The notes beneath the pieces were generated by a model. It was not told where the DNA came from. It saw nothing but the letters and a program-made list of their open reading frames with translations, and made no database searches. From Comamonas sp. JUb58 (GTDB lineage Bacteria > Pseudomonadota > Gammaproteobacteria > Burkholderiales > Burkholderiaceae_C), in NCBI RefSeq assembly GCF_004364775.1, contig NZ_SOAL01000009.1, forward strand, positions 1 through 64,000: 64,000 nucleotides of DNA, given 5' to 3'. The position numbers were made by a program, and so were the translations under genes. Positions 1 to 64,000 of the stretch are shown piece after piece. Numbering within the stretch: the stretch's first letter is position 1; each line of letters begins with the position of its first letter.

Positions 1-14
1 TTGCGGTCGAGCAC
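1..14 (-). CDS. 5' end of a leftward gene, cut by the window edge
   Basis: A GTG start (14-12) reads leftward as Met-Leu-Asp-Arg and leaves the window. It is preceded at five bases by a perfect AGGAGG ribosome-binding site (25-20), which is the only reason to call a gene here. Too little is present to say anything about the product. Confidence 0.35.
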
Positions 15-94
15 TTGTTCCTCCTGATTGCCGTTGAATCAGGCCTTAGGGTACTCAAGCGTTCGCCAGTCATCCACGGAATTCAGCGATGAAC

Positions 95-121
95 CAAAAA
101 AATACCGCCGGAAGGCGGTAT
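95..121 (-). terminator. Rho-independent terminator of pagL
   Basis: An eight-base-pair stem ATACCGCC/GGCGGTAT with a GGAA loop lies just past the leftward pagL stop. On the minus strand it is followed by a run of U (the A-run at 96-102 on the plus strand). Confidence 0.85.
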
Positions 122-155
122 GAAGGGGAAGAGGGGGGCTTTTTCCGTCAAGCCA

Positions 156-719
156 TCAGAAGTGCCGTGCGTAGCGCAGCTGCACAAAGTTCTCGCCAGG
201 GTTGGGGCGCTTGATCGAGGCGTTGGAGACATGCTCCAGGCGCACGGACCATTCGTTCTCGCGGCGCATGCCGGTGAAGTAGCCCACGCCGATATGGGTG
301 CCAAAGTTGAAGGCGGTCGAGAAGCGCTTGTCGCGGCTTTCGTAGAGCTTGCTGGAGACATAGCCGCCAAGACCTGCTTCTACAAACCAGGGGTACTGGC
401 TCTTGCTGTGAAAGCGCAGGGTGGGCACCAGGCCGACGACGGCAATGGTGCGGCTACCTTCTTGGCCCATGCGGTCCGAGTTCCAGCCGGATACGCTCAA
501 GTCCCAATGAGCGGTCACGGGATGGCCCCACCAGAAAGTCTTCCAGTCCATTGGGATGGTCGAGCCAACGGTGAGCGTTCGCGCATCGCGCTCGGCAACA
601 CCGGCTTGCAGGTACAAAGTGGGGCTGTTGCGCTTGTCGGCAAACTGCGCGTGGGCAGATGCGGTCCAGACGGTCAGCGCGCACAGGCTGAGAGCGGAGA
701 GGAGGGGGCGGTGTTGCAT
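156..719 (-). CDS. pagL: Outer-membrane lipid A 3-O-deacylase, PagL family
   Basis: PagL enzymes sit in the outer membrane as eight-stranded barrels and remove the 3-O-linked acyl chain of lipid A, changing the endotoxin surface. The 187-residue protein has a signal peptide ending near Ala-His-Ala (about residue 24). It then shows alternating aromatic-rich strands and finishes with the family signature: His163-x-Ser165, followed by Asn-Pro-Gly-Glu176-Asn. This has the spacing of the His/Ser/Glu catalytic residues of PagL. The last residue is Phe, typical of BAM-assembled barrels. Length fits the family. It is transcribed alone and ends at its own terminator. Confidence 0.85.
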   Translation of the reverse strand: MQHRPLLSALSLCALTVWTASAHAQFADKRNSPTLYLQAGVAERDARTLTVGSTIPMDWKTFWWGHPVTAHWDLSVSGWNSDRMGQEGSRTIAVVGLVPTLRFHSKSQYPWFVEAGLGGYVSSKLYESRDKRFSTAFNFGTHIGVGYFTGMRRENEWSVRLEHVSNASIKRPNPGENFVQLRYARHF

Positions 720-806
720 TAAATAATGTTACACCTGCACGACAGGCGCTTTTGTCAGCAAAAGCTGGATGTTGCCTGTATGCAACCGCTTACGACTTGC
801 GGGGCA

Positions 807-835
807 TAAAAAAGCGCAGCTTTTGAGGGCTGCGC
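807..835 (-). terminator. Rho-independent terminator of the Spy-like gene
   Basis: Stem GCGCAGC/GCTGCGC (814-820, 829-835) with an eight-base loop; the plus-strand A-run 808-813 gives a U-tract on the minus strand. It lies 48 bases past the stop of the leftward gene at 883. Confidence 0.8.
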
Positions 836-882
836 AGGAGGGGATTGAGAGAGAGATCCGAGGCGGGAGGAGGGCTCCTGCC

Positions 883-1437
883 TTATTTGCTGTCCATTGG
901 CGGAACAGACTGTTTCGGATTGGGGCCTTGATGGCGCGGGCCATGTGAGCCCTTGCCGTCCGGGCCGTGTCCACGGCGTTCATGCATCTTCAAGGTTTCC
1001 GCATCAAAGGTCTTTTGCTGCTCTGGCGTCAAGGTGGCATAGAAGGCCTTGGTCGCCTGGTTGCGCTGGTCCATTGCGGCCTGGTGCTTGGCATGCATGG
1101 CTTGCATCGCGTCAATGCGTTCCGGCGTGGTCATCTTGGCAAAGTCGGGGCGTTCAGGGCGCTCACCCGGCGCTGGGCGCTGGGGTTTGACCGCTGCCAT
1201 GTAGCTGGTCCAGCCGGCTTCCTGGCTGGCATTGAGCTTGAGCGAGGCCTTGAATGCCTGCATGCGTTTGGCCATGCGGGCCTCGCGTGCTTCAGGGCCA
1301 TGGGCCTTCTTGGCAGGGGCGGGGGCGCTTTGGGCGGTGGGGGCTGCTGCAGGCGTGCTGGGGGTTTGGGCGAAGCTGGAAACCGACAGGCTGGCCAGCA
1401 TGGCGGTCACAATGGCGCTGCGTTGCAAGAGAGACAT
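883..1437 (-). CDS. Spy/CpxP-like periplasmic protein (LTxxQ motif)
   Basis: A 184-residue exported protein with a signal peptide ending around Ser-Phe-Ala-Gln (residue 24), then an Ala/Pro-rich linker and an alpha-helical, Met/Arg/Lys-rich body. Near residue 143 it carries Leu-Thr-Pro-Glu-Gln-Gln, the LTxxQ signature of the Spy/CpxP family of periplasmic chaperones and envelope-stress sensors. A second Leu-Asn-Ala-Ser-Gln element sits near residue 67, as in Spy's paired motifs. The C-terminus is His/Gly/Lys-rich and could bind metal, but that is conjecture. No adjacent CpxRA-type regulator is present. Confidence 0.75.
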   Translation of the reverse strand: MSLLQRSAIVTAMLASLSVSSFAQTPSTPAAAPTAQSAPAPAKKAHGPEAREARMAKRMQAFKASLKLNASQEAGWTSYMAAVKPQRPAPGERPERPDFAKMTTPERIDAMQAMHAKHQAAMDQRNQATKAFYATLTPEQQKTFDAETLKMHERRGHGPDGKGSHGPRHQGPNPKQSVPPMDSK

Positions 1438-1749
1438 GGTGTTTCCTTTCCGGGTTGTGATGTCTTATGCGATGTCTGCAGTGTCCGCCTGCCATGTAAG
1501 AGCCCCGTCACTGGCCGGTATGGCTGTGTAAAGAATTACCAATTTTGGTTGTTTGGCTTTGGGGCTGTGTGCGCTGCTGGCAGCCGGTCAACAAGTCCAA
1601 ACCCCGGCTTTTTTGCCCGGCCCATCGCTCTGGGGCGGGCCGGATTCGCGGCACAATGGACAGCAGATCAGTGCGGCACACCAGGGCCGCTTGTGTTTTT
1701 TAAAGGGCTGACGCAGCAAGCCGGCAGCCTCCCAAAACAAAGGAATGGC
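1438..1749 (+). other. Intergenic region between the Spy-like gene and rdgC
   Basis: About 310 bases with no credible reading frame. It must hold the divergent promoters of the leftward Spy-like gene and of rdgC. A short AT-rich patch (GTAAAGAATTACCAATT, 1529-1545) stands out from the surrounding GC-rich DNA. I see no repeat or RNA-gene signature. Confidence 0.4.
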
Positions 1750-2829
1750 ATGTTCAAGAACATGATTTTTTACCGCATCTCCGAAGCCTGGCAGCCGGAT
1801 TTGGTGGCGTTGGACACGGCCTTGGCCAAGCAGCAGTTTGAGCAGTGCGGTGCCACCCAGGAAAAATCCACCGGTTGGGTGCCTCCGCGCGGCGAAGAGC
1901 ATGGCGCCATGGTCGAATCGGTGGGCGGCCACTGGATTCTGCGGCTGATGAGCGAGAGCAAGATGCTGCCCGCCAGCGTGCTCAACCGCAAGGTCGATGA
2001 GAAGCTTGCCCATATCGAAGCCCAGGAAGGCCGCAAGCCTGGCAAGAAGGAAAAGCAGGAGCTCAAGGACGAGTGCAAGCTGGATCTGCTGCCGATGGCC
2101 TTCACCAAGCAGGGCGGGCTCTGGATCTGGATCGATCCGCAGGCGCGCCTCTTGGTGCTGGACACCAGCAGCCAGGGCCGTGCCGACGAAGTGATCACCA
2201 TGCTGGTCGAGGCATCGCCCGGTTTTGCCGTGGCGCTGATCGACACCCAGAACAGCCCCCAGGGCGCCATGTCCGCCTGGTTGCACAGCTACGATGCGCC
2301 GGCCGGCTTCAGCATTGACCAGGAATGCGAACTCAAGAGTGCCGACGAATCCAAGGCCGTGGTGCGCTATGCCCGCCACCCGCTGGGCATTGATGAGATC
2401 CGCGAGCATATCGACCAGGGCAAGCTGCCCACCAAGCTGGCGCTGACCTGGGACGACCGGGTCAGCTTTGTGCTGACCGAGGGCCTGCAGCTCAAGAAGG
2501 TGGCCTTGCTGGATGTGGTGATGGAAGGCGCCAGTGAAGATGGCGGCTTTGACGCCGATGTGGCCATTGCCACCGGTGAGTTCAGCCAGCTGATTCCCGA
2601 CCTGATCCAGGCACTGGGCGGTGAAGGCCGCACCGAGCTGGGCCAGCTGCCCGACCGGGGCGACAAACCCGCCGCAGCGGCCCGGGAAGGGGCTGCAGCG
2701 GCCGTCAAGCCGATTAGCCTGGGCACAGGGGTGGGCAAGCCTTTCGATGCGTCCGGCAAGCCTGGAGGCATGCAGACCGGCCCCAAGTCGGCGCCGGTGG
2801 ACCAGGATCCGGATTCCAGCCCCTTCTGA
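1750..2829 (+). CDS. rdgC: Recombination-associated protein RdgC
   Basis: RdgC forms a ring-shaped dimer on double-stranded DNA and modulates RecA-dependent recombination at the nucleoid. The start Met-Phe-Lys-Asn-Met-Ile-Phe-Tyr-Arg-Ile is characteristic and fixes the ATG at 1750; the frame stays open far upstream but has no family similarity there. The protein has 359 residues against about 300 in E. coli. The extra 50 or so lie in a low-complexity Ala/Gly/Pro/Asp-rich C-terminal tail after the conserved body, a common variation. It is a single gene closed by a strong hairpin terminator. Confidence 0.93.
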   Translation: MFKNMIFYRISEAWQPDLVALDTALAKQQFEQCGATQEKSTGWVPPRGEEHGAMVESVGGHWILRLMSESKMLPASVLNRKVDEKLAHIEAQEGRKPGKKEKQELKDECKLDLLPMAFTKQGGLWIWIDPQARLLVLDTSSQGRADEVITMLVEASPGFAVALIDTQNSPQGAMSAWLHSYDAPAGFSIDQECELKSADESKAVVRYARHPLGIDEIREHIDQGKLPTKLALTWDDRVSFVLTEGLQLKKVALLDVVMEGASEDGGFDADVAIATGEFSQLIPDLIQALGGEGRTELGQLPDRGDKPAAAAREGAAAAVKPISLGTGVGKPFDASGKPGGMQTGPKSAPVDQDPDSSPF

Positions 2830-2857
2830 TTGCGTCCCCGCTCAGAAACAACAACGC

Positions 2858-2883
2858 AACGCGCTCCCAGGAGCGCGTTTTTT
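2858..2883 (+). terminator. Rho-independent terminator of rdgC
   Basis: AACGCGCTCC/GGAGCGCGTT can pair over nine or ten bases around a very short loop and is followed by a T-run (2878-2883). It lies 29 bases after the rdgC stop. The leftward cueR gene ends just beyond, so it may serve both directions. Confidence 0.85.
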
Positions 2884-2912
2884 ATGGCGAAGGCGGTGGT
2901 CTGTCCAGGCCT

Positions 2913-3389
2913 TCAATGCTTGCAGCAGCTGGCTGCATCGGGATCAGCGTTGGGGTCGGACAGGCTGTCGAGAATAGGGCAGTCCGGGCGCTGGTCGCCA
3001 TGGCAGCTGTGGACCAGCGCCTGCAGCGAGCGTTCCATGTCCTTCATCGCGGCGATGCGCTCGCGCAAGGTCTCAATATGCTTTTGCGCAATCTCCTTGA
3101 CCGAGCTACTCGCGCGCTGCTTGTCGTGCCAGAGATTGAGCAGGTTCTCGATCTCCTCCATCGAGAAGCCCAGATCGCGGCTGCGGCGGATGAAGGACAG
3201 GGTATGCACATCGGACTGGGTATACAGGCGGTAGCCGCTGTCGGTGCGGTTGACATGGGGCAGCAGGTTCAGCGACTCGTAATGGCGCGCCATGCGCGCA
3301 GAGATACCCGCCAGCTGGGCCGCTTTGCTGATGGACACCGGCCAGGCGATGGACCGCTCAGCCGCAGGCTTGCGTGACGGGCTGGCCAT
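2913..3389 (-). CDS. cueR: MerR-family copper-responsive regulator (CueR-like)
   Basis: MerR regulators bind a promoter with an over-long spacer and untwist it when loaded with metal. The 158-residue protein has the winged-helix start (Ile-Ser-Lys-Ala-Ala-Gln-Leu-Ala-Gly), a Gly-Tyr-Arg-Leu-Tyr wing, a long dimerisation helix, and a C-terminal Cys-x7-Cys loop (His-Ser-Cys...Asp-Cys-Pro-Ile). That spacing is how CueR binds Cu(I). An additional Cys-Cys-Lys-His tail closes the protein. It begins two bases after the stop of copZ and is surely co-transcribed with it. About 15 residues before the usual MerR start are extra; an internal start is possible. Confidence 0.85.
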   Translation of the reverse strand: MASPSRKPAAERSIAWPVSISKAAQLAGISARMARHYESLNLLPHVNRTDSGYRLYTQSDVHTLSFIRRSRDLGFSMEEIENLLNLWHDKQRASSSVKEIAQKHIETLRERIAAMKDMERSLQALVHSCHGDQRPDCPILDSLSDPNADPDAASCCKH

Positions 3390-3391
3390 GC

Positions 3392-3586
3392 TTACTGGAC
3401 CTGGTAGCCTTCGGCCGCGATGGCCGCTGCGATCTTGTCTGCCGGCTGGCTGGACTCGACCACGACCTTGCCTTGGGCGCGGTCAATCGCTACCTTGGCC
3501 TGGGCGTCGAGCTGCTGCACAGCCTGGGTGACGGCACGCTCGCAGTGGCCGCAGGTCATGCCTTGGACTTGGAAGGTGTTTTGCAT
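3392..3586 (-). CDS. copZ: Copper chaperone CopZ (heavy-metal-associated domain)
   Basis: A 64-residue single HMA domain that carries Cu(I) in the cytoplasm on the motif Gly-Met-Thr-Cys12-Gly-His-Cys15 and hands it to a P-type ATPase or to CueR. The ATG at 3586 is chosen because it follows AAGGAAA at a good distance and gives the canonical domain start; the frame extends upstream without similarity. First gene of the copZ-cueR operon. The matching copper ATPase is not in the window. Confidence 0.88.
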   Translation of the reverse strand: MQNTFQVQGMTCGHCERAVTQAVQQLDAQAKVAIDRAQGKVVVESSQPADKIAAAIAAEGYQVQ

Positions 3587-3618
3587 CAGAGTTTCCTTTT
3601 CCTTTGGTTGATGGCCTG

Positions 3619-3649
3619 ATCTTGAAAGCTGACACGGTGTGAAGGTCAA
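3619..3649 (-). promoter_or_regulatory. MerR-type promoter of copZ-cueR with a 19-bp spacer
   Basis: Reading leftward, a TTGACC -35 (3649-3644) and a CAAGAT -10 (3624-3619) are separated by exactly 19 bases, the over-long spacing of MerR-controlled promoters. The element is bounded by the dyad CTTGA...TCAAG, as expected for a CueR operator. Confidence 0.7.
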
Positions 3650-3701
3650 GAGCAGGGTCTTTCACCAGGAACAAGCGATCAGAGCTGCATCGGCCCGGAT
3701 G

Positions 3702-3717
3702 TGTTTCACGTGAAACA
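3702..3717. promoter_or_regulatory. parS: parS centromere site 1
   Basis: Perfect 16-bp palindrome TGTTTCACGTGAAACA, identical to the universal bacterial parS consensus bound by ParB. It lies in the intergenic space between copZ and the glutathione transferase gene, about 6 kb from parB. Confidence 0.95.
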
Positions 3718-3740
3718 GCATCCCTGGGCCGAGGCTGCGC

Positions 3741-4343
3741 TTACTGCTTTTCGTCCGCGATGGCCTTTTGCACCGATGGACGGGCGCCCACGCGTTGCAG
3801 GAAACCAGCCAGGTTTTGCAGGCCGCTGATATCAACGCCGACAAACTTGCTCCAGCCGCTGACGGTGAACAGGTAGGCATCGGCCACGGTGAAATCCGTG
3901 CCCATCAGGAATTCCTTGCCGGCCAGCTGCGAATCCACCCAGGTCAGGCGCTTGAGCACTTGCACGCGGGCCATGTCCTTGACGGTGTCGGGCATGTTGG
4001 GGTTGAACAGTGGCGAGAAGCCCTTGTGGATCTCGGTGCCGATAAAGCCCAGCCACTCTTGCAGCTGGTAGCGCTCGAAGGTGCCGTTGGCGGGTGCCAG
4101 CTTGGAGGCGGGCGCCTGGTCGGCGATGTACTGCACGATGGCCGGGCCTTCACGCAGGCGCTGGCCATTGTCCAGCTCCAGCACGGGCACATAGCCCAGC
4201 GGGTTGATGGTGTAGAAGTCGGTGCCGTCCTTGAGCTGGTGGGTCTTGGTGCTGGCCATCTCCAGGGTGAAGGGCAGGCCGGCTTCCAGCAGAGCGATAT
4301 GGGGCGACAGCGAACAGGCGCCGGGAGAGAAATACAGCTTCAT
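3741..4343 (-). CDS. gst: Glutathione S-transferase, beta class
   Basis: Cytosolic enzyme that conjugates or binds glutathione. The 200-residue protein starts Met-Lys-Leu-Tyr-Phe-Ser-Pro-Gly-Ala-Cys10-Ser-Leu-Ser-Pro-His. Cys10 in this context is the beta-class signature of proteobacterial GSTs. The thioredoxin-like N-terminal domain (residues 1-80) has the cis-Pro segment (Gly-Tyr-Val-Pro-Val-Leu) and an all-helical C-terminal domain follows. The ATG at 4343 is preferred to one 23 codons upstream because it gives the canonical start. Stands alone between parS1 and mnmG. Confidence 0.9.
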   Translation of the reverse strand: MKLYFSPGACSLSPHIALLEAGLPFTLEMASTKTHQLKDGTDFYTINPLGYVPVLELDNGQRLREGPAIVQYIADQAPASKLAPANGTFERYQLQEWLGFIGTEIHKGFSPLFNPNMPDTVKDMARVQVLKRLTWVDSQLAGKEFLMGTDFTVADAYLFTVSGWSKFVGVDISGLQNLAGFLQRVGARPSVQKAIADEKQ

Positions 4344-4603
4344 CAACAAATCTCCAGTCAGGGTTAAAGAACATCGGGCAACGGACATAAGCCATACCAT
4401 GTTCTGGGCCAAACCATGCTATCGCTTTTGACAAAGCTTTGCAGCGCAGGTGGCTGCGGCGCAATAACAGCGCTGACCGCCTGTAAACCCCCAAGTCATT
4501 AAAATAGCGGGCAAAACCGACTATTCGCCACTTTTGCCCAAGGGCTGCAGAAGGGCTGACTGACTGCAAGGCGCCTGCCTTGCGAGCCCTGGAATGAGGC
4601 CGT

Positions 4604-6583
4604 ATGAGCCAAACCCCCTATACCTATCCGCAAGAATTTGATGTCATCGTTGTGGGTGGCGGCCATGCCGGCACCGAAGCAGCGCTGGCCGCTGCACGCA
4701 TGGGCAGCAAGACGCTGCTGCTGACCCACAATATCGAAACCCTGGGCCAGATGAGCTGCAACCCCAGCATTGGCGGCATTGGCAAAGGCCATCTCGTCAA
4801 GGAAGTGGACGCGCTGGGCGGCGCCATGGCGCTGGCCACCGACAAGGGTGGTATCCAGTTCCGCATCCTCAACAGCTCCAAGGGCCCGGCCGTGCGTGCC
4901 ACCCGCGCCCAGGCCGACCGCATCCTGTACAAGGCAGCAATCCGCGAGACGCTGGAGAACCAGCCCAACCTCTGGCTGTTCCAGCAAGCGGTCGATGACC
5001 TGATGGTGGAGGGCGACCGCGTGGTGGGCGCCGTGACCCAGGTGGGCATCCGTTTTCGCAGCCGCACCGTGGTGCTGACGGCCGGTACTTTCCTGGACGG
5101 TAAGATCCATGTGGGCCTGAACCACTATGCCGCTGGCCGTGCCGGCGATCCGCCAGCGGTCAGCCTGTCCGCGCGCCTGAAGGAATTGAAGCTGCCCCAG
5201 GGGCGCCTGAAGACCGGTACCCCGCCGCGCATCGATGGCCGCTCGATCGACTTCAGCCAATGCGAAACCCAGCCTGGTGATGGCATGCCCGGTGGCGTGA
5301 ACGAAGGCCAGCTGCCGGTGTTCAGCTTCATGGGCAATGCGGAGATGCACCCGGCGCAGATGCCTTGCTACATCACCCACACCAATGCGCGCACGCACGA
5401 GATCATCCGCAGCGGCTTTGACCGCAGCCCGATGTTCACCGGCAAGATCGAAGGGGTAGGGCCGCGCTACTGCCCCAGCGTGGAAGACAAGATCAACCGC
5501 TTTGCCGACAAGGAAAGCCACCAGATCTTTCTGGAGCCCGAAGGCCTGACCACCCACGAGTACTACCCCAACGGCATCTCGACCAGCCTGCCGTTCGATG
5601 TGCAGTACGAATTGGTGCGCAGCATGAAGGGCCTGGAGAACGCGCACATCCTGCGCCCGGGCTATGCGATCGAGTACGACTACTTTGACCCGCGCTCCCT
5701 GAAGAACAGCTTTGAGACCAAGCAGATCCAGGGCCTGTTTTTTGCTGGCCAGATCAATGGCACTACCGGTTATGAAGAGGCGGCAGCCCAAGGCCTGTTT
5801 GCCGGCCTGAACGCGGCACTGCAATGCCGGGGGGAAGGCCCCTGGACGCCGCGCCGCGATGAAGCCTACCTGGGTGTGCTGGTCGACGACCTGATCACCA
5901 AGGGTGTGACCGAGCCCTACCGCATGTTTACCAGCCGGGCAGAGTTCCGCCTGCAGCTGCGTGAAGACAATGCCGACATGCGCCTGACGGAAGAGGGCCG
6001 CAAGATGGGCCTGGTCGACGATGCGCGCTGGGATGCCTTCAGCCGCAAGCGTGATGCTGTTTCACGTGAAACAGAACGCCTCAAGGCCACCTGGGTGAAC
6101 CCACGCATCGTCGCTGCGCAAGAAGCCGAACGTGTGTTGGGCAAGGCGATGGAGCGGGAGTACAACCTGTTCGATCTGCTGCGCCGCCCTGGTGTGGACT
6201 ACGCCACCTTGATGAGTATGAACGAAGGCGCTTACCAGACCAGCGACGTTTCACGTGAAACACTGGGCGGTTTGAGCGAGTCCGTGGTCGAGCAGGTGGA
6301 GATCGGTGCCAAGTACTCCGGCTATATCGATCGCCAAAAGGACGAGGTGGAACGCGCTGCCCATTATGAGAAGCTGCGCCTGCCCGCCGAGCTGGACTAT
6401 ATGCAGGTGACGGCCCTGTCGTTTGAAGTGCGCCAGAAGCTGCAAACCCACCGCCCCGAAACCCTGGGCCAGGCATCGCGTATTTCCGGTGTCACGCCCG
6501 CTGCCATTTCCCTGCTGATGGTGCACCTGAAAAAAGGTGGCTTCAAAGGCTTCAGCACTGCACAAGAGGTAACGACTGCATGA
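4604..6583 (+). CDS. mnmG: tRNA uridine-5-carboxymethylaminomethyl modification enzyme MnmG (GidA)
   Basis: FAD-dependent partner of MnmE that builds the cmnm5 group on U34 of certain tRNAs in the cytoplasm. The 659-residue length is normal. The FAD-binding Gly-Gly-Gly-His-Ala-Gly is at residues 18-23, followed by the conserved [11 protein letters not shown]. The GidA C-terminal helical domain is complete (ends near Lys-Lys-Gly-Gly-Phe-Lys-Gly). Two Val-Ser-Arg-Glu-Thr pentapeptides (486-490 and 549-553) are encoded by embedded parS sites. Its last four bases overlap the start of rsmG (ATGA), so the two are translationally coupled. Confidence 0.97.
6058..6073. promoter_or_regulatory. parS: parS site 2, inside mnmG
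   Basis: Perfect TGTTTCACGTGAAACA. It sits in frame so that the last 15 bases encode Val-Ser-Arg-Glu-Thr (MnmG residues 486-490). Confidence 0.95.
6247..6262. promoter_or_regulatory. parS: parS site 3, inside mnmG
   Basis: CGTTTCACGTGAAACA, one mismatch from consensus (first base). Again read as Val-Ser-Arg-Glu-Thr (MnmG residues 549-553). It lies 189 bases from site 2. Confidence 0.9.
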
Positions 6584-7236
6584 GCGCACTTTTGGAAGTT
6601 CCACTGCGTGACGGCGTACAACAACTGGGCCTGTCGCTGAGCGATGAGCAAATTGCGCAGTTGATGGCTTTTCTGGATCTGCTGCAGAAGTGGAACAAGG
6701 TCTACAACCTGACCTCGGTGCGCGACCCGCAAGAGATGCTGACCCACCATCTGCTCGACAGCCTGGCGGCGGTGACGCCGCTGGTGCGGCATCTGGAGGG
6801 CACGGGCCTGCCAGCCCCTAAGCTGCTCGACGTCGGATCGGGCGGCGGACTGCCCGCCGTGGTGTTTGCCATCTGCCTGCCCCAGCTGGATGTGAGCTGC
6901 GTGGACACCGTGGGCAAGAAGGTCGCCTTTATCCAGCAAGCCGCTGCCGCGCTGCGCCTGCGCAACCTGCATGGCATCCAGTCGCGGGTAGAGCAGCTGA
7001 GCCAGCAGTACGACGTGGTCAGCTGCCGTGCTTTTGCCGCCTTGCAGGATTTCACCGCCTGGTCGGCCCAGACCCTGAAGGCCGATGGCATCTGGCTGGC
7101 GATGAAGGCCAAGCGCCCGGACGATGAGCTGGCCTTGTTGCCCGCTACGGTGCAGGTGCTGAGCATCGAGCCCTTGCAAGTTCCCGGCCTGGATGCCGAG
7201 CGCTGCATTGTCTGGATGCGCCACCAGACCTCCTGA
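6580..7236 (+). CDS. rsmG: 16S rRNA (guanine-N7) methyltransferase RsmG (GidB)
   Basis: Methylates G527 of 16S rRNA using S-adenosylmethionine. The 218-residue protein shows the GidB N-terminal helices (Trp-Asn-Lys-Val-Tyr-Asn-Leu-Thr), a class I SAM-binding loop [10 protein letters not shown], and the Ser-Cys-Arg-Ala-Phe-Ala motif. Overlaps mnmG by four bases and is followed by a clear terminator. In many bacteria loss of RsmG gives low-level streptomycin resistance (family knowledge). Confidence 0.96.
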
Positions 7237-7284
7237 TCGACGCTTGCAGCAGCTCCACAGCTGCTGCCATTTGAATCCATTCAG

Positions 7285-7308
7285 AGCCCCGATTTTTCGG
7301 GGCTTTTT
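7285..7308 (+). terminator. Rho-independent terminator of mnmG-rsmG
   Basis: Stem AGCCCCG/CGGGGCT with loop ATTTTT, followed by a T-run; 48 bases after the rsmG stop. Confidence 0.88.
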
Positions 7309-7398
7309 GCTGACGCTTGGGCCGGTAACAACGCGCTTTTGCTGGCTTGCAAGCGGGGGCGTCGTTTACACTCAAAGCTTTACCGCAGCAGGCAGCAT

Positions 7399-8013
7399 AT
7401 GTTTGGCATTTCTGACTATGGTGCATTTGTCTTCGCCATACTCCTTTTCCTGATGATTCCCGGGCCAGGCAATCTGGCGCTGATCACCTCGACCGGAAAG
7501 GGCGGCATACGGGCCGGATTGGCCGTCTGCGCCGGCTGCATGGCGGCTGACCAGGTGTTGATGTGGCTGGCGGTGGCTGGTGTGGCGGCGGTGCTCACGG
7601 CCTACCCAGCAGCCTTCCATGCGGTGCAATGGATCGGCGCAATTTACCTGGGCTGGATCGGCTACAAGCTGATCACCGCCAAGCCAGGGGACCAGCCAGT
7701 CATCCAGATTGCACCGCGGCATTATTTCAAGCAGGGCTTTCTCATCACCTTGATGAACCCCAAGGCCATTGTTTTCTACATGGCGTTCTTCCCGCTGTTT
7801 GTCGATCCAGCTACCCACCGGGGCATCCCCACCTTCGCCGTGATGGCGGCCACGGTGGCAGTGATCAGCCTGGCCTACTGCACGGTGGTGGTGCTGATCA
7901 CCAAGACCCTGGCCGAGCGCCTGCGCGCCAACCCGGCCCTGGTCAAGTGGATGGAAAAGACAGCGGGTGTGTTTTTGATTGGTTTTGGCCTCAAGCTGGC
8001 CCTGACCAAATAA
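7399..8013 (+). CDS. LysE/RhtB-family amino-acid exporter
   Basis: Inner-membrane efflux protein of 204 residues with about six hydrophobic segments. Family marks are Pro-Gly-Pro-Gly-Asn in the first segment (near residue 22), a Gly-Trp-Ile-Gly-Tyr-Lys stretch in the middle, and Asn-Pro-Lys-Ala near residue 120. The ATG at 7399 gives the usual short N-terminus; the frame runs upstream without similarity. Substrate cannot be told from sequence (homoserine, threonine and lysine exporters look alike). It sits between rsmG and parA, 23 bases ahead of parA, and could contribute transcription to it. Confidence 0.88.
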   Translation: MFGISDYGAFVFAILLFLMIPGPGNLALITSTGKGGIRAGLAVCAGCMAADQVLMWLAVAGVAAVLTAYPAAFHAVQWIGAIYLGWIGYKLITAKPGDQPVIQIAPRHYFKQGFLITLMNPKAIVFYMAFFPLFVDPATHRGIPTFAVMAATVAVISLAYCTVVVLITKTLAERLRANPALVKWMEKTAGVFLIGFGLKLALTK

Positions 8014-8036
8014 GTTAGTGGACGAAGCGAGTTCTC

Positions 8037-8810
8037 ATGGCAAAAATCTTCTGTATCGCCAACCAAAAAGGCGGCGTCGGCAAGACCACCACGGCAGTCA
8101 ATCTGGCTGCGGGTCTGGCCAAGATCAAGCAGCGTGTGCTGCTGGTCGACCTGGATCCGCAAGGCAATGCCACCATGGGCTCGGGCATCGACAAGCGCGC
8201 GCTGGAGACCTCGGTCTACGATGTGCTGCTCGAATCGAACACCATCAAGGAGGCGGCCGTCCATTCCGAGCGCTGCGGCTACTGGGTGCTGGGCGCCAAC
8301 CGCGAGCTCTCCGGTGCCGAGGTTGAGCTGGTCGAGCTGGAGCGCCGTGAAAAGCGGCTCAAGGCCGCGCTGGAGGCGAGCGACGCCGACTTTGACTTCG
8401 TGCTCATCGACTGCCCGCCAAGCCTGTCCATGCTCACCCTGAACGGCCTGTGCTCGGCCCATGGCGTGATCGTGCCGATGCAGTGCGAGTACTTTGCGCT
8501 TGAAGGCCTGACCGACCTGGTCAACACCATCAAGCAGGTGCATGCCAACCTGAACCGCGACCTCGAAATCATCGGCCTGCTGCGCGTGATGTTCGACCCG
8601 CGCATCACCTTGCAGCAGCAGGTGAGCGACCAGCTGCGCGAGCATTTTGGCGACAAGGTGTTCGACACGGTGATCCCCCGCAACGTGCGCCTGGCCGAGG
8701 CGCCCAGCTATGGCCTGCCGGGCGTGGTGTTCGACCCGGCCGCCAAGGGCAGCAAGGCCTTTGTCGAGTTTGCCAAAGAGATGGTCAAGCGCATCAAACG
8801 CATGAAGTGA
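8037..8810 (+). CDS. parA: Chromosome-partitioning ATPase ParA (Soj)
   Basis: Walker-type ATPase that binds DNA non-specifically as an ATP dimer and drives segregation of ParB-parS complexes. The 257-residue protein has the deviant Walker A Lys11-Gly-Gly-Val-Gly-Lys16-Thr-Thr with the signature first Lys, Walker A' Leu-Val-Asp-Leu-Asp-Pro-Gln, and Walker B Val-Leu-Ile-Asp-Cys-Pro-Pro. Absence of an N-terminal helix-turn-helix marks it as the chromosomal type. Separated from parB by one hydrolase gene and a terminator-like hairpin. Confidence 0.96.
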
Positions 8811-8835
8811 CAGCCGGCCTTGGCCGCTGCCCGAC

Positions 8836-8869
8836 AGACCTCCGGTGCCTGGCATGCGGAGGTCTTTTT
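8836..8869 (+). terminator. Terminator-like hairpin after parA
   Basis: Nine-base-pair stem AGACCTCCG/CGGAGGTCT with a 12-base loop and a T-run. It implies that parA and parB may be separately or only partly co-transcribed. Confidence 0.75.
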
Positions 8870-8986
8870 CATGGCCGCTGCGATGCCGCTGGCGCCCGCA
8901 TTGCGTGTGAGAGACATTCGGGCACAATAAGGGTTTGCATTTCTTTGAAACAGCGCAGTACGGTGGCGCTTTTTTGCTATTAAAAA

Positions 8987-9550
8987 ATGAGCATTGAATC
9001 CTCGTCCATCAAGCTGCTGCCGGGATGGCAAAACAGCGGACCGGGCCATTGGCAAACGGTATGGGAACAGCAACTGGGCTATGAGCGCGTGCAGCAGCAC
9101 GACTGGATGCACCCCAAACGTGGTGACTGGACGGCACGTCTGCAGGATGTGGTGCTGGATGCGCCGCAGCCGGTGGTGCTGGTCGCCCATAGCCTGGGCT
9201 GCATCCTGACGGCCTGGTGGGCCGCCCATTCGCCCCAGGCAGCCTGCAAGGTGCGTGGCGCGCTGCTGGTGGCACCGGGCGATGTGGAGCGCCCCGACCT
9301 GGCCGAACACATCCCTGGCTGGTCACCGATTGCGCTGCAGAAACTGCCCTTTCCCGCCATTCTGGTGGGCAGCCAAAACGACCCCTATTGCAGCGCCGAG
9401 CGCGCGCAGTGGCTGGCCAGCAACTGGGGTGCCCGCTGGGTGGACCAGGGCGCCTGCGGCCATATCAATGCCGAATCCGGGCTGGGCGATTGGCCACTGG
9501 GCCAGGCGCTGCTGGCCGAGTTGATGGCCGAACCAACAAAGGTGAACTGA
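8987..9550 (+). CDS. RBBP9/YdeN-type alpha/beta serine hydrolase
   Basis: A 187-residue cytoplasmic hydrolase of the small RBBP9-like family. It shows a Leu-Pro-Gly-Trp-Gln-Asn-Ser start, a nucleophile elbow Ala-His-Ser69-Leu-Gly, an acid in Ser-Gln-Asn-Asp-Pro-Tyr (about residue 131), and the catalytic His in Gly-His-Ile-Asn-Ala-Glu-Ser-Gly. Physiological substrate is unknown. It is inserted between parA and parB and ends five bases before the parB start, so parB is probably expressed with it; functional relation to segregation is not evident. Confidence 0.85.
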   Translation: MSIESSSIKLLPGWQNSGPGHWQTVWEQQLGYERVQQHDWMHPKRGDWTARLQDVVLDAPQPVVLVAHSLGCILTAWWAAHSPQAACKVRGALLVAPGDVERPDLAEHIPGWSPIALQKLPFPAILVGSQNDPYCSAERAQWLASNWGARWVDQGACGHINAESGLGDWPLGQALLAELMAEPTKVN

Positions 9551-9555
9551 AAACC

Positions 9556-10473
9556 ATGGCAACCAAAAAACCCAAGGGCCTGGGACGCGGCCTTGAAGCA
9601 CTGCTGGGCCCCAAGGTCGAAGACGCGGCGCCTGCCAGCGATGACAAGGGCCAGCTGCCGCACCAGTTGCTGCTCGATGACATGGTGCCCGGTGTCTACC
9701 AGCCGCGCACGCGCATGGACGAGGGCGCGCTGTATGAACTGGCCGAAAGCATCAAGGCCCAGGGCATCATGCAGCCCATCCTGGTGCGCAAGCTGGCCGC
9801 GGGCGACAACGCCGGCAAGTACGAAATCATCGCCGGTGAGCGGCGCTTCCGCGCTGCGCGCATCGCCGGCCTGGCCGAGGTGCCGGTGCTGGTGCGCGAT
9901 GTGCCGGACGAGTCCGCCGCCGCGATGGCGCTGATCGAAAACATCCAGCGCGAAGACCTCAACCCGCTGGAAGAGGCCCAGGGCCTGTCGCGCCTGGTGG
10001 GCGAGTTCCAGATGACGCATGAACAGGCTGCGCAGGCCGTGGGCCGTTCGCGCTCGGCCGCCTCCAACCTGCTGCGCCTGCTGAACCTGGCCGAGCCGGT
10101 GCAAACCATGCTGATGGCAGGGGATCTGGACATGGGCCACGCCCGCGCCTTGCTGGCGCTGGACCGTGCTGCGCAGATCACCGCCGCCAACCAGATCAAT
10201 GCCCGCAAACTGAGCGTGCGCGAGGCCGAGAGCCTGGTCAAAAAGGTCAGCGCCGAGTTCTCCGGCGAAACCCCGGTCAAGGCCAAAGCGGCGAAATCAC
10301 GCGATTTGAAGCGGGTGGAAGAAGAGCTCTCGGACCTGTTGATGGCCGAGGTCGAAGTGCGCGTGAAAAAGCGCGTCAAGCGCGCTGGCAAACTCGAAGA
10401 GATGGGTGAATTGGTAATCCAGTTTGGTTCTCTGGATGCCCTGAATGGATTGATTGATAAATTACGTGGATAA
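9556..10473 (+). CDS. parB: Chromosome-partitioning protein ParB (Spo0J)
   Basis: CTP-dependent DNA clamp that loads at parS and spreads. 305 residues: an N-terminal Lys-Gly-Leu-Gly-Arg-Gly-Leu-Glu-Ala-Leu motif that contacts ParA; a CTP-binding domain with Gly94-Glu-Arg-Arg-Phe-Arg99; a central helix-turn-helix (Gln-Ala-Ala-Gln-Ala-Val-Gly-Arg-Ser-Arg-Ser) for parS; and a Lys/Val-rich C-terminal dimerisation domain. The ATG at 9556 is chosen for the conserved N-terminus. Three parS sites are visible 3-6 kb upstream. Confidence 0.97.
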   Translation: MATKKPKGLGRGLEALLGPKVEDAAPASDDKGQLPHQLLLDDMVPGVYQPRTRMDEGALYELAESIKAQGIMQPILVRKLAAGDNAGKYEIIAGERRFRAARIAGLAEVPVLVRDVPDESAAAMALIENIQREDLNPLEEAQGLSRLVGEFQMTHEQAAQAVGRSRSAASNLLRLLNLAEPVQTMLMAGDLDMGHARALLALDRAAQITAANQINARKLSVREAESLVKKVSAEFSGETPVKAKAAKSRDLKRVEEELSDLLMAEVEVRVKKRVKRAGKLEEMGELVIQFGSLDALNGLIDKLRG

Positions 10474-10685
10474 TGCACCGGCCATGTGCTGCACGTCGTG
10501 ATTCTGGTGACATTTACTAACAACTTCGCTTAAGAGCGGACAACGCTCCGCCGAGGTTCCTGGAAGCAGATGGTTTCCGTGTCAGCAGCGCAAAGCAAAA
10601 ATTCGAAATCGAAGTAATCGAGCCTGGAAGGAATTCCGGGCTCGCTTTGAATGAACAACTGATTTACTTGCGGGAGAAGAGCGAC

Positions 10686-11732
10686 ATGAAAAAAGCAGCA
10701 TTGGTGGCGGCAATGGCCGTCTTGGCATTGGCAGGCTGCGAAAGCACCGGTATGAAGCTGGGCGGCGGCACCAACAACATGGTGACCGGCGGTGCAGCAG
10801 GTGGCAGCAGCCAAGGTGAAAACAGCCAACTCGAAAAGTGCGATTCGCCCGTAGGTACCGTGTCCCTGGTCGAGAACCAGCAAGCCGGTTGGTACACCAT
10901 TCTGCGCAACGAATACCGCCTGCCTCCGACCGCCAATCTGCTGCGCGTGCTGATCCAGCAATCGAACTGCTTCGTGGTGGTGGAACGCAGCGCTGCCGGC
11001 ATGAACGCGATGAACCGCGAGCGCGCGATGATGGACAACGGTGAAATGCGCAAGGGCAGCAACTTCGGCAAGGGCCAGGTGGTCGCATCGGACTACGGCC
11101 TGACGCCTGAAGTGACCTTCAGCGAAGACAATGCCGGTGGCTTTGGTGCTGCCTTGGGCGGCATCCTGGGCGGCCGTGGCGGCGGCGCGCTGGCCGGTGT
11201 GGCTGCCAACAGCAAGACCCGTGAAGCCTCGGCCATGCTGACCCTGGTGGACAACCGCTCGGGCGTGCAAGTGTCCTCGTCGACCGGTAACGCCAGCAAC
11301 ACCGACTGGGGCGGCTTTGGCACCCTGTTCGGTGGTGCGGCAGGTGCCAGCATGGGTGGCTACTCCAACACCTCGCAAGGCAAGGTCGTGTCGGCCGCTT
11401 TCGTCGATGCCTACAACCAGATGGTGCAGGCACTGCGCAACTACAGCGCGCAATCCGTCAAGGGCCAAGGCCTGGGCGGTGGCGGTCGCCTGGGTGTGGA
11501 TGGCGCCGCAGCGCCTAGCCAGACCTCGGCACCGGGCGCCAAGAGCGCCAATGTGCGCATGACCATGAAGCAAGCGCAGCAGCGCCTCAACGAACTGGGC
11601 TACGACGTGGGCACGCCCGATGGCGCCTCCGGCCCCCGCACCCAGAACGCACTGCGCTCCTTCCAGCAAGACCAGGGCCTGACGGTCAGTGGTCGTCTGG
11701 ACCAGGCCACGATGCGCCAGTTGTCGGAATAA
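10686..11732 (+). CDS. CsgG/HfaB-fold lipoprotein with a C-terminal peptidoglycan-binding domain
   Basis: A 348-residue lipoprotein with lipobox Leu-Ala-Gly-Cys18. The middle resembles the CsgG family (Leu-Leu-Arg-Val-Leu-Ile-Gln-Gln-Ser, Val-Val-Val-Glu-Arg, a Tyr-Gly-Leu-Thr-Pro-Glu-Val segment, and a late Ala-Ala-Phe-Val-Asp-Ala-Tyr-Asn-Gln-Met-Val helix), interrupted by Gly-rich loops. The last 60 residues form a PG_binding_1 repeat (Gln-Gln-Arg-Leu-Asn-Glu-Leu-Gly-Tyr...Thr-Gln-Asn-Ala-Leu-Arg-Ser-Phe-Gln). It therefore probably links the outer membrane to the cell wall; whether it forms a pore is unknown. ATG at 10686 follows GGGAGAAGAG and gives the signal peptide. Alone, with its own terminator. 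Confidence 0.8.
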   Translation: MKKAALVAAMAVLALAGCESTGMKLGGGTNNMVTGGAAGGSSQGENSQLEKCDSPVGTVSLVENQQAGWYTILRNEYRLPPTANLLRVLIQQSNCFVVVERSAAGMNAMNRERAMMDNGEMRKGSNFGKGQVVASDYGLTPEVTFSEDNAGGFGAALGGILGGRGGGALAGVAANSKTREASAMLTLVDNRSGVQVSSSTGNASNTDWGGFGTLFGGAAGASMGGYSNTSQGKVVSAAFVDAYNQMVQALRNYSAQSVKGQGLGGGGRLGVDGAAAPSQTSAPGAKSANVRMTMKQAQQRLNELGYDVGTPDGASGPRTQNALRSFQQDQGLTVSGRLDQATMRQLSE

Positions 11733-11760
11733 GCTTTCCGCACAGCGCTCAGCCTTGCAG

Positions 11761-11787
11761 CTCGCCGCTTACCCCGGCGGGTTTTTT
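11761..11787 (+). terminator. Terminator of the CsgG/PG-binding lipoprotein gene
   Basis: Stem CTCGCCG/CGGCGGG (one G-T pair) followed by six T. It ends at the stop codon of the convergent kinase gene. Confidence 0.7.
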
Positions 11788-13862
11788 CATGCCCTGTCGA
11801 TGGCCTCGTCGATATCGGCAGGTGGCTGGGTCTCCATGAACTCCTCGATATCGCAGCGCAGCTGCAGCTCGCGGGCCAGCAGCTTGTGCAGCTGGCGCGG
11901 GTCGATGGGCTTGTGCATCAAGGTGGCCCCCAGGCTGTTGGCCATCTGCAGCCGTTTGGGGGCCGTGTCGCCGGTCAGGATCACATAGTGGGGCAGCATC
12001 TGCTGCCAGGGCAGATGCTCGGCCGTGGCATCGCGCACGGCCCGCACCACCATGCTGCCGTCTTCGGTGGCCGACAGGCGCAGGTCGGTCAGCACCACAT
12101 CAAAGGGCTTGCTGTTGCTCTCCTGCATATGGCCGATGAGGCGGCGCACCTGGTCCACCGTGGCAGCGCTCATCACCTGGCAGTGCCACTGCTCCAGCAT
12201 GCTGGCCAGACCCACGCGCACCAGCGGCTCATCGTCCACCACCAGCACCTTGAGGCCATGCAGCGAGGAGTAGTCGCCGTCGTCCGGCTGCTCCCACAGC
12301 CCGGCGACCAGGCCATAGCCGCCGGCGGGCACGGCCTCGGCCATCAGGCTCACCCGGAACACGCTGCCGCGCCCCGGTACCGATGACAGCGCGACCTGCA
12401 CATTCAAAATATCGGCCAGCTCGCGCACGATGGCCAGGCCCAGCCCCAGGCCCTTGCTGCCCATGTGGTGGTCCTCGCCCACCTGGCGGAACTTCTGGAA
12501 GATCAAATCGTGGTGTTCGTCATCGATGCCCACGCCGGTATCCCAGACCTCGATCACGCGCTGCATGCCGCGTTTGCGCACCCCCAGCAGCACACCGCCC
12601 TGGTCGGTATAGCGCAGCGCGTTGGACACCAGATTGCGCAGCAGCATGAACAGCAGCGACTGGTCGGTGTAGATCCAGTCCTCGCTGTCGCGCACGCGGA
12701 AGACCAGGTTCTTGGCATCGGCCTGCGGGCCGAACTCTTTCTCCAGCCGGCGCAGAAAGCCGGCAATGGCCACCGGCTGGAACTTGGGGTCCAGCACCCC
12801 GGCCTCGATGCGCGAATAGTCCATCAAGGTGTCGAGCATCTCGCGGCTGGCCGACAGCGCTGCGCGCGCATGCTCCAGCACCACCGCCTGCTGGCTGTTG
12901 AGGCCCGAGCCGCGCAAGGTCTCCAGAAACAGATTGAGCGCCTGCACCGGCTGGCGCAGGTCATGGCTGGCGCCGGCCAGAAAGCGGTTCTTGGCGCGTA
13001 CCGCGTTCTGGGCTGAGCGGGTGTGGTCGTTCAGGTGCTGTTTGTAGGAGGCAATGGCGCGGCCCAGCTGGTCGATCTCGTCGCCCCATTGCTGGGGCAC
13101 GGCATAGATGCCGCCAAACTCGTCATTGCTGACCTCGCGGCGCAAGGCCACCAGGCGGCGCGACACCGAGGCATGCATGTAGATGCCCGCCATCACCACG
13201 CAGAGGATCAGCACGGCCACCAGCCAGTTCAGGTTGCTCTGCTGCGCGGCCACGTCGCGCGACAGCTGCACGCTGCGCTCATTGAGCTGGCGCCGCAAAT
13301 CGGCTGCAGCGCGGCTGGCCAGTAGGGACATGTCGGTGGCCAGCATCTGGTTCTCGGCCACCAGATGGAAGACGGCGCGGTCATCCAGGCCATGCTGGGC
13401 TGGCTGAAAAATCGCCTGGCTCAGCTGCTGCACATTGGCATTGAGCGCATTGCGCTTGGACTGCATCAGCGGGTCGATCGCGCCATCCAGCCGGGTCTGC
13501 GTCATCTCTCCGAGCAGCTTGTCGAGCCAGCCCATGCGGTCGGTCAGCTCCACCATGTTCAGGCGCCGCTCGCCCATGTCATTGGTGATGGCCACCAGGC
13601 GCGCATAGCTGCCGATCATCTCGCTTTGCTGCATCACCCGGGTGCTGGCGATGAGCTGCTCCATCTCCACGCTGGACAGCTGCTGCAAGGCCTGGTTGGT
13701 GCGGCGCAGGCCCTGCAAGGTCAAGGCAAACACCACCGCAATGCCCACGGCCAGAATCACCAGCATCAGCAGAATGCGCGAGGTCACCGACATCGGAAAG
13801 CTGCGCTTGTCCGGTGCGGCCTGCGCGGCAAGCGCTAGAGAGGGGAGCGGTCTGTCTGCCAT
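11787..13862 (-). CDS. Hybrid sensor histidine kinase with C-terminal receiver
   Basis: 691 residues. A membrane helix near residues 29-48 is followed by a roughly 165-residue helical, presumably periplasmic, sensor region and a second membrane helix near 215-232. Then come a HAMP-like linker, a phospho-acceptor box Gly-Ala-Ser-His-Asp-Leu-Arg-Gln-Pro-Val and an HATPase domain (Asn-Leu-Val-Ser-Asn-Ala-Leu-Arg-Tyr, Asp-Thr-Gly-Val-Gly-Ile, Gly-Leu-Gly-Leu-Gly-Leu). A receiver follows with Val-Asp-Asp-Glu, phospho-Asp in Leu-Thr-Asp-Leu-Arg-Leu and Lys in Met-His-Lys-Pro-Ile. It is the last gene of a regulator/binding-protein/kinase operon, five bases after the binding-protein gene. Start at 13862 is likely; a Met 22 codons later is an alternative. 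Confidence 0.9.
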   Translation of the reverse strand: MADRPLPSLALAAQAAPDKRSFPMSVTSRILLMLVILAVGIAVVFALTLQGLRRTNQALQQLSSVEMEQLIASTRVMQQSEMIGSYARLVAITNDMGERRLNMVELTDRMGWLDKLLGEMTQTRLDGAIDPLMQSKRNALNANVQQLSQAIFQPAQHGLDDRAVFHLVAENQMLATDMSLLASRAAADLRRQLNERSVQLSRDVAAQQSNLNWLVAVLILCVVMAGIYMHASVSRRLVALRREVSNDEFGGIYAVPQQWGDEIDQLGRAIASYKQHLNDHTRSAQNAVRAKNRFLAGASHDLRQPVQALNLFLETLRGSGLNSQQAVVLEHARAALSASREMLDTLMDYSRIEAGVLDPKFQPVAIAGFLRRLEKEFGPQADAKNLVFRVRDSEDWIYTDQSLLFMLLRNLVSNALRYTDQGGVLLGVRKRGMQRVIEVWDTGVGIDDEHHDLIFQKFRQVGEDHHMGSKGLGLGLAIVRELADILNVQVALSSVPGRGSVFRVSLMAEAVPAGGYGLVAGLWEQPDDGDYSSLHGLKVLVVDDEPLVRVGLASMLEQWHCQVMSAATVDQVRRLIGHMQESNSKPFDVVLTDLRLSATEDGSMVVRAVRDATAEHLPWQQMLPHYVILTGDTAPKRLQMANSLGATLMHKPIDPRQLHKLLARELQLRCDIEEFMETQPPADIDEAIDRA

Positions 13863-13867
13863 GGTTC

Positions 13868-15397
13868 TCAGTTCTGCCAGCGCAGGTCTTCCAGCGCAAA
13901 GGTCGGGATGGGGCACTTGGACCACATGCCCACCAGGCCCTTGCGCATGAAGTTGCGCTCCGGCCGCACAACGATGAAGGCGTTGACCGCATCCTCGGCC
14001 AACTGCCTTTGCGCCTGGCCTAGCCACTCGTCCAGCTCCTGCGGCGATGCCGAGGCGCGTAGCTTTTCCCAGATCTTCTTGAACACGCGGTTGTTGTAGT
14101 TGAAGTAGTAGTCATCGCGCGCATAGATGCCGATGTCCATCGGCTCCACATGCATGATCAGGCTCAGGTCATAGTCCTTGCGCTTCATCACCTGGTCCAG
14201 CCAGGTGGGCCAGTCCATGCGGATGATCTCGACCTGCAGGCCAATGGCTTCCAGCTGCGCGGCCACGATCAGGCTGCCATAGCGCCCGTAATCGGTAGGC
14301 GGTACCGCCAGGCGCAGGCTGGTGCCCGGCGCCACCTGGGCCTGGGCCAGCAAGGCCTTGGCCTGTGCCAGGTCGTAGGGGTAGCGCGGCACCAGGTCGA
14401 CATAGGCCGGGTGGTGCGGCGAGAAGTGGCTGCCAATGGGCAGCACCTCGATGGAGCCGCCATAGATGTCCTGGTAGCGGCTGCGGTCCAGCGCATGGTT
14501 GATGGCGCGCCGCACCCGGATGTCGTTCAAGGGCGCGCGGGCATTGTTCATCGCGATCAGCAGCTTGCCTTCGACACCGCGCTGGCCCATCACATAGTCG
14601 GTACGCGCCATGAAGGAGGCCGTCAGCCGCGTCACCGAGCTGAGCGCATCGATACGGCCTTCGGCCAGCATGTTCTCGGTCTCGGCCGCGCTGGACATGA
14701 AGAGGAAATCCGCCAGGCGGATGGCGGGCTTGCGGCTGTCCCACCACTGCTCATTGCGCACCAGGGTGATGGACTTGCCCTTGGTCCATTTCTCGACCTG
14801 GTAGGGGCCGGTGCCCACGGGCGTGCTGGCATTGTTGGCCGCGCTGTCGGGGTGCACCATCACCGCGCCGGGCATGGCCAGCGCATAGCTGAGCAGCGCA
14901 TCAGGCTCGCTCAGGCGGATGCGCAAAAGGTACTCGTCCTTGGCCTCGACGGATTCAAGCTTGTCGAACCATTCCAGGTAGGCATTGGTGTTCTTCATCT
15001 GCAGCAGGCGCTGCAGGCTGAAGACGGCCGTCGCGGCATTGAAGGTCTTGCCATCGTGGTAGCGCACATTGCGGCGCAGCACCATATCGACCTGCTTGCC
15101 GTCCTGGCTCACCGTCCAGCTCTGCGCCAGGCGCGGCTTGATCTGGCCCTGCCCATCGATGATGGTCAGGCCCTCGAACACATTGGCATAGGTGATCTCG
15201 CTGGCCGTGGCGGCCGCGGTGCTGGTGATGTCGAACGAGGAGGGCTCCAGCGGTATACCGATGCGCAGGCGCTCCGACGCGGCCTTGGCGGGCGCAAGGC
15301 CTACCAGGCAGCAGAGCAGCAAAACAGCCAGCGCCCAGCGCATCCACTGGGGCTTGTCTTTGAGGCCTATGTCCATCATGGCTTCCTGGTTGTACAC
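13868..15397 (-). CDS. Orphan peptide-type ABC solute-binding protein (SBP_bac_5), probable sensor partner
   Basis: 509-residue exported protein of the dipeptide/oligopeptide-binding family. A hydrophobic signal segment spans residues 20-40 (ending Ala-Lys-Ala-Ala), then Arg-Ile-Gly-Ile-Pro-Leu-Glu-Pro-Ser-Ser-Phe-Asp, Tyr-Ala-Asn-Val-Phe-Glu-Gly-Leu, and a Tyr-His-Asp-Gly-Lys-Thr-Phe motif. No permease or ATPase genes adjoin; instead it lies between a LuxR-type regulator and a hybrid kinase on the same strand. This suggests it presents a ligand to the kinase rather than feeding a transporter (inference). Several Met residues near the N-terminus leave the exact start open. Confidence 0.85.
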   Translation of the reverse strand: MYNQEAMMDIGLKDKPQWMRWALAVLLLCCLVGLAPAKAASERLRIGIPLEPSSFDITSTAAATASEITYANVFEGLTIIDGQGQIKPRLAQSWTVSQDGKQVDMVLRRNVRYHDGKTFNAATAVFSLQRLLQMKNTNAYLEWFDKLESVEAKDEYLLRIRLSEPDALLSYALAMPGAVMVHPDSAANNASTPVGTGPYQVEKWTKGKSITLVRNEQWWDSRKPAIRLADFLFMSSAAETENMLAEGRIDALSSVTRLTASFMARTDYVMGQRGVEGKLLIAMNNARAPLNDIRVRRAINHALDRSRYQDIYGGSIEVLPIGSHFSPHHPAYVDLVPRYPYDLAQAKALLAQAQVAPGTSLRLAVPPTDYGRYGSLIVAAQLEAIGLQVEIIRMDWPTWLDQVMKRKDYDLSLIMHVEPMDIGIYARDDYYFNYNNRVFKKIWEKLRASASPQELDEWLGQAQRQLAEDAVNAFIVVRPERNFMRKGLVGMWSKCPIPTFALEDLRWQN

Positions 15398-15459
15398 CTG
15401 CCTGGCATCGGGCCGGCAAGTGGCATGGCGCTGGCGCTTGGGCGGCGACAGCAGCAGCT

Positions 15460-16113
15460 TTATTTGATGGCCGTGGCGGGCAGGATTCCGTTGCGCTGTG
15501 CCACCAGCACCGCCTGGGTTCGGGTATCGGCGCCCAGGTGCTTGAGGATGGACGCCACCTGGTTGCGGATCGTATGTTCGCTCAGCCCGAAATGCTTGGC
15601 AATGGCCTTGTTGCTGAAGCCCTTGGCCAGCATCTTGAGCACCTCGTACTGGCGCAGCGGCAGCACCTCGGCATGGGGCTTGGCGTCTGGCGTCAGGCTG
15701 CGGCCGCTGGCCTTGTGGATGTTCTGTTCCATGCCCAGGCTGCGCAGCAGCCAGTGCTGCACCTGGGCGCAGATGGCCTCGGGCTCCAGCGCCTTGGAGA
15801 TAAAGCCGGAGGCGCCCTGGCGCACGGCATCGCGCATCAGCTCGGGGTGGTCATGGCCGGAGAGCATCACCACATAGGCACCGGGCCAGCGCTTGCGGAT
15901 CTGGCCGATGCCTTCGAGCCCGTCGCAGCCGGGCATGCTGATGTCCAGCATCACCAAGTTGACCCAGTGCTCCTGCGCCACCGCATCGGTGACGGAGCCG
16001 GCCTCGTGGATATCGGCCTGCAGCATGTTGCTGCTCATCAGCATCATGCGCAGGCCCTGGCGGAAGAGGGGATGGTCATCCACCAGCATGACCGATGGCA
16101 GTGGCAGTGTCAT
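15460..16113 (-). CDS. LuxR/NarL-type response regulator
   Basis: 217 residues: receiver with Val-Asp-Asp-His-Pro-Leu-Phe-Arg-Gln-Gly, phospho-acceptor Asp in Met-Leu-Asp-Ile-Ser-Met-Pro-Gly, and Lys in Ser-Lys-Ala. A Pro-containing linker follows, then a GerE helix-turn-helix (Leu-Ala-Lys-Gly-Phe-Ser-Asn-Lys-Ala-Ile-Ala...Ser-Glu-His-Thr-Ile-Arg-Asn-Gln). ATG at 16113 is preferred for its GAAGGAG ribosome site. First gene of the leftward sensory operon; its promoter region is shared with the rightward secretion operon, its most obvious target. Confidence 0.9.
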   Translation of the reverse strand: MTLPLPSVMLVDDHPLFRQGLRMMLMSSNMLQADIHEAGSVTDAVAQEHWVNLVMLDISMPGCDGLEGIGQIRKRWPGAYVVMLSGHDHPELMRDAVRQGASGFISKALEPEAICAQVQHWLLRSLGMEQNIHKASGRSLTPDAKPHAEVLPLRQYEVLKMLAKGFSNKAIAKHFGLSEHTIRNQVASILKHLGADTRTQAVLVAQRNGILPATAIK

Positions 16114-16361
16114 ATCCGCAGGCTCCTTCTTGCGGCATGGTGGGCGCATGTCTTCATGGCCCGTACCTTACATCTATTTACTAAAGCAACCAATAGTCCA
16201 TATGAACTAGTGCGCATTTCGGCGACATCGATAGATTCCTAGTATTCGCTGAAATAGAAAAAAGTCCAATGATTTTTATAGATTTATTGATGATGTATGC
16301 CTGCCTCTGGTGGAGGTTTTGCACCGCAAAGTGGCCTCTAAGCTAGTACATCTGGTCTATT
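16114..16361. promoter_or_regulatory. AT-rich divergent control region between sensory and secretion operons
   Basis: About 250 bases, markedly AT-rich compared with the surrounding genes and without reading frames. The 9-mer TCTATTTAC occurs at 16173-16181 and again at 16356-16364, and AGTCCA recurs. It is the expected binding area for the LuxR-type regulator, but no defined operator can be proven. Confidence 0.5.
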
Positions 16362-16374
16362 TACAATTACTTAC
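16362..16374 (+). promoter_or_regulatory. Probable -10 element of the secretion operon
   Basis: TACAAT (16362-16367) is a good -10 but has no recognisable -35 at 17 bases, as expected for an activator-dependent promoter. Initiation would fall near 16374, immediately before the leader hairpins. Confidence 0.45.
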
Positions 16375-16422
16375 GGCCAGCCGACCATGCATCCCATGCG
16401 ATGGCTGGCCGCCATGGGATGC
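16375..16422 (+). promoter_or_regulatory. Leader with two mutually exclusive hairpins
   Basis: GGCCAGCC (16375-16382) can pair with GGCTGGCC (16403-16410), while GCATCCCATG (16389-16398) can pair with CATGGGATGC (16413-16422). The two stems overlap in their loops and arms, so only one can form. They lie about 60 bases before the first start codon of the operon. No T-run follows, so a simple terminator is not indicated. Confidence 0.5.
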
Positions 16423-16481
16423 CTGTCGTCGCTCCATCTGTTTTGCCCATGAACAGCACAACACCCAACTGTGAGGACGAC

Positions 16482-17057
16482 ATGAAACACAGCTCCCTCT
16501 ACCTCGCCGCTGCCTTGCTGACGGCGGCCGCTTCCAGCCACGCACAAGGCTGGCTCGGCGAATCGGTGCCCTGGCAGTTCCAGACCAGCGCCGACCGGGC
16601 CAACCGGGCCCTCACCAACGACCTGATCGAGAAGAAAAAGGGCGGCTACTACGACGCCTTCAAGAGCACCTACATCACCAACATCGAGCGCCAGGTGAAC
16701 TGCAACTTCCAGCCCACCGCCGCCGGTAACAGCAGCTCGGCCGACCAGGCCAACCAGGTCGCATCGCCACAGACCAATGCATCGGCCGGCAACAGCGCAT
16801 CGAGCACCGGCAGCGCCAGCGAAAGCAGCGACAACCTGGGCCGTGGTGGCGTGGCCAACAACAACCAAAGCAACAGCGGCGCCATCAGCAGCGGCGTGCA
16901 GGGCAGCCCATCGAGCACCACGATGGCGCCCATCAACAGCGAAAACGCCCATGGCCAGCAGGACATGCAGGTCGCGCAAAACAACAGCGGCAACCAAAGC
17001 ACCAACGTGAGCGGCAGTTCGGCCTGCCAGTTTGGCGCCAGCGGTGCCATCAACTAA
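16482..17057 (+). CDS. Small secreted Asn/Ser/Gln-rich protein of the CsgG/HfaB-type operon
   Basis: 191 residues with a signal peptide ending near Ser-Ser-His-Ala-Gln (about residue 22). Residues 23-75 look folded (Trp-Leu-Gly-Glu-Ser-Val-Pro-Trp-Gln-Phe; Tyr-Ile-Thr-Asn-Ile-Glu-Arg-Gln-Val-Asn-Cys). The rest is low-complexity Asn/Ser/Gln/Gly/Ala, much like amyloid subunits, ending with a second Cys near the C-terminus that could pair with the first. ATG at 16482 follows GAGGACGAC. Position ahead of a CsgG/HfaB-like gene resembles HfaA of Caulobacter or CsgF of curli loci, but I cannot establish homology. Candidate accessory factor or minor fibre subunit. Confidence 0.7.
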   Translation: MKHSSLYLAAALLTAAASSHAQGWLGESVPWQFQTSADRANRALTNDLIEKKKGGYYDAFKSTYITNIERQVNCNFQPTAAGNSSSADQANQVASPQTNASAGNSASSTGSASESSDNLGRGGVANNNQSNSGAISSGVQGSPSSTTMAPINSENAHGQQDMQVAQNNSGNQSTNVSGSSACQFGASGAIN

Positions 17058-17076
17058 AGCGCGGACGGAGGACACC

Positions 17077-18453
17077 ATGCACGCTTTGAACCTTTCCCCC
17101 CTGTCCGCGCGCGGCCCGCTGCCCCGCCGCACGATGACCCTGTCAGCCCTGGCCGCCACCCTGCTGCTGAGCGGTTGCGCCCTGCCCACCTACCAGCAGG
17201 TGCGCATGGCCGATGACGAAGCGCCCGTGATGCAAGGCCCTGGCCCGCGCCACAACGGCACACCGCTGGACAACAGCTTTGCCTGCCTGTCGCACCGCAT
17301 CGTCGAGCAAGGCAAGGGCCGGCCACCGCTGTCGATTGCCGTCGGCGATATCAAGGACTACACCGGCAAGTACTCGCAGGGCGATGGCAATGTCGTCACC
17401 CAAGGCGGGTCCTTGATGGTCTATTCGGCGCTGGGCAAGCTCGGCGGCGCCATCGATGTGCGCGAGCGCTTCGACACCCGCGTGGCCGAGCTGGAGCTGG
17501 CCTATACCGACCGGCGCCAGCTGGGCGATGGCAACCAGCACGCACTGGCCGATGAAAAGGGCCAGCGCGCCGTGCCTTGGCTGCCGTACTACGGCGGCTC
17601 CATCCTGCGCTCCGACTACTACATCATCGGTGGCCTCACCGAGGTGAACTACAACATCCAGTCGGGCGGCATCGAAGCCCAGGTCAACCAGATCGGCCCG
17701 CGTTACCGCGTCTTCACGATGAACGTGGGCGCCGACCTGCGTATCGTCGAGACCAAGACCTTGCGCGTGGTGCGTGCCGTCAGCCTGCAAAAGCAGATCG
17801 TGGGCCGCGAGATTGGTGCGGGTGTCTTCCGCTTCTTCGGCAGCAACCTGTTCGACATCAACGCCGGCAGCAAGGACCTGGAGCCTGTGCAACTGGGCGT
17901 GCGCACCACTCTGGAGCAGGGCGTGCTGGAGCTGATCAGCACCGTGACGCAAACCCCGGCAGGCCCTTGCATGGAAGGCGCCAAGACAGCGGCCGGCGAG
18001 CCCGCTGCACCAGCGGGCGAGGTACCAGTTACACCGGCCGTTGTGCCCGCGCCGGCACCTGCGCCAGCCGTTGCCCCGGTGGCTGCGGCCACCGAGCCAA
18101 TGCCCGAGAAAACCAAGGCCGCGATGACCTCGCTGGACGTGGTTTTTGAAGAGAACAACACCCGCATTGCCCAGCAATCTGCGACCGCCGCAGAGACCGT
18201 GGCCACCCGCCTGCGTGCCGGCCAGGGCGTGCGCATGGCGCTGCTGGCGCGTGAGAACGAAAACGACCAGAACCCCGCCCGGCGCGATGCGCTGACCGAG
18301 GAGCGCCTGCAAGCGCTGCGCGCCGAGCTGGCCCAGCACGGCATTCCACCCAGCCAGGTGCAGGTGCAGTGGCGGCCGACGCCCGGCGACACCACCGTGC
18401 ACCGCTACGGCGCCGGCTACCGCCTGCTGGCCCGCCTGCAGGTCAAGCCCTGA
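17077..18453 (+). CDS. CsgG/HfaB-family secretion-pore lipoprotein with OmpA-like C-terminal domain
   Basis: 458 residues. Lipobox Leu-Leu-Ser-Gly-Cys34 (Cys15 if the internal Met is the start). Residues 80-310 carry the CsgG/HfaB pattern: Ile-Ala-Val-Gly-Asp-Ile-Lys-Asp-Tyr-Thr-Gly-Lys, Tyr-Tyr-Ile-Ile-Gly-Gly-Leu-Thr-Glu-Val-Asn-Tyr-Asn, Gly-Ala-Asp-Leu-Arg-Ile-Val-Glu-Thr-Lys-Thr, and Leu-Gln-Lys-Gln-Ile-Val-Gly-Arg-Glu. A 45-residue Pro/Ala linker leads to about 105 residues with an OmpA-like beta-alpha-beta pattern (Ala-Leu-Thr-Glu-Glu-Arg-Leu-Gln-Ala-Leu-Arg), probably gripping the cell wall. CsgG proteins form nonameric outer-membrane channels for unfolded amyloid subunits. GGAGGACACC precedes the start; 19 bases separate it from the upstream gene. 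Confidence 0.82.
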   Translation: MHALNLSPLSARGPLPRRTMTLSALAATLLLSGCALPTYQQVRMADDEAPVMQGPGPRHNGTPLDNSFACLSHRIVEQGKGRPPLSIAVGDIKDYTGKYSQGDGNVVTQGGSLMVYSALGKLGGAIDVRERFDTRVAELELAYTDRRQLGDGNQHALADEKGQRAVPWLPYYGGSILRSDYYIIGGLTEVNYNIQSGGIEAQVNQIGPRYRVFTMNVGADLRIVETKTLRVVRAVSLQKQIVGREIGAGVFRFFGSNLFDINAGSKDLEPVQLGVRTTLEQGVLELISTVTQTPAGPCMEGAKTAAGEPAAPAGEVPVTPAVVPAPAPAPAVAPVAAATEPMPEKTKAAMTSLDVVFEENNTRIAQQSATAAETVATRLRAGQGVRMALLARENENDQNPARRDALTEERLQALRAELAQHGIPPSQVQVQWRPTPGDTTVHRYGAGYRLLARLQVKP

Positions 18454-18462
18454 GCAGCATCG

Positions 18463-18530
18463 TTTTTGTAGCTACCAATTTCATAGCTTATAGCGCTTTA
18501 TAGACGGGCACTAAGAGCATAAAACACCCA
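18463..18530. repeat. Comamonadaceae-type short intergenic repeat, copy 1
   Basis: AT-rich element beginning TTTTTGTAGCTACC, containing the dyad-rich TATAGCGCTTTATAGACGGG and ending CTAAGAGCATAAAA. Its layout matches a short element I recognise from intergenic regions of Comamonas, Acidovorax and relatives. A second copy lies at 58402. It separates the HfaB-like gene from the large repeat-protein gene. Confidence 0.45.
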
Positions 18531-18572
18531 AATCACGTCTAGTTTTCCTCCCTGTACCACTAGGAGACAGTC

Positions 18573-21500
18573 ATGTCCCACAAGCACCCAACCTTTCTTC
18601 GCCGGGCACGCCTGGCTCCACTGGCCGCTGCGGCCGCATTGATCGCTGCCACCTCGGGCGTGGCGCTGGCGCAGAGCAACCAAAGCGGCCCTGTCAGCGT
18701 GCTGCCATTGGAAAACCAGACCAGTACTGGCACGGTGAATGCATCGAACGCCAGCACCGTGCAGTACACCAACTTCCCCAGCAATGGCGCGGTGACCGGC
18801 AACGGCGTGGATGCGCTGGCCATTGGCAACCAGCACCGGCTTGCCACCGGTGCGACTGCCGCCCTGACCATCAACAACCAGCCGCTGACGCAGCCCACGG
18901 TGGATATTGCCCAGCAGGTCAGTGGCACCGTCAGCAGCACCACCACGGGCATGGTCGGCGTCAATGCCGCCAATGTGATCGGTAACCACGATGGTGATAC
19001 CGCCAGCGTGAGCAACAACGAAGCCACCTCCACCGCGATCGGCAGCACGGCGGTCGGCACCATGCGGATCACCGGCACAGCGGTGGACATGAGCACCCCG
19101 GCGACGGCTGCGGTTAGCCAGACGGCAACGGGCGCGGTGTTTGGCACCACCTCCCTGACCCAAGTGGGTATTCGCCTGAACCAGACCGGCGGTGCCAACC
19201 CCGCCAATGCCATGGACAACCTGGGGCTGAGTGTCTCGGGCAACCAGGTCGATGCCAGCGCCCAGGCCAACACCACCCAGGCGGGTATCCAGGTGCAGGG
19301 CAGCAGCGTCAATGTGGGAGCCGATGCCAGCAGTACCGTTGACCAAGTGGCCACGGGCCCTGTTTTTGGCATCAGCTCGGTCGGTGGTTTGCTGGGTATC
19401 CGGGTTCAGGGTACCCCCAACCAGCCCATGACGGATAGCACCCTGAGCGTGAGCGGCAACCAGGTGCAAGCCTCCGCTGGCGGCAACCAGCAGACGAGCG
19501 CGCTGCAGATCACGGCATCGGGTGATGTGGTGCAGGCGCCCGGTACGGTTTTGGCCACCACGGCGACCCAGGGCAATGGCGGTCTTGTCCTCGCCTCAGG
19601 CTCGGCCACCACCCTGGGCATCGACAACCAAAAGCCTGGCTCGGCCAACAACAGCTACAGCGTCGCCGGCAACAGCGTCACTGCCCAAGCCGATGGCAAC
19701 AGCGGCAGCAACCGCACGGCCGTGACTGCTGCAGGCAGCATCGACGGTGCCGTGTTGGAGACCACGAATTCCCAGACCCTGGTCTCGCCCGTCGTCACTG
19801 CGGGTGCAAATGTGTTGTCGCTGGGCGTGCAGACCCTGGACAGCAGCAATGACACCATGAGCGTCAGCGGCAACCTGGTACAAGCCCAGGCCCAGGGCTC
19901 CAGCGCCAGCAACCAGACCCGTGCAGGCGCCAGCAACATTGCGGGCAGCCTGGCCACCACGGCCAATACCCAGGTGAATGCTGGCGGTGCCGTTTCGGCC
20001 GGTGCTGGCGCAACGCGCATCGGCAGCAGCTCGACCAGCCTGTCTGGCAGCAGCCTGACGGTGAGCGGCAACCAGGTCAGCGCTGACGCTACGGCCGCCT
20101 CCGCCACCAACGATGCCCAACTGGGTGCCGACAATACGGTGACGCAATCGGCCGCCGTGGTGATGAACACGCAGGGCCATGCCTTCGGCGAAGTGGAAGC
20201 CAGCGCCAGCTCCAACCTGGTGGGCGTAGCGACTACCAGCGCCACCAATTCCACCCTGGTGGTCAGTGGCAACCAGTTCAGCGCCAGCGCTGCCAGCCAG
20301 AAGGCCGACAACCTGGCCCGCATCAATGCGACCAATGGTGTGGTTGATTCTGGCGCCATCGTGGTCAATGTGCAGGACCACCAGGCCGGCAATGTCGGTG
20401 CCACGGTCGCAGACTTCATCAACGTCAGCCCTGCGCCCCAGCCAGCCCCGATGCTGATCGGACTGCGTGCCGACACGGCCTCGGGCGGCAGCCTCACTGT
20501 CACCGGCAACCAGGGCGCTTCGGATGCCATCGTCAACCAGGCGAACAACCAGGTCTCGATGGCCGGCAGCCGCATCGATGGCAGCTCCGGGGCCGTTCTC
20601 TACAACGCACAAAACGTGTCGTCGGGCAATGCGCAATCGCTCACCTGGGTCAACCTGGGGGCAGATGGCAATACCGTGGCAGACACCACGCGTGCCGGTG
20701 GCCATGAGCTGGTGGTGAGCAACAACCAGTTCAGCGCCAATGCCAGCCAGAACCAGGCCGTCAACAGCCTGGAGATGAACGCCGTCAGCACCCTGGGAAC
20801 GGGCGGCCTGCAGCCGGCACTGCTGGGCAGCGTGCAGACCTCGGCAGGCGAGACCTCGGCAACCACGCAGATGGACATCCTCAGTGGCAACAGTGTGGCT
20901 ACCGATGCCAGCGGCAATACCACCATCACCGGCAACCAGGCCAGCAGCATGGCGCGTGCCAACGTCGCCAACAACCAGCTGACCCTGGCTGCCGGCACGC
21001 AGGCCAGCGACCAGTTGGCCGTTCTGGCCAATACCCAGGGCAACACCGGTGCAGTGAGCGCGACCACCCGCCTGCAGGCAGGCGGCACTGCTGCCAACCG
21101 TCTTGACGGCAACATCACCACCACCGGCAACCAGGCCTCGGCCGTAGCGGCAGGCAATACCTCGCTCAACAACGTGCAAGTGGGTGTGGGCACAGCGCTC
21201 AACAGCGGCTCGGGTGTGGGCTTGCTCAACTCGCAGTCCAATAGCGGCACTGTGGTGGCCACCGCAAGCCTGAACGCTGATGGCTTCACCCGTGGCAGCT
21301 CGCTCAACTTGAGCGGCAACATTGCCAGCGCCACGGCCGTGGGCAACAACGCGGAGAACGTGGTGAACGTGTCTGCGCTGCCGGGCCAGCAAATGGCCAG
21401 TGCGGCACTCACCTCCAACCAGGTCAACAGCGGCAACGTGTCGGCCGTGGTCAATGGCAGCTACAGCGCCTCCGGTGTACCGGGCACCAGCGGCATCAAT

Positions 21501-21575
21501 GTGTCGGGTAACCGCTCGTCTGCAGTGGCAATTGGCAACCGCTCTACCTCATCGATGACATTGGGTGTGCAATAA
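18573..21575 (+). CDS. Large secreted repeat protein, probable fibre or adhesin substrate
   Basis: 1000 residues, signal peptide ending Val-Ala-Leu-Ala-Gln (about residue 34), no membrane anchor. The mature chain is almost wholly Ala/Ser/Thr/Asn/Gly/Val/Gln; I see no Cys and no Trp apart from one near residue 695. From residue 221 a motif of the form Val-Ser-Gly-Asn-Gln-x-x-Ala-x-Ala-x-x-Asn recurs twelve times at intervals of 64-79 residues, with a second recurring element Asn-x-Gln-x-x-x-Gly-x-Val-x-Ala between. This pattern suggests a beta-solenoid or amyloid-like rod. It follows the CsgG/HfaB-like gene by 120 bases and has a strong terminator, so it is the obvious export substrate. Position compares with Caulobacter HfaD, but length and repeats differ. 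Confidence 0.8.
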   Translation: MSHKHPTFLRRARLAPLAAAAALIAATSGVALAQSNQSGPVSVLPLENQTSTGTVNASNASTVQYTNFPSNGAVTGNGVDALAIGNQHRLATGATAALTINNQPLTQPTVDIAQQVSGTVSSTTTGMVGVNAANVIGNHDGDTASVSNNEATSTAIGSTAVGTMRITGTAVDMSTPATAAVSQTATGAVFGTTSLTQVGIRLNQTGGANPANAMDNLGLSVSGNQVDASAQANTTQAGIQVQGSSVNVGADASSTVDQVATGPVFGISSVGGLLGIRVQGTPNQPMTDSTLSVSGNQVQASAGGNQQTSALQITASGDVVQAPGTVLATTATQGNGGLVLASGSATTLGIDNQKPGSANNSYSVAGNSVTAQADGNSGSNRTAVTAAGSIDGAVLETTNSQTLVSPVVTAGANVLSLGVQTLDSSNDTMSVSGNLVQAQAQGSSASNQTRAGASNIAGSLATTANTQVNAGGAVSAGAGATRIGSSSTSLSGSSLTVSGNQVSADATAASATNDAQLGADNTVTQSAAVVMNTQGHAFGEVEASASSNLVGVATTSATNSTLVVSGNQFSASAASQKADNLARINATNGVVDSGAIVVNVQDHQAGNVGATVADFINVSPAPQPAPMLIGLRADTASGGSLTVTGNQGASDAIVNQANNQVSMAGSRIDGSSGAVLYNAQNVSSGNAQSLTWVNLGADGNTVADTTRAGGHELVVSNNQFSANASQNQAVNSLEMNAVSTLGTGGLQPALLGSVQTSAGETSATTQMDILSGNSVATDASGNTTITGNQASSMARANVANNQLTLAAGTQASDQLAVLANTQGNTGAVSATTRLQAGGTAANRLDGNITTTGNQASAVAAGNTSLNNVQVGVGTALNSGSGVGLLNSQSNSGTVVATASLNADGFTRGSSLNLSGNIASATAVGNNAENVVNVSALPGQQMASAALTSNQVNSGNVSAVVNGSYSASGVPGTSGINVSGNRSSAVAIGNRSTSSMTLGVQ
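19233..21545 (+). repeat. Twelve diverged coding repeats (VSGNQ motif)
   Basis: The VSGN(Q) motif begins at residues 221, 293, 364, 431, 497, 564, 643, 715, 785, about 849, 913 and 977 of the large protein. Spacings are 72, 71, 67, 66, 67, 79, 72, 70, 64, 64 and 64 residues. DNA identity between units is low outside the motif, so the repeats are old rather than freshly duplicated. Confidence 0.85.
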
Positions 21576-21599
21576 GCCGCAAGGCCTTGCACTTTGACA

Positions 21600-21629
21600 G
21601 CCCGCCTGGGTAACCAGGCGGGCTTTTTT
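21600..21629 (+). terminator. Strong terminator of the secretion operon
   Basis: Perfect ten-base-pair stem GCCCGCCTGG/CCAGGCGGGC, GTAA loop, then six T; 24 bases after the stop. Confidence 0.93.
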
Positions 21630-21721
21630 GCGGGCCTGTGAGGCGGTCGCATATCGCACCCTTTGCGTGCGAAATGGTGCCGGGGCTAACCTGCCGGGTT
21701 TTCAACTGCAGGAGTTTTGGC

Positions 21722-22351
21722 ATGAACCTCGCGATACCGCCCTTCTGGGCATCCTGGCTGTACCGACCGGTGGAGTTGCGCATCGATGTGAGCCCGATTC
21801 CACCCCATCAACTCGAAGGCGAATGCGCCTCCATCCACGATCGCATCCACACCCCCGGCGACAGGCTCCATGGCCTGCCCGAGATCCCTTTGTCCGACCC
21901 CCGTTTTGCCATCCGCTACCGCAGCGCCGATGGCGAGTTCTATGTCTATGTCGAAGACCAGCTGGAGCACCGCATTGCCGGCTTCACCGTCTTCAACCGC
22001 CTGATCGAGCTGGACAAGCGCGCCGACCGCTACATACGCGGCCCGCACAGCCGCTATGACCCCGCCTACCAGCGCAGGGGCCTGGCCTCTTGCATCTACC
22101 GCTGGGCGCTCGATGCAGGCCTGTGCCTGGTCACAGGCGCGCGCCAGTCACCCGGCGCGCATGCGCTCTGGCACAAACTCGCTGCCAGCCACCGGCTGGG
22201 CTATGTCGATATCAACAACAAGAAAATGCACTACCTGGGCGACCGCGTGGCGCCCGAGCGGCTCGATCCGCTAAGCACCCGCATGTTTCTGCTCGGCCAG
22301 GGCTGGTCGCTGGGCAGCTTTGCGGCTGCTACCGGCATGCGCTGCGACTGA
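21722..22351 (+). CDS. GNAT-like acyltransferase of unknown substrate
   Basis: 209 residues. The central part carries a GNAT-like segment: a Phe-Tyr-Val-Tyr-Val-Glu-Asp strand, then Asp-Pro-Ala-Tyr-Gln-Arg-Arg-Gly-Leu-Ala near residue 120, which matches the acetyl-CoA pyrophosphate loop (Q/R-x-x-G-x-A). A following helix Tyr-Arg-Trp-Ala-Leu-Asp-Ala-Gly and a later Ala-Leu-Trp-His-Lys-Leu also fit the fold. ATG at 21722 is preceded by CAGGAG. No signal peptide. Substrate unknown; it converges with the flavin reductase gene with only 15 bases between stops. Confidence 0.65.
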   Translation: MNLAIPPFWASWLYRPVELRIDVSPIPPHQLEGECASIHDRIHTPGDRLHGLPEIPLSDPRFAIRYRSADGEFYVYVEDQLEHRIAGFTVFNRLIELDKRADRYIRGPHSRYDPAYQRRGLASCIYRWALDAGLCLVTGARQSPGAHALWHKLAASHRLGYVDINNKKMHYLGDRVAPERLDPLSTRMFLLGQGWSLGSFAAATGMRCD

Positions 22352-22366
22352 GGCCTGCCTGCCGCA

Positions 22367-22981
22367 TCACTTGGGCCGGTGCATCACGAACTTGCCCGCC
22401 TCGCTGATGGTGAAATAGTCGCCCGGCCCACCGCCGCGCAGCAGCGGTTGGCCCGCTGCCGTCTGGTAGATGCCGTCCTGCAGCAGCTGCTCGTCGATAT
22501 GCACCATCACCACCTCGCCCAGCACCAGCCAGGTGGGCACCTGCGTGCCTTGCGCGGTCTGCAGCTGGACGATCTGGGTGCAGCGGCATTCCATGGTCAC
22601 CAGGCTGGCCTGCACGCGGGGTGGGCGCACCAAGTGCGATGGCTCGGTGGCCAGGCCTGCCAGTGCAAATTCATCGACCTCGGGGCCGACGGCTGCACAG
22701 CTCTGGTTCATGGCCTCGGCCAGCGATTCGCTCGCCAGGTTCCACACAAACTCGCCCGTGGCCTCGATGTTGTTCAGGCTGTCTTTGCGCCCGACGCTGG
22801 CAAAGCCGACGATGGGCGGCACATAGTTGAAGGCGTTGAAGAAGCTGTAGGGCGCCAGGTTCCGCACACCGCTGCTGCTGATGCTGGAGATCCAGCCGAT
22901 CGGGCGCGGTCCGACGATGGCGTTGAAGGGGTCATGGGGCAGGCGATGGCCTTGGCCGGGTTCGTAGCTGTGCAGGGGCAT
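22367..22981 (-). CDS. Flavin reductase-like FMN-binding protein (DIM6/NTAB family)
   Basis: 204-residue cytoplasmic flavoprotein. Family marks are Asp-Pro-Phe-Asn-Ala-Ile-Val-Gly-Pro-Arg-Pro-Ile-Gly-Trp-Ile-Ser near residue 20, Asn-Leu-Ala-Pro-Tyr-Ser-Phe-Phe-Asn, and Pro-Pro-Ile-Val-Gly-Phe-Ala. These make up the FMN-binding split barrel. Such proteins reduce flavin for monooxygenases or act as FMN-containing hydrolases. It is downstream of an AraC regulator on the same strand (55-base gap), which may control it. Confidence 0.85.
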   Translation of the reverse strand: MPLHSYEPGQGHRLPHDPFNAIVGPRPIGWISSISSSGVRNLAPYSFFNAFNYVPPIVGFASVGRKDSLNNIEATGEFVWNLASESLAEAMNQSCAAVGPEVDEFALAGLATEPSHLVRPPRVQASLVTMECRCTQIVQLQTAQGTQVPTWLVLGEVVMVHIDEQLLQDGIYQTAAGQPLLRGGGPGDYFTISEAGKFVMHRPK

Positions 22982-23036
22982 GGTGGGGGAATGACAGTGT
23001 GGGAAAGCGATAAACGGCTGCAGATGGCACAGATGC

Positions 23037-23948
23037 CTAGCGGGTCTGCATGCCCAGAAAACGCACCGGGGAGAGCCCGCAGGCACGCTGCACCATGGCA
23101 CTGAAGGCGCTGGGCGTATAGCCCAGCTCGGCGGCGATCTGGCCAATGGCCAGGCCGCTGGCACCCAGCTCCACCGCCTTGGCCAGAATGACCTGCTGGC
23201 GCCACTGCAGGTAGGTGCAGCCCAGCTCCTGGCGGAACAGGCGCGCAATGGTGCGTGGGCTGGCGCCGCTGTTGTGCGCAAAGGCCTGCAGGCTGTCATG
23301 CGCCAGCGGGTCGTCCATGACGGCCTGGCAGAGGCTGTGCAGGCGCTTGTCGCGCGGCATGTCCACCCGCAGATCGAGCTGGGTCGCCTGGCGCAGCTCA
23401 TCGAGCAGCAGCGCGCTGACATGGCGCTCGCGCGCCAGCTGCTCGGCGCTGGGTGCCGGCCCATCATCGGGCTCGGTGGACAGGTCGCAGACCAGGGCGC
23501 GCATCAGCTCGGAGACCTCCAGCACACGGCAGCGGCGCCAGAGGTTGGGGGCGCTGTCGCCCGGGCCGGGGCCGCACTGGCCTTCGGCCTGGTAGATGTA
23601 GAGGGTGCGCAGCTCGGCCGTCTCCACCAGGGTCACCGCATGCTCGACGCCAGGCGGAATCCAGAGCGCGCGCCGGGGCGGCACCACAAAGGTGGCCGAG
23701 GGCACGCGCAGGTGCACCGTGCCGGTGACCGAGATGGCCAGCTGCGCCCAGGCATGCTGGTGGGGCAGCACCTGGGTGTCGCCGCTGAGCTCGCGCAGCT
23801 TGGCGCGCACGGGGCGATCGGCGGTGGGCACAAACAGATGCGGTGTGAGCGAATCCACATACAGCCAGGCACGGCGGGCACTGGCAGCGTCGCCACCGGC
23901 GGCAGCGCGTGCCGGTGGGGGCAAGGGGGAAGTCACGGCAGAAGTCAT
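23037..23948 (-). CDS. AraC-family regulator with cupin sensor domain
   Basis: 303 residues. The N-terminal half has a cupin pattern (His-Gln-His-Ala-Trp-Ala-Gln-Leu, Pro-Pro-Gly-Val-Glu-His-Ala-Val) for ligand sensing. The C-terminal 100 residues carry two helix-turn-helices (Ala-His-Asn-Ser-Gly-Ala-Ser-Pro-Arg-Thr-Ile-Ala-Arg-Leu-Phe; Ile-Ala-Ala-Glu-Leu-Gly-Tyr-Thr-Pro-Ser-Ala-Phe). ATG at 23948 is the first Met with family similarity. It is divergent from the MFS gene at 24086 (137-base gap), its likely target, and may also affect the flavin reductase downstream. Confidence 0.88.
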   Translation of the reverse strand: MTSAVTSPLPPPARAAAGGDAASARRAWLYVDSLTPHLFVPTADRPVRAKLRELSGDTQVLPHQHAWAQLAISVTGTVHLRVPSATFVVPPRRALWIPPGVEHAVTLVETAELRTLYIYQAEGQCGPGPGDSAPNLWRRCRVLEVSELMRALVCDLSTEPDDGPAPSAEQLARERHVSALLLDELRQATQLDLRVDMPRDKRLHSLCQAVMDDPLAHDSLQAFAHNSGASPRTIARLFRQELGCTYLQWRQQVILAKAVELGASGLAIGQIAAELGYTPSAFSAMVQRACGLSPVRFLGMQTR

Positions 23949-24085
23949 GGCGGCAGCGCGCAAGGCGGTTGACGGTGGTGATGGTGGCGCAAGAAGGGGC
24001 CAGGCATTGCAGCTTGGCACATTGGCGATAGTAATCGTCCCTCTGTCGCATACATGCCGACAGGGCTTTGGATAACATCGCTGCC

Positions 24086-25372
24086 ATGACAACAAACACA
24101 ACAACATCGAACGCCGCACCGGACCCCAGCGCACTGGGTAGCCTGCGGCAGGATTCGCGCACCATCGGCCTGGTGGGCCTGGCCCATGGCTCCTCGCATT
24201 TCTTCCATCTGCTGCTGCCGCCGCTGTTTCCCTGGCTGATTGCGGACTTCGGCTTCAGCTACTCCGAGCTCAGCGTGCTGGTGTCGGCCTTCTTCATCGT
24301 CTCGGGCGTAGGCCAGGCGCTGGCCGGCTTTGTGGTGGACCGCTTTGGCGCCCGCCCCATCATGTTTGCCGCGCTCAGCAGCTTTGCCGTGGCCGGTGTC
24401 ATTGCTGGCACCGCCAACAGCTATGCGCAGCTGATGCTGGCCGCCATCTTTGCCGGCCTGGGCAATGCGCCCTTCCACCCGGTGGATTTCACCATCCTCA
24501 ACAAGCGCCTCTCGCCCCAGCGCCTGGGCCATGGCTTCTCGGTGCATGGGCTCTCGGGCAACCTGGGCTGGGCCGCAGCGCCGGTGTTCATGGCCGGCAT
24601 CACCTCGGCCACCGGCTCCTGGCGCATGGCCTGCCTCTGCGGTGCAGCGCTGGCGGCCATCATCCTGACCATCATGGTCATCAATCGCGATGCGCTCGAT
24701 GACCGCGTCAGCCTGGCCAGCGCCGCGCCCAAGGCCGCCGGTGCTGCCGCTGGCCCGCAGGAGCACCCGATGGCCTTCCTGAAGCTGCCATCGGTCTGGC
24801 TGTGCTTCTCCTTCTTTTTCTGGACCACCTGCGCGATGAGCGCCATCCAGTCCTTCTCCAGCCCCGCGCTGCAGCAGCTCTATGGGCTGCCCGCCAGCAT
24901 CACCGCCTATGTGGTGACGGGCTACATGCTGTTTGGCGCTGCCGGCATGGTGCTGGGCGGTTTTCTGGTGGGCCGGGTGGAGCGGCTGGAGAAAGTCATC
25001 TCCGCCTGCCTGCTGTTCTCCGGCATCTTGCTGGCGCTTGTCGGCACCGGCTGGCTGCCCGGCTATGTGGCGCTGGGCGTGGCGGCGCTGGCCGGTATCG
25101 GCACCGGCCTGGCCGGCCCTTCGCGGGACATGCTGGTCAAGCGCGCTGCGCCGCCGGGCGCCACCGGCCGGGTCTATGGCACCGTGTACTCGGGCCTGGA
25201 TCTGGGCTTTTGCCTGGCCGCCCCGGTGTTTGGCTACATGCTGGACCACCACATGAACGCCGGCGTGTTCTTTGGCGCAGCCGTGGGCATGGTGCTGAGC
25301 GTGGTCTCCGCCGGCTTTGTCGGCGCAGGAGTCGCCGCACGCAAGCAGAAGGCGGCTGTGGTGCCTGCATAA
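24086..25372 (+). CDS. MFS efflux transporter, fosmidomycin-resistance (Fsr) type
   Basis: 428-residue inner-membrane carrier with about 12 hydrophobic segments. Near the N-terminus it has Gly-Leu-Ala-His-Gly-Ser-Ser-His-Phe-Phe-His, and the segment Gly-Asn-Ala-Pro-Phe-His-Pro-Val-Asp-Phe is the family hallmark in helix 4. Loop 2-3 has Asp-Arg-Phe-Gly-Ala-Arg-Pro. Substrate unknown. ATG at 24086 is used; a TTG six codons upstream is possible. Divergent from the AraC regulator and closed by a strong shared terminator. Confidence 0.85.
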   Translation: MTTNTTTSNAAPDPSALGSLRQDSRTIGLVGLAHGSSHFFHLLLPPLFPWLIADFGFSYSELSVLVSAFFIVSGVGQALAGFVVDRFGARPIMFAALSSFAVAGVIAGTANSYAQLMLAAIFAGLGNAPFHPVDFTILNKRLSPQRLGHGFSVHGLSGNLGWAAAPVFMAGITSATGSWRMACLCGAALAAIILTIMVINRDALDDRVSLASAAPKAAGAAAGPQEHPMAFLKLPSVWLCFSFFFWTTCAMSAIQSFSSPALQQLYGLPASITAYVVTGYMLFGAAGMVLGGFLVGRVERLEKVISACLLFSGILLALVGTGWLPGYVALGVAALAGIGTGLAGPSRDMLVKRAAPPGATGRVYGTVYSGLDLGFCLAAPVFGYMLDHHMNAGVFFGAAVGMVLSVVSAGFVGAGVAARKQKAAVVPA

Positions 25373-25424
25373 GGACGACGCTCCCACCCCTGGGTAGCAG
25401 CAAAAAAACCGCCAGAAGGCGTTA

Positions 25425-25460
25425 AAAGGCCCGCGCAACCGCTTGGTTGCGCGGGCCTTT
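25425..25460. terminator. Bidirectional terminator between MFS and FAD-oxidase genes
   Basis: Sixteen-base-pair perfect stem AAAGGCCCGCGCAACC with its complement and a GCTT loop. A-rich and T-rich ends on each side serve the two convergent genes. Confidence 0.9.
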
Positions 25461-25480
25461 GGCTTCGTGGAGGGTGACGA

Positions 25481-26902
25481 TCAGCCCAGCTGGAAGATCT
25501 TGCCCGGGTTGAGGATGTTCTTCGGGTCCAGCGCCTGCTTGATGGCGCGCATCATCGCCACGGCGCCTTCGCCGGCCTCTTCCAGCAAAAAGCCCTGCTT
25601 GTGCACGCCAATGCCGTGCTCGCCGGTGCAGGTGCCGCCCAGCGCAATGGCGCGCTGCACCAGCTGGTGGTTGAGCTGCTCGGCCTGTGCGCGCTGGCTG
25701 TCGTTGTCCGGGTCGATGAGGTAGCCGAAGTGGAAGTTTCCGTCACCCACGTGGCCCACGAGGAAGTAGGGGATGCCGCTGGCATCGGCCTCGGTCACGC
25801 ACTGCAGCAGTGCATCGGCCAGGCGGCTGATGGGCACACAGGTATCGGTGGTGATGCAGCGGCAGCCCGGCACGCTGGAGACGGCCGCAAAGTAGGCATT
25901 GTGGCGGGCGGTGAAGAGGCGCGTGCGGTCTTCTGGGCGCTCGGCCCACTCAAAGGCATTGCCGCCATGTTCGCTGGCCAGGTCCTGCACCATCTCGGCC
26001 TGCTCCTTGACGCCGGTGGGCGAGCCATGGAACTCCATCAGCAGCATCGGTTCCTCGCGCAGATCGAGCTTGCTGTAGGCATTGACCATGCGCACCGCAT
26101 TCACATCGATCAGCTCCACACGCGCAATCGGGATGCCCATCTGGATGGTCTCGATCACAGTGCGCACGGCCGCTTCAATGGTCGGGAACGAGCAGATGGC
26201 GGCGCTCACCGCCTCGGGCAGTGGGTAGATGCGCAGGCTGATCTCGGTAAAGATGCCCAGGGTGCCTTCGCTACCCACCATCAGGCGCGTCAGGTCGTAG
26301 CCGGCCGCACTTTTCTTGGCGCGGTTGCCGGTGCGGATCAGCTGGCCGCTGGCGGTCACCACCTCCAGCGCCAGCACGTTCTCGCGCATGGTGCCGTAGC
26401 GCACGGCATTGGTGCCGCTGGCGCGGGTCGATGCCATGCCGCCGATGGAGGCGTCAGCGCCCGGGTCGATCGGGAAGAAAAAGCCCGTGTCCTTGATCGC
26501 CTCGTTGAGCTGCTTGCGGGTGATGCCCGGCTGCACGGTGATGGTCAGGTCCTCGGTGTCGATGGACAGCACTTGGTTCATGCGGTTCACATCGATGCTG
26601 ATGCCGCCTTGCACGGCCAGCAGATGGCCTTCCAGCGAGGAGCCGGCGCCGTAGGCAATGACGGGCACTTCGTACTGGTGGCACAGGGCCACGGCATCTT
26701 GCACATCCTGGCTGGATTCGGCATAGACCACGGCGGCCGGTGGCGGTGCGGTGATCGAGCCTTCGTCGCGGCCATGCTGCTCGCGCACGGCCTGCGAGGT
26801 CACGCACTGGCTGCCAAAACGGGCACTCAGCGCGGCCATGAAGGCATCGGGAATGGGGCGCTGCGCAGCAGCCAGGATGTGGGGGGAGGTGGGCGCGTTC
26901 AT
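25481..26902 (-). CDS. FAD-linked 2-hydroxyacid oxidase (GlcD / D-lactate dehydrogenase type)
   Basis: 473 residues of the vanillyl-alcohol-oxidase flavoprotein superfamily. The FAD-binding half has Pro-Val-Ile-Ala-Tyr-Gly-Ala-Gly-Ser-Ser-Leu-Glu-Gly-His near 110 and Asp-Pro-Gly-Ala-Asp-Ala-Ser-Ile-Gly-Gly-Met. The cap ends with Val-Gly-His-Val-Gly-Asp-Gly-Asn-Phe-His, and Gly-Glu-His-Gly-Ile-Gly-Val-His-Lys lies near the C-terminus. These fit D-lactate or glycolate dehydrogenases that pass electrons to the respiratory chain. Exact substrate cannot be told. Single gene. Confidence 0.9.
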   Translation of the reverse strand: MNAPTSPHILAAAQRPIPDAFMAALSARFGSQCVTSQAVREQHGRDEGSITAPPPAAVVYAESSQDVQDAVALCHQYEVPVIAYGAGSSLEGHLLAVQGGISIDVNRMNQVLSIDTEDLTITVQPGITRKQLNEAIKDTGFFFPIDPGADASIGGMASTRASGTNAVRYGTMRENVLALEVVTASGQLIRTGNRAKKSAAGYDLTRLMVGSEGTLGIFTEISLRIYPLPEAVSAAICSFPTIEAAVRTVIETIQMGIPIARVELIDVNAVRMVNAYSKLDLREEPMLLMEFHGSPTGVKEQAEMVQDLASEHGGNAFEWAERPEDRTRLFTARHNAYFAAVSSVPGCRCITTDTCVPISRLADALLQCVTEADASGIPYFLVGHVGDGNFHFGYLIDPDNDSQRAQAEQLNHQLVQRAIALGGTCTGEHGIGVHKQGFLLEEAGEGAVAMMRAIKQALDPKNILNPGKIFQLG

Positions 26903-26978
26903 CAGGTTCTCCAGGGCGGGAGCCAAGAATAGCACCGCCCGCTTTTCAGCGCTGTCCGCTGCGCTGCAGCCGGGCATG

Positions 26979-27000
26979 AAAAAACCCCGCCGTAGCGGGG
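26979..27000 (-). terminator. Terminator of the small exported-protein gene
   Basis: CCCCGC/GCGGGG stem with CGTA loop; A-run 26979-26984 on the plus strand gives the U-tract leftward. It follows the gene at 27037. Confidence 0.75.
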
Positions 27001-27036
27001 AGAGGGAGAGTTCGGGAGAACCGGCGAGGGCGCCGG

Positions 27037-27261
27037 TCAGAGAGACTTTTTGACCGGCTGGCGCGCCTGGTGGCGGCGCGGGTCATTGGGGCCCAGTTGG
27101 CGGTCCACCTGGATAATGCGGCTACCGCTGGCGGCCTGTCCGATGCGCTGCTGGCTGCTGCTCAGCGGCTGGGCACTGGCCATTGCCGATGTGACCGCAA
27201 TCGATGCAAACAGCATCACGCTGCGGGCGTCAAAGGAATGGGCGAAAAACTTGCCAGACAT
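27037..27261 (-). CDS. Small exported protein of unknown function
   Basis: 74 residues. A signal peptide is evident (hydrophobic 15-27, Ala-Met-Ala-Ser-Ala-Gln cleavage region), leaving about 45 mature residues. These are rich in Gln/Arg/Ser and end Lys-Lys-Ser-Leu, basic in the second half. No family recognised. A hairpin terminator follows it, and an AGGATCTACAG ribosome region precedes it, supporting a real gene. Divergent from pduO. Confidence 0.6.
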   Translation of the reverse strand: MSGKFFAHSFDARSVMLFASIAVTSAMASAQPLSSSQQRIGQAASGSRIIQVDRQLGPNDPRRHQARQPVKKSL

Positions 27262-27415
27262 CTGTAGATCCTTTCGTCATTCAGACATGGCTCTATTGAA
27301 CCCGGAATCGGCGCTGTTTGCTATCATTTTTGCTTAGTGTTGCCTCGGCTACATATTTACCGCGCCGGTAACAGAAAATAGGCGGAGATTCACAGCCGCT
27401 TTACAAGGATTACCC

Positions 27416-28018
27416 ATGGGCAACCGTCTCTCCCAAATTGCGACCAGAACCGGTGACGATGGCAGCACCGGCCTGGGCGACAACAGCCGCGTCTCCAAGG
27501 CCAGCGGCCGCCCCCAGGCGATGGGCGATGTCGATGAGCTCAACTCCCATATCGGCCTGCTGCTGTGCGAGCCGCTGCCCGCCGATGTGCGCGAGCTGCT
27601 GATCGACATCCAGCACCAGCTCTTCAACCTGGGCGGTGAGCTGTCCATGCCGGGCTACGAGCTGCTCAAGGACGATGCGCTGCTGCAGCTCGATACCGCG
27701 CTGGCGCACTACAACGCACAGCTGCCGCGCCTGGCCGAATTCATCCTGCCCGCAGGCACGCGCGCTGCGGCGCAATCCCATGTCTGCCGCACCGTGGCGC
27801 GCCGTGCCGAGCGCATGGTGGTGGCGCTGGAGCAGGACGAGGCCATGCGCCCCGCGCCGCGCCAGTACCTCAACCGCCTGTCCGATCTGCTGTTTGTGCT
27901 GGCCCGGGTGCTCAACCGCGTCGATGGCGGTGACGACGTGTACTGGAAGAGCGCGCGGCTGGCGCGCATGCAGGCCGAGGATGGGCCTGGCGGCAGCAAC
28001 ATCGGCGCTGGCCGCTGA
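27416..28018 (+). CDS. Cob(I)yrinic acid a,c-diamide adenosyltransferase, PduO type
   Basis: Transfers the adenosyl group of ATP to Co(I) corrinoid, making coenzyme B12. 200 residues form a five-helix bundle. The N-terminal ATP motif is Thr-Arg-Thr-Gly-Asp-Asp-Gly-Ser-Thr-Gly-Leu-Gly-Asp, followed by Asp-Val-Asp-Glu-Leu-Asn-Ser. The signature Arg-x-x-Ala-Arg-Arg-Ala-Glu-Arg appears as Cys-Arg-Thr-Val-Ala-Arg-Arg-Ala-Glu-Arg near residue 125, and Tyr-Leu-Asn-Arg-Leu-Ser-Asp near 150. Followed at 17 bases by a LysR gene on the same strand. No other cobalamin genes are adjacent. Confidence 0.93.
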   Translation: MGNRLSQIATRTGDDGSTGLGDNSRVSKASGRPQAMGDVDELNSHIGLLLCEPLPADVRELLIDIQHQLFNLGGELSMPGYELLKDDALLQLDTALAHYNAQLPRLAEFILPAGTRAAAQSHVCRTVARRAERMVVALEQDEAMRPAPRQYLNRLSDLLFVLARVLNRVDGGDDVYWKSARLARMQAEDGPGGSNIGAGR

Positions 28019-28035
28019 CCCGCGAGGCACCGCCC

Positions 28036-28935
28036 ATGCGCCTGCGCCATATCGAAGTCTTCAACGCGGTGATGCACACCGGCAGCGTCAGCGCTGCGGC
28101 GCGCCTCATCAATATCTCGCAGCCAGCCGTCAGCCGCACCTTGCAGCATGCCGAGCTGCAGCTGGGCTTTGCGCTGTTCCAGCGCAGCAAGGGCCGGCTG
28201 GCGCCGACCAGCGAGGCGCTGGCCTTGCTGCCGCACATGGAAAAGCTGTTTGCCCAGCTCGAAGAGGTACAGCGCCTGGCCGACAGCCTGCGCAAGGGCC
28301 GCGACGGCGATGAGCTGCGCATTGCCAGCGTGCTGGCGCTGAGCCATGAGGTGCTGCCCCGGGCGCTGGCGCAGTTCAAGCAAAAACACCCCAATGTCCG
28401 GGTCAGCCTGCAGTCGCTGCACTCGCCGCAGATCGTCTCGGCGCTGATGATGCAGGAGGCCGATGTCGGCTTTGTGCTGAGCAATGTGCAGCAGGCCAGC
28501 CTGCAGCAGGAGAGCCTGGCGCGCGTGCCCATGGTCTGCGTGGTGCCCAAGGGCATGCTGCCGCCCTTCAAGCTGCGCGCGGGCAGCCTCTCGCTCGATG
28601 ACCTGACCGGCGTGCCCACCATCAGCCTGGATGCGCAGGACCCCGTCGGCATGCTGCTGAGTCAGCTGACCCGCGAATCCAATGCCGGGCTGGACCACTT
28701 TGTCACCGTGCAGACCTACCACACGGCCTTGGCGATGGCCCACCACGGCTTGGGCGTGGCCATGGTCGATGGCTGCACCGCCTTGTCGGCCGATACGAGC
28801 AAGGTCGATGTGCTGCCCTTGGCGCCCGGTCTGCAGGTGCCGGTCAATGCGATCCGCGCGGTTTCGCAGCCGCAGTCCTTGCTGGTCAAGGCGATCACGC
28901 GCGAGATGCAGAAGGTGCTGGCAGCGCAGCTTTGA
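28036..28935 (+). CDS. LysR-family regulator
   Basis: 299 residues with the LysR winged helix-turn-helix at the N-terminus (Ala-Ala-Arg-Leu-Ile-Asn-Ile-Ser-Gln-Pro-Ala-Val-Ser-Arg-Thr-Leu) and a periplasmic-binding-like effector domain. It converges with the D-amino-acid dehydrogenase gene with a single base between stops. Its spacing behind pduO suggests shared transcription, but functional targets are unknown. Similar regulators near amino-acid oxidases (for example ArgP-like and DsdC-like) respond to amino acids; this is only a hint. Confidence 0.88.
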   Translation: MRLRHIEVFNAVMHTGSVSAAARLINISQPAVSRTLQHAELQLGFALFQRSKGRLAPTSEALALLPHMEKLFAQLEEVQRLADSLRKGRDGDELRIASVLALSHEVLPRALAQFKQKHPNVRVSLQSLHSPQIVSALMMQEADVGFVLSNVQQASLQQESLARVPMVCVVPKGMLPPFKLRAGSLSLDDLTGVPTISLDAQDPVGMLLSQLTRESNAGLDHFVTVQTYHTALAMAHHGLGVAMVDGCTALSADTSKVDVLPLAPGLQVPVNAIRAVSQPQSLLVKAITREMQKVLAAQL

Positions 28936-28936
28936 T

Positions 28937-30154
28937 TCAGGCGGTCTGGCCGATGTCGTAGGCCAGCTGTGCCGCGGTGCCAAAGGCCAAAGTAAAGCCC
29001 AGCGCGCCATGGCCGGTGTTGATCCAGAGATTGCTGGCGCCCGCCGATTGCGCAATCGGCACGGCAGTCGGTGTGGCAGGGCGCAGGCCGGCCCAGGGCT
29101 GGACCTGGACGTAATCGCTGCAACCGGGAAACACTGCTTCGGTGGAGGCGCAGAGGCTCTGGATCTTGTCCTGCGGAATGCGCAGGTCGTGGCCCACCAG
29201 CTCCACCATGCCGGCCACGCGCAGGCGCTGGCCAATGCGCGCAAACACCACCTTGCGCGCGCTGTCGGTGATGCTCACTGTCGGCGCCTTGTGGCCTGCG
29301 GCCGCCACGTCCAGGGTGATGCTGTAGCCCTTGAGCGGGTAGACCGGCAGATCCACCCCCAGCGGCTTGCACAGCGCCACGCTGTCCACGCCCAGCGCGA
29401 CGATGAAGTGCTCGGCCTCGATATCGCCCTGCGCCGTCTCCAGCGCGGCGATCTTGCCGCCTTCGCGGCGCAGGCGCTGGATGGGCGTGTCCATGATGAA
29501 CTTCACCCCCTTTTGGCGCAACCAGTCTTCGAGCTGGCGGCAGACCTGGTAGCAATCAGCGGCGCATTCGCTGGGCGTGTGCACGGCGCCAGCAAACTGG
29601 CTGCGGTAGGCTGCCAGCGCGGGCTCCAGCGCGACGGCTTCATCGGGGCTGACGATGCGCTGCGGCGCGCTGCCCAGCTGGCTTTGCACATCAAGCTGCT
29701 GGCGCGCCGACTGCACGGCGGCATCGCTGGGGTAGAGCACCAGCTTGCCGGTGCTGCTGTAGTCCCAGTCACCACCCACCTGGGTCTGCATGGCCTCAAA
29801 ACGCTGGCGGCTGACGGCGGCCAACTGCAGCAAGCTGCGGGTGCTGGCAGCAGAACGGTCGGCATTGCAGGCACCCAAAAAAGCCAGGCCCCATTTCCAT
29901 TGCTGGGGATCGGCCTGCAGGCGGAACTTGAGCGGCGAATCGCTGCTGAACAGCAGCTTGGGCAGCTGCTTCCAGATGCCAGGGTCGGCCAGCGGCTGCA
30001 CATAGCTGTAGCTCAGCTGCGCACCATTGCCCATGCTGGTGCCACTGCCGGCGTGGGATGCCTTGTCAACCACGGTCACTTGGTGCCCAGCTTGGTGCAG
30101 CTCATAGGCGGCAGCCAAACCCACAATTCCCGCACCCAGAATGCAAACCTGCAT
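28937..30154 (-). CDS. D-amino-acid dehydrogenase-like FAD oxidoreductase (DadA type)
   Basis: 405 residues. It opens with the dinucleotide fold Val-Cys-Ile-Leu-Gly-Ala-Gly-Ile-Val-Gly-Leu-Ala-Ala-Ala-Tyr-Glu and an acidic strand end (Val-Val-Asp-Lys). A Ser-Tyr-Ser-Tyr-Val-Gln-Pro-Leu-Ala-Asp segment typical of DadA follows. The C-terminal motif is Gly-Leu-Arg-Pro-Ala-Thr-Pro-Thr-Ala...Asn-Thr-Gly-His-Gly-Ala-Leu-Gly-Phe-Thr. DadA enzymes deaminate D-amino acids and feed electrons to quinones at the inner membrane. Divergent from a glutamate/aspartate-type binding protein and an amino-acid racemase gene, a coherent context. Confidence 0.88.
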   Translation of the reverse strand: MQVCILGAGIVGLAAAYELHQAGHQVTVVDKASHAGSGTSMGNGAQLSYSYVQPLADPGIWKQLPKLLFSSDSPLKFRLQADPQQWKWGLAFLGACNADRSAASTRSLLQLAAVSRQRFEAMQTQVGGDWDYSSTGKLVLYPSDAAVQSARQQLDVQSQLGSAPQRIVSPDEAVALEPALAAYRSQFAGAVHTPSECAADCYQVCRQLEDWLRQKGVKFIMDTPIQRLRREGGKIAALETAQGDIEAEHFIVALGVDSVALCKPLGVDLPVYPLKGYSITLDVAAAGHKAPTVSITDSARKVVFARIGQRLRVAGMVELVGHDLRIPQDKIQSLCASTEAVFPGCSDYVQVQPWAGLRPATPTAVPIAQSAGASNLWINTGHGALGFTLAFGTAAQLAYDIGQTA

Positions 30155-30378
30155 GGAACACCCCCTGAAAACCCTTAAATATAGGCGCTTGAAAACCGCC
30201 TGTCGCATAGCAAAATGGGCAACAGGCATGCCATTTGCTTATAGGTACAGCGGTTCCGCCTCTGTGCGGTATGCCATGCACCATAACCAAGCGTTATAGG
30301 GCTGTCCCAAAAAGGCATTGTTGAAACAAAGTGCTGGTTTCTACACTGTTCATATTGTTCGATTCAAGGAGGTTCACC

Positions 30379-31263
30379 ATGAAGTTTGTTAAGTCGCTGG
30401 TCTGTGCTGCCGCTGCTGTTGCCTGCCTGCCCTCGGCCTTTGCCGATGTGCTGGCCAAGGCCAAGGATTCGGGCGAAATCACGTTCGCCTACCGCGAATC
30501 CTCGGTGCCGTTCAGCTACCTCTCCGGTGGCCAAAACGCCATCGGCTTCTCGGTGGACATCTCCAACGCCGTGGCCGATGCCGTGCGCAAGGAAATCGGC
30601 AAGCCTGACCTGAAGGTCAAGTGGCAGTCGGTCACCTCGGCCAACCGCATTCCGCTGATCCAGAACGGCACCATCGTGCTCGAATGCGGCTCCACCACCA
30701 ACAACAGCGCCCGCAACAAGGATGTGGATTTCGCGATCAACTACTTCTACACCGGCACCCGCGTGGCAGTGAAGAAGAGCGCCGGCATCAAGAACTGGGC
30801 TGATCTGAAGGGCAAGACCCTGGCCATCACCACCGGCACCACCAACCTGCCTGTGGTGCGCAAGTACAGCGCCGACCAGAAGCTGGACATCAACATCACC
30901 CTGGCCAAGGACCATTCCGACGGCTTCCTGCTGATGGAGAACGACCGCGCAGCCGGCTTTGCGATGGACGACATCCTGCTGTACGGCCTGAAGGCCAACT
31001 CCAAGGACCCAGCGGCCTACGAAGTGGTGGCCGATGCACTGCAAGTCGAGCCCTATGCCTGCATGCTGCCCAAGGATGACCCTGCCTTCAAGAAGATCGT
31101 CGATGGCGTCATCGGCGGCATGATGAAGTCGGGCGAATTCACCAAGCTGTACGACAAGTGGTTCATGCAGCCCATCCCACCGAAGAACCAGGCACTGGGC
31201 CTGCCCATGAACAAGGAACTGCAGGACAATCTGACCGCGCAAAGCGACAAGCCTGCGATCTGA
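30379..31263 (+). CDS. Glutamate/aspartate-type ABC solute-binding protein (GltI-like), without permease genes
   Basis: 294 residues, signal peptide to about Ala20 (Ser-Ala-Phe-Ala). The family-3 binding fold is seen in Ile-Thr-Phe-Ala-Tyr-Arg-Glu-Ser-Ser-Val-Pro-Phe-Ser-Tyr, Gly-Phe-Ser-Val-Asp-Ile, Val-Leu-Glu-Cys-Gly-Ser-Thr-Thr-Asn-Asn, and Val-Asp-Phe-Ala-Ile-Asn. These match GltI. No transporter genes flank it: a terminator hairpin and a racemase gene follow. It may work with a permease encoded elsewhere. Confidence 0.88.
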   Translation: MKFVKSLVCAAAAVACLPSAFADVLAKAKDSGEITFAYRESSVPFSYLSGGQNAIGFSVDISNAVADAVRKEIGKPDLKVKWQSVTSANRIPLIQNGTIVLECGSTTNNSARNKDVDFAINYFYTGTRVAVKKSAGIKNWADLKGKTLAITTGTTNLPVVRKYSADQKLDINITLAKDHSDGFLLMENDRAAGFAMDDILLYGLKANSKDPAAYEVVADALQVEPYACMLPKDDPAFKKIVDGVIGGMMKSGEFTKLYDKWFMQPIPPKNQALGLPMNKELQDNLTAQSDKPAI

Positions 31264-31297
31264 TGGACAATCCCGTGTCGTGCACGGCACGCACTGC

Positions 31298-31322
31298 AAT
31301 GGCCCGGCAACGGGCCATTTTT
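31298..31322 (+). terminator. Terminator after the GltI-like gene
   Basis: Nine-base-pair stem AATGGCCCG/CGGGCCATT with a GCAA loop and T-run. It lies only 20 bases before the racemase start, so it may attenuate rather than fully end transcription. Confidence 0.85.
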
Positions 31323-31342
31323 CATTTTCTCTGGAGTTGGGT

Positions 31343-32074
31343 ATGAAGCTTCACACCGTAGGCATTCTGGGCGGCATGGGCCCAGCAGCAGGCGCTGATT
31401 TTGTGCGCCTGTTTGTACAGGCCTGCGCAGACCATTTGCGGGCCAGCGGCGCCCCCGTGACCGACCAGGGCTACCCCGAGCACTGGCTGGCCCAGTTGCC
31501 GATACCGGACCGCAGCGCCGCGCTGCTGGCGCCCGAGACCGCAGAAGACCCCTTCGCGATGATGTGCCAGGGCCTGGACAAGCTCCAGGCCGTGGGGGCC
31601 CAGGCGGTGGCCGTGGCCTGCAATACCGCCCATGCCTGGCATGGCCGCCTGCAGCAGGCCTACCCGCAGCTGCAGCTGCTGCACATTGCGCGTGTGGTGG
31701 CCAAAGGGCTGCAGCAGCAAGGCCAGGCGTCTTGCATGCTGCTGGCTACGCAAGGCACCTACCGCATTGGCCTGTATGACCAGGCGCTGGCCGCCTGCGG
31801 TATCACCGTATACCTGCCGCAAGAGGCGGAGCGTGAGCTGCTGATGCGCGGCATCTACCAGGGTGTGAAGGCCGACCGCATGGACCAGGCACGCGCCGAT
31901 TTCGCCGCCGTGGCCCAGGCCATGCGTGCCCGCCATGGCGATGTGCCCCTGATCATGGGCTGCACCGAAATACCGCTGGCCTTGCCAGGCGCGGACAGCG
32001 TGCAAGGCTTGCCACTGATCGACCCGGCCTGGGAGCTGGCACGGGCATTGGCGCGCGTGGCCTACGGCGCCTAA
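31343..32074 (+). CDS. Aspartate/glutamate racemase family protein
   Basis: 243 residues. Starts Thr-Val-Gly-Ile-Leu-Gly-Gly-Met-Gly-Pro-Ala-Ala, the family signature. Two catalytic cysteines are in Val-Ala-Cys-Asn-Thr-Ala-His (about residue 94) and Met-Gly-Cys-Thr-Glu-Ile-Pro-Leu (about residue 206), giving the two-base cofactor-independent racemase mechanism. ATG at 31343 is the first with similarity, preceded by TGGAG. Lies behind a GltI-type binding protein and near a D-amino-acid dehydrogenase, consistent with interconversion of D- and L-acidic amino acids. Confidence 0.9.
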   Translation: MKLHTVGILGGMGPAAGADFVRLFVQACADHLRASGAPVTDQGYPEHWLAQLPIPDRSAALLAPETAEDPFAMMCQGLDKLQAVGAQAVAVACNTAHAWHGRLQQAYPQLQLLHIARVVAKGLQQQGQASCMLLATQGTYRIGLYDQALAACGITVYLPQEAERELLMRGIYQGVKADRMDQARADFAAVAQAMRARHGDVPLIMGCTEIPLALPGADSVQGLPLIDPAWELARALARVAYGA

Positions 32075-32503
32075 TCAGTCTGCGTTTTCCAGCATCGCCA
32101 TGGTGATGCGCGAAACGCAGGTCAGCTTGCCCTCGTCGTTGACCATGTCGATCTGCCAGACCTGGGTCATGCGGCCGATATGCACCGGCTTGGCGGTGCC
32201 GGTGACCCAGCCGCTTTGCACGCCCCGGATATGGTTGGCATTGATATCGAGGCCGACACAACGCCAGCCCTCGGGCGCGGAAAACATGGCGCCCACGGAG
32301 CCCAGCGTCTCCGCCAGCACCACGCTGATCCCCCCATGCAGCAGCCCATAGGGCTGGTGCGTGCGGTGGTCCACCGGCACACGGCCCACCAGGTAATCGT
32401 CGCCGATCTCCACATATTCGATGCCCAGGTGTTCAATCGCCGTATTGCGCGCCTTGTCGCGCAGCACGTCCAGCGAGATGGGCTTTTTCCAGATAGCAGT
32501 CAT
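32075..32503 (-). CDS. Hotdog-fold acyl-CoA thioesterase (PaaI/YdiI type)
   Basis: 142 residues. The hotdog core contains Gln-Pro-Tyr-Gly-Leu-Leu-His-Gly-Gly-Ile-Ser-Val-Val-Leu-Ala-Glu-Thr-Leu-Gly-Ser, the signature helix with catalytic Glu of the YdiI/MenI group, and a later Asp-Ile-Asn-Ala-Asn-His strand. The family hydrolyses aromatic or hydroxynaphthoyl-CoA thioesters; the substrate here is undecided. The stop codon abuts the convergent racemase gene. Confidence 0.88.
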   Translation of the reverse strand: MTAIWKKPISLDVLRDKARNTAIEHLGIEYVEIGDDYLVGRVPVDHRTHQPYGLLHGGISVVLAETLGSVGAMFSAPEGWRCVGLDINANHIRGVQSGWVTGTAKPVHIGRMTQVWQIDMVNDEGKLTCVSRITMAMLENAD

Positions 32504-32678
32504 GGGGTGTCCAGGCTCAACAAAAGTGATGCCACAGCATAGCGCTGTGCAAGCCGGCTGCCTACCGCCTGCCTACCGCCTGCATGACGCGGTGGCTGAG
32601 GCTGGGCGCTGGGGTGAGCTTTGTGGCAGCTTTTGACGCAGCGGCGCGCCCTTTGAGCCGATTCTCAAGCAGGTGCGC

Positions 32679-33635
32679 TCAATTGCTGGTCGGTACCTGC
32701 TCGCTATCGCCGTCCGTCTCACCCGGCCCTTCATCGCCGCTGGCGCCGTCTTCGACCAGCAGCTCCACCAGCTCGCGGGCGAAGGAGGGCAGGGATTCGA
32801 GGTTGCGTACGACGATCTGCATCTCGCGGTTGGACCATTCGTCCGAGATGCTGATGATGCGGATGTCCATGCTGCGCGCGTGGCGGCGGGCGGCGGATTC
32901 GGGCAGGATGCCGATGCCCACGCCGGCCTCGATCATGCGGCAGGCGGCTTCGAAATTGCCCACCTGGATGCGCTGCTTGATTGGACGGTGCAGCAGGTCG
33001 CTGTGCTGGCGCAGAAAGGCGTGGATGGCGCTGGATTCATGCAGGCCGATGTAGTCGTATTCCAGGGTATCGCCAAAGGCCACGGACTTGCGGCGGGCCA
33101 GGGCATGGTCGGCATAGACGACGAGGACCAGGCGGTCGCTGCGGTAGGGCATCGCCACCAGGCTTTCTGTGCGCACCTGGCCGGCGACGATGCCGATGTC
33201 GGTCTGGCCTTCGCCAACGGCGCGGATGATGTCGTTGGACAGGCGCTCGCGCAGGTCGATATCCACATCCGGGTGCTTGCGCAGATAGGCACGCAGAACA
33301 GGCGGCAGAAACTCGCCCAGCGCCGTGGTGTTGGCAAACACGCGCACATGGCCTTTGATGCCGCGCGCGTACTCCTGCATGTCGCCGCGCAGGTGCTCGA
33401 TCTGGCCCAGCACCGTGCGGGCATGCTGCACAAAGGCCTGGCCCGGCAAGGTCAAGGTGACGCCCTGGCTGGTGCGGTAGAGCAGCTTGACGCCCATGCT
33501 CTCTTCCAGGTTCTTGATGCGGGTGCTGGCCGCTGGCAGCGAGATGAACGACAGCTCGGCCCCCCGCGTCATGCTGTTCGCGTCTGCCACATGCACCATC
33601 AGGCGCAGATCTACCAAGTCAAAATGCATAGCCAT
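32679..33635 (-). CDS. LysR-family regulator
   Basis: 318 residues. N-terminal helix-turn-helix ([10 protein letters not shown]...Ser-Leu-Pro-Ala-Ala-Ser-Thr-Arg-Ile), then an effector domain ending with an acidic Glu/Gly/Asp-rich tail of about 25 residues not usual in the family. Start at 33635 or two codons later. Last of a run of leftward genes (fetA-fetB-aidB-sdaA-this gene), 83 bases after sdaA. Confidence 0.87.
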
Positions 33636-33718
33636 GGCGCGATTGTAGGCGCTGATAGCAACCACACCCGGGGCGGGCGACCCCGCCTGTCACCCAGGTT
33701 GGCTGCCATCACTGGCCC

Positions 33719-35101
33719 TCAGCATTCAACGATGTGCACCGCCAGACCGCCCAGCGAGGTTTCCTTGTACTTGCTCATCATGTCGGCACCAGTGGCGCGC
33801 ATCGTGGCGATCACCTTGTCCAGGCTGACGATGTGCGAGCCATCGCCGCGCAGGGCCATGCGCGCTGCATTGATGGCCTTGACGGCGGCCAGCGCATTGC
33901 GCTCGATGCAGGGCACCTGCACCAGTCCGGCGACCGGGTCGCAGGTGAGGCCCAGGTGGTGCTCCATGCCGATTTCGGCGGCGTTCTCCACTTGCGCCGG
34001 TGTGCCGCCCAGCACGGCGCAGAGGCCGGCGGCCGCCATCGAGCAGGCCACGCCCACCTCGCCCTGGCAACCCACTTCGGCACCGGATATCGAGGCGTTC
34101 TCTTTGTACAGAATGCCGATGGCGCCGGCGGTCAGCAAAAAGTCCACCACCCCGGCCTCGGTGGCGCCGGGCACAAAGCGCCAGTAGTAGTGCAGCACGG
34201 CCGGCACAATGCCGGCGGCGCCATTGGTGGGCGCGGTCACCACGCGGCCACCGGCGGCGTTTTCCTCGTTCACCGCCAGCGCAAACAGGTTCACCCAGTC
34301 AATCACCTCCAGCGGATCGGTGTTGGCATGCTGGGTCAGGCCTTCGTAAAAGCCTGCTGCGCGGCGCTTCACATTCAGCCCACCGGGCAGGCGGCCTTGG
34401 GTGCTGCAGCCGCGCTGCACGCAGTCCTGCATCGCCTGCCAGATCTTGAGCAGGCCGCTGTCGATGTCGGCATCGCTGCGCCAGTGGCGCTCATTGGTGC
34501 GCATGATCTGCGCAATGGGCTGCTGGTGGTCATGCGCCAGTTGCAGCAGCTGCGCGGCGCTGTGAAAGGGCAGGGGCAGCACATCGGTGTCCGGTGCAAT
34601 CGCCTGCTGGCGCTCGGTATCGTGGGCCGCTTCTTCGCTGACGATAAAGCCGCCACCCACCGAGTAGTAGGCCTGCGCATCGACCAGTTCATGCCGGGCA
34701 TCCCAGGCCTCAAAGCGCATGCCGTTGGGGTGGAAGGGCAGGCTCACCTCGCCAATCAAGAGCAGATCGGTGGTGGGATCAAACACGATGCGCTGCTCGC
34801 CATTGAGCAGCAGCTGATGGCTGCTGTTGACCTCGGCAATGATGGCATCGACGGCATTCACATCCACCGTATCGGGTGCGTGGCCTGCCAGGCCCAGGAT
34901 CACCGCACGGTCGCTGGCGTGGCCGATGCCGGTAGCGCCCAGCGAGCCAAACAGCTGGCAGCGCAGGCGTGCCACCTGGGCCAGCACCCCTTGGCGCTGC
35001 AAGCGCTGCACAAAGGCATGCGCGGCGCGCATGGGGCCCACGGTGTGCGAGCTGCTGGGCCCGATACCGATCTTGAACAAATCAAACACGCTGACTGCCA
35101 T
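33719..35101 (-). CDS. sdaA: L-serine ammonia-lyase (serine deaminase)
   Basis: Iron-sulfur enzyme converting L-serine to pyruvate and ammonia in the cytoplasm. 460 residues: an N-terminal beta domain ([20 protein letters not shown]). The alpha domain has Ala-Pro-Thr-Asn-Gly-Ala-Ala-Gly-Ile and [11 protein letters not shown], with later Leu-Thr-Cys-Asp-Pro. The Cys residues are the 4Fe-4S ligands. ATG at 35101 gives the canonical N-terminus. Thirteen bases after aidB. Confidence 0.95.
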
Positions 35102-35114
35102 GGCTAGCTTCCGA

Positions 35115-36830
35115 TCATTTTTGCAACTGCAGACTGGCGCTGAGGATAGCGCTGATTTGCGCCTTGGCAAGCGGAGAAGCACCGAGCACACCCAAACAGG
35201 CATGCGGCCCCAGGCGGCTGGCCACAAAGGCATCGGCATGCGCAGGCGCCGCATGCTGCCGCATCAGGCCGGCCTGCACCACCAGCACCAGCTGCTGCAC
35301 CCATTGGCGGGCTTGCGCCTGCTGCGCCCAGGCATCCTGCGCCATCGCCTGCCACTGGCTGTGCAGGCGCTGCAGCGCTTGCGCAATCGCCAGGTCATCC
35401 GCTGCCATGCGCTGCAAGTCCTGCCACAGCGCATCACGCAACGCGGGCTCGCGCTGCAGCGCCTTCAGTACATCCAGGCACATCACATTGCCCGAGCCCT
35501 CCCAGATCGAATTCACTGGTGCTTCACGGTAGATGCGGGCGAGCGCAGAACTTTCGATATAGCCATTGCCGCCCAGCATTTCCATGGCCTCGGCGCTGCA
35601 GGCAATGGCACGTTTGCAGACCCAGAACTTGGCCGCCGGTGTCATGATGCGCTGCCAGGCCAACGCCGTGGTCTGGGCCGGGGTGCTGCTGTCTTCAAAG
35701 GCCTGTGCCAGTTGCATGGCCAGCAGCAGTGCCGCTTCGCTCTCCAGCGCCAGGTCGGCCAGCACCGATTGCATCAGCGGTTGCTCCGCCAAGGCCGCAC
35801 CAAAGGCCTGGCGGTGCCGGGCAGACCACAGCGCCTGCACGCTGGCTTGGCGCAGCAGTGCGCTGCTGCCCAGCACGCAGCACAGCCTGGTGATGGTCGC
35901 CATCTCCATGATGGTGGCAATGCCCCGGCCTTCCTCGCCCACCAGCAGGCCATAGGCATCGTCAAACAGCACCTCGCTGCTGGCATTGCTGCGGTTGCCG
36001 ACCTTGTCTTTGAGGCGCTGCACCAGCACGCTGTTGCGCCTGCCATCGGGCCGCCAGCGCGGCACCCAAAAACAGGCCAGTGGTGCCTGCAGCGCCTGGG
36101 CGTCTTGTGCGCTGCTGGCCATGCGCGCCACCACCAGGTGGGCATCGGCCATCGGCACCGAGTAAAACCATTTATGGCCTTGCAGCCGGTAGGCGGCGCC
36201 GCGCCCGCCGCCTGCGGCATCCAGCGGGTAGGCCACCGTGGTGTTGCTGCGCACATCCGATCCGCCTTGTTTTTCGGTCATACCCATGCCCACCCACAAG
36301 GCCGTCTTGTCTGTCACTGGCGCATCACGTGCGTCATGCTGGGCGCTGCTGATGCCGCGCGCGATCTGTGCCCACAGCGCGGGTTCCTTGCGCAGCACCG
36401 GGATGGCTGCCGTCGTCATTGTTGCGGGGCAGAGGCTGCCGGCCTCTGCCTGGCCATGCAGGTAAAAGCCGGCGGCCCAGGCTGTCCAGCGGCCGCTGGC
36501 TGCATCTTCCGGTGCGCCAGCAAACGGCATGTCGATCAGTTGCTGCGCGCGGTAGTGCGCCAGCACCTGGTGCCATGCGGGGTGAAACTCCACTTGGTCG
36601 ATGCGCCGGCCCCGTGCATCCCACTGCTGCAATTGCGGTGGGTGGCGGTTGGCCTGGTCGGCCCACTGCGCAAAGGCCGCGCTGCCGACGGTGCGCGCAT
36701 GCTGTTGCAGGCCCGGCAGCCAGGCCTGGGCCTGTGCACGCGCCAGGGCCGCCTGCAAGGCCGGATCGCTGCCCAGCGGGTCGTAGTCGACCAGCTCATC
36801 CACCAGGTTGTCCTTGTTGCGCTCTGCCAT
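35115..36830 (-). CDS. aidB: AidB-like acyl-CoA dehydrogenase family protein
   Basis: 571 residues, longer than ordinary acyl-CoA dehydrogenases (about 380) and like AidB of the adaptive response. The extra N-terminal region carries Asp-Tyr-Asp-Pro-Leu-Gly-Ser-Asp-Pro and Val-Glu-Phe-His-Pro-Ala-Trp-His. The FAD domain has [14 protein letters not shown], typical of AidB, and the C-terminal part [10 protein letters not shown] and Trp-Glu-Gly-Ser-Gly-Asn-Val. AidB binds FAD and DNA in E. coli; its reaction is unsettled. No ada gene is nearby. Confidence 0.9.
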
Positions 36831-36891
36831 GGCTGCTCTCCCAGATGTGCTTGCCCATTCTATGAATGGAGCCAGCCCATGGCAAAGCCGA

Positions 36892-37695
36892 TCAGCGCGT
36901 GGTGTTCAGCCGGTCCAGCCGCAGGCGCTGGCGCTCGTCGCCCAGCGCACGGGCGGCCAGCAGTACGCTGCCGCCAGCGGCCAGCGCGCCGGCAAAGGTC
37001 AGCAGCAGCAATAACAGGATCTGGTACTTGGCGGCTTCCAGCGGATCCATGCCACCCAGGATCTGGCCGGTCATGATGCCTGGCAGGGTGATCAGCCCGG
37101 CGGCAGACATCTGGTTGATGATGGGGATCAGCCCCCGGCGGATGGCGGCACGGGTGTGCGGCGCCATCGCGCGGCGGAAGGACACACCCAATGCCAGCTG
37201 GGCCTCAATGGCAGCCCGGCCCGTGCGCACGCCGTCAAAAAAACTGTCCAGCCCCAGGCTGGCGGCATTGAGCACGCTGCCCAGCACAATGCCCATCAGC
37301 GGTATCGCATAGCGCGCATCAAACCAGGGCTCGGGCCGCACGGCGGTCATCAGTGCCAGCACCACGGTCGACAAACTGGCCAGCGCCACCACCAGCCCCG
37401 CAATGCGGTAGTTGCCCCCGCCGGACAGCCGCTGGTGCGGTCGCACCGCTACCTCGCGCGCGGCAGCGGCAATCATCACCAGCACCACCACCAAGGTGGT
37501 GCCCGGGTGCGCCTGCTGGAACACCAGCCGCAGCACATAGCCCACCAGCAGCAGCTGCACGGCCATGCGCAGCGATGCCCAGAGCACCTGGCGCTGCAGC
37601 TGCAGGCGCATGGCCCAGGATGCGGCAGCGGCGGCCAGCACCAGCGCCGCGCCCACCAGCAAGTCGCTGGGCTGCAGATGGATCGCCGGGTTCAT
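36892..37695 (-). CDS. fetB: ABC exporter permease FetB
   Basis: 267 residues with about six to seven membrane segments. It shows Ser-Leu-Arg-Met-Ala-Val-Gln-Leu-Leu-Leu-Val-Gly-Tyr, Ile-Pro-Leu-Met-Gly-Ile-Val-Leu-Gly, and Leu-Pro-Gly-Ile-Met-Thr-Gly-Gln-Ile-Leu-Gly-Gly-Met, all typical of the FetB (YbbM) family. In E. coli FetAB exports iron and aids oxidative-stress tolerance. Starts four bases inside the end of fetA (coupled). Confidence 0.92.
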   Translation of the reverse strand: MNPAIHLQPSDLLVGAALVLAAAAASWAMRLQLQRQVLWASLRMAVQLLLVGYVLRLVFQQAHPGTTLVVVLVMIAAAAREVAVRPHQRLSGGGNYRIAGLVVALASLSTVVLALMTAVRPEPWFDARYAIPLMGIVLGSVLNAASLGLDSFFDGVRTGRAAIEAQLALGVSFRRAMAPHTRAAIRRGLIPIINQMSAAGLITLPGIMTGQILGGMDPLEAAKYQILLLLLLTFAGALAAGGSVLLAARALGDERQRLRLDRLNTTR

Positions 37696-38321
37696 TGCGT
37701 GGCCTCCATCGGCATCAGCTGGTGGTCTACCAGCTGCATGCAGCGCTGGCCCACGCGCGCTGCCTGCGCATGCGAATGCGTCACCCACAGCAGACTCAAG
37801 CCCTGCTGCTGGCAGCGCTGCAGCAACTGCTCCACCGCAGCCACCGATGTTTCATCAAGCGCTGCCGTGGGCTCATCGAGCAGCAGCACCTGGGGTTGGC
37901 GCAGCAGCCCGCGCAACAAGGCCAGGCGCTGGCGCTCTCCGGTCGACAGCTGGGTCAGCGGAACATCGATGAAGCCCTGGCGCAGCCCCAGCTCGCTGGC
38001 CATCTCCAACAGCGCCGATTGGGAGCCCGGCGGGAAATGCTCCATCACCGTCGGCCCCCACCAGGCGGGCTCTGCCGCCAGGTACATCACCTGCTGGCGC
38101 CAGGCCGGGCCGCTGAACGCACTGCGCGGCTGGCCGTTGAGCAGCACCTCGCCGCTGCCCGGGTCCAGGTCGGCAATCAGCCGCAACAGCACCGATTTGC
38201 CCGCCCCCGATGCGCCCATCACCGCGACACATTCGCCTGCACCCAGCTCCAGCGAGCAGGGCCCACTGATGGGGCTTTGCAGGGCGCGGATGGACAGGCG
38301 GGGAGGGGTGGTGGCGGGCAT
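37692..38321 (-). CDS. fetA: ABC exporter ATP-binding protein FetA
   Basis: 209 residues: Walker A Gly-Ala-Ser-Gly-Ala-Gly-Lys-Ser-Val-Leu, signature Leu-Ser-Thr-Gly-Glu-Arg-Gln-Arg, and Walker B Val-Leu-Leu-Leu-Asp-Glu-Pro-Thr-Ala-Ala-Leu-Asp. Overlaps fetB by four bases, so the two form one exporter. Confidence 0.92.
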   Translation of the reverse strand: MPATTPPRLSIRALQSPISGPCSLELGAGECVAVMGASGAGKSVLLRLIADLDPGSGEVLLNGQPRSAFSGPAWRQQVMYLAAEPAWWGPTVMEHFPPGSQSALLEMASELGLRQGFIDVPLTQLSTGERQRLALLRGLLRQPQVLLLDEPTAALDETSVAAVEQLLQRCQQQGLSLLWVTHSHAQAARVGQRCMQLVDHQLMPMEATQ

Positions 38322-38393
38322 GGTGGCTGAGTGTAGCGCTGGGCTGACGGGAGCGATTTCCCTGCACGCGATGGATGAGCGTTTTGCTCGCCA

Positions 38394-38433
38394 GCAAAAA
38401 AGCCAGCAGCTCCCGGTCAGGGAGCTGCTGGCT
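38394..38433 (-). terminator. Strong leftward terminator between recQ and fetA
   Basis: Fourteen-base-pair perfect stem AGCCAGCAGCTCCC with its complement, loop GGTCA; the A-run 38395-38400 gives a U-tract leftward. It lies about 220 bases after the recQ stop. Confidence 0.88.
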
Positions 38434-38655
38434 CTCGGTGGTGGAGAAGTGCCGGGGCTTATTGCTCGACAGGCTGGGCGGCCGCGTCTGCCAATGCCTG
38501 GCGGAGTGCTTCTGGATCGGCAGGCGTTTCAGGTAGTAGACCTGTTCGCTGCGATCGGCGGCGTTGAGCTTGAGGCAAAGCCGGTGCCGTAACCGCTTCC
38601 CGTCGCCAGCTTCTCCAGCCTGACGAAATCGCTCAGCGCTGTGCTGGCTTTCAGA
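38434..38655 (-). other. Stretch between recQ and its terminator; possible degraded leftward reading frame
   Basis: A leftward frame ends at TAA (38461-38459) with a protein-like C-terminus (Asp-Pro-Glu-Ala-Leu-Arg-Gln-Ala-Leu-Ala-Asp-Ala-Ala). It is open only back to about 38633, where a stop occurs, and contains no ATG or GTG start. It may be a gene remnant, or simply a long 3' region of recQ. Not called as a gene. Confidence 0.3.
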
Positions 38656-40587
38656 TCAGTCGGCGCTGCATACCTTCAACACCGCCTCCCCATAAGCCTC
38701 CAGCTTCTTCACCCCAATCCCGCTCACGCCCTGCAGCTCATCCAGGCTCTGCGGGTTGCGCTGGGCGATGGCCGCCAAGGTCGCGTCGGCGAAGACCACG
38801 TAGGCGGGCACGTTGTGTTCCTTGGCCACTTCGGTGCGCCAGGCCTTGAGGTTGATGAAGCGGACCTGCTCGTCGGGGCCCAGGTTTTGCGCGGCGACGG
38901 CGGGTTTGGTGCTGCGCTGGCGTTTGCTGGGGCTGCGCTCGGCGGTGCTTTCGCGCAGCTCCACGGTTTGCTCGCCGCGCAGCACGGCGCGTGAGCCGTC
39001 GCACAGGGTGAGGGTCTCGAAGCTGTAGCCGGCCTCGGTCTGCACCTTGTGGGTGGCCAGGGCGCCAATGGCCAGCAACTGGCGCAGCACGCCGCGCAGC
39101 TGGGGCTCGGTGTAGTCCTGGCAGAGGCCAAAGGTGCTCAGCTGCTGGTGGCCGAACTGGCGCACCTTGTCGGTTTCCTTGCCGCGCACAATGTCGAGGA
39201 TATGGCTCGCGCCAAAGGTGATCTGGCTGGCCGAATGGGCGCGGTAGATGGTGGACAGCAGCTTGCGCGCGGCATCGGTGCCGTCCCAGGTTTTGGGCGG
39301 GCTCAGGCAGTTGTCGCAGTTGCCGCAGCGGTAACGCGGGGCCTTCTCGGCGGATGCGGCGGAGGCCTCGGGGTGGGCCGAGTCGTAGTCGCCGCCCTGG
39401 CCGTAGACCTCGTCAAAATAGGCTAGCAGGCGCACGCGCCGGCAGTCGGTGGCCTCGGCCAGGCCCAGCAGCGCATCGAGCTTGCCGCGCATCACCTGCT
39501 TGAAGGCATCGCCCGCCGGGCTTTCGTCGATCATGCTGCGCTGGCTGACCACGTCGCGGTAGCCATAGGCCATCCAGGCATCGGCGGGCAGGCCGTCGCG
39601 TCCGCCCCGGCCGGTTTCCTGGTAGTAGCTCTCGATGTTCTTGGGCATGTCCACATGGGCGACAAAGCGCACATCGGGCTTGTTGATGCCCATGCCGAAC
39701 GCGATGGTGGCGACCATCACAATGCCTTCTTCGCGCAGAAAGCGGCTTTGGTTTTGCTGGCGCAGCTCGGCACCCAGGCCGGCGTGGTAGGGCAGGGCGT
39801 TGATGCCGGCATCGCACAGCGATTGCGCGACCTCTTCCACCTTCTTGCGCGACAGGCAATAGACCACGCCGGCCTCGCCATCATGCTCGCGCTCGATAAA
39901 GCGCAGCAGCTGGGCGGTGGCGTCTTTTTTCTCGACGATGGTGTAGCGGATGTTGGCGCGGTCAAAGCTGCTGATGAAGACGCGCGCCGATTCGAGCTGC
40001 ATGCGCTCGACGATGTCGGCGCGGGTCAGCGCATCGGCCGTGGCGGTGAGCGCGATACGCGGCACGCCGGCATAGCGCTGGTGCAGCACGGTCAGCTCGC
40101 GGTACTCGGGCCGAAAGTCGTGCCCCCACTGGCTGACGCAATGGGCCTCGTCGATGGCGAACAGCGCCAGCTTGCCCATGGCATGCAGCTCATCGAGCAG
40201 GCCCAGAAAACGCGGCGTGTTGAGCCGCTCGGGCGCCACATACAGCAAGGTGATGCCGCCCGACAGCAGCTGCAGTTCCACATCGCGGGTCTGGTCGTAG
40301 TCGAGGGTGGAGTTGAGGAAGGCGGCATCCACACCGATCTCGTGCATGGCGCTGACCTGGTCGTGCATCAGCGCGATGAGGGGCGAGATGACGATGGTGG
40401 TGCCGTGGCCCTGCTGCTGGCGCACGATGGCCGGGATCTGGTAGCACAGGCTTTTGCCGCCGCCGGTGGGCATCAGCACCAGCGCATCGTCGCCGCCGAT
40501 CACATGGTCAACAATGGCCTGCTGCGAGCCGCGAAAATGCGCATAGCCAAAGGCATCCTGCAAAACGGTGTGGGCGAGGGAAGTCAC
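38656..40587 (-). CDS. recQ: ATP-dependent DNA helicase RecQ
   Basis: 643 residues, 3'-5' helicase of recombination and fork repair. Motifs in order: Phe-Arg-Gly-Ser-Gln-Gln (motif 0), Met-Pro-Thr-Gly-Gly-Gly-Lys-Ser (Walker A), Ile-Asp-Glu-Ala-His-Cys (motif II), Ala-Thr-Ala, [10 protein letters not shown]. A zinc-binding Cys-Gly-Asn-Cys-Asp-Asn-Cys region, RQC and a C-terminal HRDC domain ([11 protein letters not shown]) follow. The preceding Cys is in Arg-Tyr-Arg-Cys. Confidence 0.96.
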
Positions 40588-40886
40588 AAATTGCTAGAGA
40601 AGGCAGCTGTGCCAGCCCCCTGAAAGGGCCGCGCAAGCAGGGTATCGTCAACAGGCCGGAGGGGCCGCCTGGGTGGCGCCGCCCAGACGGTGGCCGGGGC
40701 AGGCGCAAAGCGCTATTGTGCGCGTTTTGGGGCGCTGCAACGGCTGGGCGGGGTTTGTGGGGCGGTAACGGGCTGTTTTGTGGTGCGGATGCACGCTGAC
40801 CACCATGGCGCCATACAACCAGCGCCGGTATGGCAAATAACGCCCGGCCGCCACGCTCCAGTGGGCGGCGACCTACAATGGCCGCC

Positions 40887-41951
<1,065 letters not shown>

Positions 41952-41986
41952 GACGTCATACCGGTTGCGGCCCGTTCTGAACCCTT

Positions 41987-43438
41987 TTAGAACGGGTACT
42001 GGCGCTCGGTGGTTTGCATGGTGATCCAGCGGGTGTCGGTGAAGGCATCGATACCCTGGCGCCCGCCAAAATGGCCATAGCCTGAATCCTTCACGCCGCC
42101 AAACGGCATTTGTGCCTCATCGTGCACGGTGGGGCCGTTGATATGGCAGATACCGGCCTCGATGCGAGCCGCCACGCGCCAGCCGCGTGCGGTGTCGCGG
42201 GTGAATACCGCAGATGACAGGCCGAACGCATTGTCGTTGGCGCAGGCAATGGCTTCGTCTTCGCCGTTCACGCGCACGATGCCCTTGACGGGACCAAAAC
42301 TCTCTTCATGGTAGATGCGCATCGCAGGCGTCACGCCGTCCAGCAAGGTAGCAGGCATCAGCGTGCTGTCCGCCTTGCCGCCGCAGACGATGCTGGCGCC
42401 GTGTGCCACAGCGTCATCGATCAGCGCGTTGCAGCGCTCCACGGTCGCCATGCCCACCACCGAACCCAGCACCACCGGCCCCTGGCGGGGATCACCCAAA
42501 GGCAGCGCTGCAGCCCGAGCCGCCAGCTTGGCGACAAAGGCGTCGGCCACGCGCTGGTCGACTACCAAACGCTCGGTGGACATACAGATTTGCCCCGAGT
42601 TGGCAAAGGAGCTGAAGCTGGCGGCGCGGGCCGCAGCGTCCAGGTCGGCATCGTCCAGCACGATGAAGGGCGCTTTGCCACCCAGCTCCAGCAGCGCGGG
42701 TTTGAGGTGGCGGGCGCAGGTTTGCGCAATGAGGCGGCCCACACGCGTTGAGCCGGTGAAGCTGACGCGGCGCACCGCCGGGTGGGCAACGATGGCCTCG
42801 ACGATGCTGGCAGCATCCTCTGGCGCATTGGTCACAAAGTTCAGCACTCCGGGCGGTAAGCCGGCATCCTGCAGCGCCTCCATGACCAGACCGTGCGTGG
42901 CCGGACACCACTCCGAGCCTTTGAGGATGACGGTGTTGCCGCAGGCCAGTGCGGTGGAGATGGCGCGCACGGCCAGGATCACCGGCGCGTTCCAGGGCGC
43001 GATACCCAGCACCACCCCGGCGGGCTGGCGCACCGCCATGGCCAGGCTGCCCGGCACATCAGAGGGGATGACTTCGCCGCTGATCTGTGTGGTCAGGGAC
43101 GCTGCCTCCAGCAGCATGCTGCTGGCCAGGTGGACATTGAAGCCCGCCCAGTGGCCCGAGGCCCCGGTCTCGGATGCCATGGCTGCGGCAATGGCATCGC
43201 CCTTGGCGTGCAGGGTGTCAGAAGCCTTCATCAGCAGCGCGCGCCGCGCGCCTGGCCCCAGCTGTGCCCAGGCGGGGAAAGCCGCTGCTGCCGCCTCGCA
43301 GGCCAGTACGGCATCGGCCACGGTGGCTGCCGGGGCGCGGGATGCTACCGTGCCATCGAGCGGATTCTTGCGCTCCACCGTCGCCGCATTGCCGGCATCG
43401 CAAGCCTGGCCACCAATCAGCATTTTTTGTTCAATCAT
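41987..43438 (-). CDS. NAD(P)-dependent aldehyde dehydrogenase (salicylaldehyde/vanillin dehydrogenase-like)
   Basis: 483 residues of the ALDH superfamily. Cofactor-site Pro-Trp-Asn-Ala-Pro-Val-Ile-Leu, Phe-Thr-Gly-Ser-Thr-Arg-Val-Gly, general base in Leu-Glu-Leu-Gly-Gly-Lys-Ala-Pro, nucleophile in Asn-Ser-Gly-Gln-Ile-Cys-Met-Ser, and Glu-Glu-Ser-Phe-Gly-Pro-Val. The Gln-Ile-Cys-Met-Ser context is common in aromatic aldehyde dehydrogenases. Preceded at 15 bases by a broken Bug-family binding-protein gene, suggesting an aromatic uptake-and-oxidation unit that has decayed. Convergent with metH. Confidence 0.9.
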   Translation of the reverse strand: MIEQKMLIGGQACDAGNAATVERKNPLDGTVASRAPAATVADAVLACEAAAAAFPAWAQLGPGARRALLMKASDTLHAKGDAIAAAMASETGASGHWAGFNVHLASSMLLEAASLTTQISGEVIPSDVPGSLAMAVRQPAGVVLGIAPWNAPVILAVRAISTALACGNTVILKGSEWCPATHGLVMEALQDAGLPPGVLNFVTNAPEDAASIVEAIVAHPAVRRVSFTGSTRVGRLIAQTCARHLKPALLELGGKAPFIVLDDADLDAAARAASFSSFANSGQICMSTERLVVDQRVADAFVAKLAARAAALPLGDPRQGPVVLGSVVGMATVERCNALIDDAVAHGASIVCGGKADSTLMPATLLDGVTPAMRIYHEESFGPVKGIVRVNGEDEAIACANDNAFGLSSAVFTRDTARGWRVAARIEAGICHINGPTVHDEAQMPFGGVKDSGYGHFGGRQGIDAFTDTRWITMQTTERQYPF

Positions 43439-43453
43439 TGCAGGGTCTCCTGT

Positions 43454-43615
43454 TCACTGCCATTCATCCAGTGTCAGGCGCACATCCTCAACCAGGCTGG
43501 CAAACCTTGTTTGCTCTCGGGCATGGTGGCTGATGAAAGCCTGCCGATCTATCAGGGTGGGTGTGGCGCCGAGGCTGTAGATGCTATCGATCAGACGCTG
43601 TTGCTGCAACGCGCT
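43454..43615 (-). pseudogene. C-terminal fragment of a Bug/TctC-type solute-binding protein
   Basis: About 52 residues resemble the end of tripartite-tricarboxylate binding proteins: Ser-Leu-Gly-Ala-Thr-Pro, then Phe-x7-Glu-x-x-Arg-Phe-x-x-Leu-Val and a final Leu-x-Leu-Asp. No signal peptide or N-terminal two thirds remain; upstream the frame is noise and the GntR gene begins 86 bases on. The family is hugely expanded in Comamonadaceae, and its genes commonly sit beside catabolic enzymes. Confidence 0.5.
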
Positions 43616-43700
43616 GGCAAAGCGGCGACTTGGCAGGCTTGGCTGCAAGGACTTCAACGGCAGTTGGCAGATGCCCAAGAGCCTAGGTGGAAGGCAGCTA

Positions 43701-44375
43701 TCAGAGCACCATGCCCGCATCGCTCATGCGACGGGCATAGACGCTGAGCAAGACGCGCTCGGAATGGGTCAGGTAGTCATGCATCAGCTTGGCGGCCTGC
43801 TCCATGTCCCCGGCCTCGAAGCGCTCCAGGATGTTGGCGTTCAGGTCGATGTAGGGCGCGTGCATGAACTCGGCATCGCCCAGCATGCCAAAGGCCAGGC
43901 GCAGCTCCACCAGCAGGTGCGAGAACATGGTGTTGAGCCGCTCGCTGTCGGCCAGCGCCACAACGCCTTTGTGAAAGCGCATATTGCCGGTGCCCACCTC
44001 CACCCAGCGGCCGGCCTCGCGCAGCTGCTTTTGCGCGGCGACGGCTTCGCGCATCTCCTTGCGTGCCGGGTGCTGCGGAATGGCCTGCTGCAGCGCCTGG
44101 CACTCGATCATGCGGCGCACGCGGTAGATATCCATGATGGAGGCCATCGAGGGGATGGCGACAAACACGCCCCGGTTGGGCAGATGGCGCAGCAGCCCTT
44201 CCTTGGTCAGCAGGCGGAACACCTCGCGCAAGGTGTTGCGCGAGATCTCCAGGCTTTCGCTCAGGGCCACCTCGGACAGGCGCGATCCGGGCTGGAATTC
44301 GCCACGCACGATGCGGTCGCGGATCTGCTCGGCCACGCGGTCGTTGAGCGAGAGAGTAGGCAGTGCAACATTCAT
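43701..44375 (-). CDS. GntR-family regulator, FCD subfamily
   Basis: 224 residues. Winged helix at the N-terminus (Ile-Arg-Asp-Arg-Ile-Val-Arg-Gly-Glu-Phe-Gln-Pro-Gly-Ser-Arg-Leu-Ser-Glu...Ser-Arg-Asn-Thr-Leu-Arg-Glu-Val-Phe). A C-terminal FCD helical bundle holds metal-binding Asp/His residues (Phe-His-Lys, His-Asp-Tyr-Leu-Thr-His). FCD regulators bind small organic acids. Divergent from the 5-oxoproline operon with two FadR-type operator matches between, so it most likely represses that operon and responds to 5-oxoproline or a product (inference). Confidence 0.9.
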   Translation of the reverse strand: MNVALPTLSLNDRVAEQIRDRIVRGEFQPGSRLSEVALSESLEISRNTLREVFRLLTKEGLLRHLPNRGVFVAIPSMASIMDIYRVRRMIECQALQQAIPQHPARKEMREAVAAQKQLREAGRWVEVGTGNMRFHKGVVALADSERLNTMFSHLLVELRLAFGMLGDAEFMHAPYIDLNANILERFEAGDMEQAAKLMHDYLTHSERVLLSVYARRMSDAGMVL

Positions 44376-44582
44376 GGCGATCGCAGGTAGTCAGAGATTG
44401 ATACACATGATAGCCGTGGCCTGTAGCCAGGCCCAGCGCATTGCCCCCAGCCCCTTGAATCGGTCAATCTGGCGATTTTCTTCGCCACAAAGACGAGAAT
44501 TTCGCCTACATGGCCATTTGAAAGCAGATGTATACGGGTTTTCCCGATGATCAAGGGTTTTTTGTTTGGCTAAACTTTTGTA

Positions 44583-44593
44583 TTGTTCAACAA
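44583..44593. promoter_or_regulatory. FCD-GntR operator 1
   Basis: TTGTTCAACAA is an exact fit to the TNGTNNNACNA operator consensus of FadR/FCD regulators and a perfect palindrome apart from its centre. Confidence 0.65.
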
Positions 44594-44624
44594 ACTCAAA
44601 TTTACCATTGGTGAAATTGATGAG

Positions 44625-44635
44625 TTGTTGAACAA
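44625..44635. promoter_or_regulatory. FCD-GntR operator 2
   Basis: TTGTTGAACAA, again an exact TNGTNNNACNA match, 42 bases (four helical turns) centre to centre from operator 1 and flanked by an inverted ACTCA/TGAGT. Confidence 0.65.
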
Positions 44636-44691
44636 AAACTATGCGGTACCCAGTTCTTGGGAACCGTGCCTATAACAAACCTTGTATTGTC

Positions 44692-45426
44692 ATGGACAGC
44701 TCAATCGTCAACCTCTGGCCCCTCCTCGGGGTGGCCGTAATCATCGTGGGATTCGTCCTGCGTTTCAATCCCTTTGTGGTGGTGGTGGTGACGGCGATCG
44801 TCACCGCTGCGCTGGCGGGCTTCCCGGTCCAGAAAGTGCTGGCCGAGCTGGGCACGGGTTTTGTCAAAACCCGTAATCTGCCGCTCATCCTGGTGCTGCC
44901 GCTGGCCGTGATCGGTCTGCTCGAGCGCCATGGCCTGCGCCAACATGCGCAAAACTGGATCGGCCACATCAAGTCGGCCACCACGGGCCGTCTGCTGATC
45001 GTCTACCTGGGCGCGCGTCAATTGACCGCCGCCATCGGCCTGACCAGCCTGGGTGGCCACCCCCAGATGGTGCGTCCGCTGCTGGCTCCTATGGCTGAAG
45101 GCGCGACCGAGACCCGCTACGGCAAGCTGCCCGAAGCACTGCGTTACCGCCTGCGCGCTTTCAGCGCCGCGACCGACAACGTCGGCCTGTTCTTCGGCGA
45201 AGATATTTTTGTGGCCTTCGGCGCGATTGTGCTGATGACCACCTTCCTGCATGAAGCCGGTGTTGACGTCGAGCCGATCCATGTGGCCGTATGGGGCATC
45301 CCGACCGCCATCTGCGCGTTCCTGATCCATGCCTACCGCCTGCGCCGTCTGGACCAGTACATCGCCAAGGAAATGGCTAACGCGCCATCTGCCGCTTCTA
45401 CCACCCGCGAAGGAGGTGCAGCATGA
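44692..45426 (+). CDS. DUF969 membrane protein, probable 5-oxoproline transporter subunit
   Basis: 244 residues with about six membrane segments; a Val-Val-Val-Val-Val-Thr-Ala-Ile-Val-Thr segment and Asn-Leu-Pro-Leu-Ile-Leu-Val-Leu-Pro-Leu-Ala-Val-Ile-Gly-Leu are typical of DUF969. Always paired with DUF979, and such pairs recur beside pcp and pxp genes, which is the basis for calling it an uptake carrier for pyroglutamate. ATG at 44692 gives the family start. First gene of the operon, overlapping the next by four bases. Confidence 0.85.
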   Translation: MDSSIVNLWPLLGVAVIIVGFVLRFNPFVVVVVTAIVTAALAGFPVQKVLAELGTGFVKTRNLPLILVLPLAVIGLLERHGLRQHAQNWIGHIKSATTGRLLIVYLGARQLTAAIGLTSLGGHPQMVRPLLAPMAEGATETRYGKLPEALRYRLRAFSAATDNVGLFFGEDIFVAFGAIVLMTTFLHEAGVDVEPIHVAVWGIPTAICAFLIHAYRLRRLDQYIAKEMANAPSAASTTREGGAA

Positions 45427-46379
45427 TTTTCAGCATCACCCAAGTCTATTGGCTGGCCGGTCTGGTCATGGCGGCTGTGGCCGTCTTCAATCTGCTCGAT
45501 GCCAGCAACCCCAAGCGCTGGACCACCGGCCTGTTCTGGGGCCTGTATGCGGTCATGTTCCTGCTGGGCGACAAGATGCCGCCTGAAGTGGTGGGTGCTG
45601 GCGTGATCGTGCTGGCGCTGATCGTGCTGGTCAAGGGCGTAGGCGGCGGCAAGCCGCAAGTGCGCAGCGATGCCGAGAACAAGGAAAGCGCTCTGCGCCT
45701 GAAGAACAAGCTGTTTGTGCCGGCGCTGGCGATCCCTGTGGTCACCGTGATCGGCAGCGTGCTGCTCAAGGACTTCAAGATCGGCGGCAACTTCCTGATC
45801 GACCCCAAGAACGCCACGCTGGTGAGCCTGGCACTGGGCTGCATCATCGGTGCGGCCATGGCCTGCAAGATGACCCGCGAATCGCCGGTGCAATCGCTGC
45901 GCGAATCGCGCCGCCTGGTCGATGCGATGGGCTGGGCCATGGTGCTGCCGCAGATGCTGGGCATGCTGGGTCTGGTGTTCTCCGATGCTGGCGTTGGCAA
46001 GGCCGTGGCCCATGTGACCACCACCTACATCAACATGGACCTGCGCTTTGTGGCTGTGGTGGTCTACGTGGTCGGTATGGCGCTGTTCACCGTCATCATG
46101 GGCAATGGCTTTGCGGCTTTCCCGGTGATGACGGGCGGCGTGGGCGTGCCCGTGCTGATCAATGTGTACCACGGTGATCCAGCCATCATGGCAGCGGTGG
46201 GCATGCTCTCGGGCTATTGCGGCACCTTGCTGACCCCGATGGCGGCCAACTTCAACATCGTGCCGGCGGCGCTTCTTGAGCTACCGGACCGCAATGCGGT
46301 GATCAAGGCGCAGATTCCGACCGCGCTGGGCATCCTGGTCTGCAATGTGTTCTTGCTGTACTTCTTGATGAACCACTGA
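45423..46379 (+). CDS. DUF979 membrane protein, probable 5-oxoproline transporter subunit
   Basis: 318 residues with about nine hydrophobic segments (for example Trp-Leu-Ala-Gly-Leu-Val-Met-Ala-Ala-Val; Gly-Asn-Gly-Phe-Ala-Ala-Phe-Pro-Val-Met-Thr-Gly-Gly-Val-Gly near 225). Gly-Tyr-Cys-Gly-Thr-Leu-Leu-Thr-Pro-Met-Ala-Ala-Asn-Phe near residue 265 is a family hallmark. Starts within the DUF969 stop (ATGA). Function inferred from partners. Confidence 0.85.
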   Translation: MIFSITQVYWLAGLVMAAVAVFNLLDASNPKRWTTGLFWGLYAVMFLLGDKMPPEVVGAGVIVLALIVLVKGVGGGKPQVRSDAENKESALRLKNKLFVPALAIPVVTVIGSVLLKDFKIGGNFLIDPKNATLVSLALGCIIGAAMACKMTRESPVQSLRESRRLVDAMGWAMVLPQMLGMLGLVFSDAGVGKAVAHVTTTYINMDLRFVAVVVYVVGMALFTVIMGNGFAAFPVMTGGVGVPVLINVYHGDPAIMAAVGMLSGYCGTLLTPMAANFNIVPAALLELPDRNAVIKAQIPTALGILVCNVFLLYFLMNH

Positions 46380-46403
46380 TCGCCGCAATAACAGGACTTC
46401 TGC

Positions 46404-47072
46404 ATGACTGACTCAACCGTACTGGTGCTGGGCTTTGAGCCCTTTGACAAAGCCCCCCTCAACCCCGCGTGGGAAGTGGCCCGCAGGCTCGATGGCAAGA
46501 CCATCGACGGTGCGCGCATTGTTGGCGTGCAGCTGCCCTGTGTGTTTGGCAAAGCGCTGGAGGCGCTGGAGGCAGCCCTGCAGCAGCACCAGCCCAGCCT
46601 GGTGATTGCGCTGGGCCTGGCCGGCGGCCGCACGGCCTTGTCGATCGAGCGCGTGGCCATCAATGTCGATGATGCCCGCATCGCCGACAACGCCGGCCAG
46701 CAACCCATCGATGTGGCGGTGGCCACCGATGGTCCAGCGGCCTATTTTGCGCGCCTGCCCATCAAGCAGGCCGTGGCTGCGATGCGCGCAGCCGGTGTGC
46801 CCGCCGAGGTGAGCAACACCGCCGGCACCTTTGTCTGCAACCATGTCTTCTACGGCCTGATGCACCGCCTGAACACCGTGCCCGCTTGGGCCCAGACGCG
46901 TGGCGGCTTTGTGCATGTGCCCTACCTGCCCGAGATGGCAGCGGCGCTGCCAGGCGCCCCGAGCATGGCGGTGGAGACGCAGTGCAAGGGTATTGAAGCG
47001 CTGATTGCGGCCGTGCTGCGGCATGATCCAGAACAGCAGGATCTGCAGCTGAGCGCAGGCCAACTCCACTGA
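46404..47072 (+). CDS. pcp: Pyroglutamyl-peptidase I
   Basis: Cysteine peptidase that removes N-terminal 5-oxoproline from peptides in the cytoplasm. 222 residues: Val-Leu-Val-Leu-Gly-Phe-Glu-Pro-Phe at the start, the Glu of Ser-Ile-Glu-Arg-Val-Ala-Ile-Asn, nucleophile in [10 protein letters not shown], and catalytic His in Gly-Phe-Val-His-Val-Pro-Tyr-Leu-Pro. It supplies the substrate of the following PxpABC enzyme. Confidence 0.95.
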
Positions 47073-47094
47073 AATTCATAAGAAAGGTAGCACC

Positions 47095-47871
47095 ATGTCC
47101 CTCACCATGGATTTGAACAGCGATCTGGGCGAGAGCCTGGGTGCATGGACCATGGGCGACGATGCGTCCATGCTGTCCATCGTCAGCAGCGCCAATGTGG
47201 CCTGCGGTTTTCATGCAGGCGATCCGGCAGGCATTCTCGATACCTTGAAAAAAGCCAAAGCCAACAACGTCGTGGTCGGTGCCCATGTGGCCTACCGCGA
47301 CCTGGTCGGTTTTGGCCGCCGCAACATGGATGTGGCCCATGCCGACCTGGTGAGCGATGTGATCTACCAGATTGGCGCGCTGCAAGGCCTGGCCGCTGCG
47401 GCAGGCACCACGGTGCGCTATGTCAAACCCCATGGCGCGCTGTACAACACCATTGCGCAGGACCGCCGCCAGGCCGCAGCCGTGATCGAGGCCATGCAGG
47501 CCGTGGGCGGCCAGCTGGCGCTGGTGGTGCTGGCCGGCTCGCCGCTGATGCAGTGGGCGCGTGAAGCGGGCCTGACGGTGATCGCCGAGGCCTTTGCCGA
47601 CCGTGGCTACACCCCGCAAGGCACCTTGGTATCGCGCCGCGAGCCAGGCGCTGTGCTGCACGACCCTGAGATGGTTGCCAAGCGCATGCTGCAGCTGGTG
47701 CAGCAAGGCACGGTGCAGGCCAATGATGGCTCCGTGGTCGAGGTGCAGGCCGATTCCATCTGCGTGCATGGCGACAGCCCCGGTGCGGTGGCCATGGCCA
47801 AGGCGGTGCGCGAGCACCTGCAGGCGGCCGGCGTGCAGATCCGCTCCTTCATGGACAAGGCTGGCGCATGA
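47095..47871 (+). CDS. pxpA: 5-oxoprolinase subunit PxpA (LamB/YcsF family)
   Basis: 258 residues; Asp-Leu-Asn-Ser-Asp-Leu-Gly-Glu-Ser, [14 protein letters not shown] and Val-Lys-Pro-His-Gly-Ala-Leu-Tyr are the family signatures, with metal-binding-type His and Asp residues. With PxpB and PxpC it converts 5-oxoproline to glutamate at the cost of ATP. Overlaps the next gene by four bases. Confidence 0.95.
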
Positions 47872-49478
47872 GTGACGAACGCACGATGCGCTTTCTGCCC
47901 GTGAGCGACCAGAGCATGCTGGTGGAACTGCAGGACCTGGAGCACACCTTGGACCTGCTGGCTGCACTGCAGGCCGAGCTGCCCGCTGGCGTGCAGGAGC
48001 TGGTGCCCGCTGCGCGCACCATCCTGATCTCCTTCGACCGCTGGCAGACCAGCGCTGCCGACCTGCAGCGCCATATGGCCGCACTGCGCCTGGGCCGCCA
48101 GGCCCGCAGCGCCGGCCAGCGCGTCGAGATTGCCGTGCATTACGACGGCGAGGACCTGGCCGATGTGGCGCAGATCCTGGGCATTGATGTGCCCGAGCTG
48201 ATTCGCCGCCACAGCGGTAGCGATTACAGCGTGGCCTTTTGCGGCTTTGCGCCCGGCTTTGCCTACCTGACCGGTGGCGACCCGAGCCTGAACGTGCCGC
48301 GCCGCAGCACGCCGCGCACCAAGGTGCCTGCGGGCTCGGTCGCCATTGCCGGCACCTTCAGTGCCGTCTACCCCAATGACACCCCCGGCGGCTGGCAGCT
48401 GCTGGGCCGCACCGAGGTGCCCATGTGGGACCTGCTGCGCAACCCGCCTGCCTTGCTGCAGCCGGGCATGCTGGTGCGTTTTGTCGATGCCAGCACTGCG
48501 GCTGGCCAGGCCTTGCTGAAGCAGCAATCTGCCGCGCAAGCCCAGGCCCCCGCAGCAGCCGAACATACGGGTGCAGGCATGCGTGTGCGTGCCACCGGCT
48601 TGCAAACCCTGGTGCAGGATGCTGGCCGTGCCGGCCAGGCGGGCCAGGGCGTATCGGCTGCCGGTGCGCTGGACCAGGGTGCCATGCGCCGTGCCAACCG
48701 CCTGGTGGGCAACGACGCGCGCCAATCGGTGCTGGAATCGGTTGCCGCAGGCCTGCAACTGCAAAGCCTGGGCGCCACCGTGGTGGCCGTCACTGGCGCC
48801 ACCGGCCCCCTGACTGTGCGCAGCGCCAGCGGCGCTGCCTGGCAGGCTGAACGCAATGCGGCCATTGCCTTGAACGATCGCGATGTCATCCAGCTGGGCG
48901 AGCCCGACAGCGGCGTGCGCAGCTATGTGGCGGTGCGCGGCGGCTGGTTGGTGGAGCCCGTGCTGGGCAGCACCAGCACCGACACCTTGGCCCGCATCGG
49001 CCCTGCCGCATTGACCACCGGCCAGACCCTGGCCGTGGGCGATGCGCGCGATGCCGCTGCGGTGGAAGCCCCCGATCACACCCCACCTGCACTGCCCAAG
49101 GCCGGTGAGACGGTCGTGCTCGATGTCGTCATGGGCCCGCGCACCGACTGGTTCACCCCCGAGGCCGTGGCCCTGTTTGCCGCACAGCGCTGGCAGGTCA
49201 CCCCCCAGTCCAACCGCGTGGGCTTGCGCCTGGCCGGTGAAGAGGCCCTGGTGCGCAGCCAAACCCAGGAGCTGCCCAGCGAAGGCACGGCCCTGGGCGC
49301 CATCCAGGTGCCCGCCAGCGGCCAGCCCGTGCTGTTCCTGGCCGACCACCCCTTGACCGGCGGTTACCCGGTCATCGCCTGCATTGCCTCCTACCACCTC
49401 GACCTGGCCGCGCAAGTGCCCGTCGGTGGCTGGCTGCAATTCCGCCCCCTGGCGCCCTTTGCGGACCTGGTGGGCTGA
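47868..49478 (+). CDS. pxpBC: Fused 5-oxoprolinase subunits PxpB-PxpC
   Basis: 536 residues joining two usually separate subunits. Residues 1-215 are PxpB (KipI/AHS1: [11 protein letters not shown], [12 protein letters not shown]). A 25-residue Ala/Gln linker follows. Residues 240-536 are PxpC (KipA/AHS2: [10 protein letters not shown], Tyr-Val-Ala-Val-Arg-Gly-Gly, Ser-Asn-Arg-Val-Gly-Leu-Arg-Leu). These domains are homologous to the carboxyltransferase part of urea carboxylase, notable given the biotin carboxylase encoded next. Confidence 0.95.
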
Positions 49479-49523
49479 GTGTTGAACAGGGCGTGCGCGC
49501 CCCGTTCTTGAATGGATATAGCT

Positions 49524-49619
49524 ATGAGCGAAGTGTTGATTGCAAAAGGCCGTGAAACACGCTGCGGCAATCTCACTTCTCTGTCGTGTTTTGGTTGTCT
49601 GGAGTCTTCTCAGCCATGA
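49524..49619 (+). CDS. 31-residue upstream frame whose stop overlaps the biotin carboxylase start
   Basis: ATG at 49524 reads [11 protein letters not shown], nearly copying the first residues of the next gene ([11 protein letters not shown]). The copying is also visible at DNA level (GTGTTGATTGCAAA against GTATTGATTGCAAA). Its stop TGA shares the ATGA of the carboxylase start. No good ribosome site precedes it. Either a leader peptide coupling translation or a relic of a small duplication. Confidence 0.35.
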
Positions 49620-51340
49620 AAAAAGTATTGATTGCAAACCGTGGCGAGATCGCCGTCCGAATCATCCGTGCCTGCACGGACCACGGTCTGAAGAGCGTGG
49701 CGGTGTATGCCGATGCCGATATTGACGCCCTGCATGTGCGCATGGCCGATGAGGCCTATGCGCTCGAAGGCCAGCGCCCGGCAGAGACCTATCTGGACAT
49801 CGCCAAGCTGATTGCAGTGGCGCAAAAGAGCGGCGCAGATGCGGTGCACCCAGGCTACGGTTTCCTGTCCGAAAACGCCGCCTTTGCCCGCGCTGTGATC
49901 GGTGCCGGCCTGACCTGGGTGGGCCCACCGCCTTCGGCCATCGAGCAACTGGGCGACAAGGTGCAGGCGCGTAAGCTGGCGCTGAGCGTGGGTGCCCCGC
50001 TGGTGGCAGGCACGCCCGAGCCGGTCAAGGATGTCTCCGAGGTGCATGCCTTTGCACGTGACCATGGTTTGCCGATTGCGGTCAAGGCCGCGTTCGGCGG
50101 TGGTGGCCGTGGCATCAAGGTGATCTGGAAGGCCGAGGACATCGACGAGCTGTATGGCGCAGCGGTGCGCGAGGCGGTGACCGCCTTTGGCCGTGGCGAG
50201 TGCTTTGTCGAGCAGTTCCTGGACAAGCCCCGCCACATCGAAGCCCAGGTGATGGCCGACCAGCACGGCAATGTGCGGGTGCTGGGCACGCGTGACTGCT
50301 CCTTGCAGCGCCGCAACCAGAAGCTGGTTGAAGAGGCACCAGCGCCTTTCCTGACCGATGCGCAGCGCGAGCGCATCCACCAATCGGCCCGCGAGATCTG
50401 CCAGGCCGCTGGCTATGTGGGCGCCGGCACGGTGGAATACCTGCTGAGCCAAGGCGGCGCCATCTCGTTCCTGGAAGTCAACACCCGCTTGCAGGTGGAG
50501 CACCCTGTGACCGAAGAGACCACCGGTACCGACCTGGTGCGCCTGCAGTTCCGCGTGGCCGAAGGCGAAGTGCTGGCCGACACCACGGTGCCAGCACCCC
50601 ACGGCCATGCCTTTGAGTTCCGCATCAACGCCGAAGACGTGGGCCGTGGCTTCCTGCCCGCCCCCGGTCTGGTGACCCGCTTCGAGGCCCCATCGGGCCC
50701 TGGCGTGCGCGTCGACAGCGGTGTGGAATCCGGATCGCAAGTGGCGGGCCAGTTCGATTCCATGCTGGCCAAGCTGATCGTCTGGGGCCCCACCCGCGAA
50801 GTGGCCGTGCAACGCGCACGCCGCGCGCTCAAGGAGTTCAAGATCGAAGGCGTGCCGACCGTGCTGCCTTTCCATGAAGCCGTGATGGCGCATGCCGACT
50901 TCATCAACGGCCAGCACTTTGGCGTGCACACCCGCTGGATCGAAACCGAGCTGATGCCCCAATGGGATGCCCAGCCCGAAACCCGCCCCCAGCCTGCCGC
51001 CACCGCTGGCCTGCAACGCGTCGCCATCGAGCTCGACGGCCGCCGCGTGATGCTCGGCCTGCCCGCCTCTCTGCTGTCCGGCCTGTCGGCCCCCGGCGCT
51101 GCCCCAGCGCCCGTGGAAGCAGCCGTGGACGAGAAGGCCGTGACCGCCGCCTCCGCCGGCACCCTCACGACCTGGAAGGTCGCTGACGGCGCCACCGTGC
51201 AAGAGGGCGAGCTGATCGCCGTGATGGAAGCCATGAAGATGGAAATGCAGATCAACGCCCCGCGCGCTGGCCGCATCAGCCTGAAGGTGGAAGCCGGCAG
51301 CTACCAGGCTGCCGGTGCAGTGATTGCGCGTATCGACTAA
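49616..51340 (+). CDS. Biotin carboxylase fused to a biotin carboxyl carrier domain
   Basis: 574 residues. Residues 1-445 are an ATP-grasp biotin carboxylase ([10 protein letters not shown]; [10 protein letters not shown]; Gly-Gly-Gly-Gly-Arg-Gly-Ile-Lys; [10 protein letters not shown]). A Pro/Ala linker follows, and residues 505-574 form a biotinyl domain with Glu-Ala-Met-Lys-Met-Glu-Met (biotinylated Lys). No acyl-CoA carboxyltransferase gene is adjacent; the AHS1-AHS2 protein just upstream is the plausible partner, giving a urea-carboxylase-like set acting on 5-oxoproline (inference). Confidence 0.92.
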
Positions 51341-51364
51341 GCCGTCTTTTTGACGGTGGCCAAG

Positions 51365-51397
51365 AGCCGCACAGCCTTTGGGTTGTGCGGCTTTTTT
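51365..51397 (+). terminator. Terminator of the 5-oxoproline operon
   Basis: Stem AGCCGCACA/TGTGCGGCT with a ten-base loop and six T; 24 bases after the last stop. Confidence 0.85.
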
Positions 51398-51403
51398 GTT
51401 GGG

Positions 51404-51670
51404 CTAGGGGTTCCGGGATGGGCTGTCCGCATCACCCACCCCTGGAGCAGAAATCTCCGTCACATCCCCCTGGCTGCCCGTCGCCAGCTCATGGTAGATA
51501 TCGTAGAGGTACTGACCCAAATCGCTGGCAGGCAGGTCGGCAGGCACCGCCAGTTGGACGGGAGCGCGTTTGCCATCCTGCCCGACGGCATAGCAGCGCC
51601 AGCCGCTAGGGCAGGGCTCCAGATCGAGGATGCGGCCAAAGACATTAAAGCGGTGTCGGGGCATGGGCAA
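51404..51670 (-). CDS. Small conserved hypothetical protein (Phe-Asn-Val-Phe-Gly-Arg family)
   Basis: 88 residues. The first 60 resemble a widespread small uncharacterised family that begins Phe-Asn-Val-Phe-Gly-Arg, has a Gly-x-Asp-Gly-Lys-Arg-x-Pro turn and a Leu-x-x-Tyr-Leu-x-Asp-Ile-x-His-Glu-x-Ala-Thr helix (I think DUF7661, from memory). The C-terminal 20 residues are variable. Cytoplasmic by appearance; function unknown. Convergent with the 5-oxoproline operon. Confidence 0.6.
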   Translation of the reverse strand: MPMPRHRFNVFGRILDLEPCPSGWRCYAVGQDGKRAPVQLAVPADLPASDLGQYLYDIYHELATGSQGDVTEISAPGVGDADSPSRNP

Positions 51671-51782
51671 GCAACGCGATAGGGTGGTAGTGGCACCAGC
51701 CTAACCGAGGTCGCGCAGGCGCTGGTCACTACGGGGGTTCTTGCAGCCCATGCCCAGGTGCCGCATGGCGTGGTGCAAGGGC

Positions 51783-53747
51783 CTAGCGCTGCTCGCCTTC
51801 CTGCCTGGCAAACACCCGGCTGAGCTGCTGGCGCTGGATGCGGCGGTGGATGGTCGAGCGGTTTACGCCCAGCAGGCGGGCGGCTTCGGAGACATTGCCC
51901 TGGCATTGGGCGAGTACCTGTTCCAGCGTGGCGGCATGCATGGCATTGCCGTCGCATGTGGCGCCTGCCAAGGCTGCATCGCCAACCGCGTCCTGCCCCT
52001 GCGCCACAGCCGGGCTGCGCTGCAGCGCATCGGGCAGGTGTTCCAGGTCGATCTGTTGCTCGGCCAGCGCGGCGGCATAGCGCAGCGCATTGTGCAGCTC
52101 GCGCAGATTGCCGGGCCAGTGGTGGGCGCGCAGGGCGGCCTGTGCGGGCCCGCTCATGCGCAGGCTGCAGCCCATGGCGGCGAGCATGTGCTCGGCCAGG
52201 GCCAGCAGGTCGTTGCGCTCGCTCAAGGCGGGCAGCTGCAGCTCGGCGGCGTTCAGGCGGTAGAGCAGGTCGGCGCGGAACTGGCCGCTGTGCACCAGCT
52301 CGGCCAGCGGCCGGTGCGATGCGGAGATGACCCGGATATCGACCTTTTGCGGCGCACGCGCGCCCAAGGGTGTGATCTCCGATTCGGACAGCACGCGCAG
52401 CAGCTTGGCCTGCAGGGCCAGCGGCATGTCGCCGATTTCATCGAGGAAGAGGCTGCCCTGGTGTGCGGCCTCGACCAGGCCGGCGCGGCCTTTGTGCGCG
52501 CCGCCTGTCCAGGTGCCGGGCAGGTAGCCAAACAGTTCGCTCTCCAGCAGTGCCTCGGGGATGGCGGCGCAGTTGATGGCGACAAAGGCACCGCTGCGGC
52601 CGCTGGCGGCATGCAGCGCGCGGGCCAGAAACTCCTTGCCGCTGCCGGTCTCGCCCTGCAGCAGCACGGGCAGGTCTTGCGGCGCCAGCCGGGCGGCCTT
52701 GTGCAGCACCTGGCCCATGGCGGCATCGCCGGTGTTGAGCGCCTGCAGCGGCGCGGGCAGGCTGGGGCGTGGGCTGGACTGCGCGCTGCTGCGCGGCTGG
52801 GGCGGCAGCGCATGGGCAAACCAGATGCTGCCATCGCGGGCGCGCAGGATGCGCTCTTGCGCGGGGCGGTTGCGCATCAGCTGCGGCAGGGCCTGCAGGT
52901 CGGTGTCAAAAAAACGGCTCAGCGGCTGACCGGTCAGCAGCGGTTGCTGGCGCCAGTTCAGCCCGGCGATGGAGGCCAGCATGCGGCTGGCGGCATGGGT
53001 CATTGCGCGGATGCGGCCGCGCGCATCGATGCTGAGGGCCGCATCGGCATCGACATCCAGAAAATCCGGCGACTGCGCCAGGCGCAGCACCCAGTCGCTG
53101 CCCGATTGGGCCATCAGGTTGGCCAGCTCCACCCGGCGCACGGCAGCGGTGACCAGGTGCAGCGCCATCTGCTGGCTGGCGCGGGCGGCGGGCGAGCGCA
53201 GCAGGGACAGATCCAGCACCGCTGCGAGCTGGCCTTGCAGATCGTAGATGGGCGCGGCGGTGCAAGAGAGGCGCGTATGGGTGAAGTCGAAATGGTCGCT
53301 CTGGTGCACCGTCAGCGCCTCGCCGGTGGCGAGGCACGTGCCAACGGCCGAGGTGCCGGCGACATCCTCGCGCCACTGCGCGCCCAGGTAGAGGCCCGCG
53401 CTGCGCAGGTCGCTGGCATCGCTGTCATGGCCCAGAAAATCCACCGCAACGCCATGGCGGTCGGCCAGCAGCAATACATAGTCCAGCCCCTTGAGCTGTT
53501 GGTAGAGGCGCTCCAGCCCGCTGCGGGCAATGCGGATCAGCGATTCGGACTCTTCGCGGTGCGCGCGCAACTGGCCGGCGGGCACGATATGGGCTTCGCT
53601 GGTGCGGCTCGGGTCCAGCCGGTGCTGGTCGATGCAGCGGCGCCAGCTGCCCAGCACGGCCCGGTCGCGTGCCTCCCCTTGCAGCGGGTAGCCCATGCCA
53701 AAGGCTTCGAGCTCCTGGACGTGGGCGGTATAGCTGTGGATGGGCAT
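51783..53747 (-). CDS. AcoR-type sigma-54-dependent transcriptional activator
   Basis: 654 residues. N-terminal GAF-like sensor (Ala-Gly-Thr-Ser-Ala-Val-Gly-Thr-Cys-Leu; His-Thr-Arg-Leu-Ser-Cys-Thr-Ala-Ala-Pro-Ile) and a PAS-like segment. The AAA+ domain has Gly-Glu-Thr-Gly-Ser-Gly-Lys-Glu (Walker A), Leu-Phe-Leu-Asp-Glu-Ile-Gly-Asp (Walker B) and Trp-Pro-Gly-Asn-Leu-Arg-Glu-Leu. A Fis-type helix-turn-helix follows (Val-Ser-Glu-Ala-Ala-Arg-Leu-Leu-Gly-Val-Asn-Arg-Ser-Thr). The sigma-54 contact loop, normally GAFTGA, reads Gly-Thr-Trp-Thr-Gly-Gly. Divergent from the flavin monooxygenase gene whose promoter has matching sites. Confidence 0.93.
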   Translation of the reverse strand: MPIHSYTAHVQELEAFGMGYPLQGEARDRAVLGSWRRCIDQHRLDPSRTSEAHIVPAGQLRAHREESESLIRIARSGLERLYQQLKGLDYVLLLADRHGVAVDFLGHDSDASDLRSAGLYLGAQWREDVAGTSAVGTCLATGEALTVHQSDHFDFTHTRLSCTAAPIYDLQGQLAAVLDLSLLRSPAARASQQMALHLVTAAVRRVELANLMAQSGSDWVLRLAQSPDFLDVDADAALSIDARGRIRAMTHAASRMLASIAGLNWRQQPLLTGQPLSRFFDTDLQALPQLMRNRPAQERILRARDGSIWFAHALPPQPRSSAQSSPRPSLPAPLQALNTGDAAMGQVLHKAARLAPQDLPVLLQGETGSGKEFLARALHAASGRSGAFVAINCAAIPEALLESELFGYLPGTWTGGAHKGRAGLVEAAHQGSLFLDEIGDMPLALQAKLLRVLSESEITPLGARAPQKVDIRVISASHRPLAELVHSGQFRADLLYRLNAAELQLPALSERNDLLALAEHMLAAMGCSLRMSGPAQAALRAHHWPGNLRELHNALRYAAALAEQQIDLEHLPDALQRSPAVAQGQDAVGDAALAGATCDGNAMHAATLEQVLAQCQGNVSEAARLLGVNRSTIHRRIQRQQLSRVFARQEGEQR

Positions 53748-53815
53748 GGCGGGTCTCCTGCAATCACCGGGCTGATTCTGTGCCCGCACCCCGGCGCTGC
53801 CAATCAGGCTTACCC

Positions 53816-53829
53816 GCAACAGATGCTGC
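53816..53829. promoter_or_regulatory. Degenerate enhancer half-palindrome
   Basis: GCAACAGATGCTGC, a near copy of the perfect palindrome 30 bases away (centre to centre about 31 bases). Confidence 0.45.
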
Positions 53830-53844
53830 AGTGCAAAAGGGCGC

Positions 53845-53862
53845 ATGCAACAGGTGTTGCAT
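53845..53862. promoter_or_regulatory. Enhancer palindrome for the sigma-54 activator
   Basis: Perfect ATGCAACA-GG-TGTTGCAT, about 100 bases upstream of the -24/-12 promoter, the usual position of an AcoR-type activator site. Confidence 0.75.
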
Positions 53863-53951
53863 CGACTGCGGCAGTGCGCGCGCCAGCCCGCTGCTGGCAA
53901 ACCCGCAGCGCGCCGCCCTGCTCCAAGGAGGTTGCAGTGCAGCATGGCCGC

Positions 53952-53968
53952 TTGGCATGGGGCTTGCA
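53952..53968 (+). promoter_or_regulatory. Sigma-54 (-24/-12) promoter
   Basis: TTGGCATG-GGGC-TTGCA: GG (-24) and GC (-12) correctly spaced, matching the TTGGCACG-N4-TTGCA consensus but for one base. Start codon is 61 bases downstream. Confidence 0.85.
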
Positions 53969-54028
53969 AAAACGCTGACGCTGCGGCCGCAGAGCCGCTG
54001 CGATATCGCCGATAAAAGGAGACAAGCC

Positions 54029-55873
54029 ATGACCACCGCTACTGCCACCCCGATGGCCACACCCACGGCTGCGGGCACACCCGCCGCCCGCGCTCAGGCC
54101 CTGCTGGACCAGCTCAACCAGGCGCTGGCCGCCCGCGATTTTGCGGCGGCCAGCCAGCTGTTTGCCCAAGACTGCTTCTGGCGCGACCTGGTGCTGCTGA
54201 CCTGGAACCTCAAGACCTGCGAAGGCCCGGCGCAGGTGGCTGACATGCTGGCCGCGCAGCTGGATGCCGCTGCGCCCTTGCTGCTGCAGCTGGATCCGAA
54301 GGAAGAGGTGACGGAGACCGATGGCGTGCTGAGCGCCTGGCTGGTGGTGGATGCGCGCCATGCGCGGGGCCTGGGCCATCTGCGCATCCGCGATGGCCGC
54401 ATCTGGACCTTGCTGACCACCATCCAGGAGCTCAAAGGCTTTGAAGAGGCGCAAGGCCTGCGCCGCCCGATGGGCGCCGAGCACGGCATACGCCGGGGCC
54501 GCAAGACCTGGCTGGACCGGCAGCAGGAAGAGGCCGAGACCCTGGGCGAGAGCCGCCAGCCCTATGTGCTGGTGATTGGCGGTGGCCAGGGCGGTATTGC
54601 GCTGGGCGCGCGGCTGCGCCAGCTGGGCGTGTCGCATATCGTTATCGACCGGCAACCGCGCCCCGGCGACCAATGGCGCAACCGCTACAAATCGCTGTGC
54701 CTGCACGACCCGGTCTGGTACGACCACCTGCCCTACATTCCCTTCCCCGAGCACTGGCCGGTGTTCGCACCCAAGGACAAGATTGGCGATTGGCTGGAGA
54801 TGTACACCCGGGTGATGGAGCTGAACTACTGGTCGTCCACCCAATGCCTGGGCGCACGCTACGACGAGGCTGCGCAGGAATGGGAGGTGACGGTGGAGCG
54901 CGAGGGCCGCAAGATGGTGCTGCGCCCCAAGCAGCTGGTGTTTGCCACCGGCATGTCGGGCAAGGCCAACATCCCTCGCATCGAGGGCCAGGAGCGCTTC
55001 CGGGGCGAGCAGCAGCACTCGTCGCAGCATTCGGGGCCCGAGGCCTATGCCGGCAAGAAGGTGGTGGTGATCGGGGCCAACAACTCGGCCCACGACATCT
55101 GCGCTGCGCTCTGGGAGCATGGTGCCGATGTGACCATGGTGCAGCGCTCGTCCACGCACATCGTGCGCTCTGATTCGCTGATGGACATTGGCCTGGGTGA
55201 TCTGTACTCGGAGCGCGCCGTGGCCAGCGGCGTGACCACCAAAAAGGCAGACCTGATCTTTGCCTCGCTGCCCTACCGCATCATGGCCGACTTCCAGGTG
55301 CCGCTGTATGACCGCATCCGCGAGCGCGATGCCGAGTTCTACCGCCAGCTCGAAGAGGCGGGTTTCATGCTGGACTTTGGCGATGACGAATCGGGCCTGT
55401 TCATGAAGTACCTGCGCCGCGCCTCGGGCTACTACATCGATGTGGGTGCCTGCGACCTGGTGATCGACGGCAGCATCAAGCTGCAGGCGGGCAAGAACAA
55501 GGGCATCAGCCACCTCACTGACAACGCCGTGGTTCTGAGCGATGGCACCGAGCTGCCGGCCGACCTGGTGGTCTATGCCACCGGCTATGGCTCGATGAAT
55601 GGCTGGGTGGCCGACCTCATCAGCCAGGAGGTGGCCGACAGGGTGGGCAAGGTCTGGGGCCTGGGATCGGACACCACCAAGGACCCCGGCCCCTGGGAGG
55701 GCGAGCAGCGCAATATGTGGAAGCCCACCCAGCAGCCGCAGCTGTGGTTCCATGGCGGCAACCTGCACCAGTCGCGCCACTATTCGCTGTACCTGGCGCT
55801 GCAGCTCAAGGCGCGGCAAGAGGGGCTGGCGACACCGGTCTACGGCCTGCAGCAGGTGCACCATCTGCGCTGA
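54029..55873 (+). CDS. Flavin-containing monooxygenase with N-terminal SnoaL/NTF2-like domain
   Basis: 614 residues. Residues 20-135 are NTF2/SnoaL-like (Leu-Phe-Ala-Gln-Asp-Cys-Phe-Trp-Arg-Asp; Ile-Arg-Asp-Gly-Arg-Ile-Trp-Thr-Leu-Leu-Thr-Thr). Residues 170-610 form a two-dinucleotide monooxygenase: Val-Ile-Gly-Gly-Gly-Gln-Gly-Gly-Ile-Ala-Leu-Gly-Ala-Arg (FAD), Val-Val-Val-Ile-Gly-Ala-Asn-Asn-Ser-Ala-His-Asp (NADPH), and Tyr-Ala-Thr-Gly-Tyr-Gly. Start fixed by AAAGGAG at good spacing. Controlled by the divergent sigma-54 activator. Substrate unknown; the family includes trimethylamine, indole and ketone oxidisers. Single gene. Confidence 0.9.
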   Translation: MTTATATPMATPTAAGTPAARAQALLDQLNQALAARDFAAASQLFAQDCFWRDLVLLTWNLKTCEGPAQVADMLAAQLDAAAPLLLQLDPKEEVTETDGVLSAWLVVDARHARGLGHLRIRDGRIWTLLTTIQELKGFEEAQGLRRPMGAEHGIRRGRKTWLDRQQEEAETLGESRQPYVLVIGGGQGGIALGARLRQLGVSHIVIDRQPRPGDQWRNRYKSLCLHDPVWYDHLPYIPFPEHWPVFAPKDKIGDWLEMYTRVMELNYWSSTQCLGARYDEAAQEWEVTVEREGRKMVLRPKQLVFATGMSGKANIPRIEGQERFRGEQQHSSQHSGPEAYAGKKVVVIGANNSAHDICAALWEHGADVTMVQRSSTHIVRSDSLMDIGLGDLYSERAVASGVTTKKADLIFASLPYRIMADFQVPLYDRIRERDAEFYRQLEEAGFMLDFGDDESGLFMKYLRRASGYYIDVGACDLVIDGSIKLQAGKNKGISHLTDNAVVLSDGTELPADLVVYATGYGSMNGWVADLISQEVADRVGKVWGLGSDTTKDPGPWEGEQRNMWKPTQQPQLWFHGGNLHQSRHYSLYLALQLKARQEGLATPVYGLQQVHHLR

Positions 55874-56000
55874 TGCGGCGTGGGGCAAGGGATGGGCCGG
55901 CATGGGCGGGGCGCTGCAGATTGTCAGGAATTGGGACCTGGCGCCAGCTATGGCCGATGGCTGACACCGGCCGGCCGCCCTTCAATGCCAGAATCGGGCG

Positions 56001-56981
56001 ATGGTGACACAAGACTCCACGCTCGCCCAACGGGTGCAGCGCAAGCTCAATCCTTTCCGCCCCTTCTACCATGCGGCCGATCAATGGCTGGCAGCCGATG
56101 GCTTGCGCATGAGCGCGGCCATGTCCTTCTACGGCATGCTGAGCCTGGCGCCACTGCTGCTGCTCCTGGTAGGGGTGCTGGGCTGGTGGCTTGATCGGTC
56201 CTACATCGAGAGCAACCTGATCCACCAGGTCGAAGACATCATGGGCTCGCAGGTGGCCGATGTGGTGCGCGGCGCGCTGTCGAGTGCGCAGACCAAGTCG
56301 CAGGGCCTGATTGCCTCGGCGATTGGTTTTGTGATGCTGCTCTCGGGCGCCACCGGGGTGTTTGTGGAGCTGCAGACCTCGCTGGAGCGGCTTTGGAACC
56401 ATGGCGAGAAGGTCGACAAGAGCGGCACGCCCTGGTGGTACTCGCTGGTGCAGCGGGTGCGGGGGTTGGGCTACATCCTGGTGCTGGGCTTTTTGATGCT
56501 GATATCGCTGGTCATCACCACGATGCTGAGCATGACCACGCGCTGGGCGGGTGCTGTGCTGCATGTGGAGGCCCCCGGCATGCTGCTGGGCGTCATCAAC
56601 GAGACCGTGTCCTTCCTGATCACCGTCACCTTGTTCGTCGGCATGATGCGCATCGGCACGGGCACCAAGCCCCGCCTGCGCTTTCTGATTGCCGGTGCGG
56701 CGATTGGCGCCTTTCTCTTCACCATCGGCAAGCAGGTGCTGGCCTGGTATCTGTCCACCGCTGCCGTGGTCTCGGCCTATGGCGCTGCCGGCTCGCTGGT
56801 GGTGCTGCTGATGTGGATCTACTTCTCGTCCGCCATCCTGCTGTTTGCCGCCAGCTGCGCCCGCGCGCTGAACAGCGCAGACATTGCCTTGCATGGCAAG
56901 GGCGGCGGCGCGGCGGAGGAGGACAGCACGCAGCTGCGGCCATCGGCCGGGCAGGCCGCCACCGTGGATTTCCAGATTTAG
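56001..56981 (+). CDS. YihY/BrkB-family inner-membrane protein
   Basis: 326 residues with about six membrane segments; Met-Ser-Ala-Ala-Met-Ser-Phe-Tyr-Gly-Met-Leu-Ser-Leu-Ala-Pro-Leu near residue 37 and Gly-Ala-Ala-Gly-Ser-Leu-Val-Val-Leu-Leu-Met-Trp-Ile-Tyr near 260 are family signatures. Often annotated as ribonuclease BN by mistake; the true function is unsettled, possibly a transporter. Single gene convergent with an MFS gene. Confidence 0.9.
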   Translation: MVTQDSTLAQRVQRKLNPFRPFYHAADQWLAADGLRMSAAMSFYGMLSLAPLLLLLVGVLGWWLDRSYIESNLIHQVEDIMGSQVADVVRGALSSAQTKSQGLIASAIGFVMLLSGATGVFVELQTSLERLWNHGEKVDKSGTPWWYSLVQRVRGLGYILVLGFLMLISLVITTMLSMTTRWAGAVLHVEAPGMLLGVINETVSFLITVTLFVGMMRIGTGTKPRLRFLIAGAAIGAFLFTIGKQVLAWYLSTAAVVSAYGAAGSLVVLLMWIYFSSAILLFAASCARALNSADIALHGKGGGAAEEDSTQLRPSAGQAATVDFQI

Positions 56982-56999
56982 CAATCCACCGCAGCAAAC

Positions 57000-57028
57000 A
57001 ACAATGCGCCCTCGGGCGCATTGTTTTT
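57000..57028. terminator. Terminator between yihY and MFS genes
   Basis: Eleven-base-pair stem AACAATGCGCC/GGCGCATTGTT with CTCG loop and T-run; can act for both convergent genes. Confidence 0.85.
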
Positions 57029-57050
57029 GGGGGGAGGGAGAGGCCGTTCT

Positions 57051-58352
57051 TTAGTGGGCCTGGGCCTTCACATCAAAGCCTTCGGCGCGGGTGTCATGGC
57101 GCATGAAGAACACCAGTGCAAAGGCGACGACGGCCAGCGATGCCAGGAACATCACGGCATAGACATCGTTGCCCATCTTGTCCTTCAGCGTGCCAAAGAT
57201 CGTCGGGCCGATGTAGCCACCCAGGTTGCCGATGGAGTTGATCCAGGCGATGCCCGCTGCGGCTGCGGTGCCGCTCAGGAAGGCCGTAGGCAGGGTCCAG
57301 AAGGTGGGCAGTGCGCTGAAGATGCCAAAGGCAGCCAGGGTCACCGCAGCCATCTTGGGCACCGGTGCAGCAGTGTTGGCGGCAATCAGCAGACCGGCAA
57401 CGATGCAGGCCAGCGGAATCAGCACAAACCACTTGCGCTCTTTCATGCGGTCGGAGCCGCGCGTCCAGAAGATCATCGCAATGGCGCCGACCAGATAGGG
57501 GAAGGCGTTGATGAAACCGACCTGCACATTGGACAGGCCACCAAAGCCCTTGATGATCTGCGGCAGGAAGAAGCCCAGGCCGTAGAGCGGCACGGTGATG
57601 CCCATGTAGACAAAGCCCAGCGCGATCACCTTGGGGTTGAGCAGGGTCTGTTTCCAGGAGATCTTGTGGATGGATTCGCGGTTCTGGCGCTCGGCCGTCA
57701 GGGTCTTGGCCAGCCAGGCGCGCTCTTCGTCGGTCAGCCACTTGGCGTCTTGCGGGCCATCGGGCAGGTAGAACAGCACGACAAAGGTCAGGAAGATCGC
57801 TGGCAGCGCTTCCAGGATGAACAGCCATTGCCAGCCATGCATGCCGCCCATGCCGTCCATATCGAGGATGAAACCGGAGATGGGCGCACCGATCACCGTG
57901 GAGATGGGGATGGCGAACATGAACCAGCCGACGATGCGCGCACGGTAGGCGGCCGGGAACCACAGGGTGATGTAGAAGATCACGCCGGGGAAGAAGCCCG
58001 CCTCGGCAATCCCCAGCAGAAAGCGCACGATGTTGAAGCTGGTTGCGCCACCAACCCAGGCCTGCGCGGCCGACAGCACGCCCCAGCTGAACATGATGCG
58101 GGCGATCCACTTGCGGGCGCCAAACTTCTCCAGCGCCAGATTGCTGGGCACTTCACAGAGAAAGTAGGAGAGGAAGAAGATACCGGCCGCGCTGCCGAAT
58201 ACGGCTGCCGAGAAGCCCAGGTCCTTGGACATGCTGGCCCCGGCAAAGCCGATATTGACGCGGTCGAGGTAGGCGATGAAGTAGCAGACCATGAGCAGCG
58301 GCAAGAGCCGCCAGCTGATCTTGGAGATGGTGCGCTGTTCCAGGGTGTCCAT
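57051..58352 (-). CDS. MFS transporter, anion:cation symporter (ACS) type
   Basis: 433 residues, 12 membrane segments. Asp-Arg-Val-Asn-Ile-Gly-Phe-Ala near residue 30, Pro-Ser-Asn-Leu-Ala-Leu-Glu-Lys-Phe-Gly-Ala-Arg-Lys-Trp and Leu-Gly-Ile-Ala-Glu-Ala-Gly-Phe-Phe-Pro-Gly-Val are the ACS-family hallmarks (phthalate, tartrate, hexuronate and nicotinate carriers). Substrate is probably an organic acid anion. Alone on its strand; nearest upstream gene is a CoA-transferase. Confidence 0.9.
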   Translation of the reverse strand: MDTLEQRTISKISWRLLPLLMVCYFIAYLDRVNIGFAGASMSKDLGFSAAVFGSAAGIFFLSYFLCEVPSNLALEKFGARKWIARIMFSWGVLSAAQAWVGGATSFNIVRFLLGIAEAGFFPGVIFYITLWFPAAYRARIVGWFMFAIPISTVIGAPISGFILDMDGMGGMHGWQWLFILEALPAIFLTFVVLFYLPDGPQDAKWLTDEERAWLAKTLTAERQNRESIHKISWKQTLLNPKVIALGFVYMGITVPLYGLGFFLPQIIKGFGGLSNVQVGFINAFPYLVGAIAMIFWTRGSDRMKERKWFVLIPLACIVAGLLIAANTAAPVPKMAAVTLAAFGIFSALPTFWTLPTAFLSGTAAAAGIAWINSIGNLGGYIGPTIFGTLKDKMGNDVYAVMFLASLAVVAFALVFFMRHDTRAEGFDVKAQAH

Positions 58353-58401
58353 GTTTGTCTCCGATGCTGTTATGGATAGGACGTGCGGTTGAGGTGCTTC
58401 G

Positions 58402-58450
58402 CTTTTGATAGCTGTTAATGCAGACCTATCTTAAGCAGATGCTATTTTTG
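58402..58450. repeat. Comamonadaceae-type short intergenic repeat, copy 2
   Basis: CTTTTGATAGCTGTTAATGC through GCAGATGCTATTTTTG, upstream of the MFS gene. The TTTTGATAGCTG opening and CTATTTTTG closing are the ends I recognise from dispersed elements in this family; compare copy 1 at 18463. Confidence 0.45.
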
Positions 58451-58526
58451 CCCAGGGTTGCTACCACGGGCCGCCGCTATTGTGCGCTGCAGCGCCCGCT
58501 GCCGCTGGTGCGTCGGAGACAGATGC

Positions 58527-58558
58527 AAAAAGCCCCGCACAGCGAGCGCTGGCGGGGC
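58527..58558 (-). terminator. Terminator of the CoA-transferase gene
   Basis: GCCCCGC/GCGGGGC outer stem with an inner CAGC/GCTG and one bulged A; plus-strand A-run 58527-58531 gives the leftward U-tract. Confidence 0.85.
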
Positions 58559-58585
58559 CTAAGGGTAAAACCGGAGGGGGTTGGC

Positions 58586-60106
58586 TTACGCCGTTTTCAT
58601 CGAACCGGTATCCAGATAGCGCTGGTGCCAGGACAGCGCCTCGGTCAGGATGTGCGGCGTGTGCAAGCCGGCTGACTGCTGCATCGCGCGGTCCACATAG
58701 TCCTGCAGCATGGGGCGGAAGTCCGGGTGCGCGCAGCGCTCGATGATGACTTTGGCACGCTGCTTGGGCGAGAGGCCGCGCAGATCGGCCAGGCCCTGCT
58801 CGGTGACGATGATCTGCGTGTCGTGCTCGGTGTGGTCCACATGCGAGCACATGGGCACGATGCAGGAGATATGGCCGTTCTTGGCCACCGAGGGCGTGAC
58901 GAAGAAGGACAGGTAGCCGTTGCGCGCAAAGTCGCCGCTGCCGCCAATGCCGTTCATCATGCTCGATCCCATCACATGGGTGGAGTTGATGTTGCCGTAG
59001 ATGTCGGCCTCGATCATCGAGTTCATCGCGATCACGCCCAGGCGGCGCACCAGCTCGGGATGGTTGGAGATCTCCTGCGGGCGCAGGATGATGCGGTCGC
59101 GGTAGAAGTCGATGTTCTCCTCGAAATCGCGGTAGGCGGCCGCCGACAGCGAGATGGAGGTGGCCGAGGCGCGCGACATCTTGCCGCTGCGCAGCAGGTC
59201 CAGCATGCCGTCCTGCAGCACTTCGGTAAAGCCCAGCAGGTTGTCGAAGGGGCCGGTGAGCAGGCCGGCCAGCACCGCATTGGCCACATTGCCTACGCCC
59301 GACTGGATCGGCAGCATCTCCTGGGGCAGGCGGCCCATCTTCATCTCGTGCGAGAGAAAGTCGATGATGGAGGCTGCAATGGTGTTGGAGTTGGCGTCCG
59401 GCGCGGCAAACACATTGTCGCGGTCGCCCTTGTGGGTCTCGACCACGGCCACGACCTTGTCCAGGTCCACGTTCAGGTAGCCCTCGCCAATGCGGTCGTC
59501 GGCATGGGTCATGCGGATGGGCACGCGGCGCGGCGGGATGGCAGTGCCGTAGTAGATGTCGTGCATGCCTTCCATCTTGGCGGGCGGCTTGGTGTTCACC
59601 TCCAAGATCACCTTGTCGGCAATCTCCAGCCAGGTCTTGTTGTTGCCCACCGCGGTCGACGGGATCAGCAGGCCATCGGCAGTGATGCCCAGCACCTCGA
59701 TCACCGCGACATGCATATGGCCCAGAAAGCCGAACCAGGCGTGCTGGGCGACGTGGGACAGGTGCATGTCGATGAAGTTGATGTCACCGGCATTGATGGA
59801 CTTGCGCGCGATCGGGTCGGTGTTGAAAGGCAGGCGCTGGTCGATGGCACCGGCCTCGGCCAGCACGCCATCGCATTCCGCAGCGGTGGAGGCGCCCGTC
59901 CAGACATTGATCTTGTAGGGCCGGCCTGCGGCATGCTCGGCCTTGGCATGGCTGGCAATCGCCTGGGGCAGGGCCTTGGGGTAGCCTGCGCCGGTGAAAC
60001 CGCTCATGCCCACATTGGCGCCAGCAGGGATCAGCGCGGCCGCGTCGGCGGCGGACATGATGCGGGAGTGCAGCGCGCTGCAGCGCACACGGTCATTCAA
60101 CGACAT
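58586..60106 (-). CDS. Acetyl-CoA hydrolase / succinyl-CoA:acetate CoA-transferase family enzyme
   Basis: 506 residues. Gly-Met-Ser-Gly-Phe-Thr-Gly-Ala-Gly-Tyr-Pro-Lys-Ala near the N-terminus, Gln-Ser-Gly-Val-Gly-Asn-Val-Ala-Asn-Ala-Val-Leu-Ala-Gly-Leu in the middle, then Ile-Glu-Ala-Asp-Ile-Tyr-Gly-Asn-Ile-Asn-Ser-Thr-His-Val. Near the end come Gly-Leu-Ala-Asp-Leu-Arg-Gly-Leu-Ser-Pro. This is the class I acetyl-CoA hydrolase/transferase (Ach1, ScpC, AarC) pattern; members move CoA between succinyl-, propionyl- or acetyl-CoA and acetate or succinate. ATG at 60106 is chosen for family length. Confidence 0.92.
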   Translation of the reverse strand: MSLNDRVRCSALHSRIMSAADAAALIPAGANVGMSGFTGAGYPKALPQAIASHAKAEHAAGRPYKINVWTGASTAAECDGVLAEAGAIDQRLPFNTDPIARKSINAGDINFIDMHLSHVAQHAWFGFLGHMHVAVIEVLGITADGLLIPSTAVGNNKTWLEIADKVILEVNTKPPAKMEGMHDIYYGTAIPPRRVPIRMTHADDRIGEGYLNVDLDKVVAVVETHKGDRDNVFAAPDANSNTIAASIIDFLSHEMKMGRLPQEMLPIQSGVGNVANAVLAGLLTGPFDNLLGFTEVLQDGMLDLLRSGKMSRASATSISLSAAAYRDFEENIDFYRDRIILRPQEISNHPELVRRLGVIAMNSMIEADIYGNINSTHVMGSSMMNGIGGSGDFARNGYLSFFVTPSVAKNGHISCIVPMCSHVDHTEHDTQIIVTEQGLADLRGLSPKQRAKVIIERCAHPDFRPMLQDYVDRAMQQSAGLHTPHILTEALSWHQRYLDTGSMKTA

Positions 60107-60268
60107 GGGGGGAGACTCCAGGAAGGTGTTTTCGTTATTGTCTACAGATGCAGCCCGGCGGCATAGGCCGGGCGGCGAGGCGGGCAAATCTTAGCAGTCG
60201 TTGCATCCGAAACCATTGAGAATCCGGGAATACCCGATTGTGGATAAGTGCTACTGCGGCGGCAATTT

Positions 60269-60287
60269 ATTGTTGCACTGCAACAAT
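60269..60287. promoter_or_regulatory. Perfect 9-1-9 palindrome upstream of the CoA-transferase gene
   Basis: ATTGTTGCA-C-TGCAACAAT, about 165 bases upstream of the leftward start, in AT-rich DNA. Operator-like; the TGCA-N-TGCA core recalls binding sites described for PhaR-type regulators, but the regulator is unknown. Confidence 0.5.
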
Positions 60288-60295
60288 TTAGCGCA

Positions 60296-60322
60296 TAAAA
60301 AAAGCCCGGGACAACCGGGCTT
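60296..60322 (-). terminator. Terminator of the pyrimidine permease gene
   Basis: AAGCCCGG/CCGGGCTT stem with GACAA loop and a plus-strand A-run (60296-60303), 20 bases after the leftward stop. Confidence 0.87.
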
Positions 60323-60342
60323 GGGGAGGGTTAAGGTGCTGC

Positions 60343-61635
60343 TCAGCGCTTGTCGCGGCGGTTGAGCAGTTGGTAGAGAATGATGGCGCCGAAGGTCGCG
60401 GTCCCGATGCCGCCCAGCGCAAAGCTGCCGAACTTCAGGGTGAAGTCACCGGTACCGATGATCAGGGTGATGGCGGCCACGATCAGGTTCTTGTTCTGCG
60501 AGAAGTCCACCTTGTTTTCCACCCAGATCTTGGCGCCGGCCACGGCAATCAGGCCAAACACCACGATGGACACGCCGCCCATGACGGGCAGCGGGATCGC
60601 CTGGATCAGTGCGCCGAACTTGGGCGAAAAGCCCAGCAGCAGGGCAATCAGGCCGGCCACCATGAACACGGCGGTCGAGTAGATGCGGGTCGCCGCCATC
60701 ACGCCGATGTTTTCGGCATAGGTGGTCACGCCCGTGCCGCCTACGCCGCCGCTGACCATGGTCGCCACGCCGTCGCCGATGAAGGCCCGGCCCATGTACT
60801 GGTCCAGGTTGCGGCCGGTCATGGCCGTCACGGCCTTGATGTGGCCCAGGTTCTCGGCCACCAGGATGATCACGATCGGGGCGATCAGCACCATGGCTTG
60901 GGGGCTGAACTGCGGTGCCGAGAAATTGGGCATACCAATCCAGGCGGCCGAGGCCAGGCCCGACAGATCCACCGGCTTGCCCAGGCCCATGCCATTGGTC
61001 AGGATGGCGTAGATGATGGCCGCGGCAATCAGGCCCACCAGGATCAGCAGGCGCTGCACCATGCCGCGTGCCAGCACGGCCACCATGCCGACGCAGACAA
61101 AGGTCATCGCCTGCATCCAGCTCTCGAAGTTGTTGCTGGCCATGTTCTTGATCGGGACAGTGGCCAAGTTCAGGCCGATCACGGCCACGATAGCGCCGGT
61201 CACCACCGGGGGCATGAAGCGCTCGATCCAGCCCGTGCCCACCGCCTGCACGATAAAGCCGATCAAGGTGTAGAGCAGGCCGCAGGCAATGATGCCGCCC
61301 AGCGCCATGCCGATATTGGCATTGGGCCCCGAGCCGGCATAGCCGGTGGCGGCAATCACCACGCCGATGAAGGCAAAGCTCGATCCCAGGTAGCTGGGCA
61401 CGCGCCCGCCGGTGATCAAAAAGAAGATCAAGGTGCCGACACCACTCATCAAAATGGCGACATTTGGATCAAAACCCATCAGAATGGGCGCCAGAATGGT
61501 CGAGCCAAACATGGCGATGACATGCTGCACCCCCATGATCGAGGTTTGTGGCCAGGGCAGGCGCTCATCGGGCGCGACGACATCGTCAGCGCCCGGGCGC
61601 ACTTCACGCCAGCGGGGAAGGAAGGAATCAGACAT
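60343..61635 (-). CDS. NCS2 nucleobase permease, uracil/pyrimidine (RutG/UraA) type
   Basis: 430 residues with 12-14 membrane segments. Gln-His-Val-Ile-Ala-Met-Phe-Gly-Ser-Thr-Ile-Leu-Ala-Pro near residue 38, Val-Ala-Glu-Asn-Leu-Gly-His-Ile near 240 (substrate-binding Glu), and Gly-Gly-Val-Gly-Gly-Thr-Gly-Val-Thr-Thr-Tyr-Ala-Glu-Asn near 280. The spacing and His in the first motif fit the uracil branch (UraA/RutG) rather than xanthine/urate. ATG at 61635. No rut or other pyrimidine-catabolic genes adjoin. Confidence 0.9.
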   Translation of the reverse strand: MSDSFLPRWREVRPGADDVVAPDERLPWPQTSIMGVQHVIAMFGSTILAPILMGFDPNVAILMSGVGTLIFFLITGGRVPSYLGSSFAFIGVVIAATGYAGSGPNANIGMALGGIIACGLLYTLIGFIVQAVGTGWIERFMPPVVTGAIVAVIGLNLATVPIKNMASNNFESWMQAMTFVCVGMVAVLARGMVQRLLILVGLIAAAIIYAILTNGMGLGKPVDLSGLASAAWIGMPNFSAPQFSPQAMVLIAPIVIILVAENLGHIKAVTAMTGRNLDQYMGRAFIGDGVATMVSGGVGGTGVTTYAENIGVMAATRIYSTAVFMVAGLIALLLGFSPKFGALIQAIPLPVMGGVSIVVFGLIAVAGAKIWVENKVDFSQNKNLIVAAITLIIGTGDFTLKFGSFALGGIGTATFGAIILYQLLNRRDKR

Positions 61636-61846
61636 GGTTTGGGCAGGCCGCAGGCAGGGCTGCACCGGGAGGGGCAGTTGCAGGCGCGCAAGAGAAAAGG
61701 TGCTGCATCATAGTGAATTTGTCAATCCTTGTAGAGAGAGGGAAACTCTCTAACCAGGACCGATGCGGAGACTGCAGGGCCCCGGGCGCGAAGGCCGGTA
61801 CACCAGGTGTGGCGCCATAGCACTGGCCTGACGAGCTAATCCAATA

Positions 61847-61865
61847 GATAATCGCAATCATATTG
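61847..61865. promoter_or_regulatory. Weak Fur-box-like sequence
   Basis: GATAATCGCAATCATATTG shares about 13-14 of 19 positions with GATAATGATAATCATTATC, about 55 bases before the zinc-ribbon gene. Tentative. Confidence 0.3.
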
Positions 61866-61919
61866 AGAACAAATACAACAACTGCCTGCAGCAACTTGTT
61901 GTTTAGGGAGAGGGATTCT

Positions 61920-62861
61920 ATGAACTGTGTGCAATGTGGCGAGGCATTGGCCGCCGGCGCCAAATTCTGTCGAAAATGCGGCTGCAAAGTTCAGACCGCG
62001 CCGACCGCTGAGGACCTGGCCAGCGCCCGTGCGGTGCCAGCCGCGCCAGTGGCGGCCTATGCCACCTGCCCCGATTGCGGCGCGCTGTGCAAGGGCCAGG
62101 CGCTGTTTTGCAAGCAATGCGGCTGCCGCTTCGAAGAGACACCCGGCTTTCAGGACACGGCCCCGGACTGGGATGTACCGCTGAGCGTGGCCGAGGAGAA
62201 GGCCATCCTGGTCTTTGGCAATGTGCAGGACAGCTCCGGCCCCCCATCCAGCTTGCCCGGTGAGCGCATCCAGACCAGCGCTGCGATGGTGATTGGCGGC
62301 GCGGCAGGCAGCTCGGCCGCAGCCGTGCCCGCCCCCGCGTTGCGCGAGCCCGAGGCGCCGCTGTGGGAGACCGATGCTGCTGCCAAGCGTGCCCCGCCAG
62401 CCACCCCCGACCCCAGCCTGCGCCCACGTGCCAGCGCCCAAGCGCGCAACCCCATGCCCGAAGCCCCTGTGCCCCAAAGCGGCGGGGGCTTGCGCATTGT
62501 GCTGGCGCTGCTGGGCGTGGTGGTCTTGGCCGGTGGCGGCGCCTGGTGGTGGAAGAGCCAGCAAGGCCGCGCGGCAACGGGCACGGTGGCGGCGCCCAGC
62601 GTCTCCGCCCCCGCAGATGTTGCAGCTCCGGTAGAGGCAGACGCCGCAGCCGTGCCGCTGGAAGCCGCAGCACCTGCGATGGTCGCGACCGATGCCGCCC
62701 TGGCCCCGAATGAAACGCTGGTCACCCCGGCCGCCGCTGAAGATGCCGTTGCCGCAGCTGTGGCTGTGGAAGAAGCGCCCGCCCCAGCAGCCGCACCCGC
62801 CCGCCCGGCGGCGGTGCGCAAGCCGGTGCGTAAACAGACCTTGGATGATTTGCTGAATTGA
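61920..62861 (+). CDS. Membrane protein with two N-terminal zinc ribbons
   Basis: 313 residues. Residues 3-22 and about 51-72 are paired zinc-ribbon motifs (Cys-x2-Cys...Cys-x2-Cys: Cys-Val-Gln-Cys-Gly...Phe-Cys-Arg-Lys-Cys-Gly-Cys; Cys-Pro-Asp-Cys-Gly...Phe-Cys-Lys-Gln-Cys-Gly-Cys). A disordered Ala/Pro-rich stretch follows, a single membrane helix near residues 196-216 (ending Trp-Trp-Trp-Lys), and an Ala/Val/Pro-rich C-terminal tail ending in basic residues. The topology suggests cytoplasmic ribbons and a periplasmic tail. ATG at 61920 follows AGGGAGAGG. First gene of an uncharacterised operon. Confidence 0.8.
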   Translation: MNCVQCGEALAAGAKFCRKCGCKVQTAPTAEDLASARAVPAAPVAAYATCPDCGALCKGQALFCKQCGCRFEETPGFQDTAPDWDVPLSVAEEKAILVFGNVQDSSGPPSSLPGERIQTSAAMVIGGAAGSSAAAVPAPALREPEAPLWETDAAAKRAPPATPDPSLRPRASAQARNPMPEAPVPQSGGGLRIVLALLGVVVLAGGGAWWWKSQQGRAATGTVAAPSVSAPADVAAPVEADAAAVPLEAAAPAMVATDAALAPNETLVTPAAAEDAVAAAVAVEEAPAPAAAPARPAAVRKPVRKQTLDDLLN

Positions 62862-62872
62862 AGGAGAGCATT

Positions 62873-63520
62873 GTGAAGCTGTTGATGAAAATGTCCGCCC
62901 TGGTGTCGGTGCTCGCGCTGGCGGGCTGTGCTGCCCCACCTCCAGAACCCGCACCCGCTCCCGCGCCGGCCGTGCCGGTGCAGGTCGAATGCGGTATCGC
63001 ATCGCCCCCCGGCTGCCGTGAGCCGGCTGTGCCCCCAGCGCTGGTGACCTGGGAGCAGAAGATGAAGGGCGAGATCGATGAGGCCGAGGCCCTGCGCGTT
63101 CGCGCGGTCGAGGCCATGTCGGCGCTGCCGGTCAAGCAGCGCATCTCGGGCAGCAAGACCACCTCCACCGAGCAGGTCTTCAGCTCCAGCCAGTCGCCTG
63201 CCACGCGTGGCATGCCGGTGCTCGATTCGGTGTCGCTGGATCTGCCCTGGGCCGCCAAGTCGCGCCAGGAGCACAAGGATGCGATGGTTGCCATCAAGGA
63301 CATCGCCACGATGATGGCCGACAACCGTGGCGGCGCCACGATCTTTGTGACCGTCTCGCCGCGTGATCTGCGCGCCAAGAAGGTGAACACCAATTCCGGC
63401 ACCGCGCCCACCGAGGCCGGCAACCCGGTCGAGGTCAAGAAATCGGCCGACAAGAATGTGCCGCCCGGTATCGAGCACTTTGTGATCCAGGCCAAACCCT
63501 GGCCCAGCCGCATCGACTGA
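62873..63520 (+). CDS. Lipoprotein of unknown function in the zinc-ribbon operon
   Basis: 215 residues, GTG start at 62873 behind AAGGAGAG. Lipobox Leu-Ala-Leu-Ala-Gly-Cys near residue 20, then a Pro-rich linker (Pro-Pro-Pro-Glu-Pro-Ala-Pro). The remaining body includes two Cys near residues 42 and 48 and a helical region around 65-80. No family recognised. Its start lies 12 bases after the previous stop. An ATG four codons later is an alternative start. Confidence 0.75.
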   Translation: MKLLMKMSALVSVLALAGCAAPPPEPAPAPAPAVPVQVECGIASPPGCREPAVPPALVTWEQKMKGEIDEAEALRVRAVEAMSALPVKQRISGSKTTSTEQVFSSSQSPATRGMPVLDSVSLDLPWAAKSRQEHKDAMVAIKDIATMMADNRGGATIFVTVSPRDLRAKKVNTNSGTAPTEAGNPVEVKKSADKNVPPGIEHFVIQAKPWPSRID

Positions 63521-63608
63521 GCACGCGGCGCGCACCCCTTAGCTGCCATGCGCGCCCCTGCGGGGGCGGTGGCACATCTACACGGTAACCACGACGAAGG
63601 AATCGCAG

Positions 63609-64000
63609 ATGTCTTCTCCCAAATCGATGCTGAAGTCCATTGACTTTGGCCAACTGATGCGAGCGGCCGAGGGGCTGACCCAATGGCGCGTGCTCGGCCT
63701 GTCGTTTCTGACCTGGCTGGCCGGCGGCCTGGTGATGGTGGGCGGCCAGATGCTGGCCACCCGCGCGGGCAGCATGCTGCTGGCGCTGCTGTTCCTGATC
63801 ATTGCCTCGGTGGTGTTCTCTGCCGGCATGTCGGCCGTGGGCATCCTGCTGCAGGACAAGGCCAAGGATGTGGAGCAGCGCAGCATGTCGGCCGCCATCC
63901 GGGCCGGCCTGCTGTGTGTGCCGCGCTTCATCATGTTTGGGCTGCTGGTGCTTGCCGTGGTGCTGGGCCTGTGCCTGGTGGCGGCCATTGTCTACTTCGT
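63609..64000 (+). CDS. Multi-pass membrane protein, truncated by the window edge
   Basis: 130 complete codons remain open to the end. At least three hydrophobic stretches appear (about residues 32-50, 58-78 and 111-130), separated by a charged loop (Gln-Asp-Lys-Ala-Lys-Asp-Val-Glu-Gln-Arg). ATG at 63609 follows GAAGGA. Third gene on this strand after the zinc-ribbon protein and the lipoprotein; the three probably act together at the envelope. No family recognised. Confidence 0.75.
   Translation, partial: MSSPKSMLKSIDFGQLMRAAEGLTQWRVLGLSFLTWLAGGLVMVGGQMLATRAGSMLLALLFLIIASVVFSAGMSAVGILLQDKAKDVEQRSMSAAIRAGLLCVPRFIMFGLLVLAVVLGLCLVAAIVYF

Follow-up and report, generated by a model that had tools for sequence, protein, structure and literature searches.

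A three-gene operon of Comamonas sp. JUb58 probably encodes an undescribed adhesin export system akin to the Caulobacter holdfast anchor

Three co-directional open reading frames, proposed in a preliminary description to form a compact secretion operon, were confirmed on the forward strand of the window, i.e. the whole 64,000-nucleotide stretch analysed here from the environmental bacterium Comamonas sp. JUb58. Gene 1 (16482..17057) encodes a small secreted protein of 191 aa rich in Ser, Ala, and Asn; gene 2 (17077..18453), an outer-membrane pore lipoprotein of the CsgG/HfaB type (458 aa); and gene 3 (18573..21575), a secreted repeat protein of 1000 aa, the presumed export substrate and adhesin. 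The presumed end of the operon is a pattern match only, a terminator-like hairpin followed by a T run on the same strand (21599..21624), whose 11-pair stem is the longest of 5 such sites in total (5.6 expected). Upstream lies a divergent intergenic region, presumably regulatory (16114..16481), with two blocks conserved in the 5 aligned Comamonas carriers, and the divergent gene on the reverse strand (15460..16149) encodes a NarL-type response regulator, assigned by Pfam and NCBIfam, that may act as a local regulator. In the locus survey this regulator adjoins the operon in Comamonas only. The adjacent kinase, SBP, and regulator were rejected as core members of the system, because none of the 76 loci from outside Comamonas yielded a relative of the SBP; among them, L078, L081, L087, L092, L115, L120, and L121 show weak matches for a regulator or kinase, which do not amount to a conserved trio.

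By its sequence, the gene 2 product is a member of the CsgG/HfaB pore superfamily (PF03783), as the preliminary description had recognized. It matches the Pfam CsgG model over residues 86-297 (54.9 bits, cut-off 20.8, E 9.6e-15) and solved CsgG chains (E 1.3e-8), and is much nearer to the NCBIfam HfaB model (NF037935; 229.5 bits, E 3.8e-68, residues 28-290), while remaining below the 300-bit cut-off of that family. A lipobox, judged by eye, ends at Cys34, and a lipobox-like sequence was found, as a pattern match only, in 80 of 81 gene 2-type pores, the exception (L145) having a misplaced start. The C-terminus carries a degenerate OmpA-like region (residues 357-432, below the Pfam cut-off), and such a tail is present on 69 of the 81 pores. 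This tail, like the cysteine pair of gene 1 described below, had been overlooked in the first reading of the sequence. A second protein with a CsgG domain is encoded within the window at 10647-11732.

The gene 1 product begins with a signal peptide (judged by eye, as for gene 3) and contains 17.3% Ser, 14.7% Ala, and 11.0% Asn, in agreement with its earlier characterization as small, secreted, and Asn/Ser-rich. No Pfam or NCBIfam family was found for it, and comparisons of a 71-member gene 1 set with Pfam (E up to 5) and of gene 1 with PDB sequences (E up to 10) returned no consistent match. Its recognizable features are a conserved WQF-helix region, Q-x-N-x-G strands, and two cysteines that bound the repeat part. 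The WQF region presumably resembles the N-terminus of CsgF, which in curli plugs the CsgG pore; the idea of a similar plug here relies on this likeness, since the AlphaFold model of gene 1 is poor and confident only around the helix at mature residues 15-32.

The gene 3 product is a long chain of repeats. The strict repeat motif occurs in 11 copies, against a maximum of 3 in 2000 shuffles, and a looser version in 14 copies spaced by 63-79 residues; thus, the single repeat chain described previously is upheld, whereas the figure of exactly twelve repeats is not. Self-comparison of the gene 3 profile gave peaks at lags of 67 and 133 that exceeded the maximum of 200 column shuffles. AlphaFold2 predicts a repeat rod that is nearly all beta (pLDDT 88.2, pTM 0.89, period of ~67), in which the beta repeats run up to the C-terminus. 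No Pfam or NCBIfam family was detected at E up to 1, including any TPS, autotransporter, or barrel domain. The Foldseek search with the model gave no significant match (best E 0.056, TM ~0.05) and the comparison with a viral structure library nothing meaningful (best E 1.8e-3, TM ~0.1), which does not establish a new fold. A match of the gene 3 profile to an aldolase among PDB sequences (E 0.017) was regarded as chance. Gene 3-type proteins range from ~1000 to over 2100 aa, and outside Comamonas the strict motif becomes far rarer, with 0-8 copies in the relatives. The Q-x-N-x-G strands of both genes 1 and 3 exceed shuffled controls.

The conservation of the three genes was surveyed in 80 named loci gathered with gene 2 as the sole query. 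A relative of gene 1 was found upstream of gene 2 in all 80 loci and a relative of gene 3 downstream in 70; in most of the remaining loci the contig stops early, and 4 loci without a counted gene 3 relative show the start of a secreted repeat protein that is truncated by the end of the sequence. The possibility that the genes are not conserved together, named in the preliminary description as grounds for abandoning its proposal, is thereby answered in favor of linkage. Within Comamonas, the gene 1 profile and gene 2 occur in the identical 8 of 53 genomes. The carriers, many of them bacteria of water, soil, and plants, include Comamonas, Variovorax, Limnohabitans, Novosphingobium, Sphingomonas, Aureimonas, and others. 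In 17 of the 80 loci, spanning beta- and alphaproteobacteria, an EAL-domain gene is situated upstream; the same search found none in the other 63. A plasmid collection contained one record matching the operon at the DNA level, so that plasmid carriage appears to be the exception in that collection. In the one annotated record examined, two of the products are labelled hypothetical and the third is assigned to an ‘S-layer family’. A literature search found no description of this operon type, most subscription journals being outside its coverage, which leaves the absence of such a description unproven.

The closest known counterpart is the HfaABD holdfast anchor of Caulobacter crescentus, likewise a set of three genes. 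In the comparison with Caulobacterales-type loci, the order of a small protein, a CsgG-type pore, and a larger repeat protein corresponds to hfaA-hfaB-hfaD in the window and in 70 of the 80 loci, and HfaA and HfaD share the short Q-x-N-x-G strands with genes 1 and 3. In contrast, the third protein of that system has ~410-490 aa, compared with ~1000 or more here, the small protein here has its own conserved features including the cysteine pair, most pores here bear the OmpA-like tail, and gene 2 falls short of the HfaB cut-off, canonical HfaB sequences forming a separate clade in the pore tree. Genes 1 and 3 are not clearly recognizable as HfaA and HfaD: the HHalign alignments cover only 21 columns for gene 1 and HfaA (probability 9.6%, score 23.7, with 40 shuffles reaching at most 14.2) and only 19 columns for gene 3 and HfaD (probability 6.9%, score 33.3, with 30 shuffles reaching at most 16.6). 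A longer gene 1-HfaA match (82% over 41 columns), obtained with signal peptides included, was lost once these were removed.

Curli share with the operon a pore of the CsgG family and repeat substrates rich in Asn, Gln, and Gly; they differ in gene layout and in that the substrate here is a single 1000-aa chain. Neither CsgE (PF10627), as had been stated, nor CsgF (PF10614), nor the curlin repeat (PF07012, at E 0.001) was found in the genome, with positive E. coli controls. A published account describes curli loci that lack csgE, and CsgA homologues carrying as many as 22 repeats (PMC3521004). The lack of CsgE and the streamlined appearance are therefore not new in themselves, given that HfaABD also has three genes, and the designation of a ‘third, streamlined type’ overstates the distance because of the shared hfaA-hfaB-hfaD order; it retains substance in the size of the third protein, the features of gene 1, the OmpA-like tail, and the separate HfaB clade. 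Beta-helix adhesins of two-partner and autotransporter systems, such as EtpA and Fap2, differ: Foldseek gave no significant match for gene 3, no TPS or barrel domain was found in it, and the pore here belongs to the CsgG family.

Since the same three genes co-occur in many bacteria, the operon probably represents an undescribed adhesin export system akin to the Caulobacter holdfast anchor. In the reading that we favor, with somewhat better than even confidence, it is an HfaABD-like system for the export and anchoring of a protein adhesin, one that would operate without holdfast polysaccharide. Within the HfaB family it would branch separately from the Caulobacter anchor, and its Comamonas carriers lack a polysaccharide exporter of the Wza/HfsD type. 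By homology, the gene 2 lipoproteins would form an oligomeric outer-membrane pore, and the products of genes 1 and 3, exported by Sec, would traverse it unfolded. Outside the cell, gene 3 would adopt its predicted fold, a long beta rod that may reach surfaces or other cells, and gene 1 most likely tethers this rod to the mouth of the pore or initiates its folding. Export, fibre formation, and adhesion are putative functions of the operon. The pore family, the three-gene linkage, the rod model, the hfaABD order together with the reported dependence of HfaA and HfaD on HfaB for arrival at the outer membrane (PMC6707917), the EAL genes, and the absence of Poly_export from the Comamonas carriers were counted for the export-anchor reading; the short HfaA and HfaD alignments, the poor gene 1 model, the lack of a Foldseek match for gene 3, the rarity of the strict motif outside Comamonas, and the 63 loci with no EAL gene found were counted against it.

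Genes 1 and 3 might instead tether an exopolysaccharide in the manner of the Caulobacter HfaABD, in which case a pathway not involving Wza/HfsD would produce the polysaccharide. The gene order and pore family match hfaABD and the EAL (c-di-GMP) genes near 17 loci point the same way, yet none of the 22 carrier genomes examined from the 80 loci contains an HfaB above the NF037935 cut-off, and Poly_export, the Wza family of which we take HfsD to be a member, was found in 0 of 8 Comamonas carriers vs. 20 of 45 non-carriers (Fisher p 0.019, weakened by the kinship of the carriers); this explanation is considered unlikely. Polymerization of genes 3 and 1 into extracellular cross-beta fibres, with gene 1 as a nucleator and no single-chain rod, would be in line with the CsgG-family pore, the Q-x-N-x-G strands, and the repeat numbers of CsgA homologues (PMC3521004), as well as with HfaA multimers that reportedly withstand SDS and heat (PMC6707917). 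The genome, however, lacks the curlin repeat, CsgE, and CsgF, the predicted monomeric fold of gene 3 is confident, and the size of gene 3 would make polymerization unnecessary, so that an amyloid of this kind appears quite improbable. That the genes are linked while gene 2 is a structural or stress-related lipoprotein of the CsgG family, gene 3 leaving by a different route, is very improbable: CsgG-domain proteins do exist outside such operons (e.g., at 10647-11732 in the window), but the tight linkage spans many genera, a search of gene 3 at E up to 1 revealed neither an autotransporter nor a two-partner domain, and gene 2 is far closer to HfaB than to the general CsgG model.

A bolder version of the export-anchor reading, which we regard as tentative and on balance doubtful, would make the operon a class of its own, as yet undescribed, within CsgG-type secretion. 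A single giant chain, 1000 to over 2000 residues long, would cross the CsgG/HfaB pore with the help of neither CsgE nor CsgF and fold outside as one beta rod, gene 1 combining an N-terminal pore plug with a disulphide-closed repeat cap; the neighbours would vary by genus, often with an EAL (c-di-GMP) gene among them, and the HfaABD of Caulobacterales, which anchors polysaccharide, may be a shortened, specialized offshoot of this class. If the proposed function is correct, the operon would constitute a surface adhesin system common to many freshwater, soil, and plant-associated bacteria, CsgG-type pores would be able to pass chains of >2000 residues without curli accessory proteins, and a set lacking the holdfast exporter could be used to probe the roles of HfaA- and HfaD-like partners.

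As the preliminary description claimed, the operon consists of three co-directional genes on the forward strand: gene 1 (16482-17057, 191 aa) and gene 3 (18573-21575, 1000 aa), each beginning with a signal peptide recognised by eye, and between them gene 2 (17077-18453, 458 aa), which starts, likewise by eye, with a lipoprotein signal. A terminator-like hairpin, identified by sequence pattern, lies 3' of gene 3 (21599-21624, forward strand). The assignment of gene 2 to the CsgG/HfaB-type pores was confirmed: residues 86-297 match Pfam CsgG above its cut-off (9.6e-15), residues 28-290 match the NCBIfam HfaB model at 229.5 bits, below the cut-off of 300, and solved CsgG chains were retrieved both with the protein alone (1.3e-8) and with a six-sequence alignment (4.2e-11) as query. 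The tail weakly resembles OmpA, at residues 357-432 in Pfam (14.1 bits versus a cut-off of 27.2) and in OmpA-family chains matched by the alignment (best 0.018); this region is occupied in 69 of 81 gene 2 relatives, the window counted, and three of the 12 pores without it (L125, L139, L140) are truncated by a contig end. The window also holds a second CsgG-domain lipoprotein (10647-11732, forward strand; 361 aa as called; 32.3 bits, above the Pfam cut-off), whose C-terminus resembles by eye a peptidoglycan-binding region; it occurs in Comamonas koreensis-like relatives as well, and no partner genes were recognised. C. koreensis is the closest named relative of this 5.46-Mb genome in a scan of named genomes.

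Gene 2 relatives were found in 8/53 Comamonas genomes (the carriers), the identical genomes matched by the gene 1 profile, and in 2/150 genomes of the family. The HfaB model matched 4/300 genomes of the order, two of them at loci that resemble curli loci by their neighbours (L025, L026), and 18/398 of the phylum, 11 above cut-off; the genome itself is included in these counts. When named genomes were scanned with gene 2 as the sole query, a search biased toward this branch by its two peptide patterns, the best 80 of 90 confirmed stretches were kept as homologous loci. In this survey, the three genes proved to be conserved together: a gene 1 relative precedes gene 2 in 80/80 loci and a gene 3 relative follows it in 70/80, some gene 3 profile scores being low (minimum 39 bits, L114). 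Among the other ten, four begin a secreted repeat protein running off the sequence (L075, L090, L098, L146), one has another gene after gene 2 and then ends (L131), and in five the sequence ends inside gene 2 or at most 220 bases past it (L088, L118, L125, L139, L140). Genes 2 and 3 are ~1 kb apart in L124. Some genomes contain two operons of this type (L090/L110, L105/L112, L107/L114, L118/L136, L130/L133; several Variovorax genomes), and some sphingomonads carry gene 3 copies of ~1030-1100 aa and ~1380-1400 aa side by side.

The shortest gene 3 calls measure 432 aa (L126) and 454 aa (L145), the longest >2137 aa (L078 and L087, a lower bound, the frame being still open at the sequence end); some longer calls (e.g. 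L083, L093) are too long, with starts falling inside gene 2, and L082 is fragmented. In Xenophilus E41, all records (L016, L109, L111) show an in-frame stop after codon 482, which could mean a recently formed pseudogene or a sequencing problem. Gene 1 matched none of the Pfam and NCBIfam families searched. The motif WQF is present in 77/81 gene 1 proteins (missing from L075, L078, L087 and L098), and its invariance in an alignment of 71 (the window and 70/76 loci), also used for folding, is partly an artefact because the sequences were chosen among WQF-bearing proteins. Both cysteines and Q-x-N pairs are likewise among the invariant columns; two cysteines occur in 79/81 proteins and three in 2. 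The structure model is poor (mean pLDDT 41.7), one helix excepted.

The order small gene, pore, third gene is shared with Caulobacterales-type loci, taken here as those of the holdfast anchor HfaABD, whose products measure 117-180 aa, ~330-350 aa (clean calls) and ~410-490 aa (outliers 316 and 319 aa), respectively. HHalign related HfaA to gene 1 with 82% probability over 41 columns when signal peptides were kept and only 9.6% over 21 columns for the mature proteins, for which the score was 23.7 and the maximum over 40 column shuffles 14.2; mature HfaD and gene 3 gave only 6.9% over 19 columns (score 33.3; maximum 16.6 over 30 shuffles). A tree was built from 59 pores: that of the window, 40 from the 80 named loci, L061, L062, 14 canonical ones and 2 CsgG. 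In it, the canonical pores, a label assigned from HMM score and neighbours that here also takes in outliers L024, L059, L060 and L063-L067, formed a single clade (support 96/99). Present-type pores were the remainder and, under rooting by the far CsgG outgroup, not a single clade (2 changes); the root is unsure, given the great length of the outgroup branch and a long-branch warning from the program. In three of these outliers, L063, L064 and L065, a secreted protein with a Trp-rich start (319, 584 and 251 aa) follows the HfaB-type pore and response regulators lie in the vicinity; upstream of the pore, no HfaA-like gene was found. This may be yet another layout. In L024 (8289-10534, reoriented; Burkholderiales-order genome G203), the pore scores just below the HfaB cut-off (297.5 bits), genes for two small secreted proteins (195 and 139 aa) precede it, and the gene that directly follows is not HfaD-like.

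Poly_export, the exporter family of Wza and HfsD, was found in 0/8 Comamonas carriers versus 20/45 non-carriers (Fisher p 0.019, weakened by the carriers' kinship); the Comamonas system must therefore work without that exporter. Pores above the HfaB cut-off were found in 0/22 genomes examined among those with the 80 named loci. Because the HfaB cut-off was not reached and the exporter was missing, filing the operon as HfaABD is not justified. The operon had been proposed as a streamlined third type of exporter. CsgE is indeed absent: neither CsgE nor CsgF nor the curlin repeat was found in the genome, with E. coli as positive control. Neither this absence nor a long substrate is new by itself, since Dueholm et al. 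2012 (PMC3521004) report csgE-less curli loci as well as CsgA homologues in which the repeats number up to 22. A literature search covering few subscription journals yielded no paper describing such an operon; one article takes the gene-product label 'CsgG/holdfast attachment protein HfaB' as an adhesion marker (PMC10128055).

Divergent from the operon, a response regulator, an SBP family 5 protein and a hybrid histidine kinase are encoded in the window (11787-16149, reverse strand) and in the 7 other Comamonas carriers, and two conserved blocks lie in the intergenic region (5 Comamonas carriers aligned). In the 76 named loci outside Comamonas, neither an SBP relative nor such a trio was found; regulator or kinase matches occur in 7/76, mostly weak (strongest L121). 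The trio may act as a switch that controls the operon by sensing peptides or metals. Relatives of one Variovorax EAL protein, the search query, occur upstream in 17/80 loci, in both beta- and alphaproteobacteria, two of the 17 being from one Xenophilus strain. The EAL domain was verified in 4/4 upstream proteins tested, and the gene is co-directional with and directly 5' of the operon (L180, 5895-7007; also L105, L109, L113). Together with a Crp-family gene nearby in 9/80 loci, these neighbours suggest c-di-GMP-linked control outside Comamonas. A 293-kb plasmid carries the operon in Variovorax paradoxus VAI-C, where the annotation gives its products as two hypothetical proteins and a 1566-aa S-layer family protein.

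Sequence or model shows the family of the pore, the signal peptides, the conservation of the three genes as a set, the periodicity of the repeats and the predicted beta rod, and the operon appears to work most like HfaABD. In Caulobacter, HfaA and HfaD are reported to depend on HfaB, and anchor density to be lost in the hfsDAB strain (PMC6707917). By our reading, the gene 2 product would form an oligomeric pore through which proteins 1 and 3 would pass, folding outside afterwards; gene 1 may encode an anchor or starter, and the role of the system would be adhesion.
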